64,000 nt of DNA, from positions 1 to 64,000 of the forward strand of contig CAKZUP010000066.1 in the NCBI GenBank assembly GCA_937922945.1, read 5' to 3'. Shown here in pieces: positions 1 to 64,000 of this stretch; position 1 is the stretch's first letter; every line of letters begins with the position of its first letter. This DNA comes from an uncultured Granulosicoccaceae bacterium (GTDB lineage Bacteria; Pseudomonadota; Gammaproteobacteria; Granulosicoccales; Granulosicoccaceae). Under the pieces are notes generated by a model. It was not told the DNA's origin and did not search any database. It saw nothing but the letters and a program-made list of their open reading frames with translations. Made by a program: the position numbers and the translations under genes.

Positions 1-1
1 G

Positions 2-331
2 GGTTTTGATGAGGCAGGCCCAGGCGATGCCATGTTTGCCAGTAGCGGTATCGATGTGGTTATCGCTAAAGACCATCAGGTGTTGCTAAACGGTACAGAG
101 CTTGATTTTGTCGAGTTGGAGGAAGGAGGTAAACATTTTATTTTTAAAAACCCCAATGACCCGAACTACATTGAACCGCAGGTAGATGATGCTAAAGCGG
201 GCGCGAGTGCAGCGGATAAAAAGTCGCAAGCCACAATAACGGCCAGTACGCCAGCACCACGTTCAGCAGATGCAAGCAATGAATCGGCCACAGTGAAATC
301 GAGCGAAAAGACGTCAGGCGATGATCGATAA
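2..331 (+). CDS. IscA/HesB-like protein without the C-terminal cysteines (5' end outside window)
   Basis: The frame is open from base 2, so the N-terminus lies outside the window. The visible part carries the A-type carrier pattern: GFDEAGPGD, then GIDVVI, then LNGTELDFVE, then KNPNDPNYIEP. In canonical IscA/ErpA/SufA the last block runs into a CGCG-type motif that helps hold iron or an Fe-S cluster; here it is replaced by NYIEP followed by about 45 residues rich in Ala, Ser, Lys and Thr. No cysteine occurs in the visible 109 residues, so classical cluster binding through the C-terminal pair is impossible. Its 3' end overlaps the next gene's start by 11 bases, so the two are probably co-transcribed. 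Family assignment is fairly safe; function is unknown. Confidence 0.7.
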   Translation, partial: GFDEAGPGDAMFASSGIDVVIAKDHQVLLNGTELDFVELEEGGKHFIFKNPNDPNYIEPQVDDAKAGASAADKKSQATITASTPAPRSADASNESATVKSSEKTSGDDR

Positions 332-1967
332 GGCCATTGAAGAGCCAGATTATCGAGTAAGACGAGGCGAGCTGTCAGCGTACGGCAGAGCAGTTGCCTC
401 GACAAAAAAATTGCGTCTGCTCATCATGGGCATCAGTCTCTCAACACTAATACTCCTGGGAGTTTTTCTTTATACATTCGGGCCTCACTCAGAAAATGCT
501 GTCTTTCTACTCGTTTGCATTGCACTTGTGGTGGTTGCGGGGCTTGGTCTGGTTTATCACTTCGTCAATCGACATTTTATTGAGCCCAATCTTGCTTTCA
601 GGCTCTGGTTGCAGAAAGTGTGTGACGGTGACTTAGACGCACGCATTGGCCTTAAGAGCACGCACCCACACTACAAAGAATTACATTTCCATACGGGAAA
701 TTTGGCCACATCGTTAGCGCGCTTGTCAGACGATATGGATAATCTGGTTGAGTCACAAACCCAGCGATTGGAACAGCAAAATAGTGTTCTGGAGCTCTTG
801 TTTAATTTAACCGCTGATGTAGCAAGTGAGGCTGAGAACACGGCGGCGTTTGTAACGGTATGCGAACACCTGAGTAAATGGTTTGGTTCAGCCTGCGTTG
901 GTTGTTGTCGCATTGTTGAAAATAAACACGTTCTGGAATGTGTTGCTGCAAGCACGTCGGGTGAGCACGAAGCCGCGACATTTTCGGTTGACCCATTAAC
1001 AGATTCGTCGCGGGCGATTACCAGAGATCAAATTCCGCCTCACATCTTGAGCACCGGACCAAGTGAATCGCAGCCGCGTGCGCGTATTTGGGTACCTTTT
1101 TTCACTGGCGTACAATCGGTTAAATCCGGTACAACACAAGTCGAACCTGCGGGTGTGTTAATCATTGAACACGATAATCCCGCGTTATCGGAACATAGTG
1201 ACACCAAACGAGTACTCACAAGTGTATCGGATCAGCTAGGTGTCTTGTGCGAACGTAAACTCATACAAAGACAAATGCTTCAGGCACGGCTCAGCAAAGA
1301 TCGTAATGAGCTCGCGGCGGAAATACACGATTCGCTTGCTCAGACTCTGTTAGCTGTGCGTTATCAGGCCACGCTACTCAGCGAGAAACTAAAAGCGCAT
1401 GAGGACAGTGCCACTTATCATGACGTACAGAAAATAAAAGGCTCGATAGAGGAGGCCAATGAGGAAATTCGTGGCCTTATACGCGAGTATCGTAACCCGC
1501 TAGCAGAGCATCGTACAGCCGATTCCTTGCAGGAAGTGATTGATCAGTTCAGTCAGAACAGTCATATCGATGTGTTTTTTCAAACTGACGATCCGCACAT
1601 CAGGTTTACGCCACGCGAAGAGTCCGTATTGCAGCGCATTATTTCTGAAGCGTTAAACAATGCTCGAAAATATGCTCAGGCATCAATGATACGGGTATTT
1701 TTGCAATGCGATGTGCTGGGTGTGCGCCGGATTCTGGTTGAAGATGATGGCGTAGGGTTCGAACAACAAGCCGACGGCGCCGGAGCCAAACACAGGGCAG
1801 ACGATGGTGGTGAGCATATAGGTTTAACTATCATGCGAGAAAGAGCCTTGAGCGTTGGTGCAAAACTAACCATCGATTCTGAGCCCGGCGAAGGCACGCG
1901 AATAAGTATTGCCATGCCGCCGTTAATTGAATCGACAGAGCACGTTAGCAAGAGCAAACGTCTATGA
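321..1967 (+). CDS. NarX/NarQ-like sensor histidine kinase without a periplasmic domain
   Basis: 548-residue inner-membrane sensor kinase of the HisKA_3 (HPK7) class. Two membrane helices at about 31-53 and 60-82 are separated by only some six residues, so the large periplasmic nitrate-sensing domain of NarX/NarQ is absent. A HAMP-like linker and coil (about 83-150) lead to a GAF-like region (about 155-310), then the dimerisation/phosphoacceptor helix with the motif EIHDSLAQTL, whose His is the phosphorylation site. The ATPase domain follows, with an N-box (EALNNARKYA) and a G-box (DDGVGF). The signal must be cytoplasmic or membrane-borne, perhaps read by GAF. The downstream regulator starts inside this gene's stop (ATGA overlap), so the two form a translationally coupled pair. 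No nitrate-respiration gene lies nearby. Confidence 0.88.
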   Translation: MIDKAIEEPDYRVRRGELSAYGRAVASTKKLRLLIMGISLSTLILLGVFLYTFGPHSENAVFLLVCIALVVVAGLGLVYHFVNRHFIEPNLAFRLWLQKVCDGDLDARIGLKSTHPHYKELHFHTGNLATSLARLSDDMDNLVESQTQRLEQQNSVLELLFNLTADVASEAENTAAFVTVCEHLSKWFGSACVGCCRIVENKHVLECVAASTSGEHEAATFSVDPLTDSSRAITRDQIPPHILSTGPSESQPRARIWVPFFTGVQSVKSGTTQVEPAGVLIIEHDNPALSEHSDTKRVLTSVSDQLGVLCERKLIQRQMLQARLSKDRNELAAEIHDSLAQTLLAVRYQATLLSEKLKAHEDSATYHDVQKIKGSIEEANEEIRGLIREYRNPLAEHRTADSLQEVIDQFSQNSHIDVFFQTDDPHIRFTPREESVLQRIISEALNNARKYAQASMIRVFLQCDVLGVRRILVEDDGVGFEQQADGAGAKHRADDGGEHIGLTIMRERALSVGAKLTIDSEPGEGTRISIAMPPLIESTEHVSKSKRL

Positions 1968-2632
1968 GTAATCAGAGTATTAGTGTTGTCATCGTTGACG
2001 ATCATGCGTTGTTTCGTAATGGTTTGCATCAGTTGTTATCCAGTCGTGACGTCAACGTAGTTGGTATGACGGGCGATCCTCATAACGCTGTCAGTATGGT
2101 GGAGCAGAGCAAGCCCGACATTGTACTGCTGGACTTAAGAATGCAGGAGTTGGGTGGTCTTGATGTACTCAAACAACTGAAGAAGGCTAATCCGGATCAA
2201 TGCGTTGTGATTCTGACAACGAGTGTGGAAGAGCAGGATTTAATGAATGCATTGAAGCTCGGCGCAATGGGCTACTTATTGAAAGATATGGAAATCGATG
2301 TGTTCGTGCAATTGCTGGCCCAGGCTCGCACCGGCGATACGGTGGTTGCTCCTGAGCTCACCAGTCTGTTAGCCAAGGCTGCTGTATCTCGAGATGAAAA
2401 ACCAAAGCCGACTGCAAGAGAGTCCTACAATCTGACACCGAGAGAAATGGATATTCTTCGACACATAGCGCAAGGTAAAAGTAACAAAGACATAGCGGCT
2501 TCATTGGGTATTGTGGATGGCACAGTGAAGCTACACGTAAGAGCCGTTTTGAAAAAGCTGAAAGTTCAATCGCGCGTTCAGGCGGCGGTGTTGGCTATCT
2601 CTGAAAACCTGTGCGATGAAACAGAGAGTTAG
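1964..2632 (+). CDS. NarL/FixJ-family response regulator
   Basis: 222 residues. The N-terminal receiver has the acidic pair D12-D13, the phospho-acceptor D57 in IVLLDLRM, a Thr at the end of strand 4 (ILTTS) and the conserved Lys in YLLKD. After a linker at about 130-150 comes a LuxR/GerE helix-turn-helix, starting LTPREMDILRHIAQG and containing GTVKLHVRAVLKKL, very close to the NarL recognition helix. It is the partner of the histidine kinase just upstream (4-base ATGA overlap) and presumably a DNA-binding activator or repressor switched by phosphorylation. Its targets cannot be read from this window. A hairpin spans the stop codon. Confidence 0.92.
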   Translation: MSNQSISVVIVDDHALFRNGLHQLLSSRDVNVVGMTGDPHNAVSMVEQSKPDIVLLDLRMQELGGLDVLKQLKKANPDQCVVILTTSVEEQDLMNALKLGAMGYLLKDMEIDVFVQLLAQARTGDTVVAPELTSLLAKAAVSRDEKPKPTARESYNLTPREMDILRHIAQGKSNKDIAASLGIVDGTVKLHVRAVLKKLKVQSRVQAAVLAISENLCDETES

Positions 2633-2653
2633 CCTGTATTGCATCGCACAGGC
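2608..2653 (+). terminator. Hairpin across the stop codon of the response regulator
   Basis: CCTGTGCGATG (2608-2618) is exactly complementary to CATCGCACAGG (2642-2652), an 11-bp stem that encloses the stop codon. A second, mutually exclusive stem can form between GCCTGT (2632-2637) and ACAGGC (2648-2653), followed by TTATT. The site lies between convergent genes and probably ends transcription, but there is no true U-run. Confidence 0.5.
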
Positions 2654-2701
2654 TTATTAAGGGCTGAACTTATCTCAAGCCATGCTCATACAAGATTAAC
2701 G

Positions 2702-3715
2702 TTATTGCAATCCAAAATGCTGATTGAAAAAATCAATCACCTCGCTGCGCATCTGTATATGAAATGCTAGCCGATCAAAACCTTCAGCATCACTACAGAC
2801 TACTTCGTATTCCTGTGGGTCTTCCTGCCTGAACGCCTCCCGACAAGGCATAAGCAGAAACGCAAAATGGTTGGCGTTTTTCACAACTCTATAATCTGGC
2901 GTGCTGGGCAACTGCGCCATTAGCCATTCTGTGTTGGTCTCTGCTGGCACCGAATGATCGAACTCGGCCGACCACAGCTGCATTGGTGCAGTAACTTCCG
3001 ACAACGTCTCTGAGGTATAGGCAAAACCAAATCCGGGTGCGGCGATTGCCGCCGCTTTTATCCTGGCATCTTTGCCCCAGCTCTCTGCTGGCAAATCGGC
3101 CAATCCGGCGTCCAGCATTTGATCCAGCCAGCCTTTCTCGCAAACAAACTCAGTTGGGTTGGCAGCGCAAGCTTGCGTCGCTCTGTTAAAGTCCGGTCTG
3201 CCGCCGATCAAATTCAGCGCCGTGTAGCCGCCAGCAGAGAATCCGTAGATACCAACGTGCTCTGGATTAATATGACTTTTCAAAACATCTGTATTCAGTA
3301 AGTGGTCTAGAACCCGACTGATTTGTGCAGGTCGGTCCACTGACCATTTATCCACCGATGAGCTCATGTCAGACCAAGTATTTCCCATGTGCGATGGGGC
3401 GGCAACAATAAAGCCGGCATCGGCCAACGCTACTGCCAACTTTGCGTGCCCGGCATACCAACCGCTAAAACCGTGTGAGATGACAATCAGCGCGCCATTT
3501 GGCTTGCTCACTGGTGCATCAATCGCCAGTGCCAGACCAAAGGGCGTGTTGGGCTCATCTGGCGGAGCTGTATCGCTGGGGTACCAGATGCCGACGTCGA
3601 GCGCTTTCGTCCCTGGAAAGTCCAATTGCTCAAATTTAAAGCCGGTTGCCTGTGCGTGGCTGGCTGAGAAGAGCAAAGCCGCCGTAGTGAAGAACATTTT
3701 CAGTTGTTGTTTCAT
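2702..3715 (-). CDS. Secreted alpha/beta hydrolase, dienelactone or PAF-acetylhydrolase type
   Basis: 337 residues with an N-terminal signal peptide (KMFFTTAALLFSASHAQA), so probably periplasmic or secreted. The fold is shown by the oxyanion strand VISHGFSGW, the nucleophile elbow GFSAGG, an acid in SAEFDHSVP and the catalytic His in NANHFAF. The spacing and the opening stretch FPGTKALDVGIWYPS resemble predicted dienelactone hydrolases and platelet-activating-factor acetylhydrolase-like esterases. Four cysteines in the last third may form disulfides, which fits export. It stands alone on the minus strand, back to back with the AraC-type regulator, which might control it from the shared 126-base spacer. 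The substrate is unknown. Confidence 0.8.
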   Translation of the reverse strand: MKQQLKMFFTTAALLFSASHAQATGFKFEQLDFPGTKALDVGIWYPSDTAPPDEPNTPFGLALAIDAPVSKPNGALIVISHGFSGWYAGHAKLAVALADAGFIVAAPSHMGNTWSDMSSSVDKWSVDRPAQISRVLDHLLNTDVLKSHINPEHVGIYGFSAGGYTALNLIGGRPDFNRATQACAANPTEFVCEKGWLDQMLDAGLADLPAESWGKDARIKAAAIAAPGFGFAYTSETLSEVTAPMQLWSAEFDHSVPAETNTEWLMAQLPSTPDYRVVKNANHFAFLLMPCREAFRQEDPQEYEVVCSDAEGFDRLAFHIQMRSEVIDFFNQHFGLQ

Positions 3716-3841
3716 GTCATATACTCTGTGGAGGGTGTGAAGCGAGTATCGACATAAACTCTTGATTTAGCGTCCTTTAACACGATTGAGTCGGTTCTCG
3801 ATCACGATATAGAACCCTTTTTGCGCATAGCATTACCCATT

Positions 3842-4897
3842 ATGGTGCCCATACCGTTTGTCATTTCGCTTTTGCTTCTGGTGTTGCTGGGTGTTCACCA
3901 CTCGCGTTTACAGCAGACTCACACAGGGCGGCTGTTCGAAGTCGCTCTTGGTCTTCACGCCTTGGGTTCGTTGTTAGTCGGTTTACGCTGGTGGCTGGAT
4001 TGGCCGGGTATTTTGCCGTTTGCCGCTGCTGCTGCGGTAGCCATGTGTGTGGCCACTTACCTGGCGTTTCGAAGCCTCGGAGGTAGGGAACAGGAATTCA
4101 GCCTGTCATCAGATTGGATGCATTTATTGTTGCCTCTGCTCGTGCTGGCAGCGCGGTTAGTCGAGCCCTGGTTAATCGATTTTGTTCTGGCAGGTTCCAA
4201 GCTTGTATATGTATTTTTATTGTTCAAGCTGATTCGGCGTGCACCCGAATCACTGGCGCTGGTGCGATTGGATTGGATCCCACAGGCTACTATGGCTGTT
4301 TGGGGAACGCTATTTCTGCTGCTGCTAAGTGTGGTGATCGACCTGGTCATCGCCGTCGATTTCGCGTTGAATGCGGGCCGGTTTGCGCCCCATGTGGTCA
4401 GCGTTGTGAACTCTTTAATGTTGGTGGTGCTGGCGTTTCTAATGGTCATTATCGGGCGATCGCGTTCGTTGGATAGTGAGCCTGCCTCGCTCGAAACCGG
4501 TTTTGATGCATCAAGCAATGAACCGGATCAGGCTACCGTTGAAGATGATCAAGCCGAGAACGAGAGTATCTTCGGCCAACTGGAGCTGCTGATGCTGGAG
4601 AGTCAACTGTTCAAAGATCCTGAATTGAATTTACAGCGTCTTGCCAGAAAAATGGGTGTGCCCGCGCGTAAAGTGTCGCGGGCTGTAAACGCGTGCACCG
4701 ATGGCAATATTTCCCAATGGATTAATCAGGCGAGAATCGATGCTGCCTGCGAGCTATTATCCCATTCAGACATGACCATCCAGCAGGCCATGCTTGAATC
4801 CGGGTTTACCACCAAATCGAATTTTAATCGAGAATTTCGACGCATTCATAACAGCAGTCCAACGCAATGGCGTGTGCAGAACACGAATACGGGTTGA
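3842..4897 (+). CDS. Membrane-bound AraC-family transcriptional regulator
   Basis: About 351 residues. The N-terminal 200 residues are hydrophobic with roughly seven membrane helices (for example FVISLLLLVLLGV and VVSVVNSLMLVVLAFLMVII). An acidic linker leads to a C-terminal AraC helix-turn-helix: LNLQRLARKMGVPARKVSRA as the first helix-turn-helix and ESGFTTKSNFNREFRRIHNS as the conserved second half. Such 7TM-AraC proteins are thought to sense an envelope or membrane signal and act on DNA from the membrane. I start at the ATG at 3842; a TTG at 3821 would add seven residues, and neither has a clear ribosome-binding site. It is divergent from the secreted hydrolase at 2702-3715, a plausible target. 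Confidence 0.83.
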   Translation: MVPIPFVISLLLLVLLGVHHSRLQQTHTGRLFEVALGLHALGSLLVGLRWWLDWPGILPFAAAAAVAMCVATYLAFRSLGGREQEFSLSSDWMHLLLPLLVLAARLVEPWLIDFVLAGSKLVYVFLLFKLIRRAPESLALVRLDWIPQATMAVWGTLFLLLLSVVIDLVIAVDFALNAGRFAPHVVSVVNSLMLVVLAFLMVIIGRSRSLDSEPASLETGFDASSNEPDQATVEDDQAENESIFGQLELLMLESQLFKDPELNLQRLARKMGVPARKVSRAVNACTDGNISQWINQARIDAACELLSHSDMTIQQAMLESGFTTKSNFNREFRRIHNSSPTQWRVQNTNTG

Positions 4898-4949
4898 CCG
4901 CATTCGCTTATCAGTTGGGCAATCCGTGCAGGTAAAGTGCTATGCGATC

Positions 4950-5408
4950 CTATCGTTCAACCCGAAAGTGAAAGCAATTGTTGCTGGCTGAACGAGCGTG
5001 AATATAAGCCACATTCGGTTCTTCAAACAACTCGGCCACCCTGGGTTCGAATTGACTCATTGGTGTCACCATACCGGTGCCATAGATGATTCGATCATCG
5101 GCCGTGTAGGCCCTGAGAATCATCTCTCTTGCTGAGTATATTTCAGGTAGTTCGGTGGTTTGGTCGTAGCGATCACACTCGTTTTCATGCATGAGTATGG
5201 GGCCAAGCTCTGCGAACGCTTGAATGTTTTCAAACGGCCTGTGAGCGAACAATAGCATGGGCTCGTCTTTTTCAATAAAGCGCATGCAATGGCGGCACTC
5301 GTTGCCGTTGCCGTCGGATTTCATGTGTTCTGCGCTCTGGTTGTTTGCATCCGGTTCACCCCGTCGAATTGCTGTTGCTGTGCTGGATGCCAAGGTAATG
5401 ATCTTCAT
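4950..5408 (-). CDS. DUF1203-type conserved protein
   Basis: 152 residues, cytoplasmic by appearance. The CRHCMRFIEKDEPMLLFAHRPF stretch, then AELGPILMHENECDRY, matches what I know of the DUF1203 family: a CxxC pair near residue 38, a GPI-F/L-xHxxxC core and a C-terminal HARS-like end. The Cys and His residues could bind a metal, but no function is established. The start is supported by an AGGAG ribosome-binding site seven bases upstream of the ATG. It converges on the AraC-type regulator, with about 50 bases between the stops and no obvious terminator there. Confidence 0.75.
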   Translation of the reverse strand: MKIITLASSTATAIRRGEPDANNQSAEHMKSDGNGNECRHCMRFIEKDEPMLLFAHRPFENIQAFAELGPILMHENECDRYDQTTELPEIYSAREMILRAYTADDRIIYGTGMVTPMSQFEPRVAELFEEPNVAYIHARSASNNCFHFRVER

Positions 5409-5625
5409 ACATACTCCTGATTGCTGTGTTTCAATTAGATTACGGCCGTTGTGGAAACAGGACTATCCGAATCCTGTGTGTGAATTAAAAATGGCTGAAT
5501 GAGGGCTTAAAAATCAAATATGCGGTTGGATATCACTGGCTCTGGGCTCGAGTATCCCATTAGATATATGGCACGATTGGGCTACAACGCATACCCTAAC
5601 GGGAAGACGTGAAGAGTGCATTTTC

Positions 5626-5847
5626 TTGGGATACTACATTTTTGAAATCAACGCGTTTCGGCAACTAACGCATCTGGAAACTGCGGCAGATTACCGCTCT
5701 GCGAAAAAGCGGGTGAATGAGTATCGGCGAAAGCCGAATCTGGTTGCTGGTACCACATTTCGTATGATGTTCGCTGAAAACCAAATGCAAGCTGAAAGAT
5801 TACTGATGGAAAAGCGCGAACCACGCCCCATGGGTGAACATGATTGA
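5626..5847 (+). CDS. Small conserved gammaproteobacterial protein of unknown function
   Basis: 73 residues, soluble and charged, starting at TTG; no in-frame ATG or GTG lies nearby. The pattern is a short N-terminal beta strand (YYIFEI), a helix with ADYRSAKKRVNEYR, then FRMMFAENQMQAERLLMEKRE. I recall small gammaproteobacterial proteins with the same MxFAxNxxxAExLLxEKRE ending, which supports this as a real gene rather than a chance frame. No function is known. It stands between the DUF1203 gene and tusA, on the same strand as tusA and 82 bases from it. Confidence 0.6.
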   Translation: MGYYIFEINAFRQLTHLETAADYRSAKKRVNEYRRKPNLVAGTTFRMMFAENQMQAERLLMEKREPRPMGEHD

Positions 5848-5929
5848 ATACGCCCACTTGTATTAAAATACCCCATACTGACGTTAACCCTAATGACTTT
5901 ATCTGCAGTTTTTATAGAGAAACCAGAGC

Positions 5930-6160
5930 ATGAGCGAAATAACCAAAGAACTTGATACCAGTGGTCTTAATTGTCCTATGCCGATCTTGCGAGCAAAAAA
6001 GGCACTAAAAGATTTACAGCCCGGCGAAATTTTGCGAGTCACCTCAACCGACCCCGGATCGGTAAAAGATTTTGAAGCGTTTGCCAAACAAACCGGTAAT
6101 GAGTTATTGGAATCAACCACTGAAGGCGATGCGTTTATTTACCAATTAAAAAAATCGTAA
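5930..6160 (+). CDS. tusA: TusA-family sulfur carrier/sulfurtransferase
   Basis: 76 residues, the usual length. The motif LDTSGLNCPMPILRAKKAL contains the single catalytic Cys (CPxP) that takes a persulfide sulfur and passes it on; the rest (GEILRVTSTDPGSVKDFEAF, then GNELLES) is typical of the two-layer alpha/beta fold. TusA relays sulfur for tRNA thiolation and, in sulfur-metabolising bacteria, for sulfur trafficking. The next gene is a YeeE/YedE permease, a pairing known from thiosulfate uptake (TsuA with the TusA-like TsuB), so a role in imported thiosulfate or sulfane sulfur is the better guess here. The start ATG is preceded by AGAGC, a weak ribosome-binding site. Confidence 0.92.
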   Translation: MSEITKELDTSGLNCPMPILRAKKALKDLQPGEILRVTSTDPGSVKDFEAFAKQTGNELLESTTEGDAFIYQLKKS

Positions 6161-6229
6161 AGCCGCTGTAAGTACTTCCATTTAGAAGTGTTTCCAATTA
6201 GAAAATCATAAACCAACTAACGACACACT

Positions 6230-7372
6230 ATGGACGAAATAGCCAATATTCATGTAGTGGCAAGCCTCGGGTTTGTGCTTGCATTTGTCTTTGGTGCAGT
6301 AGCGAATAAAACCAATTTTTGCACCATGGGCGCCATCAGCGATTGGGTGAATATGGGGCTGAAAGGTCGCTTTGGCGCATGGATTCTAGCCATGGGGGTT
6401 GCTATCGCAGGAGCTCAAATGTTGGAGTTAACCGGTCAGATCGATTTAACGCAAAGTATCTACCGCACAACCAACTTCGGATTAGTCGGGTTTATCCTTG
6501 GCGGCTTAATGTTTGGGGTAGGTATGACGCTAGGCGGCGGATGTGGACAGCGAACGTTAGTACGAGTCGGCAGCGGCAACCTGAAATCGCTGGTGGTATT
6601 TCTGGTTTTGGGGCTCAGCGCTTACATGACTTTACGAGGGATTATTGGCGTAGCGCGGGTTGAACTCATTGAGCCTCTTGCAATCGACCTGTCTGAAAAA
6701 GGCCTGGAAGAGCAGGGCATAGCCACCGTGGTGCTGAGCTGGTTCAATGTGGAAGTGTCTAACGGTGCCCGATGGCTGTTCGCGATTGTTATATCCGCTT
6801 TACTTATCGGTGCCGCTTTACGCATCGATGATTTACGCACCAATTTTGATAACCTGCTCGGCGGTATTGTGGTGGGATTAGCTATTGTTGGTGCATGGGT
6901 AATCACCGGAATAATCGGCTATGACGACTTCGACCCTGTGCCATTGGAAGGCATGAGTTTTGTCGCACCTATCGGTAACTCGATTAGCTACCTGATGACC
7001 TACACTGGCGCAACGATAAGTTTTGCCATTGCGGTTGTGTTCGGACTTATTGCCGGGTCATTTGGCTATGCACTAGTAACCCGAACCTTCCGCATTGAAA
7101 CCTTCAGTCATAAGGGCGATATGATCAACCACCTTGTGGGAGGCGTGCTTATGGGGGTTGGTGGCGTATTGTCGCTCGGATGCACCGTTGGGCAAGGCGT
7201 TACCGGTTTGTCAACGCTTGCGTTAGGTTCTGTTATCGCAACGTTATCGATTATGCTTGGCTGTGCGGTTACGCTGCGTGTGGCTTATCATCGAATGGAT
7301 GAAAAAGGTCGAATAGCAGCGCTTGCAGCCGGTATTGCAGACTTTTTATTCCCGTGGCGTGAATGGGAATAG
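6230..7372 (+). CDS. YeeE/YedE (TsuA-like) thiosulfate permease
   Basis: 380 residues, an inner-membrane protein with about ten helices in two pseudo-repeats. Conserved cysteines lie in NFCTMGA, GGGCGQRTLV and LSLGCTVGQG; in TsuA such cysteines line the path and contact thiosulfate. The length fits the long full-size members. It follows tusA by 69 bases and precedes the S24-like gene by only 10, which suggests one transcript tusA-yeeE-S24-like. The likely role is import of thiosulfate as a sulfur source, with TusA receiving sulfur inside. Confidence 0.9.
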   Translation: MDEIANIHVVASLGFVLAFVFGAVANKTNFCTMGAISDWVNMGLKGRFGAWILAMGVAIAGAQMLELTGQIDLTQSIYRTTNFGLVGFILGGLMFGVGMTLGGGCGQRTLVRVGSGNLKSLVVFLVLGLSAYMTLRGIIGVARVELIEPLAIDLSEKGLEEQGIATVVLSWFNVEVSNGARWLFAIVISALLIGAALRIDDLRTNFDNLLGGIVVGLAIVGAWVITGIIGYDDFDPVPLEGMSFVAPIGNSISYLMTYTGATISFAIAVVFGLIAGSFGYALVTRTFRIETFSHKGDMINHLVGGVLMGVGGVLSLGCTVGQGVTGLSTLALGSVIATLSIMLGCAVTLRVAYHRMDEKGRIAALAAGIADFLFPWREWE

Positions 7373-7382
7373 TTGATTCTGA

Positions 7383-7868
7383 ATGTCTGAAAACAAGATT
7401 CATTTCTACAAGACAGCATCTGATGCAAGCATTGTAACGCCTGCGGAAGAAACACAAAGGCTTGAACCCTCTACCTGTGTGGAAGCTGAAACATTTGCGC
7501 TGCGGGTTCTCGATGACAGTATGGAGCCCGAATTTCGTACTAATTGCATTATCGTTATCGACCCCACAGGGCATGCGAGAGATGGCAGCTACGTCCTTGC
7601 CAATAAAGCAACCCATAAAGCGACCAATACTTCGGATACAAAACACCCCTCAACGACCACGTCAGAAATAACGATAGATGAAGCGGAAGAGGCGCTTGAA
7701 CCTGTGGTCTTTCGTCAGCTTCGGCGCGTTAACGATGGTGAGTGGCAGCTATGCCCGCTGAATGAAAATTATGCCAGCGAACCCACGGCTGCTGATTTAA
7801 GTGACATTATCGGCGTCATTGTGCAACGTGCCGGTATTCGACGGCGGTACCACAAACACTACAACTAA
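7383..7868 (+). CDS. LexA-like S24 domain protein lacking the DNA-binding domain and catalytic lysine
   Basis: 161 residues. The C-terminal LexA/UmuD fold is recognisable: LDDSMEP with the nucleophile Ser (S46), then IIVIDPTG, DGSYVLA, a Ser/Thr-rich insertion of about 30 residues, VVFRQLRR, and LNENYASEP followed by DIIGVIVQR. In active S24 proteins the segment before the second half reads like VKRL and supplies the catalytic Lys; here that place is Arg (R111). No helix-turn-helix precedes the domain. It is probably a non-cleaving relative (HumD- or UmuD-like fold) acting as a sensor or partner. It sits 10 bases after the permease gene. Confidence 0.72.
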   Translation: MSENKIHFYKTASDASIVTPAEETQRLEPSTCVEAETFALRVLDDSMEPEFRTNCIIVIDPTGHARDGSYVLANKATHKATNTSDTKHPSTTTSEITIDEAEEALEPVVFRQLRRVNDGEWQLCPLNENYASEPTAADLSDIIGVIVQRAGIRRRYHKHYN

Positions 7869-7908
7869 GCGTTTGGCGGGGTGTTTACTTTTCAGCCGTT
7901 CACGCGCG

Positions 7909-8583
7909 TTACACATCCGCCCACATGCGAAGCAGGTTCGCATACACTTGCTCAACCTTCGTTGTGACTTTGGCATTGGGCGTCGATAAAAGAAGGGCGC
8001 GGCGCGCTTCATCCAGCTCATGCAGAAGCTCCCTTTGATGTGCATCGCGAATCATGCTTTGCGCCCACAGCGCACAAACAATGCGCTCACCTTCTGTAAC
8101 CGGTGTGACTTCGTGCAGGCTTGAGGCTGGATACACTACTGCTGCGCCCGCTGCAAGCTTTACCGCCATTGGGCCAAACGTTGAGTGAATAGTCAGTTCT
8201 CCACCTTCGTAAGACTCGGGTGAACTTAAAAAAACCGTAATGGCCAAATCACTTCTATAACGCGCTCCCTGATTGCCCATAATCGGGTTATCAATGTGTT
8301 CACCGTAGTACATGCCCGGCGAACAACGTGAGATGAAAGCTGCTGAAACTTTGGATGGCATCGCCATACTTTGAAAGCTTGGGTGGGCATACAGTTTCGG
8401 TATTACCAGTTGATTAATCGCGGCCCAGCTCTGACACGATTGGCTCATCTCTTGGTTTTGTTTTAAGTCTTGCGCTTGAGCGCCAGCACTCAGTTTTCCC
8501 GTTTGCCATTCAGCACGTGCCAATTGCGAATGAACATCAGCCAGATCGGTTTGACTTAACAGGTTAGGGATCTCACTGAGCAT
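7909..8583 (-). CDS. PKHD-type 2-oxoglutarate/Fe(II) oxygenase (PiuC/YbiX family)
   Basis: 224 residues, the usual length. The iron triad is visible: HID in YYGEHIDNP, and the distal His in SLHEVTPV; the following Arg in GERIV binds 2-oxoglutarate. YEGGELTIHS and VVYPASSLHEV are hallmarks of the PiuC/YbiX group. These enzymes are often encoded next to TonB-dependent siderophore receptors; none is present here, so a link to iron uptake is not supported by context. It lies 39 bases downstream of a second, unrelated oxygenase on the same strand and converges on the S24-like gene. Confidence 0.9.
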   Translation of the reverse strand: MLSEIPNLLSQTDLADVHSQLARAEWQTGKLSAGAQAQDLKQNQEMSQSCQSWAAINQLVIPKLYAHPSFQSMAMPSKVSAAFISRCSPGMYYGEHIDNPIMGNQGARYRSDLAITVFLSSPESYEGGELTIHSTFGPMAVKLAAGAAVVYPASSLHEVTPVTEGERIVCALWAQSMIRDAHQRELLHELDEARRALLLSTPNAKVTTKVEQVYANLLRMWADV

Positions 8584-8622
8584 GCTTGTTATTCCAATTA
8601 AGAATGTATTTGCGAGTAAGTA

Positions 8623-9222
8623 TCAGGCAAACAATATCCAGGTTGTAGCGATGTATTTGACGCCGGCTTCTAAAGTGACACCCCGATGTTCGTGGGTCCA
8701 GAATGGTGGAAACAACAATAGTTTTCCCACTTCAGGCTGAATTTTTATCGATTGATGTTTGAATTCGGTTTCGCCACCTGGGCCTTTTACATCATTCAGA
8801 TACCAGATAGCCACTAGCTGTCTGTCTGCGAACGAGTGACTGCCACCATCGACATGCCAGTGAAAGTACTCACCGGGTAAGGTACGTTGAATGGCGTAAC
8901 CGAAATCCTTAAACCGGCCATGAAAAAAAGCATGTTGCGAGCGCATAACGCTCAGCGCACCTGCGAGTGATGAAAACAGCGTGCGATCAACGTCCTGCCA
9001 ATGCGGCTTGCCACTAATCACTAAATCTGTTGAACGTTTTACCTCAACGTTTTCAACTTCAGTTTGGCCCACACGACCCTGATAGTGTTCATCGCTTGCT
9101 TTTTCGAATCGATCAATAACATCAGCGCAAAAGCCCGCGTCGAGAACACCGTTAGCGGTGTAAATATGTGAGCCAGGTGGCGCTTCAAGAAGCGTGTGAG
9201 TTGTCTTGTTGTTATTCGCCAT
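8623..9222 (-). CDS. Prolyl-4-hydroxylase-like 2-oxoglutarate/Fe(II) oxygenase
   Basis: 199 residues. The metal triad is HVD in FHWHVDGG with the distal His in WTHEHRGV; the Lys in GVKYI occupies the 2-oxoglutarate-binding position typical of P4H-like enzymes. The strand YLNDVKGPGGETEF is also characteristic. The target (protein or small molecule) is unknown. I start at the ATG at 9222; a TTG one codon upstream is less likely. It is upstream of and co-oriented with the PiuC-like gene (39-base gap), so both are probably one transcript, although their sequences look unrelated beyond the shared fold. Confidence 0.85.
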   Translation of the reverse strand: MANNNKTTHTLLEAPPGSHIYTANGVLDAGFCADVIDRFEKASDEHYQGRVGQTEVENVEVKRSTDLVISGKPHWQDVDRTLFSSLAGALSVMRSQHAFFHGRFKDFGYAIQRTLPGEYFHWHVDGGSHSFADRQLVAIWYLNDVKGPGGETEFKHQSIKIQPEVGKLLLFPPFWTHEHRGVTLEAGVKYIATTWILFA

Positions 9223-9397
9223 CAAAGTAATAAACGGTTGGTTCTACGGTTATTGTCGCTGTTCAATGTAACGCGAAAGGGTAGAATAGCATGCACACAA
9301 GCGCAATTTCATCGTAAGAAGTGCTGGCCCTGCGGCATCGGCAGAGCCTGTATTTTTGAAAATGCACGCGTTGTGAAAAAATGCTTGGAGAGAAAAG

Positions 9398-9988
9398 ATG
9401 GTTGTACGTCGCATAAAGGATCGCTGGCATAATTCGACACCCGAAGATTCAGCTCGAGAAGTGCTTGGCGAGAAAACCTTACTCGATCAAGCCAGCGCTT
9501 TGGCATTTATACAATGGCGCACTGCCCTGAATAGCGCAATCGATTTGCACGCCGAGGATTTTCGTTACGATAATGATCAACAACGCGTGGGTGTGATTAC
9601 AGAATACCTTGCATTTCAGATACAGCTCGTAGATCGATTAAGCGCAGAATTTTTGGATACGACAGAGCGCGAAGTGCTTGTTTCAGAAATCTGCGCCAAA
9701 GCTGCTGACCAGATTCAGGATAACCTTACTGATATTGCTGGGCCCGGAAATTACCGCCCGCCGTTTATCAGCCTGTTAAACCAACGATTCAGCGAGTATG
9801 CGACTTTCAAATTCAAGGATGATCGCCCGGGCTATGAAGCCATGCGCTTTATCGGACATTGTGTTTTAGAATTACTCGGAGACGATCAAACCAACCGTTG
9901 GGTCATCGACCAAGTTATGGAAATAGACGCACCGGCCATGGTGGACCAGAATGTAAAATCGCTGAACAGGTTGTTTGAGCGAAGTTAA
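9398..9988 (+). CDS. Conserved-looking cytoplasmic protein of unknown function
   Basis: 196 residues, largely helical, with no signal peptide, membrane segment or motif I recognise. Features are an all-alpha look with acidic residues, the phrase DIAGPGNYRPPFISLLNQRFSEYATF near residue 115, and a C-terminal helical region ending RLFERS. It starts at an ATG preceded by GAGAG. A coding bias like that of its neighbours and clean boundaries support it as a real gene. It stands alone between the divergent oxygenase pair and the small gene at 10098. Confidence 0.6.
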   Translation: MVVRRIKDRWHNSTPEDSAREVLGEKTLLDQASALAFIQWRTALNSAIDLHAEDFRYDNDQQRVGVITEYLAFQIQLVDRLSAEFLDTTEREVLVSEICAKAADQIQDNLTDIAGPGNYRPPFISLLNQRFSEYATFKFKDDRPGYEAMRFIGHCVLELLGDDQTNRWVIDQVMEIDAPAMVDQNVKSLNRLFERS

Positions 9989-10097
9989 TCCGCGCCGACC
10001 GAGTCAACCACAGTTCACAGCTACATCATTTAGTAGGAGGCTGCCTTATTACCAAAGGCATATTTTAGCAATCAGCAAATTCCACTAAAATAATCGC

Positions 10098-10301
10098 ATG
10101 GATAAATCAGTCTACCATTCAACTCTCAAAGCCATGCATGAGGCAGGTGTCAGTAAAGCGTATTATCACGGATGGGCAACGGGTGCACTGGATAACCCCG
10201 AGCTGGAAGAGCAGCGGGTTACAGAAGACTATTCAGCAGGTTATGAGCACGGCCAGAATGGTGTGCTTGATGGCTATAAGGATTGGATAAAACAAACCTG
10301 A
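10098..10301 (+). CDS. Small protein with two AYxxGxxxG-type repeats (RMF/CrpP-like look)
   Basis: 67 residues. Two similar segments are visible: KAYYHGWATGALDNP and AGYEHGQNGVLDGY, each an aromatic followed by GxxxG or GxxG and a turn. Ribosome modulation factor and CrpP-like small proteins have comparable GY/AWxxG repeats with a following NPY or CPY, so a distant relation is possible, but this is a resemblance by eye only. A strong GGAGG lies about 60 bases upstream, too far to serve this ATG. It converges with the beta-lactamase-fold gene. Confidence 0.5.
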   Translation: MDKSVYHSTLKAMHEAGVSKAYYHGWATGALDNPELEEQRVTEDYSAGYEHGQNGVLDGYKDWIKQT

Positions 10302-10338
10302 CAATTCTGACTCTCTACTAAGTGCCAGTCTGAACCTA

Positions 10339-11250
10339 TCAGGCTGAGCCTGTCAGTTTATTAAGAGGCACTTTGAGTACCGCGTTGCCTTGGTCGTCTG
10401 TTGGAATAACACCAGCGCGCATGTTCACTTGTAATGACGGAATAATGAGCTTTGGGGCTGATAGTGTCGCATCTCGAGTCTCGCGCAAGGCAACGTATTC
10501 ATCTTCGTTCTTACACTGCTGAAGGTGAACATTAGATGTGCGCTCTTCACCAATGGTTGTTTCCCACGCAATGTCTCGACCGTTAGGCCCATAGTCGTGA
10601 CAGACAAACACCCGCACCTCATCAGGTAGTGTCAGAACGCGTTGCATAGAACGATACAGCTCGCGAGCATCACCGCCGGGGAAGTCTGCTCTGCCAGTAC
10701 CGCCGTCGGGCATAAAAAACGTATCGCCGACAAATGCGGCATCGCCTATTAGGTGGGTGGTGCAAGCTGGCGTGTGGCCGGGGGTGTGGACGACCGTTGC
10801 GACCAGAGCGCCTATGTTGTAAGTATCTCCGTCGGCAAACAATTGGTCGAATTGGGAGCCGTCGCGTTGAAACTCTGTGCCCTCATTAAATATTTTTCCA
10901 AAGGTTTCCTGTACGCGGGTTATTTGATCGCTTATCCCGAGATTGCCACCGAGCTTTTCCTGTAAATAGGGTGCCGCTGAGAGGTGGTCGGCATGCACAT
11001 GCGTTTCAACTATCCATTGGACATCTAACTGCATGGCATTCACTTTGTCGATAATCTCATCTGCGCTTTCGTAATCAATGTTCCCCGCTGCGTAGTCAAT
11101 GTCGAGCACACTATCTACAATTGCGCAGGCATTGCTTTCCGGGTCTTTTACAATGTAGGAAACCGTATTGGTCGCCGCATCAAAAAATGGGTAAACCACA
11201 GGGGCAGGACTGAGTTTCAAATCGGGTAGGGCTTTGATATTCATTCGCAT
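10339..11250 (-). CDS. ETHE1/Blh-like persulfide dioxygenase, metallo-beta-lactamase fold
   Basis: About 303 residues from the Met at 11250. The metal motif is ETHVHADH (HxHxDH), followed by VVHTPGHTPACTTHLIGD, GDTFF and CHDY, in the ETHE1/glyoxalase-II layout. The N-terminal YPFFDAATNTVSYIVKD and the phrase DGGTGRADFPGGDA are typical of bacterial persulfide dioxygenase-like proteins, which oxidise glutathione persulfide to sulfite with one iron. With tusA and the thiosulfate permease a few kilobases away, a role in sulfane-sulfur handling is likely. An upstream start at 11361 would overlap the divergent oxidoreductase gene and adds a non-conserved stretch, so I reject it. Confidence 0.88.
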   Translation of the reverse strand: MRMNIKALPDLKLSPAPVVYPFFDAATNTVSYIVKDPESNACAIVDSVLDIDYAAGNIDYESADEIIDKVNAMQLDVQWIVETHVHADHLSAAPYLQEKLGGNLGISDQITRVQETFGKIFNEGTEFQRDGSQFDQLFADGDTYNIGALVATVVHTPGHTPACTTHLIGDAAFVGDTFFMPDGGTGRADFPGGDARELYRSMQRVLTLPDEVRVFVCHDYGPNGRDIAWETTIGEERTSNVHLQQCKNEDEYVALRETRDATLSAPKLIIPSLQVNMRAGVIPTDDQGNAVLKVPLNKLTGSA

Positions 11251-11321
11251 TTCGAGTAGTGATACTGGTATGGTTAGATTATAAGCTGCCGCACAGCAAA
11301 TACTAGCGAAGAGATAGCCAA

Positions 11322-14300
11322 ATGGGACACTCTCATAGCCTGGACGATAAATACACCGCACAAAGCGGTGCTGCTTTTATGAGCGGCACGCAGGCGCTGG
11401 TTCGCTTGCCTATGGTACAAATGCGCCGCGACAAGGCAGCGGGTCTGGATACTGCCTCGTTTATTACCGGGTATCGTGGTTCGCCCATGGGCACTTACGA
11501 TCAACAGCTACTAAAAGCTCAGAAGCATCTCGACCCGCATCGCATTCGATTCCAGCCAGGCGTTAATGAAGACTTGGCCGCCACTGCCATTTGGGGAACG
11601 CAACAAGTGCCATTGCACAAAGATGCAACGGTGCAAGGGGTGTTGGGTATCTGGTATGGCAAGGGCCCCGGTGTCGATCGTAGCGGCGATGTGTTTCGAC
11701 ACGGCAATGCCGCCGGGTCCTCTTTGTTGGGTGGCGTGTTGTGTATCGCTGGCGATGACCATTCCGCAAAATCCTCCACAGTTCAACATCAGTCAGATCA
11801 TGCGTTTATGTCAGCGCGAATGCCCATGCTGTACCCATCATCGGTTCATGAATTTGTTGAAGTCGGCTTGTTAGGGGTGGCATTGTCGCGCTATTCCGGT
11901 TGCTGGGTGGGTATGAAAGTTATCTCCGACACGGTTGAAACCAGTGCCGTTGTGTCTCTCGATAACGAGATGTTTCCTATCCACATACCGACCGACTTCG
12001 ATCTTCCCGAAGATGGACTTAATCTTCGTTGGCCAGATGCATTTGCAGTTCAGGATGTGCGCTTACATGACGTGAAAGAGAAAGCGGTGCACGCATTTGC
12101 GCGTGCCAATGGCATCGATCAATGGATTATAAAATCGGCACACAAACGTTTTGGTGTTATCGGTTCTGGCAAAGCATTTGAAGATGCGCGCCAGGCCTTA
12201 GCGATGTTGGGGCTGGATAAAGCGGCGTGTGAAGCCATCGGTTTGCACTTGTATAAAGTCCGTATGCCTTACCCGCTTGAGCCTCAAGGCGTATCAGCGT
12301 TTGTTGAAGGACTCGAAGAAGTGCTGGTGCTGGAGGAGCGCCGTGAAATTATCGAGGCGCAACTCAAAACCATTTTATATCACCAGCAGTCAGGCGTGCG
12401 TATTGTGGGTAAGCTGGATGAGCATGGCAACAGCTACTTGCCAACAGCAGCCACATTATCGGTAGCGATCTGCATGCGTGCTATCGCCGAGCGTGTGTTA
12501 CGTCTGAACATCGATGAGTCATTAAAATCTCAAATACAAGAACGCGTCGGCGTGTTGAACAATACGCTGCAAAAGCAACTTGTGCATAGCACACCGGTTG
12601 AGCGTCGGCCCTGGTTTTGTTCCGGGTGTCCGCATAACACCTCAACGCGCGTGCCTGAAGGCTCTAAAGCACTGGCTGGCATCGGCTGTCATTTTATGGT
12701 GTTGTGGATGGACAGAGACACAGAAACCTTTACTCATATGGGTGCAGAAGGTGTGCCCTGGACTGCTATCTCGCACTATGTAGAAGATAAACACCGGTTC
12801 GTTAACATTGGTGATGGAACCTATTTCCATTCAGGATTACTGGCCATACGTGCATCCGTTGCCTCGGGTGCAAACTTAACCTACAAGGTGTTGTACAACG
12901 ATGCGGTCGCCATGACAGGTGGACAGTCGATCGATGGTGGCCTTACGCCGCAACAAATTACCCATCAATTAAAAGCAGAAGGGGTATGGCCGGTTTATCT
13001 TGTCAGTGATGAACCCGAGCAATACACAAAGAATGAGTTGGCTGAAGGTGTAGAGGTGCTGCATCGCGATTACCTCGATGAGGTTATGCGCAAACTCAGA
13101 GAGCTGAACGGTTGCAACGCCATTGTGTATGTTCAAACCTGTGCAGCGGAGAAACGCAGGCGTCGTAAACGTGGGTTATTGGAAGACCCGGACAAACGAT
13201 TGTTTATCAACGCCGATGTTTGCGAAGGTTGTGGCGATTGTTCAACGCAATCGAACTGTGTGTCAATAGAGCCGCTGGAAACCGAGTTTGGTCGAAAGCG
13301 TCGCATCAATCAATCGAGCTGTAACAAAGACTATTCATGTATCAATGGTTTTTGTCCATCATTTGTCACTCTCACCGGCGCTTCGCTCAAACGCAATCAG
13401 GCGCAGCAGCTAGATCAATCCTCCACACTACCCGAGCCCGTGTTACCCAACTTATCCGCGGAAGCTGAGCAGAGTTGGAATATTCTTATCACTGGCGTGG
13501 GCGGCACTGGGGTACTGACAATCGGTTCAATATTGGGTATGGCCGCACATATCGATGGCAATGCTGCCATGATTCTGGATATGGCTGGCCTTGCGCAAAA
13601 GGGCGGCGCAGTACTGAGCCACATCCGTATCGCAGCATCACCAGATCAGGTCACCAGTGCGCATATCGTGCCAGCAGGGTGCGACTTATTATTTGCAGCC
13701 GATGCCGTAGTAGCGTCTTCAAAAGATACATCTGCACTATTGGATAGTCATAGAACAAACGCGCTCGTGAACACATCCAGTGCACCAATTGCCGATTTCG
13801 TATTGCACCGCGATATCGACTTTGGTCAGGACAATGTCGCCAGCGCCATTAAAAAGCAGGTGAAAAACGCCGATCACTTCAATGCGTATTCGCGTATAGC
13901 TGAAAAACTAACCGGGGACACCATTAGCGCCAACATGCTGATGCTGGGTTATGCGTGGCAGCAAGGGCTATTGCCGGTTAGCCTTGATGCATTGCAACAG
14001 GCAATCAAGCTGAACGGCGTAGCCGTTGACGCAAACATAACTGCGTTAATGTGGGGGCGGCAATTGGCAGCTGAACCTGAGCAGGTGAATAAATTGCTAT
14101 TGGATAGCGCGTCTGTTTCAGTGCACGAAAAGCAACAGCATCAAAAGCAGTCGGTTGATGATCTGATCCAGCATCGTGCGGCGCATTTGAAAGCCTATCA
14201 AAGTCAGTCATTGGCCAACAAATACCGGGCAACCATCGATTCGTTTAAAACTGCTTTACATGATAGAGGTATTGCATCGGCGCAAGTAGACATGCTCGTT

Positions 14301-14819
14301 CAGGCACTGGCACATAATTATTCGCGTGTATTGAGTTATAAAGATGAATACGAAGTATCCCGTCTGTTCAGCTTGCCATCGTTTCAACAACAACTCAGCG
14401 ATCAGTTCGACGGCAACTACACGTTGGAATTTAACTTAAGCCCACCCTTGCCAGGCGGCCCTGCACCAAACGGGCGTCCGAAAAAACGGCGCATGGGGCC
14501 GTGGGTGATGACCTTGTTTAAATGGTTGCAACACGGTAAAAAGCTTCGCGGTACGCCGCTCGACCCATTTGGTTACTCCACTGAGAGGCGCGCAGAACGG
14601 GAGTGGATAAAACGCTTTGAAAGCGATATTGCCAGGCTAGAGCAAAGTATTCAGGAACAACATGTTGAAATTGCACATCAGCTGCTGTCGATTCCCGATT
14701 CGATACGCGGGTTTGGGCCAATAAAGCGCGAGGCGATGGAGAAAGCAGAACGTCAACGTGAGCAGCTATGGCGAGACTTTGACGCACCTAAACCAATTGA
14801 TTTAACCGTCGCGGCTTAA
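11322..14819 (+). CDS. Fused indolepyruvate ferredoxin oxidoreductase (2-oxoacid:acceptor oxidoreductase)
   Basis: 1165 residues, the long single-chain form. It starts with SLDDKYTAQSGAAFMSGTQA and RGSPMGTYDQQ of the pyruvate/flavodoxin-type domain, then a thiamine-diphosphate domain (PWFCSGCPHNTSTR; MGAEGVPWT; GDGTYFHSG; GGQSIDG). An Fe-S segment follows at about 632-670 (CEGCGDC and CNKDYSCINGFCPSF), then a gamma domain with GVGGTGVLTIGS at about 725, and a C-terminal extension of the DUF6537 kind. The reaction is oxidative decarboxylation of aryl or branched-chain 2-oxoacids to acyl-CoA. It lies immediately before liuA on the same strand, which suggests it feeds acyl-CoA esters into, or shares regulation with, leucine breakdown. 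Confidence 0.9.
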   Translation: MGHSHSLDDKYTAQSGAAFMSGTQALVRLPMVQMRRDKAAGLDTASFITGYRGSPMGTYDQQLLKAQKHLDPHRIRFQPGVNEDLAATAIWGTQQVPLHKDATVQGVLGIWYGKGPGVDRSGDVFRHGNAAGSSLLGGVLCIAGDDHSAKSSTVQHQSDHAFMSARMPMLYPSSVHEFVEVGLLGVALSRYSGCWVGMKVISDTVETSAVVSLDNEMFPIHIPTDFDLPEDGLNLRWPDAFAVQDVRLHDVKEKAVHAFARANGIDQWIIKSAHKRFGVIGSGKAFEDARQALAMLGLDKAACEAIGLHLYKVRMPYPLEPQGVSAFVEGLEEVLVLEERREIIEAQLKTILYHQQSGVRIVGKLDEHGNSYLPTAATLSVAICMRAIAERVLRLNIDESLKSQIQERVGVLNNTLQKQLVHSTPVERRPWFCSGCPHNTSTRVPEGSKALAGIGCHFMVLWMDRDTETFTHMGAEGVPWTAISHYVEDKHRFVNIGDGTYFHSGLLAIRASVASGANLTYKVLYNDAVAMTGGQSIDGGLTPQQITHQLKAEGVWPVYLVSDEPEQYTKNELAEGVEVLHRDYLDEVMRKLRELNGCNAIVYVQTCAAEKRRRRKRGLLEDPDKRLFINADVCEGCGDCSTQSNCVSIEPLETEFGRKRRINQSSCNKDYSCINGFCPSFVTLTGASLKRNQAQQLDQSSTLPEPVLPNLSAEAEQSWNILITGVGGTGVLTIGSILGMAAHIDGNAAMILDMAGLAQKGGAVLSHIRIAASPDQVTSAHIVPAGCDLLFAADAVVASSKDTSALLDSHRTNALVNTSSAPIADFVLHRDIDFGQDNVASAIKKQVKNADHFNAYSRIAEKLTGDTISANMLMLGYAWQQGLLPVSLDALQQAIKLNGVAVDANITALMWGRQLAAEPEQVNKLLLDSASVSVHEKQQHQKQSVDDLIQHRAAHLKAYQSQSLANKYRATIDSFKTALHDRGIASAQVDMLVQALAHNYSRVLSYKDEYEVSRLFSLPSFQQQLSDQFDGNYTLEFNLSPPLPGGPAPNGRPKKRRMGPWVMTLFKWLQHGKKLRGTPLDPFGYSTERRAEREWIKRFESDIARLEQSIQEQHVEIAHQLLSIPDSIRGFGPIKREAMEKAERQREQLWRDFDAPKPIDLTVAA

Positions 14820-14837
14820 GTCGGCATCACATTTGTA

Positions 14838-14866
14838 TTGACGTTTACGTTAACGTCAACTTATCC
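14838..14866 (+). promoter_or_regulatory. liu promoter with a palindrome between -35 and -10
   Basis: The arms TTGACGTT (14838-14845) and AACGTCAA (14852-14859) are perfect reverse complements around a six-base centre TACGTT. TTGACG fits a -35 box, and TTATCC (14861-14866), 17 bases on, fits a -10. An operator in this place is typical of MerR-type activators or a simple repressor; LiuR (MerR family) or LiuQ (TetR family) control liu genes in proteobacteria. Neither regulator is encoded in this window. A small hairpin, CCAGCAT/ATGCTGG, lies in the leader just after. Confidence 0.65.
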
Positions 14867-14961
14867 TAAGGCACAAATCCAGCATCAATATGCTGGGTGG
14901 TATCCACTTGAAACCGGTTTGTTGAACTAACCCCGTTTGGGCTGAGAAGAGGCTGTGCACT

Positions 14962-16125
14962 ATGTTTGATACTGGAATGAACTTCGGTCTTGGCGATGAG
15001 ATTGACGCGCTTCGAGAGACGGTATCCCGTTTTGCACGTGACGAAATTGCGCCGATTGCCGCTGAAATAGATAGCTCCAATGAGTTTCCGTCAGCGCTGT
15101 GGGAGAAGATGGGTGAAGTAGGCTTGCTTGGTATTACCGTGCCCGAGCAATACGGTGGTGCCGGTATGGGATACCTTGCGCATTGCGTGGCGGTAGAAGA
15201 GATCAGTCGTGCGTCCGCGTCGGTTGGGTTGTCCTATGGAGCGCACTCTAACTTGTGCGTAAATCAAATCAATCGAAATGGCACAGAAGAACAGAAAGCC
15301 AAGTACCTGCCGAAGCTGATCAGCGGCGAGCACGTAGGCTCACTTGCCATGTCAGAACCCGGCTCGGGTTCTGACGTTGTGTCAATGAAGCTGCGCGCAG
15401 ACAAAGTCGGAAATCATTATGTGTTAAATGGCAACAAAATGTGGATAACCAATGGACCAGATGCAAATACGTTGGTGGTCTATGCAAAAACCGATATGGC
15501 AGCAGATGCTCGTGGCATAACAGCGTTTTTGATTGAGCGCGATATGCCGGGTTTTTCGCGCGCTCAAAAACTCGATAAGTTAGGTATGCGCGGCTCCAAT
15601 ACGTGCGAGCTGATATTTGAAGATTGCAAAGTGCCGCCGAGCCACATACTGGGTGCAGAAGGAAAAGGTGTGAATGTATTAATGTCTGGTCTTGACTACG
15701 AACGGGTTGTTCTATCAGGTGGTCCGGTCGGTATCATGGCTGCCTGTCTTGATGTGGTTATGCCCTATGTCCACGAACGAAAACAATTTGGGCAGCCCAT
15801 TGGTGAGTTTCAGCTGATGCAAGGCAAGCTTGCTGATATGTACAGCACCTGTAGTGCCGTACGTGCTTATGTGTATGCAGTGGCAGCAGCCTGCGATCGT
15901 GGTGAGACAACCCGTAAAGATGCTGCGGGTTGTATTTTGTATTCAGCGGAAAAAGCCACATGGTGCGCACTGGAAGCCATTCAGGCGCTCGGTGGCAATG
16001 GTTACACGAACGATTATCCAACCGGTCGACTATTGCGCGATGCCAAGCTATATGAGATTGGTGCTGGCACCAGTGAAGTGCGACGCATGTTGATTGGTCG
16101 CGAGTTGTTTAAAGAAACAGCTTAG
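14962..16125 (+). CDS. liuA: Isovaleryl-CoA dehydrogenase
   Basis: 387 residues, the family length. It is an FAD acyl-CoA dehydrogenase: [13 protein letters not shown], the signature [21 protein letters not shown], then the catalytic Glu E247 in [11 protein letters not shown], a position characteristic of isovaleryl-CoA dehydrogenase rather than of short- and medium-chain enzymes, and [11 protein letters not shown] near the C-terminus. It converts isovaleryl-CoA to 3-methylcrotonyl-CoA in leucine degradation. The next genes encode the two subunits of methylcrotonyl-CoA carboxylase, the following step. A GAGG ribosome-binding site lies upstream of the ATG. Confidence 0.95.
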
Positions 16126-16141
16126 CGATTAGGCTCAACTA

Positions 16142-16187
16142 TTAGAAAAGTGATTAGAAGAGTGATCAGAACAGTGATTAGAAGAGT
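16142..16187 (+). repeat. 12-bp tandem repeat, about four copies
   Basis: After the liuA stop, units of the form TTAGAAGAGTGA recur about four times (TTAGAAAAGTGA, TTAGAAGAGTGA, TCAGAACAGTGA, then TTAGAAGAGTC). The copies differ at one or two bases. They lie in the liuA-liuB spacer and code for nothing I can see. Confidence 0.8.
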
Positions 16188-16262
16188 CTTCAGCAGCCGT
16201 ATTTTCGCCTTCACAGTAGGCACGCCGAACAGCAAGCGCGCTTATTGGGTCACATAAGTACC

Positions 16263-17867
16263 ATGAAAATAAACAGCACCATTAACACGAACGACCCAGC
16301 CTACGAGCAAAATCGTGCGGCCATGCAACAGTGCGTCGATGCGATAGATACCGCCGCTACCAGTATTCTACGCGGCGGTAGTGAGAAGTCGCGCAACAGA
16401 CACGTTGCACGCGGCAAGTTGCTACCACGTGATCGTATCAATGCGCTTATCGATCCGGGTTCTGCGTTTCTGGAGGTGGGGTTGTTCGCAGCCTGGGGTC
16501 ACTACGATAGCGAAGTGCCCTGTGCAGGTGTTGTTGCAGGCATCGGGCTTGTGCATTCGCGTGAATGCATGATTGTCTGTAACGATGCTACTGTTAAAGG
16601 CGGTACGTATTTTCCGTTAACCGTGAAAAAACATTTGCGGGCGCAGGCCATAGCCGAAGAAAACCATTTACCGTGCATCTATCTGGTAGACAGTGGCGGT
16701 GCTAATTTACCGAATCAGGATGAAGTGTTCCCCGACCGTGATCATTTCGGCCGCATTTTTTTCAATCAAGCTTCTATGTCGGCCAAAGGCATTGCGCAAA
16801 TTGCCGTGGTTATGGGCTCATGTACTGCTGGCGGTGCTTATGTTCCTGCGATGTCCGATCAAACCATTATTGTGCGCGAGCAAGGCACGATCTTTCTGGC
16901 CGGTCCACCGCTGGTTAAAGCAGCCACCGGCGAAGAAGTGAGTGCAGAAGAACTGGGCGGGGGAGATACACATACGCGTTTATCTGGTGTGGCTGACCAT
17001 CTGGCTGAAAATGATGCGCATGCGCTGCAGATGGCGCGCGATATTGTTGCTGGCCTGAATGCAGAAAAGCCGAAAACGGTGATACACAAAACTGTGCAGG
17101 AACCTGCGTTTGCAACAGAAGAGATTTATGGCATCGTCCCGGCTGATGCGCGCGTGCCTTACGATGTAAGAGAAATAATCGCTCGCGTCGTCGACGCATC
17201 TGAGTTCGATGAATTTAAACCCCGGTTTGGCACCACACTAATCACAGGCTTTGCACACATTCATGGCATACCGGTTGGCATCATTGCGAATAATGGTGTG
17301 TTGTTCTCCGATAGCGCCACGAAAGGTGCGCACTTCGTTGAGCTGTGTTGTCAGCGACATATACCGTTGGTGTTTTTGCAAAACATTACAGGCTTTATGG
17401 TTGGCAAAGCGGCCGAAGCCGGTGGTATTGCGAAACACGGCGCCAAACTGGTTATGGCGGTCAGTAACGCAAAAGTGCCTAAGCACACCGTTATTATCGG
17501 TGGGTCCTATGGCGCTGGGAACTACGGCATGTGTGGTCGATCTTACGATCCGCGATTTTTATGGATGTGGCCCAATGCACGAATTGCCGTTATGGGTGGA
17601 GAACAAGCTGCAGGAGTATTAGCAACGGTTAAACGTGCCGGTATCGAGCGTAGCGGTCAGCGATGGAGCGAGCAGGAAGAACTCGATTTTAAACAACCGC
17701 TCATCGATCAGTTTGATGAACAATCTTCGGCATTATATGCATCGTCACGTTTATGGGACGATGGCATCATCAATCCGGCTGATACGCGTGACGTGCTTGG
17801 TTTGAGTTTGTCGGCAAGTTTGAATGCGCCTATACCGGATACACGCTTTGGCGTGTTCAGGATGTAA
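16263..17867 (+). CDS. liuB: Methylcrotonyl-CoA carboxylase, carboxyltransferase (beta) subunit
   Basis: 534 residues. Carboxyltransferase hallmarks are [54 protein letters not shown], the oxyanion-forming [15 protein letters not shown], and [14 protein letters not shown] with [19 protein letters not shown]. It carries the carboxyl group from biotin to 3-methylcrotonyl-CoA, giving 3-methylglutaconyl-CoA. I start at the ATG at 16263; a TTG at 16245 adds six residues and is less likely. The biotin-carrying subunit follows after 6 bases. The hydratase (liuC) and HMG-CoA lyase (liuE) that usually complete the operon are not here. Confidence 0.95.
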
Positions 17868-17873
17868 TCGCTC

Positions 17874-20066
17874 ATGAGCTTAAACACAACAGTGCCGGAC
17901 AATAACTCAACAGAATCTCTAACGCCCATTCGAACATTGTTAGTTGCGAACAGAGGTGAAATTGCCTGCCGAGTGATGGCTACCGCTCAACGATTGGGCA
18001 TGCGCACAGTAGCAATTTACTCAGAAGCTGATGCCGATGCGTTGCATGTGCGCTTGGCTGATACGGCTATATGTGTTGGTCCAGCCTTAGCCAGCGAGAG
18101 TTACTTGAACATCGATGCGGTTATCGATGCGGCCCGACAATCGGGTGCCGATGCGATTCATCCAGGTTATGGTTTTCTATCGGAGAATCCCGATTTTGTT
18201 GAAGCTTGCGTTGATGCCGGTTTGTTATTTGTTGGCCCGGATGCAAACGCCATGCGTTCAATGGGATTAAAAGATGCGGCCAAGGCACTCATGGAATCAG
18301 CCGGGGTGCCGGTTGTACCGGGTTATCATGGCGAAAACCAGCAAGCCGATTTTCTTGCTGAGCAAGCCGCTGAAATAGGTTATCCGGTGTTAATTAAAGC
18401 GCGCGCTGGCGGCGGTGGAAAGGGCATGCGCAAAGTAGATGGCGCTAGCGAATTTTTAGCCGCATTACAGGCTGCACAGCGTGAAGCCGGTGCGAGCTTT
18501 GGTGATTCGGCCGTACTAATCGAGAAATACATAGAACAACCCAGGCACATAGAAGTGCAGGTGTTTGGTGATCGTCATGGGAACACAGTGCATTTGTTTG
18601 AACGTGATTGTTCACTGCAACGTCGTCATCAAAAAGTCATAGAAGAAGCACCAGCACCAGCCATGACCGATGCTGTGCGCGATGCGATGACTGCATCAGC
18701 AATCCGCACAGCGCAGTCCATTAACTATGTTGGCGCAGGTACAGTTGAATTCATTGTTGATGCTAGTGGGCCGCTTCGCACCGATGGGTTCTGGTTTATG
18801 GAAATGAACACCCGCTTGCAAGTGGAGCATCCGGTTACTGAAGCGGTAACGGGTTACGATCTTGTCGAGTGGCAATTGATGGTTGCCGCGGGCCATCCAT
18901 TACCCGTGCAACAAGCTGATATAACGCTTAACGGCCATGCGGTTGAAGCAAGGCTGTATGCAGAAGATGTCGATGCAGGTTTTCTTCCGGCAACCGGCAC
19001 CTTGAAACGATTTGCTCTAGGTGACCCAGGGCGCGTAGACACCGGTGTTGTTGAGCGTGATGTGGTACAGCCTTATTACGATCCTATGCTTGCAAAGCTG
19101 ATCGCGCACGCACCTAACCGTCAGCAAGCATTTCAACAGCTACAACGTGCTTTGGATACCACTGTTGTGTTGGGTACGACCACTAATCGTGCGTTTCTGG
19201 CTCGGTTGTGTGGTCATGGTGATGTGCTTGCCGGTGCTGTTCACACTGGCCTGATCGAAGACGGTATGCCAGACAATCTTCTGCCAGCTAATAACGCAAC
19301 CAATAACGCGACTAATAACGTAACGAGTCAAGCCAGTAGTGAGCTCATGCCAAACCTGTCTTTCGAATACGAATGTAACCTTGCATTGGCCGCGATTGCG
19401 TGCGTGCAGGGCAATTCGATCTTAGCGCCAACGATGTTTAAACGATTGGGCACCTGGCAAATGTGGGGTGAACCAGTGCGATCAGTCGCGCTAGCGGTGG
19501 GGCAACAGGTCGTGGATTTCACGGTTCACTCATCTGCCGACTCATCATCTTCGGCAAACTGTAACGCAGTTGCGCAATGGACTGTAAAACTTGACGCATT
19601 CTTTGCTGCTGATTCTGAAAACGCAGAACGGGTTGCGCAACTTGATGCTTTAGCCAATGCAGGTATAACCGTTCAGCTGCCCAAGAGCGGCAATTTGGGT
19701 GATGGCCTATCCGCACGTTTTAACGATCAGACCTTGTTCGCGATTGCGCTCAGTGAGGACGAAGCCATTTTTACACGCGTAGGTCAGTCAGAGGTACGTG
19801 TTGAACTACCGCAAGTGGCTCTCGGTGATAACACGTCAGGTAATACGTCTCAACTAATTGCACCTATGCCTGGTCGTATCATTGCTGTTGCGGTAAACCA
19901 GGGCGACGCTGTTAATCGTGGCGACCTGTTAGTCACGCTTGAGGCGATGAAGATGGAACACAACCTGATAGCACACGCTGATACCACTATCGATTCAGTA
20001 CTGGTGAGTGAAGGCGATCAAGTTGAGCAGGGGGCGCGGCTGGTCCTGTTTGACGCCTCTGAATAG
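17874..20066 (+). CDS. liuD: Methylcrotonyl-CoA carboxylase, biotin carboxylase/carrier (alpha) subunit
   Basis: 730 residues. The biotin carboxylase part spans about 20-470: LLVANRGEIACRVM, IHPGYGFLSENPDF, the ATP-grasp glycine loop KARAGGGGKGMRKV, EKYIEQPRHIEVQVFGD, FMEMNTRLQVEHPVTE. A linker with a tandem repeat (about 473-484) leads to a variable middle part and a C-terminal biotinyl domain with the lysine in LEAMKMEHN at about 690. It charges biotin with bicarbonate for the beta subunit encoded just upstream. The gap to the next gene, on the opposite strand, holds a long hairpin. Confidence 0.95.
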   Translation: MSLNTTVPDNNSTESLTPIRTLLVANRGEIACRVMATAQRLGMRTVAIYSEADADALHVRLADTAICVGPALASESYLNIDAVIDAARQSGADAIHPGYGFLSENPDFVEACVDAGLLFVGPDANAMRSMGLKDAAKALMESAGVPVVPGYHGENQQADFLAEQAAEIGYPVLIKARAGGGGKGMRKVDGASEFLAALQAAQREAGASFGDSAVLIEKYIEQPRHIEVQVFGDRHGNTVHLFERDCSLQRRHQKVIEEAPAPAMTDAVRDAMTASAIRTAQSINYVGAGTVEFIVDASGPLRTDGFWFMEMNTRLQVEHPVTEAVTGYDLVEWQLMVAAGHPLPVQQADITLNGHAVEARLYAEDVDAGFLPATGTLKRFALGDPGRVDTGVVERDVVQPYYDPMLAKLIAHAPNRQQAFQQLQRALDTTVVLGTTTNRAFLARLCGHGDVLAGAVHTGLIEDGMPDNLLPANNATNNATNNVTSQASSELMPNLSFEYECNLALAAIACVQGNSILAPTMFKRLGTWQMWGEPVRSVALAVGQQVVDFTVHSSADSSSSANCNAVAQWTVKLDAFFAADSENAERVAQLDALANAGITVQLPKSGNLGDGLSARFNDQTLFAIALSEDEAIFTRVGQSEVRVELPQVALGDNTSGNTSQLIAPMPGRIIAVAVNQGDAVNRGDLLVTLEAMKMEHNLIAHADTTIDSVLVSEGDQVEQGARLVLFDASE
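19290..19325 (+). repeat. In-frame 12-bp tandem repeat in the liuD linker (three copies)
   Basis: AATAACGCAACC, AATAACGCGACT and AATAACGTAACG follow one another and encode NNAT, NNAT, NNVT. The repeat falls between the biotin carboxylase domain and the rest of the protein, where length change should be tolerated. Confidence 0.85.
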
Positions 20067-20154
20067 TTAAACTGTCTAACTATTTAAGTTTTTGTGTACA
20101 ACGTAACGCACTTAAAAAACCAGAACTATCCGGCTCTTCGTTTTGCGTATGTGA

Positions 20155-20188
20155 CCGATGCGCAAGAGGCAAGCCTTTTGCGCATCGG
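20155..20188. terminator. 15-bp hairpin between convergent genes
   Basis: A stem of 15 pairs (one G-T) begins CCGATGCGCAA and ends TTGCGCATCGG, closed by a CAAG tetraloop. It lies between liuD and the minus-strand esterase. With no long U-run on either side, it may be a two-way terminator or an RNA 3' end protector. Confidence 0.6.
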
Positions 20189-20211
20189 CTTCGAGCCATT
20201 ACCGCATTTTT

Positions 20212-21546
20212 TTATCGACCGGAGATAGCCAAATACCGATTCGCAAATCGGCTACCCAGTGTTCGCATCGACGAAGCGTTGAAATGCACATTGCCGCAGC
20301 CAACGGTGGCTTCCGATTCAGCCGCTATCCAGTTTGTGGACGAGTCGCCATCATTATTCATGGCAGATCGAATAATGCTGTTGAAATCAGATGCTGACAC
20401 GAAACTCCCGGTTTTTTCAGAACAACTGGGAGTCACAGGTTTGGCTTTGTCAATTTCTTTTGATATCTCTTGAGCAACAAAATACGAGTTTTGCAAATAC
20501 CGATTTCCATTTATCTGTAGGTTGCGAAAACGCGTAACCAGTTGGGATAAATCCGACCCATAGCTATTGCGACCCACGTCAGCCTCACCTTGTGCCCAGG
20601 CAATTAAATCAACGCGCTTGTTACTAAAACCTGCTAGCGCGCCGCTGACTGCATTTTTTATCTCATTCATGCCACGACTGTTGTCGGAATCCCATTGAGT
20701 GATACTTTGACCATGCAACCCGGTTGAAATAATGGCGATTTTTCCGCCTCTTGCACTGCGTAAGCGTTTGGCAATATGAAAAATGGTTTTGTTGGCACAT
20801 AGACCACCTCTGGCCGGGTAATAGCTTGATTCAGTTGACCAGCTTTGCGTGCATAGATTGGCTGGTTGCCATTGCCCACTGCCGGGCAGCCACACAATGA
20901 TATTGGAGTCGACGGCATCAGCACCTCTTGGCGTTTTGTTAGGCGAGCTGCCAGAGGCGTCGACAAAACTTTCATAGGAGTTAACGGCGTTTGATTGCCC
21001 GGCCATAAGAACCACGTGCGTGACATCGTCGAACGTGGTGACCCCAGTGTCCGGGCCACCTGAGCCTTGGTACGCAGGATCGCTTAATCGACAGGATATG
21101 AAATTGGTCTCATCCCAACCCCAATCATCATTAAATGGTGGGGTGTCTGTACACACCAACCCACCACTAGTAGGTGTGGCAGGAGTCGTTGTTGAGCCGA
21201 CCACACAGGATGCGCCATTTTCCCATCCCCAACCATCGCCGTCCGAGTCGCTACCAGCCTGCGTGCAAACCGGGGTACCGGTTGAACCAGTTGCCTGAGT
21301 CGTAGCAGGGGTCGTAGCAGGGGGCGTAGTAGGGGTCGTTGGTGATGATGGTCCGGAGAAGGGAATAGTGTAAGTACATGATGCGCCGTTCTCCCATCCC
21401 CATAAATCGGAATCCCCCCACTGGGGATGTGTATCTCTCTCGTACTCGTCGAACGAGCATTCAGGATAAGCCTGAGCAACCGCTGAGGTAAATGGCAGAA
21501 CAAACAAACTGCATAGCAAGATGTATTTAAGATTCAGTTTAAGCAC
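20212..21546 (-). CDS. Secreted SGNH/SASA-type carbohydrate esterase with three CBM10-like motifs
   Basis: About 444 residues from a GTG at 21546, which has a GGAG site seven bases upstream; the longer ATG frame (21663) adds an unlikely leader. A signal peptide (YILLCSLFVLPFTSAVAQA) is followed by three short Trp/Cys modules: LWGWENGASC, GWGWENGASC and the weaker DDWGWDETNFISC. The first two match the core of CBM10 cellulose-binding modules. Thr/Pro-rich linkers separate them. The catalytic part begins VVLMAGQSNA (Ser nucleophile) and has AWAQGEADV and the His in GNVHFNASSM, as in sialate or xylan acetylesterases (DUF303/SASA). It probably deacetylates plant or algal polysaccharide outside the cell. 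Confidence 0.82.
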   Translation of the reverse strand: MLKLNLKYILLCSLFVLPFTSAVAQAYPECSFDEYERDTHPQWGDSDLWGWENGASCTYTIPFSGPSSPTTPTTPPATTPATTQATGSTGTPVCTQAGSDSDGDGWGWENGASCVVGSTTTPATPTSGGLVCTDTPPFNDDWGWDETNFISCRLSDPAYQGSGGPDTGVTTFDDVTHVVLMAGQSNAVNSYESFVDASGSSPNKTPRGADAVDSNIIVWLPGSGQWQPANLCTQSWSTESSYYPARGGLCANKTIFHIAKRLRSARGGKIAIISTGLHGQSITQWDSDNSRGMNEIKNAVSGALAGFSNKRVDLIAWAQGEADVGRNSYGSDLSQLVTRFRNLQINGNRYLQNSYFVAQEISKEIDKAKPVTPSCSEKTGSFVSASDFNSIIRSAMNNDGDSSTNWIAAESEATVGCGNVHFNASSMRTLGSRFANRYLAISGR

Positions 21547-21982
21547 TTTATGACTCCATATCAGGTGTTGAGTCACTGAGATTAGCCCAGCTTTAAATGA
21601 ACAAAGTGTTAAATTTGTCGGTAATATTACGGGTCTGTTGAGGTTGGAATCTAAACCGCTCAACTACCGCCAACCCGCACAGTCAATGCAACGCAAATCG
21701 GGCTCTTGGCACCGGCTCAATCAACGTAACCGCGGTTAACCATAGCCATTTTCAGAGTCGCCAGACGCATTACTGTGCTTTCGGGTCAGCCAAAAAGCGC
21801 CAGGCAGCCAGCGCTTTGGCGGCCATGTTCAAGCAGTTTTTTGTCATTAGTTTGAAAAGCGTTACGCCTGGCCTGGGTTGCAAGGTTCAGTTTTGGCCAT
21901 AAGTATCCTGCGGTGCGTTTTCGGTTTTGATTGGGCCACCCGGCACCTAACTTGCATTTTTACTCCTATATTGCGGACGCGT

Positions 21983-22011
21983 TTGCTGAGTCCGTACTTA
22001 GCCTGTTATAC
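21983..22011 (+). promoter_or_regulatory. Sigma-70 type promoter of the rimP-nusA-infB operon
   Basis: TTGCTG (21983-21988) and TTATAC (22006-22011) are spaced by 17 bases, a good fit to -35 and -10. Transcription would begin near 22018 and run through the structured leader into rimP. Confidence 0.6.
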
Positions 22012-22017
22012 TTAGCG

Positions 22018-22141
22018 GCTGAGTGTGCGAACTCCCTCATTGAGATAGCAACGCGCACGGAGAGCACAAGGTGTGTTTGGCAGATTGGCCGCACCTTGAC
22101 AATCAGAATTAGAGAAAGAGGCTCCCATTGGAGCCTTTTTT
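22018..22141 (+). ncRNA. Candidate structured rimP leader ending in an intrinsic terminator
   Basis: Three hairpins follow the promoter. The first is GTGTGCG (22023-22029) with CGCGCAC (22052-22058). The second is AAGGTGTG (22068-22075) with CGCACCTT (22090-22097). The third is AGGCTCC/GGAGCCT (22119-22136) followed by a run of T, a textbook rho-independent terminator. There is no ORF or tRNA inside. Attenuators before rimP have been proposed in other proteobacteria; whether this is a homologue is unknown. It could be an attenuator for the operon or a free small RNA of about 120 bases. Confidence 0.55.
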
Positions 22142-22216
22142 ATTGGTTTTTTTTGAGCTGAGCTGAGCGGCGCTGACGTTAACGCACGTATCGGTCGGTG
22201 AACAGGACAGAACATT

Positions 22217-22693
22217 ATGCGACGCGTTTCGCGGGGCATTGAAGACGTTATTGAGCCGGTTGTATCCGGGTTGGGCTATGAGTTCGTCGGCGCCCAGTTT
22301 GGACAGGCTGAGAATGGTCAAACACTGCGTGTGTTTATCGATACCGAGAACGGTGTGGTTGTCGAAGATTGCGTGGCAGTGAGTCGCCAGCTCAGCGCGG
22401 TGCTGGATGTGGAAGACACGATCAAGAGTGCTTATCAACTTGAAGTGTCATCTCCAGGCATTGACAGGCCTTTGTTTACGGCACAGCAGTTTGCCTTGCA
22501 AGTGAATGAAGACATAAAAGTTAAAATGGCCTCGGCAGTTGATGGTCGCAGAAATTTTAAAGGTCGACTCGTAGAAGTTAAAAACGACAATGTATTGGTG
22601 GAAGTTGATGGCATCGATTACGAATTGCCAGTAGACAATATTGAAGAAGCCCATCTGGTGGCCAACTTCAAAAAAGCCAAAACAAAAAAATAG
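22217..22693 (+). CDS. rimP: Ribosome maturation factor RimP
   Basis: 158 residues, the usual size. RimP assists assembly of the 30S subunit. Typical stretches are IEPVVSGLGYEFVGAQF, LRVFIDTENGVVVEDCVAVSRQLSAVLDVED and YQLEVSSPGIDRPLF, then the C-terminal Sm-like domain with FKGRLVEV. It heads the operon rimP-nusA-infB-rbfA-truB-rpsO-pnp. It is separated from the promoter by a terminator-like hairpin, so its expression may depend on readthrough. A basic Lys-rich tail ends the protein. Confidence 0.95.
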   Translation: MRRVSRGIEDVIEPVVSGLGYEFVGAQFGQAENGQTLRVFIDTENGVVVEDCVAVSRQLSAVLDVEDTIKSAYQLEVSSPGIDRPLFTAQQFALQVNEDIKVKMASAVDGRRNFKGRLVEVKNDNVLVEVDGIDYELPVDNIEEAHLVANFKKAKTKK

Positions 22694-22707
22694 CAGGAGA
22701 ATGCACT

Positions 22708-22758
22708 ATGAATAATACACATTTTTTTGGAGAGCGCGGCAGCGCATCCTGGCTATGA
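22708..22758 (+). CDS. Possible 16-residue leader peptide between rimP and nusA
   Basis: An ATG with a near-ideal AGGAGA site seven bases upstream opens a 16-codon frame (MNNTHFFGERGSASWL) that includes a T7 run. Its stop codon TGA overlaps the GAGG that serves as the ribosome-binding site of nusA, so terminating ribosomes would sit on the nusA start region. This geometry suggests translational coupling or a regulatory uORF. Nothing shows that the peptide itself has a function. Confidence 0.45.
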   Translation: MNNTHFFGERGSASWL

Positions 22759-22770
22759 GGTCAGCTCATC

Positions 22771-24273
22771 ATGAGTAAAGATATTCTTCTTGTTGCAGAG
22801 ACGGTGTCCAATGAGAAAGGCGTAGACGAAGTCATTATCTTCGAAGCGCTTGAAGCCGCTCTGGCATCAGCAACTCGCAAACGGCACGGACAAGACATTG
22901 AAGTTCGTGTATCAATCGATCGCGAAACTGGCGACTACACCACGTACAGACGTTGGGAAGTGGTTGCTGACGATCAAGAGCAGGAATTCCCGTTTCGACA
23001 AATTACGCTGTCGGCAGCGCAAGTTGAAGAGCCGGAGTTGCAGCTCGGTGATTACACCGAAGAAGAAATCGACTCTGTGGATTTCGGGCGCATTGCTGCG
23101 CAAACGGCCAAGCAGGTTATCGTGCAGAAAGTACGCGAAGCCGAACGCGAACGTGTGGTCGACGCTTACCGAGAGCGTATTGGTGAGCTGGTGATGGGTA
23201 TTGTCAAACGTCTTGAAAGAGGCGGTGTGTATCTGGACCTTGGTGCGAATGCAGAAGCCTATATTTCTCGCGAAGACATGATTCCGCGCGAAGCGGTTCG
23301 CCCCGGCGATCGCTTACGCGGTTATTTGAAAGATGTTCGAAGCGAACCTCGCGGCCCGCAATTATTTGTGTCGCGCACGGCGCCTGAGTTTCTAATTGAG
23401 TTGTTCAAGCTGGAAGTACCCGAAGTCGGGCAAGGCGTTATTGTGATCAATGGCGCTGCTCGCGACCCGAGCGCCAGAGCGAAAATCGCTGTCTCATCGC
23501 TCGACCCAAGGCTCGACCCGGTCGGTGCGTGTGTTGGTATGCGCGGTTCTCGTGTGCAGACGGTCTCGAACGAGCTGGCTGGCGAACGCATCGATATTAT
23601 CTTGCATAATGACGACCCGGCGCAGTTTGTTATCAATGCAATGGCACCAGCAGAAGTCAAAGGCATTGTCGTCGACGAAGATAAGAAGTCGATGGACATT
23701 GCAGTAGAGAACGAAAAGCTATCGCTGGCCATTGGTCGTGGTGGCCAGAACGTACGACTGGCCTCCGAGCTAACCGGTTGGGAGCTCAATGTCATGGATG
23801 AAGCGGCTGCTGATGAGAAGAGTGAAGCCGAGTCGAAAGTGACAGTGCAGGTGTTCGTTGATGCGCTCGATGTCGATGAAGAAGTCGCACTTATACTGGT
23901 CCAGGAAGGTTTTACATCGGTAGAAGAAGTTGCCTACGTTCCAAGACAGGAACTATTGGATATCGATGAGTTTGAAGAAGACATCGTTGACGAATTGCGT
24001 AGCCGTGCTCACGATGCACTGCTAACGAAAGCAATTGCAACGGAAGAGAAGCTCGATGGTAATACACCATCGGCAGAACTGATTGCCATGGAAGGTATGA
24101 ATGAAGAGCTGGCACTTGATATGGCCAGTCATGGTATTCAGACAGTTGACGATCTCGCCGATCAGTCCATCGACGACCTTATGGTTGTGCAGGATATGAA
24201 CGAAGAGCTCGCTGGCACACTGATAATGAAAGCACGCGAAAGCTGGTTTGCAGAGGAAGAGGCAAGCGAGTAA
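22771..24273 (+). CDS. nusA: Transcription termination/antitermination factor NusA
   Basis: 500 residues. The N-terminal RNA-polymerase-binding domain (to about 130) is followed by an S1 domain ([20 protein letters not shown] at about 150-170). Two KH domains contain [15 protein letters not shown] and [20 protein letters not shown]. Two acidic C-terminal repeats (helix-hairpin-helix type) cover about 365-495, as in enterobacterial NusA. It modulates pausing, termination and antitermination. The spacing to infB is 26 bases. The start site GAGG overlaps the stop of the mini-ORF at 22708. Confidence 0.96.
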
Positions 24274-24299
24274 GCAACAGCGACTAAAGTAGAGATTAA

Positions 24300-27197
24300 A
24301 TGGCCGAAGTTACCGTAAAACAGCTCGCTCAAGTAGTCGGCACGCCCGTCGAGAAGTTGCTCGTGCAACTCAAAGATGCAGGCGTGGAGAAGACTGGCGA
24401 ATCAGATATGATTTCTGATGCAGAGAAGCTTATCTTGCTATCGCATTTGCGCGAATCGCGCGGCGAGGCTGCGAGCAGTACTGGCGCGTCCAAGAAAATC
24501 ACTCTACGACGTAAGCGTGTTAGTGAACTCAAGACAGATGCGTCAGGTCGACGCAAAGTCAATGTAGAGGTGCGCGGTCGACGTACGATCGTTAAACGAG
24601 AAACACCGGAAGCTGCTGCAGAAGATGTTGCGCCAGCCGATGCACCCGTCGCAGACGCTGCTCCTGCCGAGACGCCAGCGGTTGAGGCGAATGTAGCTGA
24701 CTCATCTGCAACACCTGCAGAGCCTTCAGCACCGGTCGACGCAGTTGCTAGTGAACCGGTAGCTGCTGCAACCGATACACCTCCAGCAGACGCAGCGCAA
24801 ACTGAAGCTGCCAGTGATACCGCCCAGCGAGCCGCTGAGCAAGCCGCTGGACAGGTCGCTGATCAAGTCGATGCGGTTGACAGCGCTGCTGCGCAAAGCG
24901 CAGAAGAAGCGGCAGCTAATGCCGTTGCAGCTGAAGTTGCCCGAGCGGCCGAACAGGCAGCAGCTGGCGCGGCAGCGGCGGCAACGCCTCCACCGGCTGA
25001 GCCGCAAGCCCCCGCTGAATCCGCACCGCCAGCAGCGCAAAGCGCCAGCGACAGAATGCGGGCACAGGCAGAAGAACAAGCCAGAGCCGCAGCTGAACGT
25101 CAGGCTGAAAAGCAGGTTGCGGCGGAACGTCGTCGTGAAAGTGAAGAAACACAAAAGCGTGAAGCTGAGCTTCGCGAACAACAACGCGTTCAGGAAGAAG
25201 CGCAGCGCCGAGCGACCATTGAAGCGCAGCAAGCTGCTAGCGGTAACGAGCGCGGTGGTGGCAGACCAGACAAGAAAAGCCGTAAAGGCAAAGGTGGCGG
25301 TAACGACAACGACACGCGTTACGGTCGTAACCAGTTGCACGTGGCTAAAGGGAAGTCGGGTCGGCGCAAAGGCAAACCACGCCGGGCACTGCCGCAGAAT
25401 TTCGAATCGAAGCATGGCTTCGAGCGTCCTACTGCACCGGTTATACGTGATGTAGAAGTACCGGAAACCATTACGGTAGCCGAGTTGGGTAATCGCATGG
25501 CGGTTAAAGCCAACGAGGTGATCAAAACCATGATGGGCATGGGTGTTATGGCCACCATCAACCAGATACTCGATCAGGATACGGCTATCCTGGTGGTTGA
25601 AGAAATGGGCCACAAGGCCATTCCAATGAGTGCTGATGATATAGAAGCAGCGCTGGCGGAACGCATTGCCGGAATCGCTGCGGGCGACGCAGAACCTCGA
25701 CCACCGGTCGTAACGGTTATGGGGCACGTTGATCACGGTAAAACCTCTTTGCTCGATTACATTCGAACCTCCCGCGTGGCTTCTGGCGAAGCCGGTGGTA
25801 TCACGCAGCACATCGGTGCGTATCAGACTGAAACCGATAATGGCGTGATTACGTTTCTTGATACACCGGGACACGCAGCGTTTACGTCTATGCGTCAACG
25901 CGGTGCCCAAGCGACAGATATTGTTGTGTTGGTAGTTGCTGCTGATGATGGCGTGATGCCGCAAACCATCGAAGCCATCGAGCACTCCAAGGCGTCAAAC
26001 GTGCCGTTGATTGTTGCGATTAACAAAATGGATAAAGAAGGTGCCGACCCAGAACGTGTGCGCAATGAATTGTCGCAACACGAAGTTATTTCTGAAGAAT
26101 GGGGCGGTGAAACACAGTTCATCCCTCTCTCTGCTTTAACCGGTGAGGGTGTCGATAAACTTCTCGATGCGATTACATTGCAATCTGAAGTACTCGAACT
26201 TCAAGCTGTGCATGAAGGCAGTGCCAGCGGTATTGTTATCGAAGCTGCGTTGGATAAAGGGCGTGGTCCGGTGGCAACCGTGCTGGTACAGCAAGGTGTG
26301 CTGAAACGCGGTGACATCCTTATATGTGGAGCGGTCACCGGTCGTGTTCGAGCCATGTTCGATGAAGACGGTTCAGCGGTTGAGGAGGCGGGTCCTTCTG
26401 CACCGGTTCAGGTACTTGGCTTGTCGGCGACACCGAATGCCGGTGATGAAATGCTGGTTGCGGCCGACGATAAAATTGCGCGTGAACTGGCAAGCTTACG
26501 GGAAGATAAAAGCCGTGACGCGAGACTGGCTGGTCGTAAGCCAACCAAACTTGAAGATGTATTCTCGCAGTACAACAGTGGTGTTCCAACCTTGAATCTG
26601 GTTGTTAAAACCGATGTGAAAGGTAGCTTTGAGGCAATACGCGATTCACTTGAGCGACTATCAACTGAAGAAGTCAGTATCAGTGTGGTTGGCGGCGGTG
26701 TTGGTGGTATCACCGAATCTGATGCGAACCTTGCTGCAACATCCAACGCCATTTTGGTGGGCTTTAATGTTCGTGCAGACGGTGCAGCGCGTCGAATAGT
26801 GCAAGAGATGGATATCGATCTACGCTATTACAGCGTTATTTATGAACTTATCGATCTTGCCAAATCGGTTGCCGGCGGCATGCTCGCGCCGGAAGTCAGA
26901 GAACGAATTATCGGTAACGCTGAAGTGAAGGATGTGTTTACCTCACCGAAGTTTGGTCAAATTGCGGGCTGCATGGTGATCGATGGTGTTGTGCGTAAAG
27001 ATGAGCCTATCCGTGTACTTCGAGACAGCATCGTGATCTATGAAGGCGAACTCGAATCGCTTCGACGCTTTAAAGACGATGTTAAAGATGTTCATATGGG
27101 AACCGAGTGCGGTATTGGTGTGAAGAACTACACCGATGTTCAGCCGGGCGATGTTATCGAAGTGTTCGAGCGAACAGAGGTTGCTCGGTCGCTTTAA
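24300..27197 (+). CDS. infB: Translation initiation factor IF-2
   Basis: 965 residues. A short IF2_N domain starts the protein ([20 protein letters not shown]). A long Ala/Glu/Arg-rich, probably unstructured and coiled region spans about 100-370, then a second IF2_N motif ([20 protein letters not shown]). The G domain has [10 protein letters not shown] (about 475), DTPGHAAF and NKMD, followed by domains II to IV with [10 protein letters not shown] and [23 protein letters not shown]-2 delivers initiator tRNA to the 30S subunit. Its stop codon overlaps the ATG of rbfA (TAATG), so the two are coupled. Confidence 0.97.
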
Positions 27198-27619
27198 TGC
27201 CAAACGATTTTCCAAGAAGCCATCGCGTTGCTGATTTTATACAACGCGAAATCTCTGAGCTTATTCGCACAGAGGTAAAAGATCCGCGAGTCTCTGAAAT
27301 GCTCACAGTATCCTCTGTGGAAGTCTCGCGCGATCTGGGTACGGCCAAGATTCATTACACCATCATGAATCCTGAGCCGGGTGAGCGCGAAGGCACCGAA
27401 AAAGCCTTGAAAAACGCGGCTGGTTTTTTACGCAAGAAGCTGGCAACCCGCCTGAACACTCGCTCGGTTCCGCACCTGCGCTTTTACTATGACGATTCAA
27501 TTGAACGCGGTGCGCACATGTCAGCGTTAATCGACAACGCCGTGGCATCCAATACCACCAGCGATGATGACGCTACGACTGCTAATCCCGATCCAGGCGA
27601 TAACGGGTTGAAGGATTGA
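27197..27619 (+). CDS. rbfA: 30S ribosome-binding factor RbfA
   Basis: 140 residues. The ATG at 27197 overlaps the infB stop by one base; a longer frame from 27107 lies inside infB and is rejected. The sequence is typical: RVADFIQREISELIRTEVKDPRV, then VEVSRDLGTAKIHYTI, and LRFYYDDSIERGAHMSALI. RbfA helps late maturation of the 16S rRNA 5' end and cold adaptation. The C-terminal tail is Asp/Thr-rich, longer than needed for the KH-like domain. truB follows after 8 bases. Confidence 0.95.
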   Translation: MPNDFPRSHRVADFIQREISELIRTEVKDPRVSEMLTVSSVEVSRDLGTAKIHYTIMNPEPGEREGTEKALKNAAGFLRKKLATRLNTRSVPHLRFYYDDSIERGAHMSALIDNAVASNTTSDDDATTANPDPGDNGLKD

Positions 27620-27627
27620 TAGGTTAA

Positions 27628-28572
27628 ATGCCCCGTCGTAAACGCGGACGTAATCTGCACGGCATATTGTTGTTTGATAAACCCGCTGGTGGTAGTTCCA
27701 ATCAGGTACTGCAGCGCGTCCGACGTTTATACAACGCCAATAAAGCCGGGCACACGGGAAGCCTCGACCCGTTAGCTACTGGCATGTTGCCCATCTGTTT
27801 TGGTGAAGCCACTAAATTATCCCGTTTCTTGATCGATGCATCCAAGGGTTACGAAACCACGCTGAAGCTCGGTGTCACCACCGATTCTTACGATGCAGAT
27901 GGTGAAGTTATCCAGCGGCGCGACGTGCCCGCTGACTTCAATGCAGATCAACTGGAGGCAATTTGCGCCGGATTTTTAGGCGACCAGTTTCAAGTCCCAC
28001 CCATGGTATCGGCGATAAAGATTGATGGTCAGCGCCTGTACAAGCTTGCGCGTGAGGGTATAGAAGTAGAGCGGGAGCCTCGGGCGGTCAGTTTTCACCA
28101 CATTGCCGTGTTGGGATTCTCGGGTGACGAAGCGACGCTGTCGGTTAGTTGCTCAAAAGGCACGTATATACGTTCTTTGGTCAGTGATATTGGTGAGAAA
28201 ATTGGCTGTGGTGCGCACGTGAAAACATTGCGGCGCACATTTGTTTCCCCGTTCGACTCGCTGCCGATGTGGAATGAGTCGCAATTGAACGAGCGGCTAT
28301 CAGACGACTTTGCTGATCTTGATGCGTTGTTAATGCCGTTGGATGCCGGCCTTGAGCATCTGCCACAGCGCCACTTAACCGAGGCAGAAACGCAGGCTTT
28401 TATGCATGGCCAAACGGTGCCTGCCGGCGATGTTACGGATGAAAATGTGGGTCTGAATCGGGCGATTGGTGAGATCTGCCGGATTTATGGCTCAGATCAG
28501 CGGATGTTGGGCCTCGGAGCCTTCTCAGAACACGACAAGATAGCCCCAAAACGTGTGTTGCAGATGGGCTGA
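27628..28572 (+). CDS. truB: tRNA pseudouridine(55) synthase TruB
   Basis: 314 residues. It opens with [21 protein letters not shown] and carries the catalytic Asp in [23 protein letters not shown], then [24 protein letters not shown] and the TruB family [24 protein letters not shown], with a C-terminal PUA-like part. It modifies U55 in the T loop of tRNAs. It lies in its standard place between rbfA and rpsO. An extended -10 promoter and hairpin after its stop suggest that rpsO-pnp can also be transcribed separately. Confidence 0.96.
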
Positions 28573-28574
28573 AG

Positions 28575-28619
28575 TGTTACAATTGGGGGTTACGCAAATT
28601 CGTTGTTAAACCCTTTTTT
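28575..28619 (+). promoter_or_regulatory. Extended -10 promoter and weak attenuator-like hairpin before rpsO
   Basis: TGTTACAAT (28575-28583) fits an extended -10 element. Just after, GGGTT (28587-28591) can pair with AACCC (28609-28613), followed by six T (28614-28619) and then the GGAG site of rpsO. The stem is short. S15 represses its own translation in other bacteria, so this leader may be where control acts here too. Confidence 0.4.
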
Positions 28620-28634
28620 GGAGCATATTGCTTA

Positions 28635-28907
28635 ATGTCTTGTCTCAGCGCTGAAACCAAGGCGGAAATTGTCAAAGAACACCAGATCGACTCTACGGAC
28701 ACAGGGTCACCGGAAGTTCAAGTTGCATTACTGTCCGCACGAATCACACACCTTACCGATCACTTTAAAGCTCACAAGCACGACCACCATTCTCGTCGTG
28801 GCTTATTGCGCATGGTTAACCAACGTCGCAAATTGCTGGATTACCTGCATCGTAAAGATGCCACTCGCTACCAGAATCTGATTAAGCGCCTCGGCCTACG
28901 CCGCTAG
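28635..28907 (+). CDS. rpsO: 30S ribosomal protein uS15
   Basis: 90 residues, the usual length. Typical sequence: [49 protein letters not shown] and a C-terminal [13 protein letters not shown]. It binds the central domain of 16S rRNA. It is followed after 29 bases by pnp, as in most proteobacteria. The GGAG site lies 11 bases before the ATG. Confidence 0.97.
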
Positions 28908-28936
28908 TCGCCCAACCTAACGCTCAAGGAAATCCA

Positions 28937-31045
28937 GTGACTGCATATTCGAAAACTTTTGAGTACGGTGCCGACACCGTCACTCTGCAAACGGGCGAAA
29001 TCGCCCGACAGGCAACATCAGCCATCGTTGCCAGCATGGGTGACACGGTTGTGTTGGTCACCGTTGTGGGCCGTAAAGAAGCCAATCCACATCAAAGCTT
29101 CTTTCCACTAACGATCAATTATCAGGAAAAAACCTACGCTGCCGGTAAGATTCCTGGTGGATTTTTCAAACGAGAAGGTCGGCCGGCAGAAAGCGAAACG
29201 CTTATCTCTCGTCTTATCGATCGTCCGCTTCGCCCACTGTTTCCAAAAGGGTTCATGAACGAAGTGCAGGTCATAGCGACCGTCATGTCTCTTGACCCGC
29301 AAATCTCTGCCGACATCCCGGCAATGTTGGGCGCCTCTGCTGCATTGTCCTGTTCCGGTATTCCGTTTGCTGGTCCTATCGGTGCTGCGCGAGTTGCTTA
29401 CATCGACAACAACTACGTGTTGAACCCCACCCTTGAACAGCTTGAAGCCTCTGAGCTCGACTTGGTTGTAGCCGGTACCGACGATGCAGTACTTATGGTT
29501 GAGTCAGAAGCCAATATTTTGTCTGAAGATGTCATGCTCGATGCGGTTATGTTTGGTCATGAACAAATGCAAACGGCTATCACGGCAATCAAGCAACTTG
29601 CTGACGAAGTGGGTACACCAGCATGGGATTGGCAAGCACCTGCTACCGATGAATCATTGGCGGGCAAAGTTGCCGACGCTATCAGCAGTGATCTAACCGC
29701 CGCCTATACCATTGCCGATAAGATGGACCGTCAAACCGCTGTGGGTGCTGCACGCGACAAAGTCGTTGACGCTCTGGCTGTTGAAGACGGTGAAGATGGT
29801 TACTCGAAAGACGATGTAAAGAAAGCTTTCGGTTCATTGGAAAAGTCCATCGTTCGCAGTCGCGTGATTGCTGGCGAGCCGCGTATCGATGGTCGTGACA
29901 ACTCAACGGTTCGTCAAATTACCTGTCACACCAGTGTATTACCTCGAACTCACGGCTCTGCTGTGTTTACTCGCGGTGAAACACAAGCCATTGTCACAGC
30001 TACTTTGGGCACCACGCGCGATGCACAGATAATCGATGCGTTGTCGGGCGAAACCCGTATGGCGTTCATGCTTCACTACAACTTTCCTCCGTACAGTGTG
30101 GGTGAAACCGGTTTTGTTGGTTCACCAAAGCGTCGTGAAATTGGTCATGGTAAGTTGGCAAAACGTGGTGTTCAAGCGGTTATGCCTAACGATGAAGATT
30201 TCCCGTACACCATTCGCGTGGTATCGGAGATCACTGAATCGAATGGTTCAAGCTCAATGGCATCCGTTTGCGGTACCAGTCTGGCATTAATGGATGCAGG
30301 TGTTCCATTAAAAGCGCCGGTTGCGGGTATTGCTATGGGTTTGATTAAAGAAGATAACGGTCATGCTGTTTTATCCGACATCCTTGGCGATGAAGATCAC
30401 CTTGGCGACATGGACTTCAAAGTAGCCGGTACGTCAGAGGGTATTACTGCGCTGCAGATGGATATCAAGATCACCGGTATTACACGCGACATTATGGAAA
30501 CCGCATTGGCGCAAGCCAAAGACGGTCGCATGTTTATTCTGGGCGAAATGGCCAAAACACTGGCTGAAGCTCGCAGCGATCTATCGCAACACGCACCGCG
30601 TTTTATTACCGTAAAAATCGATCCAGAGAAAATTGCGGCGGTTATCGGTAAAGGTGGTGCTGTGATTCGAGCGCTTACCGAAGAAACCGGTGCCACCATC
30701 GATATTGGTGATGACGGTTTAATCAAAATCGCATCCAGCGATCGGGCTGCTGGCGAAGAAGCCCGCCGCCGTATTGAGCTGATTACGGCTGATGTTGAAG
30801 TTGGCACCATTTACGAAGGCCGGGTACAGAAGATTATGGACTTCGGTGCATTCGTTAATATCCTGCCGGGTAAAGATGGTCTTGTGCATATTTCGCAAAT
30901 TTCTGAAGAACGTGTGCAGAACGTTGCTGATGCGCTCAGTGAAGGCCAGATGGTTACCGTAAAGGTATTGGAAGTCGACAAGCAAGGTCGCATTCGTTTG
31001 AGTATGAAAGCGGTTGAAGCCGGCGAAGTTGCAGCGCCAGCATAA
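28937..31045 (+). CDS. pnp: Polyribonucleotide nucleotidyltransferase (PNPase)
   Basis: 702 residues, starting at a GTG. Two RNase PH domains flank a helical domain: the first with [19 protein letters not shown] and [13 protein letters not shown]; the second with [15 protein letters not shown], the [10 protein letters not shown] segment and [18 protein letters not shown], which carries active-site acids. A KH domain ([18 protein letters not shown]) and a C-terminal S1 domain ([29 protein letters not shown]) follow. PNPase degrades RNA phosphorolytically and is a degradosome component. An 11-bp hairpin follows the stop. Confidence 0.97.
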
Positions 31046-31063
31046 GCTTATTGGTAAAAGTAA

Positions 31064-31092
31064 CGCTGCCTTGCCGTTACAGCAAGGCAGCG
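31064..31092 (+). terminator. Strong hairpin after pnp
   Basis: CGCTGCCTTGC and GCAAGGCAGCG form a perfect 11-bp stem with a seven-base loop. The following bases (TCTGTTG) are only weakly U-rich, so it may act as a rho-independent terminator of modest strength or as a 3' stabiliser of the rpsO-pnp RNA. Confidence 0.65.
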
Positions 31093-31237
31093 TCTGTTGC
31101 CAGTCTCTGTTGTTTTCCTCGTTAGTGTTTTGTCCCTCCAGTTGTTCTTTTTTGTCAGTTTGTTTTCCTGATATTGACGCGCGCTTTGCGCCTAGGTCGT
31201 CTGTGCCTGTTAGCAGTAGCGGCGTAAGCGTTGGGCC

Positions 31238-31717
31238 GTGATAACAAAAACCCATCAACAAAAAGCCGACGAAGCGTATATGCGTGAAGCGTTAACGTTG
31301 GCTAACAAGGCGGCGAATGCAGGTGAAGTACCCGTCGGCGCGGTTGTCGTGTTGGACGGTGAAGTCATTGGCTCTGGGTTTAATCGTTCCAGTACAGACT
31401 GTGATCCCAGCGCGCATGCAGAAGTTGTTGCGCTGCGGGGTGCTGCAAAGCGTGTGGGTAACTACCGATTGTTGAACGCAACCCTCTATGTAACGCTTGA
31501 GCCTTGTGTGATGTGTTGTGGGTGCCTACAACATGCACGTGTTAAACGATTGGTGTTTGGTGCTCGCGAATCGCGCACAGGCGCGGTGGTAAGCGTGAAT
31601 GAGGTGCTGGCTGATCCGCATGCTTTGCATGCGGTTAGTGTCACTGAAGGGGTCTTGGTAGAAGAATGTCTGGTGCCACTGCGCGCTTTTTTTGCGGCCA
31701 AAAGGCATGGAGATTAA
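31238..31717 (+). CDS. tadA: tRNA-specific adenosine(34) deaminase
   Basis: 159 residues starting at GTG. Zinc ligands and catalytic Glu are in HAEVVAL and PCVMC, and the TadA-specific NYRLLNATLYVTLEPC precedes the second motif. It converts A34 of tRNA-Arg(ACG) to inosine and is normally essential. The second motif reads PCVMCCGCL, with two extra cysteines compared with the common PCxMCAGA. A small lipoprotein gene begins directly at the base after the stop. Confidence 0.94.
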   Translation: MITKTHQQKADEAYMREALTLANKAANAGEVPVGAVVVLDGEVIGSGFNRSSTDCDPSAHAEVVALRGAAKRVGNYRLLNATLYVTLEPCVMCCGCLQHARVKRLVFGARESRTGAVVSVNEVLADPHALHAVSVTEGVLVEECLVPLRAFFAAKRHGD

Positions 31718-31837
31718 ATGTCGCAACGGATGTTGATGATCCTCATCGCGCTGTTGTTGAGCTCGTGTGCAACACAGATCGCGCGGCTAACTAACGATTT
31801 CAATCAGGCTGAAATTGATCCGCGTAGGCGCTATTAA
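31718..31837 (+). CDS. Tiny predicted lipoprotein, 39 residues
   Basis: An ATG abutting the tadA stop opens a 39-codon frame. The N-terminus MSQRMLMILIALLLSSCATQ has a classical lipobox (LSSC), which would place a 24-residue mature peptide (ending DPRRRY) on a membrane. Such minimal lipoproteins are easily missed. It has no ribosome-binding site of its own apart from GGAGA in the end of tadA, so it should be coupled to tadA. The function is unknown. Confidence 0.6.
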   Translation: MSQRMLMILIALLLSSCATQIARLTNDFNQAEIDPRRRY

Positions 31838-31917
31838 CCCGCAGCAGAAGACATGCTCCAAAGCCTTTCATCTTTATGTATGCGTCTGAATGCAAAGTAA
31901 CCAGCGAGTTGAATCTT

Positions 31918-32994
31918 ATGCAAGCAGCTATTCTCAGAGAAATTAACAAACCGCTCGGTATAGAAGAGGTGAGCATTGATAATCCCCGCGACCGCGAAGT
32001 ACTTGTACGTACGGCAGCAGCAGGTGTTTGTCACAGCGATTATCATTTTATGAATGGTAGTTATGCAACCGCTTTACCCAGCGTTATGGGTCATGAGTCA
32101 TCGGGGATTGTTGAAAAAGTGGGTAAAGCGGTAACTTATCTGAAGCCGGGCGATCATGTTATTAGTTGTATGTCCATGTTTTGCGGAAGCTGTTATTACT
32201 GCCTCACTGGAAAATCCTATGGCTGCGATAACCTCGACGATATGGCAAGGGAGGGGCGGATAACCAAAGACGGGGAAGTGGTGCAGCAAGGATACAATCT
32301 GGGTTCGTTCGCAGAGCAAATGCTGCTGCACGAACATGCGTTGGTGAAAATTACAAAAGATATGCCACTTGATCGCGCTGCGCTTATCGGCTGCGCTGTA
32401 ACCACTGGCGTTGGTGCAGTTATTCATACCGCGAAAGTCGAGCCCGGCACAACGGTTGCGGTGCTCGGCTGTGGCGGCGTGGGCTTGTCTGCCATCAATG
32501 GCGCCACCATCGCAGGTGCAGTTCGTATCATCGCTATCGATGTGCTGGATGAAAAACTTGAGCTGGCAAAGTCGTTCGGCGCAACCGACGCCATTAACGC
32601 CAGTAAAGTTGATGTGGTAGAGGCTATCCTGGAGATAACCAAAGGAGGGGTCGATTATGCGTTTGAAGCCTTGGGTTTAAAGCAAACCTGCGAACAGGCT
32701 TTCGATATGATTCGACCATCTGGTACGGCATGCATTGTTGGTATGGTTCCCGAAGAGCAAAAAATAGAGATTAACGCAGCCAACCTTATTTCAGATCGGC
32801 GTTTAATAGGGTCTAACATGGGTTCCAATGCATTCAGAATCGATATGCCCCGGTTTGTCGACTTTTATATGCAAGGTCGTCTGAACCTGGATGACTTGAT
32901 ATCGAAACGTGTACCTCTGCAGAGTGTCAATGAGGCTTATGCAGAGATGTTAAGCGGCCAAGTGGCTCGAAGTGTCATTGTGTTCAATGATTAG
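31918..32994 (+). CDS. Zinc-dependent alcohol dehydrogenase, class III-like
   Basis: 358 residues from the ATG at 31918; a start at 31876 adds a non-conserved stretch. Catalytic zinc ligands are in GVCHSDYH and GHESSGIVEKVG. A structural-zinc lobe is seen as FCGSCYYCLTGKSYGC. The nucleotide-binding Rossmann motif is VLGCGGVGLSAINGA with an acidic ALIDVLDEKLELA-type strand end (AIDVLDEKLE), pointing to NAD. The substrate cannot be deduced; relatives act on aldehydes, S-hydroxymethyl adducts or alcohols. Tandem 14-bp repeats begin exactly at its stop codon. Confidence 0.88.
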   Translation: MQAAILREINKPLGIEEVSIDNPRDREVLVRTAAAGVCHSDYHFMNGSYATALPSVMGHESSGIVEKVGKAVTYLKPGDHVISCMSMFCGSCYYCLTGKSYGCDNLDDMAREGRITKDGEVVQQGYNLGSFAEQMLLHEHALVKITKDMPLDRAALIGCAVTTGVGAVIHTAKVEPGTTVAVLGCGGVGLSAINGATIAGAVRIIAIDVLDEKLELAKSFGATDAINASKVDVVEAILEITKGGVDYAFEALGLKQTCEQAFDMIRPSGTACIVGMVPEEQKIEINAANLISDRRLIGSNMGSNAFRIDMPRFVDFYMQGRLNLDDLISKRVPLQSVNEAYAEMLSGQVARSVIVFND

Positions 32995-33060
32995 TGCCAG
33001 TTTATTAGTGCCAGTTTATTAGTATCAGTTGATTAATAATGGTTGATTAACACCAGATGA
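32991..33060 (+). repeat. 14-bp tandem repeat starting at the alcohol dehydrogenase stop codon (five copies)
   Basis: Five 14-base units run on from the stop codon: two identical copies of TTAGTGCCAGTTTA, then TTAGTATCAGTTGA, TTAATAATGGTTGA and TTAACACCAGATGA, becoming more divergent downstream. It is a decaying minisatellite in the 3' untranslated region. Confidence 0.9.
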
Positions 33061-33127
33061 CTAACACAATAATGTTGGTTCCGATTCAATACAGCCTGTG
33101 CTGCATCGTTAAACGGGAATGTATCAG

Positions 33128-33760
33128 ATGCCTGAATTGACTACCATCGGGTTATTCGCTTTAGCCTGCCTTGCGCTAGCCTCTACACCCGGCCCAGACA
33201 TGTTGCTCATAGCAACAAGGAGCGCAACGCAGGGTAAGCTTGCCGGGCTGGCAACGTATTTGGGTATAGCCGCTGGTGCGTATTGTCATGCGCTTATTTT
33301 GGCGTTGGGTTTATCGCAGTTGTTTCTAGCGATTCCGATGGCTTACGATGGCGTGCGCTTTGCTGGCGCGCTGTATCTGCTTTTTCTGGCTTGGCAGGCA
33401 TTTACCTCCCATCGCCCTTTGAGTATCGATGACACTGGTGTGTCATCCTATAGCGCGTGGCAATTGTTTCGACAGGGACTTTTTACTAATCTGCTTAATC
33501 CCAAAGTTGCGCTGTTTTTTCTGGCTTTATTCCCGCAGTTTATTGATCCAGCGCCAAGTTCAGTAGCGATGCAAGTGCTGGTATTGGCAACGGTGCTGAA
33601 TATCATCGGTTTTATCATTAACGGTTTGGTGATACTGATTGCCGCGAAAGCACGATCGGCCATGACCGCCAACGGTCGATTGAAGCAGTTCGCACAATAT
33701 TTCACAGGCGTTGTATTTGTCGCTCTGGCGGCAAGGCTTGTGGTTGACGACCCAATATAG
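33128..33760 (+). CDS. LysE/RhtB-family amino-acid exporter
   Basis: About 210 residues, six membrane helices. The family signature is clear: LALASTPGPDMLLIATRSATQGKLAGLATYLGIAAGAY near the N-terminus, then FRQGLFTNLLNPKVALFFLALFPQF in the middle. Members export amino acids or derivatives such as homoserine lactone or threonine; the substrate here is unknown. I prefer the Met at 33128 with GGGA upstream; a Met at 33119 adds three residues. It is a single gene followed by a weak hairpin (CACCC/GGGTG near 33795). Confidence 0.88.
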   Translation: MPELTTIGLFALACLALASTPGPDMLLIATRSATQGKLAGLATYLGIAAGAYCHALILALGLSQLFLAIPMAYDGVRFAGALYLLFLAWQAFTSHRPLSIDDTGVSSYSAWQLFRQGLFTNLLNPKVALFFLALFPQFIDPAPSSVAMQVLVLATVLNIIGFIINGLVILIAAKARSAMTANGRLKQFAQYFTGVVFVALAARLVVDDPI

Positions 33761-34001
33761 CCATGGTTTCTACGCTAACGATGGTGTAGCACACACCCGT
33801 ATGGGTGATGTTTTATTAGTATTCACTCACCATACTCATGCACCATAAGTCGTGTATTCTCAGCGTCGTGTATTGTCAGCTGCAAAGCTTGTGAGCGCGT
33901 GAAATTACAAAAATTCGATTGATTTACCAGATCGATTGCGTAACTAGATTGAGTGTATACGACGAATATACACATCGAATGAAATATTAAAGGAGGCGGT
34001 C

Positions 34002-35090
34002 TTGAAATTTATTCAAAACGCATGCTTGTCGGCACTCATCAGTGTCAGCTGTTGTGTGTGTGTTAGTGGTAGCTTGTTTGCTGCCGATACTCCCGAAACC
34101 GTCGATAAAACAGACAATGGCGATGCGATAGAAGAGGTCAAGTTCGTTAAAAAAGGCGGCCCTGATGACAGACGGTTTATACCACTTGAGCCCAGTTTTT
34201 TGTTGCTACCACAGCATTCGCAAACGTACGCTGGTGAAGAAGATCAACGAGCTTTGGAGGCACGTTTCTCATTTCAATACATTATTTTCAATTGCGAATT
34301 CACGTTTTTTCCATCCCGTAAATGTAAGACAACACAAGATACGGTTGTGACGTCTCTGTCCTATACCGGCGAATTCGATTTCTACATGGGAACGCGCGAG
34401 TCAGGCCCGGTTATAAACAGGATTAGTAATCCAGCACTTAATCTTACTTACGAAACCAAAGAGGAAAAATGGAAAACAGATTTTATTTCTGTCAATCATT
34501 TTGGGGTCAGTCTTGAGCATCGTTCCAACGGGCAGGTAATTGATGTTAACAAGAGATTAACCGACCCTACGTCTCCTGATAATGGAAAGTTCTTAACGCA
34601 AATAGCCTACGAGAGTGGTGATATCGAATACTTTGACGAATTAAGCAGAGGGGCGGATTACTTAAATTTCAAATCCAAATTCCAGATTGGAAAGGGCAGT
34701 ACTGAAGAACGTGACTGCGATTCCACCATCTGGTGTGTTGATATGCAGCTTCACTTCAAGCATTATTTCAGAAGCGATTCTAATATTACATGGGGTGAGC
34801 TTGCGGGTTCGAGTCTCAGAATTTGGGATTACGATCGATTGCGTTTAATTTTAACGAATGAATTCGAGTTTCCGATGACTGAACACCCTGTACAAGTTGA
34901 TGTTGACTATACAATGGGTGATCGCTTATCTGAAACAGACTCTGTCGATATCAACATCATAACGCCTTTACTTTGGCGTGGTTTGAATTTCCCACTATTA
35001 ATAAGGTATCACTCTGGGCCAATGGATAGATTATCAGACTACACACGAGGTTATAAATCTATTGGGATCGGTATTTATTTATCTGATTAA
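34002..35090 (+). CDS. Outer-membrane phospholipase A-like protein (OMPLA/PldA family)
   Basis: 362 residues from a TTG with a consensus AGGAGG site. A signal peptide ends near LFAADTP. The C-terminal two thirds are beta-rich. The OMPLA signature is visible as VSLEHRSNGQ (H173 and S175 match the catalytic His and Ser of NHxSNGR), and SRGADYLNF matches SRSWNRLY, where the OMPLA Asn is Asp here (D219). The C-terminus (RYHSGPMDRLSDYTRGYKSIGIGIYLSD) follows PldA closely. It probably hydrolyses phospholipids in the outer membrane. It looks more A+T-rich than neighbouring genes, which may mean transfer. Four mid-protein cysteines are unusual. Confidence 0.78.
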   Translation: MKFIQNACLSALISVSCCVCVSGSLFAADTPETVDKTDNGDAIEEVKFVKKGGPDDRRFIPLEPSFLLLPQHSQTYAGEEDQRALEARFSFQYIIFNCEFTFFPSRKCKTTQDTVVTSLSYTGEFDFYMGTRESGPVINRISNPALNLTYETKEEKWKTDFISVNHFGVSLEHRSNGQVIDVNKRLTDPTSPDNGKFLTQIAYESGDIEYFDELSRGADYLNFKSKFQIGKGSTEERDCDSTIWCVDMQLHFKHYFRSDSNITWGELAGSSLRIWDYDRLRLILTNEFEFPMTEHPVQVDVDYTMGDRLSETDSVDINIITPLLWRGLNFPLLIRYHSGPMDRLSDYTRGYKSIGIGIYLSD

Positions 35091-35147
35091 AAACGTCTTG
35101 CGATTGAGTTTGGCTGTGGCAACGCTTGCGACAATTGGCTCAGCAGC

Positions 35148-35159
35148 GTCGCTAGCGAC
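35148..35159. repeat. 12-base palindrome upstream of the enolase-superfamily gene
   Basis: GTCGCTAGCGAC is a perfect palindrome 40 bases before the start of the next gene. It could be an operator or the stem of a short terminator of the preceding gene. Confidence 0.4.
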
Positions 35160-35198
35160 TGCTAGACTTTAGGGCGGTTATTTGCGAAAAACAGATTT

Positions 35199-36356
35199 AT
35201 GACAACCATTACCCGGATCTCCGTATACACCCACTGTAATGATCTTGGCGGCAAAGTCTGGAACCCTGCCATACGGTGGAGCCATAAATATGCTGTTTTT
35301 GTGGAGCTCGAAAGCAGCAGTGGCACCGTCGGTGTAGGAGAATGCTGGTGTTTCGATAACTCGCCGGACTCTCTCGTCGCATTTTTGCGAACAGAAGTGG
35401 CACCTCACGTCTTGGGTATGCAGCTTAAAGAACATTCAACGCTACTTGCCAATCTTCGTTCACGGGCGACGTTAAGCGCAAGACATGGCATATTGGCGTC
35501 TGCATTATCCGGAGTGGATATCGCACTTTGGGATATACGCAGTCGTCAAGCCGGTATGCCGTTGTGGCGGTATTTAAAATCACACGGATGCCGCTCATCT
35601 ATGCCGGAGGGGTGTGTGTACTTGTATGGCAGTGGTGGTCTTTACGGTGAAGGAAAATCCACTGATGATCTTGTTGATGAACTATCCGGCATTTGCTCAA
35701 AGGGCTTTGACACAGTAAAAATGAAAATCGGTGCGCTGTCTATCGATGAAGACATTGAGCGCGTGAGTGCTGTGTTAAAAGGTTTGGATGAACGAGCCAA
35801 GCTCATTATAGATGGCGTGTATTCCTACACCCAAGCACAAGCGCTGCAGGTATTTTCGGCGATCGAATCTCAGCGAGTTATCGCGTTTCAATCTCCATTA
35901 CCGTCATCAGACATTGCAGGTATGCGTGAACTGGTCAAGGCAGGCATTCCGGTTATGGCCACTGAAGCGGAGTACCGTGAAGAAGTGCATGCCCAACTGA
36001 TCAATCGTGACACGGTAAAGTACTTACAAACCGCACCTATAGCACTGGGTGGTCTATCGCCATTGATCGACCTGGTGCAAGTTGAAGACGCTATCGTGCC
36101 CATGCTATCGCTGGAGGTTTCCTCAACAGCCTTGGCGATGATGGCGGCTTGTCATTTTGCAGTAGCAAGTGATTCTGTTGCACATACGGAGTACCATTTT
36201 TTGCATCAGGTGTTTTTTGAGCAGCTCGATTTGCGCCCTATAAAAGGTAATCCAGGTTGGTTTCAGTTGCCAGCAAGCATGGGTTTAGGTTTTTCTCTAC
36301 CAACGGAACAAGTCGAGCTGGCTTTCCAACAATCGAGTACCAAAAAAAATGGATAA
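35199..36356 (+). CDS. Enolase-superfamily (mandelate racemase/muconate cycloisomerase) protein with a changed metal ligand
   Basis: 385 residues. The N-terminal capping domain has VGVGECWCFDNSPDS; the barrel starts with GVDIALWDIRSRQAGMPLWRYL. The Lys pair TVKMKIG is present. The metal ligands in this family are three acids spaced about 25 apart: here D205 (LIIDGVYSY), Q231 (AFQSPLP, where Glu is expected) and E256 (MATEAEY). Loss of the middle Glu suggests weak or altered metal binding, or a non-catalytic protein. Possible substrates are sugar acids. It is followed, on the other strand, by an amidase. Confidence 0.78.
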   Translation: MTTITRISVYTHCNDLGGKVWNPAIRWSHKYAVFVELESSSGTVGVGECWCFDNSPDSLVAFLRTEVAPHVLGMQLKEHSTLLANLRSRATLSARHGILASALSGVDIALWDIRSRQAGMPLWRYLKSHGCRSSMPEGCVYLYGSGGLYGEGKSTDDLVDELSGICSKGFDTVKMKIGALSIDEDIERVSAVLKGLDERAKLIIDGVYSYTQAQALQVFSAIESQRVIAFQSPLPSSDIAGMRELVKAGIPVMATEAEYREEVHAQLINRDTVKYLQTAPIALGGLSPLIDLVQVEDAIVPMLSLEVSSTALAMMAACHFAVASDSVAHTEYHFLHQVFFEQLDLRPIKGNPGWFQLPASMGLGFSLPTEQVELAFQQSSTKKNG

Positions 36357-36401
36357 CCCAGGGAACTTTGGCGTACAGCTAAACCCGATTCGACAGTCTT
36401 A

Positions 36402-37766
36402 TCAGTCTAATGCATCACTAATAGCATAAGCCGTTTCCAACAGCGTGTTGTCTGCATTCGATGCCATTAATACTTGTAGCCCGGTTGGCAGCCCGTCTTT
36501 GTGCATCGGCAGAGAAACGCCACACAAGCCGAGCATGTTGCCAGGCTGTGTATTACGCGAGGCAAGTAACGCGCGTTCGTGCAGCTTACCGGAGACAATA
36601 TCTGACAATGCGATGGGTTCAAATGGGCAAGTTGGTGTTAGCCAGCAATCTAGCTCGTGAAAACTCTGATGTGCTTTTGCAGCTAGTTCAACGCTGCGTT
36701 TTTTTGCCGCTACGTATTCAACCGCGCTAACGCTGAGCCCATGTGCGGCGCGTTGTGCCGATACTGTATCCATCCCATCGCGTATTTCATTGAATAACTG
36801 AGGAGTTAGATTAGTGATAACTTCTGCACCCAATATATCCGCCATGATGTAAGCCCGCTCCACGGCTTCGGGAAAATCGAAATCATAGCGAATGGCACCG
36901 GCCGCCACCAATGCATCGCAGGCCCGGCTGAAATCATCTTGTACCTTCTTATCCAGCTCGTCCATGAACAGGGTGTCCGGGACTCCGAAGCGTAAACCAG
37001 CAAGCGATTTTTTTGGTGTAATGCTTTCGCCTGTCATGAGCGTATGCAGCAGTGCTGCATCGTCTATCGTTCTCACTAACGGCCCGACAGAATCAAACGT
37101 TTGGGAAAGCGGGAATATCCCATCGGTTGGCCATCGTCCCATGCTGGTTTTATGCCCGACAATACCCGTGAAACAGGCGGGTATACGAACCGAGCCTCCA
37201 GTGTCTGTACCTAGTGCCAGTCCGACTATTCCCGCGGAAACTGCAACAGCGGACCCACTTGAAGAGCCCCCGGGAATTCGATGAACGTTTCGGTCAACCG
37301 GGTTCCATGGTGTGCCTCGTGCTTCATTGACACCGGTCGCACCAAATGCAAACTCAACAGTTTTGGTTTTACCCAACACGATCGCACCAGCGGCTTTCAG
37401 GGTTTTCATCACCGAGCCTTCGCTGCCCGATAGATGTGCTGTATTTGCATTTGAACCATTGGTGGTGGGTAGGCCGTCAACCGATATGATGTCTTTGACG
37501 CCGATTGGTAAGCCCATTAGGGGGCCTAGATCTCGGCGACTGGCCAGCAAGGCATCCATGGCCTCGGCGGTCGCAAGCGCACGTTCATCGTCCAGACATT
37601 CAAACGCACCGAGATCTTCATTTTGCCGCGCGCGTTCAAGGCAATAGCGCACTGTGTCAGTGAAGCTGAATTCCCCGTTGCGCACCCGAGTAGACCACGC
37701 GGCTACACCGTTGGCAAAAAGATCATCGTCGGTGGACGGTGTATTCGAGCTGCTGTTTGGCGACAT
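36402..37766 (-). CDS. Amidase-signature family hydrolase
   Basis: 454 residues, usual length. The Ser-cisSer-Lys triad is seen in GVKDI (Lys) and in the Gly/Ser-rich signature PGGSSSGSAVAVSAGIVGLALGTDTGGSVRIPA. FTGIVGHKTSMGRWPTDG and GPLVRTIDDAALL are also conserved. It is not GatA by context or by the C-terminal part; it is a general amide hydrolase of unknown substrate, with no signal peptide. It may act with the adjacent, convergent enolase-superfamily gene, but nothing in the sequence proves this. Confidence 0.87.
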   Translation of the reverse strand: MSPNSSSNTPSTDDDLFANGVAAWSTRVRNGEFSFTDTVRYCLERARQNEDLGAFECLDDERALATAEAMDALLASRRDLGPLMGLPIGVKDIISVDGLPTTNGSNANTAHLSGSEGSVMKTLKAAGAIVLGKTKTVEFAFGATGVNEARGTPWNPVDRNVHRIPGGSSSGSAVAVSAGIVGLALGTDTGGSVRIPACFTGIVGHKTSMGRWPTDGIFPLSQTFDSVGPLVRTIDDAALLHTLMTGESITPKKSLAGLRFGVPDTLFMDELDKKVQDDFSRACDALVAAGAIRYDFDFPEAVERAYIMADILGAEVITNLTPQLFNEIRDGMDTVSAQRAAHGLSVSAVEYVAAKKRSVELAAKAHQSFHELDCWLTPTCPFEPIALSDIVSGKLHERALLASRNTQPGNMLGLCGVSLPMHKDGLPTGLQVLMASNADNTLLETAYAISDALD

Positions 37767-37900
37767 ACTGGTGAGTTCCGCTAATGAATTCTCTCGTTGT
37801 ACTGGCTATTAAAGCACCGTGTTGCGTTCTGTTGTTGAAAAATATACGTTGGCTCGATAAAACACATCAGCTAAACGAACTGCTATCAGTTTAGTGCCGA

Positions 37901-38608
37901 CTATGCGCCGATACTTTTTTCTGTTGTGCTTTTTTCCGAAAACACCGGAAGCACACATTCTGGCCCAACGATGAATAGCTGGTCGCGTTTCTTTGGCTTC
38001 ACGGTGTAGCCGCCGGTGAACTGACCGAATGCGGGCAAAACGGAATAGTCAGAACCAAACCAGAACACAGGCGCTCTGACGCTTTCTTTTCTGCTGGCAA
38101 CAATCCGGTAGCAAGGATGTACATGTCCACAGAGCACATGCCCACGATGATCTGAACCTGGTTCGTGCTGGAACACAAACGGTGTTTCAACCAGTGGATT
38201 GGCATACCACGTTATCCGGCTATCGAGCCGATCTTGTCCTGCTGGCTTATCGTGGTTGCCAGCCACCACTTCAACCGTGAGCGCGGCATGTCGATCAAGG
38301 AAAGCACTGAATGAACCAAGCCAGCTCTCGCTCAGTGAGGGCATGGAGTGGATTAAATCACCGAGCACAAGCAAGCGCTCGGCACCACTGGCGTTGATCA
38401 GTCTGGAAAGACGGTCGATATCAGCGTTGCTGGGCCCTGCAGGAACAGGGGATCCGGCGCGACCAAACACGTACTCCTTGCCCAGATGCACATCGGCTAC
38501 CAGCAGGGTACGAGTGCTTGGCCAATAAGCGACTTTTTCCGGGTGCAGCAGTAATTGTGTGCCTGCACAGGTCGCTGCGCAACAGCGTTTCTGGAACTCA
38601 GGATTCAC
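37901..38608 (-). CDS. pdeM: Ligase-associated metallophosphoesterase PdeM
   Basis: 235 residues from a GTG. All calcineurin-type motifs are present: VADVHLGKE, GDLIHS, GNHDKP and CGHVHPC. The N-terminal WPSTRTLLVADVHLGKEYVFG is typical of the 'ligase-associated DNA damage response endonuclease' group, normally encoded with an ATP-dependent DNA ligase, an exonuclease and an Lhr-type helicase. Here it overlaps the end of the helicase gene by 11 bases, so the pair is translationally coupled, but ligase and exonuclease genes are missing from the window. Confidence 0.88.
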   Translation of the reverse strand: MNPEFQKRCCAATCAGTQLLLHPEKVAYWPSTRTLLVADVHLGKEYVFGRAGSPVPAGPSNADIDRLSRLINASGAERLLVLGDLIHSMPSLSESWLGSFSAFLDRHAALTVEVVAGNHDKPAGQDRLDSRITWYANPLVETPFVFQHEPGSDHRGHVLCGHVHPCYRIVASRKESVRAPVFWFGSDYSVLPAFGQFTGGYTVKPKKRDQLFIVGPECVLPVFSEKSTTEKSIGA

Positions 38609-41051
38609 GCGATTCGTCCATAACGGATTCGAGTTGTTTCAGCATGCGCTCTATTCGACTTTGAAACGTTTCCGATGAAATGGTTTGAGTCTGGCTTTGA
38701 AGCGACTCGGCCCAGAGCGGAAATGACAACGGCGTTAGTTGCTCAGTGACGTTCAGCATCCAGTTCTGTGATTGTATCCGATTAAGCGTCGCTTCAATTC
38801 GTTTAAATTCCAGTTGCGCCTGCAGCACCTCGCGTCTGGCTTGATCCAGCAGCTGATTCTCTGCGTCATGAGTTTCCAGAACATCGTAGATAAGCGAGCT
38901 ACTGGCTTGAACCTGCTTTGACGATTTTCCACGTCCCGGGTATCCGTCGAAAACCAAGCCCGATATTCTGGCTATGTCGCGAAACTGGCGTTTTGTGATC
39001 TCGCTGGTGTTGATGGATTTCAGAATGTCTTCGCTAAGTTTCTCAATACTGAAAACAGATTTCAGTAAATCAACATCGACATCGATAGGCTGCTGACTTT
39101 GTAATTCGAATCCATAGTCGTTTACGGTAAGCGTGTAAGTCGCGCTGTTCTGTTCGCTTAGGCGTGAGGCTGCCAGCATGGCAATTCCTTCATGCGCCAA
39201 CCGGCCCGCGAACGGAAAACAGAATAAACTATAGGTGTTTTTGGTGTGCGTCAGTTCGATAAGAAAGTCGTTGACGGTCGGCAGGCTCGACCAGTTATTC
39301 TGAGCGTTCAGTAAACCGTCAATGGATTGCAGCTCGAATTCATCTGCTTTGTTGTCTTTCCACAGTTGCAGGGTTTCGAGCAAGCTGGTGGATAGCTGGG
39401 TGGATAAGGGGAGGTATGTTCCATTCCAGCGTGGTACCCAACGACTGCGCTTGGTGGCGTTTTTAACGTAGGCCACCATATCCCGAATAGAGAGCAGTTC
39501 GAGTTGCCGACCCGAAAATTGGAATACATCGCCAGGCTTCAGGCGTGACATAAACGATTCCTCAATGGTGCCCAAACGTTTGCCCCCGCGAAACGCAACG
39601 AACATGGTGGCGTCGCTACTGATGGTGCCAATACTCATGCGGTGTTTCTTGCTTATTTGTTCGTTCATGACTCGATAAACGCCGGTCACTTGCACCACTT
39701 TGTGATATTGCGGATAGCCTTGCAATGCCTGGCCACCGCGCGTAATAAAATCCAGCACCCATTGCCACTGTGTATCGGTGAGCTCAGCGAATGCATGGGT
39801 TGAACGAACTTCTTCCAACATGGCAGAGTCTATAAAGCCCTCACCCAGGGCGATGGTGACTAAATGCTGGCAGAGCACGTCCAGGGAAAGCGTGAGTGGT
39901 TCTCTTGATTCAATTTGGTTGGCATGCAGGGCGCGACGTGCAGCAGCAATTTCCACTAATTCGAATGCGTGTGCCGGTACGCAGAGTATCCGTGACACGG
40001 CGCCGGGTCGGTGACCACTGCGTCCAGCACGCTGCATAAGTCGAGCAACCCCCTTGGGACTTCCGACTTGTATCACTTGATCGACCGGAGAAAAATCGAC
40101 ACCGAGATCGAGTGAAGAGGTACAAACGACGCAATTGAGTTCGCCGTTTCGCAATCGCGATTCAATTGATTGTCTTAACTCGCGATCGATAGAGCCATGA
40201 TGCAGCGCCAAACTCATTAGCCAGTCAGGCCGCTCTTCCAGAATGGCTTGAAACCAGAGTTCTGCCTGTGACCGAGTGTTCGTGAACAGTAACGTTGTGC
40301 CGGCTTTTTCTATAACGTTAATCACAGGCTTTACCAACGTTAAACCTAAATGCCCAGACCATGGAAACTGTGCCAAGTCATCGGGTAGCAAAGTCGTGAT
40401 TTCTATATCGCGTGGTTGAATGCCCTGAATGAGTGTGCCGGCTTTGTTCGGGCCGAGTAGGGTGCTCATAGCGGTGTCAAGATTACCGAGCGTGGCCGAT
40501 AGGCCCCATATGCGCATGTCTTTGTGTTTTGCTCTTAAGCGTGCAAGACATAATTCGAGTTGCACGCCGCGTTTGCTACCCATCAGCTCGTGCCATTCGT
40601 CAACGATAACGGTGTGCAAGTCGTTGAATGTTTTTGCACTGTCGGCGTAACTTAATAGCAGCGACAGGCTCTCTGGTGTTGTGACCAACGCATAAGGTGG
40701 TTTTTCGCGTTGCTTTCGGCGAACACTTGCACTGGTATCGCCAGTGCGGATTTGAACTTCAAGCGTCAGCCCGTGCGCATCACTTGCGTGTTGAAGATTT
40801 TCACAGGTGTCGTTGGCCAGTGCGCGTAATGGCGTTATCCACAAAACCCGTAGCTTCTGTTCTCGTGCCTGTTCGTGAACCGCCGCTTGAATCGGGCCAA
40901 GCCACGCTGCCAAGGTTTTTCCGCTGCCAGTGGGTGAGTGAATCAGGCCGGATTCGCCGTTATGCCATGCTTGCCATGCTTGACGTTGAAAATCGAATAC
41001 TTGCCATTTTTCCTGCTCGAACCAAGCAATGGATTTGGCTGCATCAGACAT
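38598..41051 (-). CDS. Ligase-associated DEXH-box (Lhr-type) DNA helicase
   Basis: 817 residues from the ATG at 41051; a TTG 15 bases upstream is less likely. Helicase motifs: HSPTGSGKTLAAW (I), VTTPESLSLLLS, DEWHELMG (II), GLSATLGN (III), LLFTNTRSQ, VVCTSSLDLGVDF (V) and MQRAGRSGHRPG (VI), followed by the Lhr winged-helix and C-terminal parts (FRGGKRLGTIEESF, PGDVFQFSGRQLELL). It is predicted to act with PdeM in DNA repair. The upstream region is divergent to the c-di-GMP gene. Confidence 0.9.
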   Translation of the reverse strand: MSDAAKSIAWFEQEKWQVFDFQRQAWQAWHNGESGLIHSPTGSGKTLAAWLGPIQAAVHEQAREQKLRVLWITPLRALANDTCENLQHASDAHGLTLEVQIRTGDTSASVRRKQREKPPYALVTTPESLSLLLSYADSAKTFNDLHTVIVDEWHELMGSKRGVQLELCLARLRAKHKDMRIWGLSATLGNLDTAMSTLLGPNKAGTLIQGIQPRDIEITTLLPDDLAQFPWSGHLGLTLVKPVINVIEKAGTTLLFTNTRSQAELWFQAILEERPDWLMSLALHHGSIDRELRQSIESRLRNGELNCVVCTSSLDLGVDFSPVDQVIQVGSPKGVARLMQRAGRSGHRPGAVSRILCVPAHAFELVEIAAARRALHANQIESREPLTLSLDVLCQHLVTIALGEGFIDSAMLEEVRSTHAFAELTDTQWQWVLDFITRGGQALQGYPQYHKVVQVTGVYRVMNEQISKKHRMSIGTISSDATMFVAFRGGKRLGTIEESFMSRLKPGDVFQFSGRQLELLSIRDMVAYVKNATKRSRWVPRWNGTYLPLSTQLSTSLLETLQLWKDNKADEFELQSIDGLLNAQNNWSSLPTVNDFLIELTHTKNTYSLFCFPFAGRLAHEGIAMLAASRLSEQNSATYTLTVNDYGFELQSQQPIDVDVDLLKSVFSIEKLSEDILKSINTSEITKRQFRDIARISGLVFDGYPGRGKSSKQVQASSSLIYDVLETHDAENQLLDQARREVLQAQLEFKRIEATLNRIQSQNWMLNVTEQLTPLSFPLWAESLQSQTQTISSETFQSRIERMLKQLESVMDESRES

Positions 41052-41305
41052 GGTTACAGTACACAAAAAAATTCGTCAGTGCGTCACAAAACCTGGGGCA
41101 TAGTTCTTTGCCGGTGCTTGAGCAGGCATTGTACTTTATGGATAGTTCGTTCGATGCAGTCGTCATTTGTCGCTGGTGATAAGCCTGATTCGAGAGCCAG
41201 TGTCCGAAAAGTGTGTCTGCTGGTCAACATTTTGTTACGTGCAGCTTAACAGTGTAACCAGATTAGCCGAAACATAGGTTAACAATTAATTAGCATGGAT
41301 ATGCT

Positions 41306-43018
41306 GTGAAACACAATGGGTTAAGTAAGGTCAGCTCGGTAAGAACGGCTGATAAAAAGCTGTATCGTGCTTTTGCGCATCTGGCCGCTGACTGGATTTG
41401 GGAGCTGGATGAAACTCTTCGATACGTGTTTCACGATGGCAAAGCGGGTTCTTCTGCAGGCTTGCCGGGTGAGCATCTGGTAGGGCTTAGTCGGATCGAT
41501 GTATTAAGCGCTCATTTCCCCCCAAGCGCTGAGCTCGCTGAACATCACCAGCGTATGCTGCGGCGTGAAAAAGTTGATATCGTTTTGCCTGTCACTACCG
41601 ACTCCGGTCATCGCTACGTTCATGTTATTGCTGAGCCTCAGTTTGAAGGCGATGGTGTTTTTAAAGGGTATCGAGGTTGTGGCAGAGATGTCACGCGGCG
41701 CGTGGAGCTGGAATCGAAGCTTGCGCATCTAGCCACGCACGATGATTTAACCGGTGTGATAAATCGCCGCGAATTTGAACGAAAGCTTGCCGAGCTACAC
41801 GAGAGAGCCAAGCGCACAAACGATACATACTCCTTGTGTTTTATTGATCTGGATAAATTCAAGCACGTTAATGATACCGGTGGACATCATGCAGGAGATC
41901 AGCTTCTGCGTGAGCTTGTAGGCGTGATACACAAGCATGTTCAGCCCGGAGAAACCCTTGCTCGTTTAGGTGGGGATGAGTTCGGCTTGCTATTGCTATC
42001 CAATACGGCTGATGCGCGCGTTGAAGTAGAAAAAATCATTGACGAAATATCGCGATATAAATTTTTCTGGGAAGGAAAGGAATTTAAAGTAGGGGCGAGT
42101 ATTGGGATAACCCCTATATCCAGTCAAAGTCGATCGATAGATAGTTTGATGGTGAAGGCCGACAACGCTTGTTATGCGGCGAAGCACAACGGTCGAAATC
42201 AGTCTCATGTATCAGATGAGGAAATTTTGATTGAATCTGCCGGTGCAAATCGCATTGCCATGATTCGACAATCGATGGAAAATAATCAGTACAAGTTGCT
42301 CATGCAGCCCATTGTTTGCTTAAGTGAGGTCGAATCGTTCTCGCGCTACGAGCTGCTGATTCGATTGGCATGTGAAAACGGAGAATTACTGGAACCAGGA
42401 GCATTTATGCCACTGGCGAAAAAGTATTCGTTAATGCAGGAGTTGGATCGCTGGGTGGTTGAAAATGCGCTGCTTGCACTGACATCGCTGCATGCTTCAG
42501 GTGAGGATGTTGGTGTCAGTATTAATCTGTCGGTGAGTACTCTGGCTGATACCAATGCGCTCAAGCGTATCGCTGATATTTTTAAACAGCATAAATTACC
42601 AAGAAACCGGATTTGCTTTGACATCACCGAAACACACGCTATTCGAAATATTGATGGTGTGTCAGAGTTTATGGAATCGCTAAGGTCTGAAGGAGTGGAG
42701 TTTGCGCTCGATGATTTCGGCAATGGCTTATGTTCCTTCAGCTACCTACAACACTTCCCGATTGACTACTTAAAGATAGATGGTGAGTTAATCCGACGAC
42801 TGTCAACGGATGAAACCGCCCGCTGTATAACCAGTTCGCTGCACGATCTAAGTATAAAATTGGGTATAAAGACAGTAGCTGAGTCAGTTGAAGATGATGA
42901 GACAGTAAGCCATATCCAGGCGATAGGCATCGACTACATGCAGGGTTTCGGCGTTGCACATCTGGTTGAACTTGAAGCGCCAACGGTGTTGAACCCGGAG
43001 TTCAGTATTCTGAAATAA
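41306..43018 (+). CDS. PAS-GGDEF-EAL c-di-GMP signalling protein
   Basis: 570 residues, soluble, starting at GTG. An N-terminal PAS-like domain begins DWIWELDETLRYVFHDG. The diguanylate cyclase domain has LARLGGDEFGLLL (G222-F226); no RxxD inhibitory site precedes it. The phosphodiesterase domain has YELLIRL in place of the EAL core (E349 kept), SINLS, DITET, LDDFGNG and DYLKIDGELI, so the main metal-binding residues are present. Either or both activities are possible. It is a single gene facing a convergent hydrolase across a small hairpin. Confidence 0.93.
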   Translation: MKHNGLSKVSSVRTADKKLYRAFAHLAADWIWELDETLRYVFHDGKAGSSAGLPGEHLVGLSRIDVLSAHFPPSAELAEHHQRMLRREKVDIVLPVTTDSGHRYVHVIAEPQFEGDGVFKGYRGCGRDVTRRVELESKLAHLATHDDLTGVINRREFERKLAELHERAKRTNDTYSLCFIDLDKFKHVNDTGGHHAGDQLLRELVGVIHKHVQPGETLARLGGDEFGLLLLSNTADARVEVEKIIDEISRYKFFWEGKEFKVGASIGITPISSQSRSIDSLMVKADNACYAAKHNGRNQSHVSDEEILIESAGANRIAMIRQSMENNQYKLLMQPIVCLSEVESFSRYELLIRLACENGELLEPGAFMPLAKKYSLMQELDRWVVENALLALTSLHASGEDVGVSINLSVSTLADTNALKRIADIFKQHKLPRNRICFDITETHAIRNIDGVSEFMESLRSEGVEFALDDFGNGLCSFSYLQHFPIDYLKIDGELIRRLSTDETARCITSSLHDLSIKLGIKTVAESVEDDETVSHIQAIGIDYMQGFGVAHLVELEAPTVLNPEFSILK

Positions 43019-43034
43019 GTGTGAACGCCGATCT

Positions 43035-43054
43035 ATGGGTGTTGACGAACCCAT
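43035..43054. terminator. Small hairpin between convergent genes
   Basis: ATGGGT (43035-43040) pairs with ACCCAT (43049-43054) across an eight-base loop, in the 43-base gap between the c-di-GMP gene and the minus-strand hydrolase. No U-run follows, so terminator activity is uncertain. Confidence 0.35.
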
Positions 43055-43061
43055 GCAGGAA

Positions 43062-43841
43062 TCAGGAATCAATTAGCAGTTCGAATTGTTCTTTTAATTT
43101 ATTCAGGTGCAGTGGTTGCGATAGACGATGGTCCGCACCCTGTATCAGGGTCAGTGATGCATCTGGCGAGTGCGTGAATGTGTCCAATAAGCGCTGAGAA
43201 TACTCCCAGGGCACATCGGCGTCTGCGGTACCATGAAGCATTCTAACTGGCACTGTTATATCAAGGCTTGTATCGTTCTCAAGCAAGCAGAGCGCCTTGC
43301 CGCTATTGAAAAGCCCAATTCGTAAGCGCCAGTCTGGTCCTTCATATGGCGTTGGTTTTGTTATGCATTCTCCTTTGGTGAGTCTGTCCTGCTCGTTGGA
43401 ACTCAGCGCTGGCCACAATAATCTCTGGGTAAAATCGGGCGCCGCGGCAATGGTTATCAGTGCCTGAATTTGCGCCGGTCTCTGCAGTAGCGCATGCGTT
43501 GCAAGCCATGCACCCATTGACGAGCCACAAAGCACCGCTTTATGAGGCAAGTGATCAAGTACTGCAATCGTGTCGGTGAGCCAGTCGTGCAACGTTAAGT
43601 ATTCAGGCTCGCCATCAGACTCCCCGTGACCGCGATAATCAAAACGGGTAAAGCCCCAACCGTTCTTTTGACATAAATCGGCTAAAAATTCTGCTTTAAT
43701 GCCGCGCATGGAAGAATGAAATCCACCACAGAACAACACGTGCGCATTGTCGGGTTGACGTGCCGGAGTTGTTTCGATCGAGATAGTCGCGCTTGAGGCG
43801 GCGGCTGGCTGTAATTTGTACTGTGAAGTGGTATTTTGCAT
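43062..43841 (-). CDS. Cytoplasmic alpha/beta hydrolase, ABHD10-like
   Basis: About 259 residues from the ATG at 43841; the longer frame (from 43973) adds a non-conserved stretch. Motifs: LFCGGFHSSMRGIKAEFLAD (oxyanion region), FDYRGHGESDGEP, the nucleophile elbow CGSSMGAWLA, acid in HGTADADVP and His in GADHRLS. This pattern is close to the mitochondrial ABHD10 and bacterial relatives, which act as esterases or acyl-protein thioesterases. No signal peptide. It is divergent from the HAD phosphatase gene. Confidence 0.83.
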   Translation of the reverse strand: MQNTTSQYKLQPAAASSATISIETTPARQPDNAHVLFCGGFHSSMRGIKAEFLADLCQKNGWGFTRFDYRGHGESDGEPEYLTLHDWLTDTIAVLDHLPHKAVLCGSSMGAWLATHALLQRPAQIQALITIAAAPDFTQRLLWPALSSNEQDRLTKGECITKPTPYEGPDWRLRIGLFNSGKALCLLENDTSLDITVPVRMLHGTADADVPWEYSQRLLDTFTHSPDASLTLIQGADHRLSQPLHLNKLKEQFELLIDS

Positions 43842-44041
43842 CGGTGTATTATAGAAGTCGCTGATGGTATGACCACAGAAAGGTTTAGATACTGCGGCCC
43901 ACCTACGTACCACTATTAGCCCGTACTCATTTGTTTGATCAGCATCGCTGCGCATCTGCGCACTTTCGAACAAGTAGGATAGTTCCGATAGAAAAGTTCG
44001 GATAAACTAATGAGATAATCTGCTTCAGATAAAAATAATAA

Positions 44042-44764
44042 ATGAATAAAGCAAATACACGGCAAACGGCGTTGCAGGGCATTCGTGCAGTGTCGTTCGA
44101 TCTCGATGATACTTTCTGGGACTGTGATCCTGTCATTGTTCACGCTGAGAATAAACTAAACCAGTGGCTGGATACGCATCATCCTGACGTTATGGCAGCG
44201 CACACAGCAGACGCTGTTAGGGAGGTACGATCGGCTCTTTATCAAACCCATGCACATCTGGCCACCGATGTTACGCTCATGCGAAAAGCCCTACTAACAC
44301 AGTTAGTGGGTGAAAGAACCGATGCGGAAATTATTGTTGACCAGGCGTTCGATGTTTTTTATAGGGCTCGCAGTGAAGTGACGCTGTACGACGGTACACT
44401 TGAGATGCTCAAGGCTTTAAAACCGAGGTATAAACTTGCGGCTATCACCAATGGCAATGCTGATCTGGGTCTAATCGGTCTGGCGGAATACTTCCATGAT
44501 ATTCGTCGTGCAGATTTGGCGAATCCGCCTAAACCGGCGGTCGATATGTTTCATTCCTGCTGCACAGCACTCAATATTGCCGCAAACGAGCTGCTGCATG
44601 TCGGTGATAATCCGCACACCGACGTAATGGGCGGTCATAATGCTGGTGTGAAGACAGTCTGGTTTAATCGAGCCCGAGAGGTATGGCCACAAGAGCTGCC
44701 TCGCGCAACAATTGAAGTGCAATCAATAGCGCAGTTGCATCAACTTCTGATTGACCCTGATTAG
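44042..44764 (+). CDS. HAD-family phosphatase, YigB-like
   Basis: 240 residues. HAD motifs: FDLDDTFWDCDPVI (two catalytic Asp), AITNGNADLGLIGLAEYF (motif II), the Lys in NPPKPAVDMF (motif III) and HVGDNPHTDVMGGHNAG (motif IV). The opening and the phrase ITNGNA are very like YigB, which in E. coli dephosphorylates 5-amino-6-(5-phospho-D-ribitylamino)uracil in riboflavin synthesis. A similar role is possible, but HAD specificity cannot be read safely. The ATG lacks a visible ribosome-binding site. Confidence 0.82.
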   Translation: MNKANTRQTALQGIRAVSFDLDDTFWDCDPVIVHAENKLNQWLDTHHPDVMAAHTADAVREVRSALYQTHAHLATDVTLMRKALLTQLVGERTDAEIIVDQAFDVFYRARSEVTLYDGTLEMLKALKPRYKLAAITNGNADLGLIGLAEYFHDIRRADLANPPKPAVDMFHSCCTALNIAANELLHVGDNPHTDVMGGHNAGVKTVWFNRAREVWPQELPRATIEVQSIAQLHQLLIDPD

Positions 44765-44888
44765 GCGGCAACGCGAACGAGCGTTATCCAGCTTCTCAGG
44801 CCGCGCTATGGATTTGCATAGATCAGGCTTGAACCATCGGGGTGTATCGTATTTTGGCTGTGTATTTTTATGATGAGTGGAAAAAATT

Positions 44889-45746
44889 ATGAGTAGGCTT
44901 GTTTATGTGAACGGTGATTTTGTTGCTGAAGAAGATGCGAAAATCTCTGTATTTGATCGTGGTTTTCTCTTTGCCGATGCAGTTTATGAAGTGTCGACTG
45001 TGCTTGACGGCAAACTCATCGATAACAATGCTCATCTTCGCCGCCTGTCCAGATCGCTTTCAGAACTATCGATGGCAGCACCGTGTTCCGATGAAGAGCT
45101 GGTTGCGGCTCAGCACAAACTGGTCGAGCTAAACGGGGTTGATCAGGGATTACTTTACTTGCAAGTGAGTCGGGGTGTTGCCGATCGCGACTTTTTTTAT
45201 CCAAGCCACAACGACTCTTCTCTGGTTATGTTCACTCAGAAGAAAAGCTTGCTGGATAATCCGAAAGTGCTAACGGGTTTGCGTATTATTTCGGTACCGG
45301 ATATACGTTGGCAACGGCGCGACATTAAAACGGTTGGCTTACTGGCACCTTGCATGAGCAAGCAAGCGGCTATCGATGCAAACGCAGATGATGCGTGGAT
45401 GGTAGAAGACGGATACGTCACCGAAGGAACATCAAACAATGCGTATATTGTTACTGCCGATAATAAAATCAAAACGCGTCATTTGGGCAATGAAATTCTT
45501 TCGGGAATTACGCGCACAGCTGTGTTGAAATTCGCGCGCGAGGCTAACTATGAAGTGGTCGAAGAACCTTTCACGTTAAAAGAGGTCGAATCTGCACAAG
45601 AGGCTTTTATTACCAGTGCTTCTCTGTTTGTCATGCCAGTGGTCAATGTGGACGGAAAGGACATCGGGAGCGGAAAGCCCGGTCCAGTCAGTCTGGAAAT
45701 GCGCAAGATATACATAGAAACAGCGCGTGAAAGGGCTGATTTATAA
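44889..45746 (+). CDS. D-amino-acid (D-alanine) aminotransferase, class IV
   Basis: 285 residues from the ATG at 44889; a GTG at 44877 adds four residues. Class IV PLP transaminase: YVNGDFVAEEDAKISVFDRGFLFADAVYEV, the PLP Lys in DIKTVGLLAPCMSKQAA, and EGTSNNAYIV with GITRTAVL. Compared with branched-chain transaminases and aminodeoxychorismate lyase, the sequence is nearest the D-alanine type. It would make D-amino acids such as D-Ala or D-Glu from 2-oxoacids for cell-wall precursors. No partner gene is adjacent. Confidence 0.88.
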   Translation: MSRLVYVNGDFVAEEDAKISVFDRGFLFADAVYEVSTVLDGKLIDNNAHLRRLSRSLSELSMAAPCSDEELVAAQHKLVELNGVDQGLLYLQVSRGVADRDFFYPSHNDSSLVMFTQKKSLLDNPKVLTGLRIISVPDIRWQRRDIKTVGLLAPCMSKQAAIDANADDAWMVEDGYVTEGTSNNAYIVTADNKIKTRHLGNEILSGITRTAVLKFAREANYEVVEEPFTLKEVESAQEAFITSASLFVMPVVNVDGKDIGSGKPGPVSLEMRKIYIETARERADL

Positions 45747-45861
45747 TTTGTTTGCACATCGACGACGCAATTGTTTCTGATTCGGAATCTTTGGCGCAAG
45801 AGTTTAGGTCTACAATGGTCCAAACGTTAGTCTCTTCTGAACATTGGAGTCGATTTTTTAG

Positions 45862-47982
45862 ATGGTGGCGCATCGTTACAACCTGAGTCGGCCTAACTGG
45901 GTATTTATCCGGTTGCGTGCGCTTGTCTGCGTTGTACTGTCTGTTTTATTAAGTGCCTGTAATGTGTCTGACGACAATCTGGCCACAACAGATTCCTCTT
46001 CAGGTCCAGATTCTCCGCTAACGGAAGACGCTGCCGATGATCCCGGCAACAGGGCGGACGCTGTGATCATTCCCGCGTCAGCGCAGCCTGTTGCAATAGA
46101 GCTCTCCACAGTGGAAGAGACACCAGTAAGCGGTTTTTTTGCAACGATCGGGCTCAGCGTATCAAGTTCCGCTAATGCAAGCCTGCAGGAGCCGCCGTAT
46201 TACATTGTTTCTCAACCCCTGCACGGCACCATCGTGCAGGAAGGCAACTCCCGACTTTTCACCTATGTTCCCGACCGTGATTTCTTTGGCACCGACACCT
46301 TTGAGTACAGCATAGCGGAAGGCAAAAACGCGCCGGTGTCGATTATCGTTAGTAATGTCAACGACGCCCCGGTCTTGTTCACAGACCTATTGCGAGTAGT
46401 GGAGGCGGGCAGTGAGTACAAAACGTCACTTGTGGCGTCCGATCCGGATAATGATGCGCTTATTTATACAGCCAGCAATCTGCCCTCATGGTTATCCTTG
46501 AACCAGAACACCGGTGAGCTATCAGGTACGCCTACGCGCTTCGACATTGGTGTGTTCCAGAATCTGACCTTTAGCGTCACTGATGTTCGTGGCCTTAGCC
46601 AGACCGTTAGCGACGTGGTTATCGAAGTCATCGCCGCAAACGACGCTCCGTTTATTAACGTCGACCAAATTCCCAGCGATCTGGATGCCGGCGAGATGAT
46701 CGTAGTGCCATTGTTTCCTGATGATTCGAACGGTGACCCGGTCGCCGTGACTTACGAGCCAAATGAGCTTCTTGATATTAATGTCTCGCTTGGTGTTATC
46801 GAAATTGTGGCTGCAGAGGTCGAAGAGGTCACCAAAGTTGAAATGGTGTTGCGTGCCACCGATATCCGTGGTGGTGTCACGGTCACCACCGTGCCCTTCA
46901 TCCTTCACCCTATGAACGCCAGTGGTCGGGGTCGTACTTTGTATGGTCGGGGCGCTGGTGGTGCGGGTGTTCATCTGGTTGTGTTAGGTGATGGATATCG
47001 TGAAGATCAGCAAGCGGTTTTCCGCGAACATGTTGAAACTCTGGTTGAAAAAATGCGTGCCGATGTCGGCATGAGTACGCACTTTTCCGCTTGGAATATT
47101 CACATGGTTGAAACACCGTCCGTCGACTCGGGTATCGATGATAATCTCTCTGTCGACATACGCGATACAGTATTCGGCACCGGTTATTTCTGCAAATCTG
47201 TGCGCAGACTCATTTGTGGTGATCAGTCAGCCATGTTCAGTGTCGCTATCGATGAATACCCTAATTTCGATCAAATTCTGGTGTTGGTTAACGATTCACG
47301 CTACGGCGGTGGTGGTGGCAACATTGCTATTTCTTCCACCGAAAGTATCGAAATCGCGTTGCATGAAATGGGGCATACCATAGCCGGACTGGCTGACGAA
47401 TACGTCGATCAATACATCCCGGAAAGCAGCATGCCTTCTTTCGTGGAAGGGCAGTATCCGAACGTATCCAGCAGAAGTGAACCGTCAGACGTACCCTGGA
47501 GCCATTTCTTTGCACCGGAGGACGGTTTCTCGGCGTTCAGCCCGGACTTGGAAGTTGGCGTTTATGAAGGGGCTTTCTATCGTGCCAATGGTTTTTATAG
47601 ACCCACTCCCGATAGCTTGATGCGCAGCTACGATGGCACGCTTGGACCGATCAACAGTGAACAATGGGCGCTGGCCGTCTATTCACGCGCCACACCCATT
47701 TTGGATATTGCGCCGGTTACCCGCTTATTGACGTTGCCTGCGGGTGCGGCACAGGAGTTTCGTGTAGAGCCTATGTTTGGCTCAGATCTGCAATCTGTTG
47801 AATGGCGGTTAGACTCGAGAGTCATTCCCGATTCAGGTTTGGATAGGTCGAGTGTCAACCTCAGCTTTCCAGCGGGTGAATACAAGGTGTCTGTTAGTGT
47901 CAAAGACATAAGTGGGCTGATACGCAAACCCGAACCTCACAATGGCGTTTTTAATTGGGAGTGGACGGTTGTCAGTCAGTAG
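45862..47982 (+). CDS. M64-family metallopeptidase lipoprotein with Ig/cadherin-like domains
   Basis: 706 residues. A lipobox (LLSAC, about residues 29-33) shows lipid anchoring. Residues 75-170 and 175-265 look like Ig/cadherin-type repeats ending in VNDAPV and ANDAPF, and a third such domain reaches about 350. The catalytic domain has HEMGHTIAGLADEY, the zinc motif HExxH at H501-H505 with the downstream acid, as in the IgA-peptidase M64 family. LVVLGDGYREDQQAVF and FDQILVLVNDSRYGGGGG are also family-like. A final Ig-like segment closes the protein. It probably cleaves extracellular or surface proteins. It is the first gene of the exported-protein locus. Confidence 0.87.
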   Translation: MVAHRYNLSRPNWVFIRLRALVCVVLSVLLSACNVSDDNLATTDSSSGPDSPLTEDAADDPGNRADAVIIPASAQPVAIELSTVEETPVSGFFATIGLSVSSSANASLQEPPYYIVSQPLHGTIVQEGNSRLFTYVPDRDFFGTDTFEYSIAEGKNAPVSIIVSNVNDAPVLFTDLLRVVEAGSEYKTSLVASDPDNDALIYTASNLPSWLSLNQNTGELSGTPTRFDIGVFQNLTFSVTDVRGLSQTVSDVVIEVIAANDAPFINVDQIPSDLDAGEMIVVPLFPDDSNGDPVAVTYEPNELLDINVSLGVIEIVAAEVEEVTKVEMVLRATDIRGGVTVTTVPFILHPMNASGRGRTLYGRGAGGAGVHLVVLGDGYREDQQAVFREHVETLVEKMRADVGMSTHFSAWNIHMVETPSVDSGIDDNLSVDIRDTVFGTGYFCKSVRRLICGDQSAMFSVAIDEYPNFDQILVLVNDSRYGGGGGNIAISSTESIEIALHEMGHTIAGLADEYVDQYIPESSMPSFVEGQYPNVSSRSEPSDVPWSHFFAPEDGFSAFSPDLEVGVYEGAFYRANGFYRPTPDSLMRSYDGTLGPINSEQWALAVYSRATPILDIAPVTRLLTLPAGAAQEFRVEPMFGSDLQSVEWRLDSRVIPDSGLDRSSVNLSFPAGEYKVSVSVKDISGLIRKPEPHNGVFNWEWTVVSQ

Positions 47983-48004
47983 TCGCCCTCACTTCCTAAG
48001 CTTG

Positions 48005-48049
48005 AAAAATTTTGCTGTGAAAATTGTTGCTGTGAAAATTGGTGTTGTA
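48005..48049 (+). repeat. 15-bp tandem repeat, three copies
   Basis: AAAAATTTTGCTGTG, AAAATTGTTGCTGTG and AAAATTGGTGTTGTA follow one another, with a partial fourth copy, in the spacer between the M64 gene and the small secreted protein. Confidence 0.8.
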
Positions 48050-48090
48050 AAAATCAAGTGCAGCGTAAATTAAGTTGGAGTCGTCGTTTT

Positions 48091-48540
48091 ATGTTCAGTC
48101 AAACGTTCACGCGAACGATTTTCGCGCATCTACTATGTGTGGCTTTAGGCATAGTGAGCTGCGTTGCCCAAGCCGAGTTACGCGTCATAGTGCAATATGA
48201 TGACAGTGGGCACAATCTGTTGCGAGCCGTTGAGTTGCCAGAGACCAATGCACTGCCTACCGAGCTTTCGACTGAGCTGCTCAAAAACGCATTAACCCGT
48301 GTGACATTGAAATGGTATGACTCTGACGGCCGTTTGATGCATGCCGGTAGCATTACCGACCCCCGACTGGTCCATGCACCCTTAACATCCACCACCGAAG
48401 CGCCAGAGGTTGTCGGGCTCAATACTGGGGCTTATATGGTCTCGGGGCCGATTGGGAGCGCGGTGCTGGAAGTGCAGTTACCAGCCAATCCCACCCTGGG
48501 GCTCGATGCACATACATACCGAATCGATCTGCTGAACTGA
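48091..48540 (+). CDS. Small secreted protein of unknown function
   Basis: 149 residues from the ATG at 48091, which has GGAG ten bases upstream; a GTG at 48058 is possible. A signal peptide ends at VSCVAQA. The mature part, about 120 residues, is beta-rich (ELRVIVQYDDSGHNLLRAVELPE; RVTLKWYDSDGRLMHAGSI; GSAVLEVQLP). I recognise no family. It lies between the M64 peptidase and the coiled-coil membrane protein, and may be an accessory of either. Confidence 0.6.
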   Translation: MFSQTFTRTIFAHLLCVALGIVSCVAQAELRVIVQYDDSGHNLLRAVELPETNALPTELSTELLKNALTRVTLKWYDSDGRLMHAGSITDPRLVHAPLTSTTEAPEVVGLNTGAYMVSGPIGSAVLEVQLPANPTLGLDAHTYRIDLLN

Positions 48541-48557
48541 TTTTTCGCCTTTGCTCA

Positions 48558-48577
48558 TTTGGGTAATCTTACCCAAA
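48558..48577. promoter_or_regulatory. Perfect 20-base dyad upstream of the coiled-coil gene
   Basis: TTTGGGTAA (48558-48566) and TTACCCAAA (48569-48577) are exact inverted repeats around TC. It lies 18 bases after the stop of the small secreted protein and about 200 before the next start. It is a candidate operator, or a terminator stem without a U-run. Confidence 0.5.
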
Positions 48578-48778
48578 TTCGCGTAATTCGCGACTCGATA
48601 AGCAGATAACGCGAGCTAAATCCAGTAAGCTTATGAAAATTATAGGTTTGCTGAAATCGTGCTTTGGTCGATGTTGTTCGAAAAACCTTGTGTAAACAAA
48701 CGACTACTGCCCGTTTTGCTACCGCCAATGGGATATCATGCCCAAAGGATGGGCTTGGCCTATCTGTAAAGCGAAATA

Positions 48779-50917
48779 ATGCACGAAAGTGCCTCCCAAA
48801 ATAAGAGTGTCGAAGGCTTAATGTCCACGCCTGATTTTGACAAACCGAAAGCTGATGCCGATGGCATGTTCGACTTTCTCGAAGAGGAAGCCGCCAACCG
48901 CCCCTCGCGCGAAAAAAAGGCTCGTCGAACCGATGAGCTGGTTATGCCGATTATTCGCAAACCGGTACCGATTTCTGAATCGGGCCCGGCACGCGTAGGT
49001 TCGTCAGATACGGTTTCGATCAATGTATCTGACGATGACTTCGACTTTCTCGGTGATCAGCCCTCGCCAAAACCCCGCCCAGTAGCACAGGAAGAAGCGT
49101 GGAATGAGGGTATTCATGTTGAGAGCGAACCACGTGGAAAGTTATTTGGTGGAAAGTCGTTAGCGTTGCTTGTAGGCGCTGTGTTGATCGCCGGGGGGGG
49201 GCTTGGCTTTATGCTGCTGCGTGATTCATCCTCACAGGACGCGGCAACGACCACCGGCACCGTAAACGACGAAACAGTTGTTGGCGTTACCAATTCGTCT
49301 GACGTAGGCGATTCGTCTGAAGCTGCACCGTCTGACGTTATCCAGACCACTGGGCAGTCATCGCTGTATCAACAGTTCAGTGAGCAGCTGCAAATCATCG
49401 AAGGACTTGTCGCAGAAGGGTTGCTCGATGAGGCGGAGAGTGCGCTGACGCGGATGGATAGATCTGTTTATGGTTATGGCGCGCCAGAATTTGGTGAGAT
49501 TGAAAATCAGATCGCCCGTTTGCGAACTGTCGATGTTGGTTCTGCTTCTGATACAGAAACCGTGGAAGAAGCCAGAAGAGCAGCCGAATTGGCGCGCATC
49601 AATGCCGCTGATCGTTTGGCGGAAGATCAGCGAATAGCCGAGGAAGCGCGACTGGCAGATGAAGCACTTGCTGAAGAGTCCCGTGTCGCAGAAGAGGCGC
49701 GTTTAGCAGAACAAGTGCGACTGGCAGAGGAAGCACGATTAGCTGAACAAGCTCTCGCTGCGGAACAGGCCCGGCTGGCAGAGGAAACCCGTATAGCCGA
49801 AGAAGCACGATTAGCAGAACAAGCTCTCGCTGCAGAACGGGCTCGACTGGCAGAGGAAACCCGTTTAGCCGAAGAAGCACGTTTAGCTGAAGAAGCTCGC
49901 GCTGCGGAACAGGCGCGCTTTGAAGAGGAAGCACGTTTAGCCGAGGAAGCTCGATTAGCTGAAGAAGCTCTCGCTGCGGAACAGGCCCGCTTGGCAGAGG
50001 AAGCACGATTAGCTGAAGAGGCTCGCGCTGCGGAACAGGTGCGATTAGCACAGGAAGCACGTCTAGCTGAACAAGCACGCGTTGCGGAACAGGCTCGACT
50101 GGCAGAGGAAACCCGTTTAGCCGAAGAAGCACGTATAGCTGAAGAAGCTCGCGCTGCCGAACAGGCACGTTTGGCGGAGGCAGCGCGCTTGGCGGAGGCG
50201 GCTCGTTTGCTTGAAGCGGCCAAATTGGAAGAAGCGGCTCGGGTGGCGGAAGAAGCGCGCGTCGCAGCGCTTGCCGCAAGAGCGGCAGCCGAACTGCAAG
50301 CAGCGCAGGAGCGCGCTGCAGCTGATCAGGCAGCGCAGCAGGAGTCACTTGAGCAGGAACAATTAGCCTTGGCAACCGACAAAGCGCAGGAGCGGATTCA
50401 ACAGGAACGCGCGGCGCAGATAGAAACAGAGCGTCGTATAGCTGAGCGTAATCGCTTGAATAATGAAAGAGCAAGGGCTGCTGAGTTTGACCGTCAGCAA
50501 GCTCTGCAACGCCAAGCGGCACAGCAGAGAGAGGCTGCTGAGCAAGCGCAAGCTAACCTACAAATTACCCCTAAACCTGTCAACATCAGCGATGATGATT
50601 TTAATTATGTGGCGGGTAAGTTTGTTGAGCTCAAGCAGGCAGTCACTGAGCGAAACATTCAGAAAGTGATTGAACTAACGCAACCGTCTGGTCGACGTAT
50701 TCAGCAGATGTTACAGATATTTGAAAACCACGATGAGGTGCAGGCACGAATCAGCAACGTGGCTTCACGAAACGCCGACGGTGTCATTGTCGGACAGTTG
50801 CGAATTCAAAAACTCGTGCGAAAATCGGGCGCGGTTACATCCGCACCGGATAATTTGTCATCCATCACCCTAACCAGTAAGCGAAGCCCCACGGGTTGGT
50901 CTGAAATAGTCTGGTAG
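48779..50917 (+). CDS. TolA-shaped membrane protein with a long Ala/Glu/Arg coiled coil
   Basis: 712 residues. The cytoplasmic N-terminus (about 1-125) is acidic and basic in turn and contains NVSDDDFDFL at 82-91. One membrane helix follows (about 127-147, LALLVGAVLIAGGGLGFMLL), then a low-complexity stretch, a helical segment (YQQFSEQLQIIEGLVAEGLLDEAES), and about 330 residues of EEARLAEQ-type repeats forming a very long helix. The C-terminal 110 residues form an NTF2-like domain (FVELKQAVTERNIQKVIELTQPSGRRIQQML), preceded by NISDDDFNYV at 602-611, an echo of the N-terminal motif. The layout recalls TolA, spanning the periplasm. Codons 139-141 lie in a G9 tract. Confidence 0.8.
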   Translation: MHESASQNKSVEGLMSTPDFDKPKADADGMFDFLEEEAANRPSREKKARRTDELVMPIIRKPVPISESGPARVGSSDTVSINVSDDDFDFLGDQPSPKPRPVAQEEAWNEGIHVESEPRGKLFGGKSLALLVGAVLIAGGGLGFMLLRDSSSQDAATTTGTVNDETVVGVTNSSDVGDSSEAAPSDVIQTTGQSSLYQQFSEQLQIIEGLVAEGLLDEAESALTRMDRSVYGYGAPEFGEIENQIARLRTVDVGSASDTETVEEARRAAELARINAADRLAEDQRIAEEARLADEALAEESRVAEEARLAEQVRLAEEARLAEQALAAEQARLAEETRIAEEARLAEQALAAERARLAEETRLAEEARLAEEARAAEQARFEEEARLAEEARLAEEALAAEQARLAEEARLAEEARAAEQVRLAQEARLAEQARVAEQARLAEETRLAEEARIAEEARAAEQARLAEAARLAEAARLLEAAKLEEAARVAEEARVAALAARAAAELQAAQERAAADQAAQQESLEQEQLALATDKAQERIQQERAAQIETERRIAERNRLNNERARAAEFDRQQALQRQAAQQREAAEQAQANLQITPKPVNISDDDFNYVAGKFVELKQAVTERNIQKVIELTQPSGRRIQQMLQIFENHDEVQARISNVASRNADGVIVGQLRIQKLVRKSGAVTSAPDNLSSITLTSKRSPTGWSEIVW
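49193..49201 (+). repeat. Nine-G homopolymer inside the membrane-segment codons
   Basis: Three GGG codons (G139-G141) plus neighbouring bases give an uninterrupted run of nine G. Loss or gain of one G would shift the frame within the membrane helix and remove the whole periplasmic part. Confidence 0.85.
49567..50230 (+). repeat. Tandem repeat region encoding the coiled coil
   Basis: Units of about 18 bases encode EEARLA-like hexads, arranged in larger blocks. Two blocks of about 75 bases, at 49841-49915 and 50093-50167, differ at only a few positions and lie 252 bases apart, a multiple of three, so recombination between them would delete 84 residues in frame. Confidence 0.85.
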
Positions 50918-50930
50918 CCCGGAGATAACT

Positions 50931-51572
50931 ATGTGCCGTACACGATTCAAGAAAATTGCCGCAACGTTTGTGGCGGTTATGCATGTGTTATTCAGCGTGT
51001 TGTTGGTTGTTCCCGGATATGCGAACGCGCAAGCTGTCGATGTTGAACCACCAACCATAGAACATGAAAGTGTTGATCAGGGTGTGCGTGGAGAAACGCA
51101 GGTATTTTCAGCAACTGTTGCCGATAATAATGCAATCTCTTCAATGACGTTGCATTATCGCTTCGGTTCGACAACAGGGTACATCACGGTTCCTATGTCG
51201 CCAATCTCAGGCACGTCCATTTATACAGCATCTGTAGATACCGCGAATGCATCCAGCGACCTCATTCAATATTATATGGAAGCGCGGGACACCGGAGGCA
51301 ACCGGACGGTTCAGGGTTTCGCATTTGATCCGTTCGAACGCGTGTTGGTTGATGACGACGCAGCTATCGTGACTGATACAACCTCGGCTAATCCGACGGT
51401 TGTAGCGGCAGCCCCTCGTGAACGAATGTCCACACAACGAAAAATTATTTACGGTTTGTTGGGTGTGTTGGTTGTGGGTGGTCTGGCCGCTGCCAGCAGT
51501 AGTGGAGGTTCCTCAGGCGGATCGTCCGAAGAGCAAGTTGATCTGACGATATTCGTCCCCCAGTTTCAGTGA
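50931..51572 (+). CDS. Exported Ig-like protein with a C-terminal membrane anchor
   Basis: 213 residues. An N-terminal signal segment (VAVMHVLFSVLLVVPGYANAQA) is followed by one Ig/fibronectin-like domain (about 38-130; PPTIEHESVDQGVRGETQVF; SDLIQYYMEARDTGGNRT). A linker leads to a second hydrophobic helix (KIIYGLLGVLVVGGLAAAS), a Ser/Gly run and a hydrophobic end (DLTIFVPQF). The domain between two helices should lie in the periplasm. It starts 13 bases after the coiled-coil gene with a GGAG site, so the two form an operon and probably interact. Confidence 0.65.
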   Translation: MCRTRFKKIAATFVAVMHVLFSVLLVVPGYANAQAVDVEPPTIEHESVDQGVRGETQVFSATVADNNAISSMTLHYRFGSTTGYITVPMSPISGTSIYTASVDTANASSDLIQYYMEARDTGGNRTVQGFAFDPFERVLVDDDAAIVTDTTSANPTVVAAAPRERMSTQRKIIYGLLGVLVVGGLAAASSSGGSSGGSSEEQVDLTIFVPQFQ

Positions 51573-51669
51573 AGCATTACGCCAATCTCAGCTCTGGCCG
51601 GTATTTTCTGACTGACTTTTTATGAATTATCAATTCTAATTTGATGGTTCATTACTGATGGAGTTGCCG

Positions 51670-54408
51670 ATGCGATTCTTTACAACCGATTTAACTAATT
51701 TCAGTCTATTCATCCTGCATCGACTGTGCACGGTTCTGCGACTATCGCTTCTGCTAACGGTTGCGATAGGACTAAGCGCCTGTGAATCTGAAAGTACCGG
51801 TGGCGCAAGCGTCTCACCGAATAAAGGGTCGGTTTTTCAGATGTCTCCTCCAGCTGAATTGCTGCAGACCAAAGCTGTTGACCCGACCGCGCTGATTCTG
51901 GACGTGACGGTGAACGGCGACACCGTCGACATGATCGCAGACCCGGTAACAGGGGTTCGCTCGGGTACGATTCGGCTAGTCGCGGGAACGCAATCCGTTA
52001 TCGACATTGTCTGGTCGGAAAGTTTTCAGGGAGAAAAGTTGGTTTTGGGTGAGGCGACGCGCAATGTCGATGTCACGCTTAACCCCGATAGAACACAAGA
52101 GGTTCGTTTTCTGGAAAGTGACTTCGATTACAGCATGGATGCTGACGATGATGAACGTTCCAATTTGCAGGAGCGTCGAGAAAATTCAGATCCGTTTGAT
52201 GCAGGCAGTCCGGGTGTACCCCCCGTGCAGGTTCCGGTGGTGCTTCGATTTTTAGTACCGGATGAGCGAGTTCTACAAAACGCAGACATTTTGCAGAACC
52301 TGACACCCATTGCCATGTTTAACGGCGATGTGTTGCCACTTAATCGAACGGGTAACACCTGGATTGCGGAAACCACTACTGCAGAAGACAGCAACGGTTT
52401 TGCCTCCGTCAATTTCTATCAAAATCCAGATCAACGCATACTGCTTGCTACAGCGCAGCGTAATCAAGCCATTGGAAGTGGTGCCGAATTCAACTTTGCA
52501 AGCGATGAATATGAAACGGCTGATCTTGACGAAGATAATGATGAGCTTTCAAACCTAGAGGAAATTATTCAAGGCTTTAATCCACTGGACTCCAATAGCC
52601 CCGCCAAAAATCCGTGCGATACCAGTCAGTTTACATTGGGTTGCACCATTGACACAGACGGTGATGGCGATGCTGATAGTTTGGAAACTGCAACTACCGA
52701 TACCGATGGGGATGGTACGCCTAATTATCTTGAGTCTTCTAACCAGGACGATGATGAGGATGGACGAGATGCCGAGCGGGATGCTGATGACAACGATCCC
52801 TGTGCGCCGTCGGCCAACAATGTTGCTTGTCAGAATCTTCGCAACGATACCGATGGCGATGGTAAAACCGATATAGAAGAGGGCGATGGTGATACTGACG
52901 GTGATGGGATTCCTGATGTCAGAGAATCGTCTTTGCTTGATGCTGATAATGACGGTGAAAAAGATGAGGCAGATCCTGCTAACACCGACCCATGTGTACC
53001 TCGTACAAGTGCGCAAGCATGTCTGGTAACCACTAACGATTCCGATGGTGATGGAAAACCCGATATTGAGGAAACAACTACTCGCGATACAGACGGTGAT
53101 GGTAAGCCAGACTATCTTGAATCTGCCCTACAGGATAGCGATTCAGATAATCGCGTAGACGAATCAGATAGCGACGACAATGATCCCTGTGTGCCAAGCA
53201 CAGGCAACACCGCATGTGCCGATCAACTGCGTGACACCGATGGTGACAATAAAACCGATATTACGGAAACCCTGACGGCTGATAAAGATGGTGATGGAAC
53301 GCCTGATTATCGTGAGTCATCGATCAATGATGCTGATAACGATGGGGTTGATGATGAGAACGATCCGGAAAATAACAATCCGTGTGTGCCAGGCACCAAT
53401 AACTCAGCCTGCGAAGATCAAACACGGGATAGTGATGGCGATAACAAAACGGATGTTGTGGAGACGCTTACCACTGATGGCGACGGTGACGGCATATTCG
53501 ACTATCTGGATTCAGCTATTCTCGATACCGATGGCGACGGTGTGTTTGATGAGCTCGACAGTGACAATACCGATGCGTGTATACCATCGACAAATAACGC
53601 GGCATGTCAAAATGAGATCGATCCCGATGGTGATGGTTTGGTCGGCGCAGACGATAACTGCCCGGCGATTGCAAACCCTGCTCAAACCAACTCTGATAGC
53701 GATGCTCAAGGCGATGCTTGCGATACCGACGACGACAACGACAACGTGCTGGACAGCGCACCCGACAATTGCCCCATAGTGGCCAACCCATCACAACTGG
53801 ATACCGACAACGATGGCATGGGCAACGCGTGCGATACAGATGATGACAACGACAACGTACTGGATGACGAGCCTGATAATTGCCCTCTGATAGCCAACAC
53901 GACACAAGACGATGCCGACAATGACGGCATTGGTGATCTATGTGATTTAAGCACCGATACAGATGCTGATGGCGTGCTCGATGATTTTCCGGACAATTGC
54001 CCCATGGTTCCTAACGCTGATCAGCAGGACACTGATTTAGACGGCGATGGCGATGCCTGTGACATCGATGATGACAACGATCTTATTCTTGATTCAGCGC
54101 CGGACAATTGCCAATTTGTGGCAAACGCTTCTCAGCTTGACACAGATTTAGATGGCGAAGGCAATGCGTGCGATGATGACGACGACAACGACCTGGTGTT
54201 GGATGATTTTCCGGACAATTGTCCAATAGTGCCCAACGCATCTCAGCTTGACACAGACTTAGATGGCGATGGCAATGCGTGCGATGATGACGATGACAAC
54301 GACCTCGTGCCAGATGATGCTCCAGACAATTGTCCATTGGTAGCCAACGCATCTCAGGCTGACTCAGACTTGGATGGCGTAGGTGACGCCTGCGAAACAA
54401 CGCCTTAG
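51670..54408 (+). CDS. Large acidic lipoprotein with thrombospondin type 3 repeats
   Basis: 912 residues from the ATG at 51670, which has GGAG six bases upstream; a Met at 51658 is an alternative. The lipobox is GLSACES. A beta-rich N-terminal part (to about 155) leads to some 15-20 Asp-rich calcium-binding repeats. The first set has DTDGDGKTDIEE and NPCVPS units with Cys pairs; the second has PDNCPIVANPSQLDTDNDGMGNACD repeats. The protein ends abruptly at DACETTP with no C-terminal domain, so it may be a rod or calcium-dependent linker at the cell surface. The repeats are nearly exact at DNA level in the last third. Confidence 0.82.
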   Translation: MRFFTTDLTNFSLFILHRLCTVLRLSLLLTVAIGLSACESESTGGASVSPNKGSVFQMSPPAELLQTKAVDPTALILDVTVNGDTVDMIADPVTGVRSGTIRLVAGTQSVIDIVWSESFQGEKLVLGEATRNVDVTLNPDRTQEVRFLESDFDYSMDADDDERSNLQERRENSDPFDAGSPGVPPVQVPVVLRFLVPDERVLQNADILQNLTPIAMFNGDVLPLNRTGNTWIAETTTAEDSNGFASVNFYQNPDQRILLATAQRNQAIGSGAEFNFASDEYETADLDEDNDELSNLEEIIQGFNPLDSNSPAKNPCDTSQFTLGCTIDTDGDGDADSLETATTDTDGDGTPNYLESSNQDDDEDGRDAERDADDNDPCAPSANNVACQNLRNDTDGDGKTDIEEGDGDTDGDGIPDVRESSLLDADNDGEKDEADPANTDPCVPRTSAQACLVTTNDSDGDGKPDIEETTTRDTDGDGKPDYLESALQDSDSDNRVDESDSDDNDPCVPSTGNTACADQLRDTDGDNKTDITETLTADKDGDGTPDYRESSINDADNDGVDDENDPENNNPCVPGTNNSACEDQTRDSDGDNKTDVVETLTTDGDGDGIFDYLDSAILDTDGDGVFDELDSDNTDACIPSTNNAACQNEIDPDGDGLVGADDNCPAIANPAQTNSDSDAQGDACDTDDDNDNVLDSAPDNCPIVANPSQLDTDNDGMGNACDTDDDNDNVLDDEPDNCPLIANTTQDDADNDGIGDLCDLSTDTDADGVLDDFPDNCPMVPNADQQDTDLDGDGDACDIDDDNDLILDSAPDNCQFVANASQLDTDLDGEGNACDDDDDNDLVLDDFPDNCPIVPNASQLDTDLDGDGNACDDDDDNDLVPDDAPDNCPLVANASQADSDLDGVGDACETTP

Positions 54409-54434
54409 TTAGCGTACACGCATTAAAAGATAGC

Positions 54435-54455
54435 AACCGCACATTTCGTGCGGTT
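54435..54455. terminator. 8-bp hairpin after the repeat lipoprotein gene
   Basis: AACCGCAC (54435-54442) and GTGCGGTT (54448-54455) form a perfect stem with loop ATTTC, 27 bases past the stop. No U-run follows on this strand. Confidence 0.5.
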
Positions 54456-54570
54456 GGTCACATCAACATCTCGATTAATCGTCATAATCCTTACGTTCTA
54501 ATCACCGCATTTCGTTAGTTTGCGAGACTGTACTCGGCATGCGATCGGCTGGTTGCGCGACAATCAGCGA

Positions 54571-55176
54571 ATGAAACGAAAACCAATAATGACTCTGAGC
54601 GCAGCTTGCCTTTGCTCTGCTGTATTGAGCTTCTCTGTGCAAAGCCTAAGTACTGAGCGTGACCTGCCGGTTGAATCTCCAGACGCAAGGCTTCAACCGA
54701 TACAGCGTATCGTGCCTTATACGGACGAAGACTATGGCTTTAAATTAGCCGTGCCAGAACATTGGTCACGTGTGTTCGCCGTTGAGGATGATAGTGAGGT
54801 TAACGCGCTTGAGCCAGGCTATGCGATTGGTTTTGAATCGCCTCGCAGCGGTTTGCACGATCATTTCGCCGATTACCTGATGATAGAAGTACTTCCTGGA
54901 TCGCATTCAGGTGCGTTTGACAGTGACGGTAGTCAACAAGGCGTGGTTATGGTTGACGGAAGAATGGCGGTAACAGACGTGGTGTATCTCGATGGCTATG
55001 AAGTCGATGGCACATCACTCGACTTAGTTGTCTATCAAGCTGAAATAATCGAACTCGGATTTACGTTAACCGTATTTGCCATTGGCGAGAAACGCGAAGC
55101 TGCTGTTCTGGTTGATGCGTTCGAGCTCGCCCTTAAAACACTGAAAGTACCAGACGACCCCTTCTCTGTGAGTTAA
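54571..55176 (+). CDS. Small exported protein of unknown function
   Basis: About 201 residues from the ATG at 54571; an upstream TTG (54520) is less likely. A signal peptide (MTLSAACLCSAVLSFSVQS) is visible. The mature part has the phrase YTDEDYGFKLAVPEHWSRVFAVED, like the PsbP/DUF1795-type fold where a substrate-exposed protein begins 'YGFxxxxPxxW'. This is a weak likeness. It could be an accessory protein to the surrounding surface proteins. The minus-strand GH16 gene ends 41 bases beyond its stop. Confidence 0.55.
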   Translation: MKRKPIMTLSAACLCSAVLSFSVQSLSTERDLPVESPDARLQPIQRIVPYTDEDYGFKLAVPEHWSRVFAVEDDSEVNALEPGYAIGFESPRSGLHDHFADYLMIEVLPGSHSGAFDSDGSQQGVVMVDGRMAVTDVVYLDGYEVDGTSLDLVVYQAEIIELGFTLTVFAIGEKREAAVLVDAFELALKTLKVPDDPFSVS

Positions 55177-55217
55177 GTCTCAGTGAGATAGGTGCCGCCC
55201 GGTTATTCGTGAATTAC

Positions 55218-57032
55218 TTAGTTAGTCGCTCGTTCGGGATAGCCTTCTGGCCACAGCTCGAACGGAGGCAGATGACTTGGTGATGCGCCTGGTACATCGT
55301 CCCATTGCAGCAACTTCGACTCCAGACCTTCTGTAGGATCGCTCTGCGGTACACCGCCGGCTTTTTGATAAGCGCGTATGTAATCGATCTTGTACTGAGC
55401 CGGGAAATTGGTCGTGCTATCTGGTGAGCCTGGCCACCAGCCACCCAAAGCGGTATTGGCAATAATGTACATTTCCTGCTGAGATACTTTGGCATCGACA
55501 ACGCGATGCTTTTCGATACCATTGACATAAAAAATCAATACACCGGGTAACCACTCAACGCCAAACGTGTGCCAACCGTTCGTGAAATCGACACCTGATG
55601 ACGGTGCTGATTCTGTTGAGCGCAAAGTGCCGTCACTATCGTGGTAGTGATACGTGTGATAAACCACGTCCTGATTGTCACCGATGAACTCCATGATATC
55701 GATCTCGGGCTTATCGTCAACATAGTAGGCATTCAGTAACCAGAACGCTGGCCATAGACCTTGGCCGAACGGTAGTTGCACACGAGCTTCAACATAGCCA
55801 TAGGTGAATTTAAACGAATCGTAGCTGGTGAACATGCCAGACAGATACTTCTGCCCATAAGCTTTTTCCGCCAAATCATCCGGGGTTTCAATAGAGTTAA
55901 TAGTGATTGACTCACCGTCAAACGTAAACGGGTTGTAGCCGAAGTCGGGTTTGTTCTGAATATCAACGTAATGCTGCTCTTCACTGTTAATGACGAGTGC
56001 ATCGCCCCACAAGTATTGCGTTACCCATTTGCTGCTATCCAGTTCTGTACCGTTGAATTCATCCGAGAAAACCAACTCATATCCGTCGAGAATATTTTCG
56101 TTTGGCGTTGGTGAGTCGGGATTGACTCGTCCGGTACCAGTGACGTCAACGGTTAGTCCTCTGGCAACATAGTTGTAGTTTTCATCGAAGTCGAATGCCT
56201 GAATTTCGTAGTAGTAACTTTCATCAAACGTATCTGTATCGATATATTCTTCTGTAAATACAGTAGCGATATATTCCGCTTGTCGATAGACGTTGTAACC
56301 GCGAGCCGTCGGATCTTCTAACCAGCTGACTTTAATCGCACCATCGTCAAGCACCTCACCGACAAAACCGTCAGTATTGGTTGCAGTGAATGTTGTTTCT
56401 GATGGCTCGTCGGCTTCATTAGCCTCACCTGCATCCGGGGTTTGTTCCGGTGTGTTGCTATCAACGTCTACCATGTTTGTTGGTTCAGCTTCGACTGCGG
56501 GCTGTTCTTCTGCATCGGTTGTTGGCTCGGCGACGACAGGTTGTGCTTCAACCGGCACTGGTGCGGGCTCAACCGTTTCTGATTCTGTTTCGTCCGTAAC
56601 CGGTATTGGGGTAACGCTGCCTTCACCGCCATTTTCCGGAAATGAATCCGCGTCGGCTTCGTTTGCTTCAACCTCGTTAGTGTCAGCTTCATTAGCCTCA
56701 GCGAGCTCGGGTTGGTTCCCGGATTGCTGGCTGGCTTCGATAGCTTCACCAACGCCCGAGTCGGCATCGCTATCGGTGCTGGTTGACGTTTCCACTGTTT
56801 CCACGGGCACGAGTCCCGCCGCTGCTGCCTGAGCAACACTCAATGATGTGGTGTCGTCTGAGGCCAACTGTGCTGCACTGATTGAGCTACTGCCACTCGC
56901 CGTAGGCGAATCTGTTGCAGTGTCCGTATTACCGCTACCACAAGCGCTTAGTAATACGGCGAGCGATACGCTGCATGCTGAAGTAAGAGCATGTCGATAC
57001 AACGGTGTTGATTTGTACCGTGGGTTTCTCAT
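55218..57032 (-). CDS. GH16-family glycosidase lipoprotein with intact active site
   Basis: About 604 residues from the ATG at 57032. The lipobox is LLSACGS. An acidic, Glu/Pro/Thr-rich region (to about 215) is followed by a fibronectin-like domain (WLEDPTARGYNVYRQAEYIAT). The GH16 beta-jelly-roll starts at YELVFSDEFNGTELDSSKW. The catalytic motif EIDIME (E443 nucleophile, D445, E448 acid/base) is complete. GLWPAFWLLN and WHTFGVEWLPGVLIFYVNG are also typical. Laminarinase, agarase, carrageenase or lichenase activity are possible; the sequence does not separate them. A paralogue lies at 58722. Confidence 0.88.
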   Translation of the reverse strand: MRNPRYKSTPLYRHALTSACSVSLAVLLSACGSGNTDTATDSPTASGSSSISAAQLASDDTTSLSVAQAAAAGLVPVETVETSTSTDSDADSGVGEAIEASQQSGNQPELAEANEADTNEVEANEADADSFPENGGEGSVTPIPVTDETESETVEPAPVPVEAQPVVAEPTTDAEEQPAVEAEPTNMVDVDSNTPEQTPDAGEANEADEPSETTFTATNTDGFVGEVLDDGAIKVSWLEDPTARGYNVYRQAEYIATVFTEEYIDTDTFDESYYYEIQAFDFDENYNYVARGLTVDVTGTGRVNPDSPTPNENILDGYELVFSDEFNGTELDSSKWVTQYLWGDALVINSEEQHYVDIQNKPDFGYNPFTFDGESITINSIETPDDLAEKAYGQKYLSGMFTSYDSFKFTYGYVEARVQLPFGQGLWPAFWLLNAYYVDDKPEIDIMEFIGDNQDVVYHTYHYHDSDGTLRSTESAPSSGVDFTNGWHTFGVEWLPGVLIFYVNGIEKHRVVDAKVSQQEMYIIANTALGGWWPGSPDSTTNFPAQYKIDYIRAYQKAGGVPQSDPTEGLESKLLQWDDVPGASPSHLPPFELWPEGYPERATN

Positions 57033-57248
57033 AATTTTGCCGTTTGTTACCAAGTTTGAAAAGACTGTGCGCCCGTTCACGAATAAGCGTGCAATGACTA
57101 CCTTGCAAGCCTTAGACCCGACGCATTTCTGTAGTTATCGGATCGCGGAGGAAACGCTAAAGAGGCTGGTGGGGAACTGTTCGGCAATTGCCGAAGGTGT
57201 TGGCACAAATCCTGTAGATACTCCACTGATACCTAGAGTGGATTTGAC

Positions 57249-58706
57249 ATGCCGAAACGAAGATTAACGATTCATGCCTGTGTAGCCGGTGTGTTGCTTG
57301 CGGGAACAGCGGTTGCCAAAGCGGATGTGGCCCCATGGAGTGGGAGTTTCGCTGCTGATGGACAGTGCTTTTGCACAGGTTCAGTGGGACGGGAAATTGA
57401 CTCGAGAATAGTACCAACGCCGGTAGGTGGTCAGTCAGTCGCGCAAGTGTGTGAGCGGGTGGGCGAAGGACCTCGGTTACAAAAGGTTAATGGTAAATTT
57501 AATTACACCGTTTTCGAAGATCGTCAGTGTGGTCATGGTCCGATACTCGATACCAAGGCAGACCAGCAATGTCTGGGACATCTTGGCGTCGCGGGTGAAG
57601 ATTGTGCTGCAAAAGGGCCGCGATGGGATCTGGACACCGCGTATTCATCCACAGAGACACCCAAGCCGGGTATCTCAGTAGCAAGCTCAGATACCAGTGG
57701 TCCTCGTTATATACAGCCTCAGGTCAAAGCGTCGGGTTCGCAACTAACGCAATCCAACAAACAGCCTGAAGTCGATACCAAGGATTTTGGTGCATCTGCC
57801 TATATATCAGTCGAAGAAATTGCCGCGATTCGAAAAGACGCGCAACCATTGGCAAAAGTCTCCACACCTGAGGTTAAACCGCAGGTTATAACCAAACCGA
57901 TCATAAAGAAGCCTGTACCGGAAACGCGTGAACAATTGCGCGCAAGGCAGCAACTTCATTTGGTGGAAGCGCGTGAGCGCGCTCGCATGCGTGCTGTCGC
58001 AGAAGCAGTTGCAACAGATACCCAAGCCCCGATTGCATCCACTGTTTTACCAGCGCCCCCAATCGCCGCTGCGAAATCGGAGGAAGTGAAACCTGAACTG
58101 GTTGACACCGATATAAACAGTGCAGATGAGACGGCTATGTCAACGGCTGCAGAACTGAGCTCTGATGCAGCCCCAGCACCAACTCTGTTATCTGCACTGC
58201 AATTTCCGTTATCGCTAAATCGAGGGTCGAAAGATTTCGATTTTATAGAAGCTGCACCCGTTAATTATGACTTTGGTGGTGCTGGTATGAGGTTGACGGC
58301 CAGTAAATCCTCAATGGATCAATTGCAGTATTTTTTACGAGCGTCCCTGGCGGAAAGCTATCAGGAAGTTGCTTTGGGTTTGGGGTACTTCATCTCACCA
58401 CAACGATTGCCAAGATTAACCTTTATGGCAAGCTCTGGTTTCGAGACAGGACGACTTGAATTTCGTGACGACTCGCTTGAGGCAGAGCTTACGGATACGG
58501 GTGTTTTTATGGAAGTCGCTTCACGATTTGCCGTGTCATCGCAATTCAAATTGCAGGGCGGGGTGAGCTATAGCAGCTTTTTTGAAGGCGATTTTATCGG
58601 CTTTGGTGAAGCGCTTTTCAATCTGACATCTGACATTGATTTAAGTGCACGCGTTGAAGCCGGCGATAACGACATGCTTGGCTTCGGTGTTCGATACCAC
58701 TACTAA
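57249..58706 (+). CDS. Predicted outer-membrane beta-barrel with Cys-rich N-terminal domain
   Basis: 485 residues with a signal peptide (CVAGVLLAGTAVAKA). The N-terminal 120 mature residues hold a Cys-rich domain (QCFCTGSVGREID; DRQCGHGPILD; QQCLGHLGVAGEDC). A Pro/Ala/Glu-rich middle (about 140-320) follows. The last 150 residues alternate as in beta strands (RLTASKSSMDQLQYFLRASL; ALGLGYFISPQRLPRLTF; DNDMLGFGVRYHY) and end in an aromatic residue, as barrel proteins do. I recognise no family. It lies between two GH16 genes and starts divergently from the first, so they may share regulation. Confidence 0.65.
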   Translation: MPKRRLTIHACVAGVLLAGTAVAKADVAPWSGSFAADGQCFCTGSVGREIDSRIVPTPVGGQSVAQVCERVGEGPRLQKVNGKFNYTVFEDRQCGHGPILDTKADQQCLGHLGVAGEDCAAKGPRWDLDTAYSSTETPKPGISVASSDTSGPRYIQPQVKASGSQLTQSNKQPEVDTKDFGASAYISVEEIAAIRKDAQPLAKVSTPEVKPQVITKPIIKKPVPETREQLRARQQLHLVEARERARMRAVAEAVATDTQAPIASTVLPAPPIAAAKSEEVKPELVDTDINSADETAMSTAAELSSDAAPAPTLLSALQFPLSLNRGSKDFDFIEAAPVNYDFGGAGMRLTASKSSMDQLQYFLRASLAESYQEVALGLGYFISPQRLPRLTFMASSGFETGRLEFRDDSLEAELTDTGVFMEVASRFAVSSQFKLQGGVSYSSFFEGDFIGFGEALFNLTSDIDLSARVEAGDNDMLGFGVRYHY

Positions 58707-58721
58707 CCATCAGCATTGAGC

Positions 58722-59657
58722 ATGAACATGAAAACAAGATTCATCCCTCGAATTATCATTGGCGTTTCTGCGTCGTTGTTGCTGAGTGCTTGTGGTGATA
58801 GCGACCTTGCCGACATAGAAGACAGAGAGCTGGATACAGCCCGACGTGTTCAATTGGCCGAACAACTTGAACAAGCCTCTGAGCCTGAGCAGGGCGCTGC
58901 ACAAACAGGTGTAGAGCTGGAAGATTATGACTTGGTATTCAGTGACGAATTCAACGGCGACACAATCAACAGCACAAAATGGGTAACCGCTCAGCAGTGG
59001 GGGCCTGATCTTGTGATAAACGATGAGCAGCAGTACTACATCGATACTCAATCGAATGCCGACTTTGGCTATAACCCGTTTTCCTTCGATGGAGAATCCT
59101 TGATTATCAGTGCTATTGAGACACCTGAAAACCTTAGCGCTGTGGCCAACGCACAGCCTTATCTTTCTGGCGTGCTGAGCACGGCTGGCAATTTTGATCT
59201 GACCTATGGTTACATAGAGGCACGGATGGATTTGCCTGAAGGTACGGGTTTATGGCCGGCGTTCTGGATGTTAAGTACTGAGTTTGAAGCGCTAAAACCA
59301 CAATTATTTATTGTTGAAGGCAACGGTGCAAAACCCGAGAGCGTGTTCCACAACTATAACTACCACGATGAACAGGGTAATCTGAGATCACCCGGTCAAT
59401 GGGAAGTGACGCAGGAAAGTTTTGCTGAAGGTTTTCATACTTTTGGTTTGAGCTGGAGCGCAGAGGAGCTGTTGTTCTATATCGATGGCATCCCACGCTA
59501 TCGAATTATTGGTGAGAACGTGTCTCAACAGGCAATGTACTTAATTGTGAATCTTGCAGTGGGTGGTGTGTGGACGGGAAGTCCGGATGCCAGCACCGAG
59601 TTCCCCGCCGAGTTGAAGATAGATTACATTCGCGCTTACAAGCGAAAAGCATCTTAG
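58722..59657 (+). CDS. GH16-like lipoprotein with a lost catalytic nucleophile
   Basis: About 311 residues from the ATG at 58722; a TTG at 58716 is less likely. A lipobox (LLSACGD) is followed directly by the GH16 fold: YDLVFSDEFNGDTINSTKWV. It runs in parallel with the gene at 55218 along its length (FGYNPFSFDGES; TYGYIEARMDLPEGTGLWPAFWM; KIDYIRAY). At the active site the intact EIDIME of the paralogue reads QLFIVE: E443 of the paralogue corresponds to Q194, D445 to F196, while the acid/base E199 is kept. It should bind a glycan without cleaving it by the usual mechanism. Confidence 0.85.
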   Translation: MNMKTRFIPRIIIGVSASLLLSACGDSDLADIEDRELDTARRVQLAEQLEQASEPEQGAAQTGVELEDYDLVFSDEFNGDTINSTKWVTAQQWGPDLVINDEQQYYIDTQSNADFGYNPFSFDGESLIISAIETPENLSAVANAQPYLSGVLSTAGNFDLTYGYIEARMDLPEGTGLWPAFWMLSTEFEALKPQLFIVEGNGAKPESVFHNYNYHDEQGNLRSPGQWEVTQESFAEGFHTFGLSWSAEELLFYIDGIPRYRIIGENVSQQAMYLIVNLAVGGVWTGSPDASTEFPAELKIDYIRAYKRKAS

Positions 59658-59708
59658 GTTGCGATAAATAATCTAGCGCTCAAGCGTCTATTGAACAGAA
59701 GCTTTATC

Positions 59709-59732
59709 CGCGGCCCATTTCTCTGGGCCGCG
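59709..59732. terminator. Strong hairpin between convergent GH16-like and hisS genes
   Basis: CGCGGCCCA (59709-59717) and TGGGCCGCG (59724-59732) form a perfect 9-bp G/C-rich stem with loop TTTCTC. A T-run follows some 30 bases later. It probably serves both strands. Confidence 0.6.
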
Positions 59733-59791
59733 ACAAATCTATCACCCGCTTTAACTTTTTTCTGCCTTTATCTCGCCCAACCTGAATACCG

Positions 59792-61069
59792 TTAGTTCAA
59801 CGGCTTGAAAGTGATTGGCTGTGATGCATCTGTTGCATTGTGAAACTGGGTGATGCCCACCGTCTTTAATGACTCAAGCTGCTGCTTGATGTTCTTTTGC
59901 CTGATTTCCAATGACACGTCGTGCCGATCGGTTCGCAATGCATTAGCGTTGATAAACAGGGTTTGCAGATTGGTGTCATCAGGGTTGTAAAGAATTGCTG
60001 AACGAGCAGGTGACTCGTGTATTTTCTCACCACGCTCCTGCAGGATATACAGGATACGTTCAAAGCCGATGGAGAATCCACACGCCGGTACGCTGGTTGA
60101 CTTTAAAAACTTGCCGATCATATTGTCGTAACGTCCACCACCGGCTAGTGATGAACCAAACTCATTAGACGAGACCTCGAAAATAGGGCCGGTGTAATAA
60201 CCCATTCCACGTACCAGAGACAAATCGAACTCAACGCTATAGTGACCATCCGCAACAGCGGTTGCGGTTTGAATAATCTGTTGCAGTTGCGCAAGGACTG
60301 CTTCATCCAGACTATCGATGTGATTGGAAATGGTGTCGAGACGAATTTCATCGTTCATATAGGCGTGCAAAAAGGCGGTGAGCTTATCGATACTTTGTTG
60401 ATCAACCGATCGTCCCTGTAGTTCTTTTACAATGCCTTCAACGCCAATTTTATCCAGCTTGTCTAGCGTTACCAATACACCAGCGACGTCTTTGTCGGCG
60501 ATACCACAGTGCGTTGCCAACGTTTCGAGTATCCGCCGATCGTTGACTCTGACAGTAAAATCCTTGAAACCAAGTTTGGTTAGCGTGCTGGCGGATGCGT
60601 TGATTAATTCGATTTCTGCTGTGTGAGCAGCGGTACCAAGGTAGTCGATGTCGCATTGGAAAAATTGTCGATAACGCCCTTTTTGTGATCGTTCGGCTCG
60701 CCATACATAGCCCATTTGAATGGTTTTAAACGGGCGTGGCAGCTTGGTGTGGTTGTTTGCATAGAAGCGCGCCAGTGGCAAGGTAAGGTCGAATCTCAGG
60801 CCGTAATCAACCAGGTCGTTTTCATGCTGTACAGGCGTATCGAGCTTTAGCTTCTCACCCCGCTTGAGCACTTTAAAAAGCATGCTCAGATTTTCTCCGC
60901 CTTCGGCGTTTTGCAGAATATCGATGTTTTCCATGACTGGCGTTTCGATTTGATTGAATCCAAAACTTCGATAACTTTGCAGAATGATGCTCTTCACGTG
61001 CTCGCGCAAAGCGGTATCGGCTGGATCAAAATCGCGAGTACCTTTGACAGGTTTGGTGGATACTGGCAT
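59792..61069 (-). CDS. hisS: Histidyl-tRNA synthetase of a non-gammaproteobacterial type
   Basis: 425 residues, class II synthetase. Motif 1 region: KPVKGTRDFDPADTALREHV. Motif 2: YVWRAERSQKGRYRQFFQCDIDYLG, preceded by LRFDLTLPLARF. The His-binding GGGRYDN and motif 3 CGFSIGFERILYI follow. The RFDLTLPLARF and QCDIDYLG stretches are those of the archaeal/eukaryotic-like and some bacterial lineages; most gammaproteobacterial HisRS read LRPEGTA and QLGCEVFG here. The usual neighbours (ispG, yfgM, bamB, der) are missing. It might be an acquired replacement. It lies on the minus strand behind a terminator hairpin shared with the GH16-like gene. Confidence 0.92.
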   Translation of the reverse strand: MPVSTKPVKGTRDFDPADTALREHVKSIILQSYRSFGFNQIETPVMENIDILQNAEGGENLSMLFKVLKRGEKLKLDTPVQHENDLVDYGLRFDLTLPLARFYANNHTKLPRPFKTIQMGYVWRAERSQKGRYRQFFQCDIDYLGTAAHTAEIELINASASTLTKLGFKDFTVRVNDRRILETLATHCGIADKDVAGVLVTLDKLDKIGVEGIVKELQGRSVDQQSIDKLTAFLHAYMNDEIRLDTISNHIDSLDEAVLAQLQQIIQTATAVADGHYSVEFDLSLVRGMGYYTGPIFEVSSNEFGSSLAGGGRYDNMIGKFLKSTSVPACGFSIGFERILYILQERGEKIHESPARSAILYNPDDTNLQTLFINANALRTDRHDVSLEIRQKNIKQQLESLKTVGITQFHNATDASQPITFKPLN

Positions 61070-61286
61070 AGGGCTGTTACTCTGGTTTAGGTTGCCGGTG
61101 TTCGTGAATGCCCAGTTTGCGAAACTGTGCTGACGCGTCAGGATAAATCTGATTATAGGAGCTTGCGAGCTCTGCTGGAACCCGTTGTTGTATAAATAAA
61201 GCTGATTTGCGGCACAAAGCAGGCGGAAAAATTGTTCGAGCCTGCAGCCTGTTATTTGATTGACAATATCGAAACACGTGCGGGCG

Positions 61287-61850
61287 TTATGCTAATTGTT
61301 GCGTGGACACCATGGCCAGGCGCATTTGCACAAAGCTGAAATCGGTGGGTGGAACACTGTCGCGCCAGATCACAGCAAATCGCGTTGCACCTTTATCAGG
61401 TTTTATCGCAACTACAACGAGTAACTGACTACGATAACTGCCGCTGGCAAGCCTGCCCCTGGTGCAGTTGGTGTTTTCCTGCAAACACCAGACTGGATTG
61501 TCGATTGAATTGGTCCCGGCCTGTTGGTTACTTGCCTGATCATCCCAAGTTCGATCAGCTAAAGCCTTGCCTGTCTGAGTTACATCAGATCGAGTTTGAG
61601 CCGCCAGTAGTTGATTATCCAAAAGTTGTAACGTGAACGATGGGCGAGAACGAACAAAGTTTAGTATTCCACCCACACCGGTAATGCCGATGAGCAGCAG
61701 TCGGATGGTTGTCTCGACGGGGCATTGCCATAACGCGGCCAAAGCGACGAAGAGTGTAAAACCGTATACACCGGCAAACAGATTAGAAGGTTGGGGCGTT
61801 GCCTGCCAGAGTAGCGGCGATTTTGTCGATAATGTATTGGTAGCGAGCAT
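61287..61850 (-). CDS. YgfX-like membrane protein
   Basis: About 187 residues from the ATG at 61850; a GTG at 61865 is an alternative. LLWQATPQPSNL resembles the start of YgfX; two membrane helices follow (LFAGVYGFTLFVALAALW and TTIRLLLIGITGVGGILNFV), then a cytoplasmic, beta-rich tail, with an unusual Asn/Gln-rich insertion (near 120) and the ending WRDSVPPTDFSFVQMRLAM. YgfX is encoded after sdhE in many gammaproteobacteria and has been linked to cell-division toxicity in E. coli. The gene overlaps sdhE by 68 bases, so they are coupled. Confidence 0.72.
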   Translation of the reverse strand: MLATNTLSTKSPLLWQATPQPSNLFAGVYGFTLFVALAALWQCPVETTIRLLLIGITGVGGILNFVRSRPSFTLQLLDNQLLAAQTRSDVTQTGKALADRTWDDQASNQQAGTNSIDNPVWCLQENTNCTRGRLASGSYRSQLLVVVAIKPDKGATRFAVIWRDSVPPTDFSFVQMRLAMVSTQQLA

Positions 61851-62034
61851 CCTTGTCCTTGCCACAAACGAGCCGGTAAAGCTCGGGTTCTTGCCAGTCG
61901 AGCAGCGATTCGAAGTCTGAGCGTTCCTGCTCAGACGCCGAATCGTAGTGATTATCCAGATAGCCTAGCATGGCCTTGTCGAGCTCGCGCATGCCGCGCC
62001 GACAACGCCACCTTAATCGGGCTTTATCGCTCAC
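61783..62034 (-). CDS. sdhE: FAD assembly factor SdhE
   Basis: 83 residues from a GTG. The RRGMRELDKAMLGYLD stretch holds the conserved RGxxE motif that helps attach FAD to SdhA; WQEPELYRLVCGKDK is also conserved. It is encoded directly after sdhB, in keeping with its job of flavinylating succinate dehydrogenase. Confidence 0.94.
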   Translation of the reverse strand: MSDKARLRWRCRRGMRELDKAMLGYLDNHYDSASEQERSDFESLLDWQEPELYRLVCGKDKDARYQYIIDKIAATLAGNAPTF

Positions 62035-62094
62035 TTGATTGATCCTGATGTATCGCCTTTCACCCTATTAGCCGCGCGCTGAGCTTGCATTCGT

Positions 62095-62877
62095 TTAGCC
62101 GCGCCGTTCTACCAGCATTTTTTTGGTTTCAGCGATGGCCTTAGCCGGGTTCAATCCTTTTGGGCACACCTGAGCACAGTTCATGATGGTGTGACAGCGA
62201 TACAGCTTGAATGGATCTTCCAGATCATCAAGTCGGTCACCGGTTGCATCGTCTCGAGAATCTGCCAGCCACCGGTAGCTTGCCAGTAGCGCGGCAGGGC
62301 CAAGGTAGCGATCACTGTTCCACCAGTAACTTGGACAGCTAGTCGAGCAACAGGCGCAGAGGATACATTCGTATGCGCCGTCGAGCTTTTCCCGATCTTC
62401 GGGTGACTGCAGTCGTTCTCTATCAGGTGGTGCAGGTGAATCGGATTTCAACCACGGTTCCACCGATGCGTATTGCGCATAGAAATTGGTTAAGTCAGAT
62501 ACCAGATCTTTGATAACGGATTGGTGCGGTAACGGATAAATGGTGATATCGCCTTCGATATCCGCCAGCGCCATGGTACAGGCGAGTGTGTTACTGCCAT
62601 CGATGTTCATCGCACACGAGCCACATATACCTTCTCGGCATGAGCGCCGGAACGTCAGGGTGGAGTCCATTTCATTTTTAATTTTTATAATGGCATCGAG
62701 TACCATCGGGCCACAGCTGTCCATGTCGACATCGTAGGTGTCGATATGAGGATTCTTGCCACTGTCCGGATCGTAGCGATAGATTTTTATGGTGCGTGTG
62801 TTGGTTGCACCTTCCGGGGCAGGGTAGTGCTTACCCGGGCCGACTATCGAATTCTTTGGCAGTCTGAATTCCGCCAT
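62095..62877 (-). CDS. sdhB: Succinate dehydrogenase iron-sulfur subunit
   Basis: 260 residues. The [2Fe-2S] ligands are in [12 protein letters not shown] and the later Cys (TLACTM). The [4Fe-4S] and [3Fe-4S] clusters are held by [16 protein letters not shown] and [17 protein letters not shown]. It carries electrons from FAD on SdhA to quinone. A 155-base spacer with a hairpin separates it from sdhA, more than usual. The GGAGAG site precedes the ATG. Confidence 0.96.
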
Positions 62878-62898
62878 GATGCTCTCCGCTTGTTGTTA

Positions 62899-62913
62899 CC
62901 GGGCGGGGCCCGG
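62899..62913 (-). other. GC-rich hairpin in the sdhA-sdhB spacer
   Basis: CCGGGC and GCCCGG flank a GGG loop (read on the plus strand), just upstream of the sdhB ribosome-binding site. It may affect processing or relative expression of sdhA and sdhB. Confidence 0.4.
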
Positions 62914-63031
62914 TGTGTTCATTCTGTTGTTAGCGGCTGCTGTCGTAAAACATGTGCCCGAAGCGCCACTGAGATCTTATCCAATATACTGAGACTGATA
63001 TTGGCTAAGTTAAAAGCCATCCATAACCGAC

Positions 63032-64000
63032 TTAATACACACGGTCTTTCGGTGGTATTACCTCACACTCGTCTGTCAGGGTGTACATGTGAACCGGTCT
63101 GTAGTCGACTGTCACGTTGGCTTTCTCATCGGTCCACGCAAGCGTGTGTTTCATCCAGTTCTCGTCGTCGCGATCTTCATAATCGTCGCGAGCGTGAGCG
63201 CCCCGACTTTCGGGCCGGTTGTTCGCACCATAGATGATGGTTTGCGCCTGACACAACAGATTTTCCAATTCCAGTGTTTCTATCAGGTCGGTGTTCCAGA
63301 TGAGATTAGGATCGTCTACGCGCACGTCCTCGAAACTGTCGACGATTTCGCGCATTTTAACCAAACCTTCCTCCAGTGATTCTCCGGTTCGAAATACCGC
63401 TGCGTGTTTTTGCATCGTACGCTGCATGTTGTCGCGTATCTGTGCCGTGCCGGTTGAGCCCTTGGCCTGTCGAATGCGATCAAGATGATCGAGCACGGGT
63501 GCGCTATCGTCATTGGTCAATGGCTTGTGCGGGCTGCCGGGTTTAATCAGTTCTGCAGCTCTGAGTGCCGCTGCTCGACCAAAAACAACGATATCGAGCA
63601 AGGAATTACTGCCAAGGCGATTTGCACCGTGTACCGAAACACACGCCGCTTCACCAATTGCCATTAAACCGGGTACAACCGAATCAGGATCGCCGTCTTT
63701 CAATGTGACTACTTCACCGTGATAGTTGGTGGGTATACCGCCCATGTTGTAGTGAACCGTTGGGATAACGGGTATGGGTTCTTTGTTCACGTCAACACCT
63801 GCAAATATGCGTGCAGACTCAGAGATACCCGGTAAGCGTTTTTCGATAACATCGTTACCCAGATGCATCAGATTCAAATGGATATGATCGTTCTCTGCAC
63901 CGATACCGCGACCTTCATTAATTTCCATAGTCATTGATCGACTGACAACATCACGCGAGGCAAGATCTTTTGCGCTCGGCGCGTAGCGTTCCATAAATCG
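63032..64000 (-). CDS. sdhA: Succinate dehydrogenase flavoprotein subunit, 3' part
   Basis: The C-terminal 320 residues or so; the gene continues past base 64000. Conserved stretches: [23 protein letters not shown], the substrate-site [40 protein letters not shown] (with the active-site Arg) and the C-terminal [18 protein letters not shown]. It oxidises succinate to fumarate with covalently bound FAD. It is followed by sdhB and sdhE on the same strand; sdhC and sdhD would lie beyond the window. Confidence 0.96.

Follow-up and report, generated by a model that had tools for sequence, protein, structure and literature searches.

A nine-gene cluster of exported proteins

The locus studied here raises the question of whether nine adjacent genes for exported proteins, found in an uncultured marine Granulosicoccaceae bacterium of seaweed type, form an envelope system of their own and, if so, what such a system might do. 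The window, meaning the whole stretch of 64,000 nucleotides that we analysed, lies on contig 66 of a genome that totals 5.0 Mb in 225 contigs, and the nine genes at 45862-59657 are labelled P1 to P9 in order. All nine open reading frames of the original prediction were confirmed, eight on the plus strand and one (55218-57080) on the minus strand, with intergenic gaps from P1 to P9 of 75, 238, 13, 85, 111, 41, 168 and 9 bp. The predicted domains were also recovered in Pfam, with Peptidase_M64 at 109.7 bits (cut-off 26), TSP_3 in eight stretches and GH16 twice. A lipobox is present in the M64 protein P1, the TSP3 protein P5 and the GH16 proteins P7 and P9, and is found in 18/20, 21/23, 23/26 and 27/28 of their orthologues, respectively. 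Apart from P3, which has one internal transmembrane segment, the other cluster proteins begin with a hydrophobic stretch. The export signals originally proposed for the set were thus present, with the amendment that the last gene, P9, also encodes a lipoprotein.

Open reading frames were called mechanically, many of the compared genomes are metagenome assemblies, and absences at contig ends were left out of the counts. Scans of the window for promoters (11 versus 14.2 in shuffled sequence) and terminators (18 versus 13.0) were at or near the shuffled background, and we therefore claim no operon limits.

The cluster is conserved within and beyond one genus

The order and relative orientation of P1 to P9, including the reversed GH16 gene, are kept on unbroken contigs in five further Granulosicoccus species (loci L021, L024, L033, L040 and L044). 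Three more species, likewise on unbroken contigs, retain eight genes (two species) or seven (one species), the absent members being P2 in L027, P1 and P2 in L026, and P5 in L035. The proteins of these related loci mostly share 25-70% identity with those of the window. In two further genera, g2 and g3, the order is looser: P1-P2, P3-P4, P6 and P7 follow one another as in the window with other genes inserted, and the P8-P9 pair is located elsewhere. The concern that the neighbours might prove unlinked in related genomes, with no conserved order, is therefore not borne out, and the view that the nine genes are a conserved unit of envelope proteins is supported.

The flanking genes had, dat, sdhB and sdhA are likewise kept in order, so that gene order inside one genus is, taken alone, weak evidence. 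These conserved flanks, together with the individually missing members and the separate position of P8-P9 in other genera, would fit a loose neighbourhood in which exported proteins that work independently have stayed side by side because the genomes of one genus are slow to rearrange. We consider this explanation rather improbable, given that P1-P2, P3-P4 and P6 stay linked in the other genera despite the inserted genes, that the gaps at P3-P4 and P8-P9 are only 9-13 bp, and that the pairing of P4 with P3C, the C-terminal domain of P3, recurs in unrelated families.

Between P9 and sdhB the window also carries a histidyl-tRNA synthetase-like gene (59792-61069, minus strand) that is found only here and in four close relatives. 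A second HisRS-like frame, with 26% identity, lies on contig C192 of the same genome, and the gene in the window appears to be an additional HisRS gained by insertion in a single clade.

P3 and its relationship to transmembrane Ser/Thr kinases

P3 (48779-50917, plus strand) has the layout of a bitopic inner-membrane protein, with a cytosolic tail, one transmembrane segment, a long coiled coil and the C-terminal P3C domain. Its true start is probably Met15 (about 48821), where the orthologues begin. Alignment of the orthologues places a tail (48821-49141, plus strand) with two FDFL motifs and IIRKPVPISESGP where the relatives have a kinase domain, and a PVPISESGP segment and both FDFL motifs are conserved in it. 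The transmembrane segment follows as a hydrophobicity peak (residues 122-148; 49142-49222, plus strand), and the coiled coil lies downstream.

The P3C region (50540-50914, plus strand) covers the last ~110 residues of P3 and recurs at the C-terminus of transmembrane Hanks-type Ser/Thr kinases, which score 126-135 bits for Pkinase. Alignment, AlphaFold2 modelling (mean pLDDT 88.5) and Foldseek indicate an NTF2-like fold common to these kinases and to caspase-domain proteins, with matches to NTF2-like/SnoaL folds at E-values down to 3e-5 and a TM-score of about 0.6, and with the CaMKII association domain lower in the list. No Pkinase match was found by Pfam in the P3 of the window, and no P3 of the cluster in any species matched a kinase profile. 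In a quick tree, which has few columns and long branches, the cluster P3 group is nested among kinases, with 97% SH-aLRT for the genus group, and kinase loss is the likely direction of change. Judged by its sequence, cluster P3 is related to transmembrane Ser/Thr kinases but has no kinase domain, and it shares the extracytoplasmic module of Hanks-type receptor kinases.

Transmembrane Hanks-type Ser/Thr kinases with extracytoplasmic sensor domains are known as the PknB/StkP type, and the P3 relatives likewise have an N-terminal kinase, one transmembrane segment and an extracytoplasmic C-terminal domain. Unlike PknB and StkP, however, their extracytoplasmic part is a coiled coil with an NTF2-like domain rather than PASTA, they have dedicated Ig-like and lipoprotein partners, and the P3 of the cluster itself lacks a kinase. 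The Tol-Pal protein TolA has an inner-membrane anchor and a long alanine-rich helix, both of which P3 shares, and P3 had been described as TolA-shaped. The likeness is one of shape alone, and homology to TolA was rejected: P3 has no TolA family match in Pfam, it ends in an NTF2-like domain of the kind found in Ser/Thr-kinase receptors, and it carries a 120-residue cytosolic tail. Nor was a tolQ-tolR-tolB-pal neighbourhood found at the locus, which is flanked by dat/had and hisS/sdh. Foldseek also matched P3C to the NTF2-like domain of RsgI9 (structure 7sjy), one of the RsgI anti-sigma factors that act as single-pass polysaccharide sensors in Clostridium thermocellum (PMC12203970). This is a likeness of fold only, and RsgI differs in acting on a sigma factor in a Gram-positive bacterium and in having no Ig-like or lipoprotein partners.

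A periplasmic position of P3C has two lines of support: the domain follows the transmembrane segment in the kinases, and two distant loci (L150, 9123-11255; L152, 9413-10594) fuse it to caspase (C14) domains behind an N-terminal hydrophobic, signal-like stretch. Both fusions lie beside P4 and are apparently periplasmic caspase-like proteins. In genera g4/g5 (L086, L119 and L128), P3C is fused to a UPF0126/Gly_transporter-type membrane domain (by Pfam for L086) and adjoins a P5N lipoprotein whose C-terminal part looks formylglycine-enzyme-like. A further P3C domain is nearly identical to that of the G013 locus and lies on a contig of 4.9 kb (L051; G029:C85) whose genome is assigned to a different genus; this contig is probably a binning contaminant.

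P3C, P4 and P5N recur together outside the cluster

P4 (50931-51572, plus strand) is a secreted Ig-like protein, and it matches solved structures of bacterial peptidylarginine deiminases in their Ig-like domain region. It is present in 48/48 genomes of the Granulosicoccaceae, in about three copies each. It ends in an RK-hydrophobic-Gly/Ser-rich tail, whose hydrophobic segment (51444-51503, plus strand) is conserved in the P4 alignment. P4 C-termini (51444-51572 in the window), those of distant families included, have features in common: two adjacent basic residues, a hydrophobic stretch, a run rich in Gly and Ser, and a short strand at the end. The tail does not follow the positive-inside rule, which we counted against our main reading given below.

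P5 (51658-54408, plus strand) is a lipoprotein in which a conserved N-terminal domain, P5N, is followed by calcium-type D-x-D-x-D motifs and a TSP3 array. The approximate limits of P5N (51790-52227, plus strand) were drawn from the alignment and from matches in paralogues. P5 scores 127 bits for TSP_3 and contains 23 DxDxDG motifs, and its array is encoded by 111-bp tandem repeats (53719-54383, plus strand) that vary between species. In four orthologues (G002, G009, G021 and G025) the array is absent or reduced, the protein in this slot having 265-275 aa and 0-2 D-x-D-x-D-G motifs. In paralogues, P5N is followed by CBM9 in most cases, by PD40 in L147 and in others by domains that appear by eye Calx-beta-like or formylglycine-enzyme-like. 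The calcium-dependent matrix that had been envisaged is therefore not a core property of the system. The TSP3 repeats also align with MtsC (NF047638), a cell-cell cohesion protein of Myxococcus; membership of that family was rejected, since the 247-bit match falls below the NCBIfam cut-off of 350 bits and covers the repeats alone, and P5 has no MYXO-CTERM. At some loci, an EndoU nuclease-domain protein (L072, 11237-11962, by Pfam; L074, 7513-8127, by eye) is divergent to a P4-CBM9 pair and followed by a large membrane protein, an arrangement that recurs in several species.

Within the family, 55 of the 58 P4 copies outside the cluster have a P3C or P5N protein no more than two genes away, the neighbours having been read with home-made profiles. 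Among 939 open reading frames away from P4, P3C matched in 12 and P5N in 4, the 12 largely because some loci had been fetched on P3C hits. Outside the family, P3C is carried in distant Gammaproteobacteria by kinases and by the two caspase-domain proteins; it adjoins P4 at 13 of 16 places, six of which also have a P5N-like lipoprotein. A class sample of 369 genomes contained P3C in 16, P4 in 18 and both in 16 (16/16 and 16/18, respectively), an overlap with a Fisher p of about 4e-26 that ignores kinship among genomes that are not independent. Both proteins were confined to the same ten bacterial families in this sample. A phylum-wide sample of 398 genomes, which is sparse and missed known positives, yielded no occurrence of P3C elsewhere. 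Other observations also weigh against our main reading: many loci have P4 and P5N but no P3C, so that P4 does not require P3C; some kinases carry P3C but have no adjoining P4 (for example L073, L082 and L158-L160); and P6 to P9 lie outside the module elsewhere. The P3C protein of the cluster is itself adjacent to P4, and P3, P4 and P5 appear, from these sequence comparisons, to be the core module of the cluster.

A candidate link between the cell surface and the cell interior

Our main reading, in which belief and doubt are about evenly balanced, is that the locus encodes an uncharacterised sensor or tether spanning the envelope, a module from which the kinase has been lost and to which surface enzymes have been added. 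P3 would sit in the inner membrane, its coiled coil reaching into the periplasm and ending in the NTF2-like domain; P4 would be its Ig-like partner, and P5 a lipoprotein whose exchangeable outer domain makes contacts outside. Where the module has its general form, P3 carries a Ser/Thr kinase at its cytosolic end, and when the lipoprotein bound a ligand or matrix, P4 and the NTF2-like domain would relay this event to the kinase. In the cluster, the kinase would have been replaced by the short tail with its two FDFL motifs, so that P3 either recruits a separate cytosolic partner or has turned into a tether joining the two membranes. Its partners in processing and binding at the surface would be the M64 protease, the active GH16 enzyme, the inactive GH16 protein P9 and the barrel. 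We infer the physical contacts, the signal flow and the ligand of the module, the last probably a beta-glucan or protein matrix, from the homology, adjacency, co-occurrence, kinase absence, export signals and catalytic motifs read in the sequences.

A purely mechanical role, in which P3-P4-P5 anchor a matrix, P3 bridges the membranes like TolA and the enzymes remodel an extracellular glucan or protein matrix, would suit a P3 that has no kinase in any species, its long coiled coil and its lipoprotein, barrel and GH16 neighbours. We nevertheless rate it at about one chance in four, as most relatives of P3 are kinases, the TSP3 array lacks conservation, and the conserved FDFL/PVPISESGP tail suggests a cytosolic partner.

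The sensor or tether reading can be extended, more tentatively, to a modular trans-envelope system of Gammaproteobacteria that would be categorically new, in which a constant core of P3C, P4 and P5N couples surface binding to different internal outputs. Its exchangeable inner effectors would be a Ser/Thr kinase, a caspase-like peptidase, a UPF0126-type membrane domain or the kinase-less tail, and its outer sensors CBM9, PD40, the Calx-beta-like or formylglycine-enzyme-like domains assigned by eye, or the TSP3 array. Transmembrane kinase receptors are known as a kind; the composition P3C-P4-P5N and the kinase-less cluster have no counterpart in the family libraries or literature searched. In agreement with the original prediction, Pfam, NCBIfam, PADLOC and literature searches matched the nine genes to no named system. 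Anti-phage defence was considered and rejected, PADLOC giving no hits for the seven cluster proteins scanned and, for one kinase and one caspase relative, only matches generic to their domains.

Ser/Thr kinases that have an extracytoplasmic part are known, but how Gram-negative receptor kinases read events beyond the outer membrane is, to our knowledge, poorly understood. A family of kinases with Ig-like and lipoprotein partners of their own offers concrete, testable candidates here, and the core of the cluster suggests a so far undescribed link or signalling route that leads from the surface of the cell to its interior. As a natural kinase-less variant, the Granulosicoccus cluster could separate a mechanical from a signalling role.

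Predicted surface enzymes and binding proteins of the cluster

P7 (55218-57080, minus strand) is a lipoprotein with an acidic linker and a GH16 domain (87.9 bits, Pfam) whose catalytic motif, EIDIME (E-x-D-x-x-E; 55689-55706, minus strand), is intact and is present in 26/26 orthologues. Its closest structures are beta-1,3-glucanases, and it shares fold and catalytic motif with the GH16 beta-1,3-glucanases 3atg and EglC (NF052454), although it falls below the EglC cut-off and its substrate is putative. P9 (58716-59657, plus strand), in contrast, is a lipoprotein with the GH16 fold and QLFIVE (59301-59318, plus strand) in place of the catalytic motif. In all 27 readable orthologues the central Asp is replaced by F or Y, and the first Glu is mostly Q. 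By these substitutions P9 is a conserved pseudoenzyme, and it is probably a glucan-binding protein. The suggestion that the locus has its own glycan processing is thus plausible for P7 only.

The P7 motif and its proximity to beta-1,3-glucanases, together with relatives that live on kelp (PMC9238374), would also fit a small locus for utilisation of laminarin-type beta-glucan in an alga-associated bacterium. This seems very unlikely to us, as Pfam finds no SusC/SusD or TonB-dependent transporter pair, sugar transporter, regulator or second active glycosidase among the nine genes, and the M64 protein, P2 and the P3C-P4-P5 core would be left unexplained. The same study reported no laminarinase genes in kelp-associated genomes of this dominant seaweed epibiont (PMC9238374), whereas a GH16 protein with an intact motif is conserved here.

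P1 (45862-47982, plus strand) is a lipoprotein that combines cadherin/Ig-like domains with a metallopeptidase domain of the M64 family (HEMGH). In addition to M64, it matches Big_9 and He_PIG in Pfam and is similar to 4df9/3p1v, and the zinc motif HE[ML]GH is present in 20/20 orthologues. Its positional partner P2 (48058-48540, plus strand) is a small secreted beta-rich protein with no Pfam or NCBIfam family, confined as a single copy to genera g1-g3. P6 (54520-55176, plus strand), a small exported protein that likewise has no match in Pfam or NCBIfam, occurs in genera g1-g3 and also on a single g4 contig, probably a contaminant introduced by binning. For P2, P6 and P8, profile searches against the PDB yielded no useful match.

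P8 (57249-58706, plus strand) occurs in six genera and combines a Cys-rich N-terminal domain, a linker and a C-terminal outer-membrane beta-barrel of about 10 strands. The barrel is predicted with high confidence by AlphaFold2 and matches solved outer-membrane barrels in Foldseek. The Cys-rich domain (57249-57698), for which no family or fold was found, recurs up to five times in a genome, within frames of other lengths that range from about 110 to 1160 aa.
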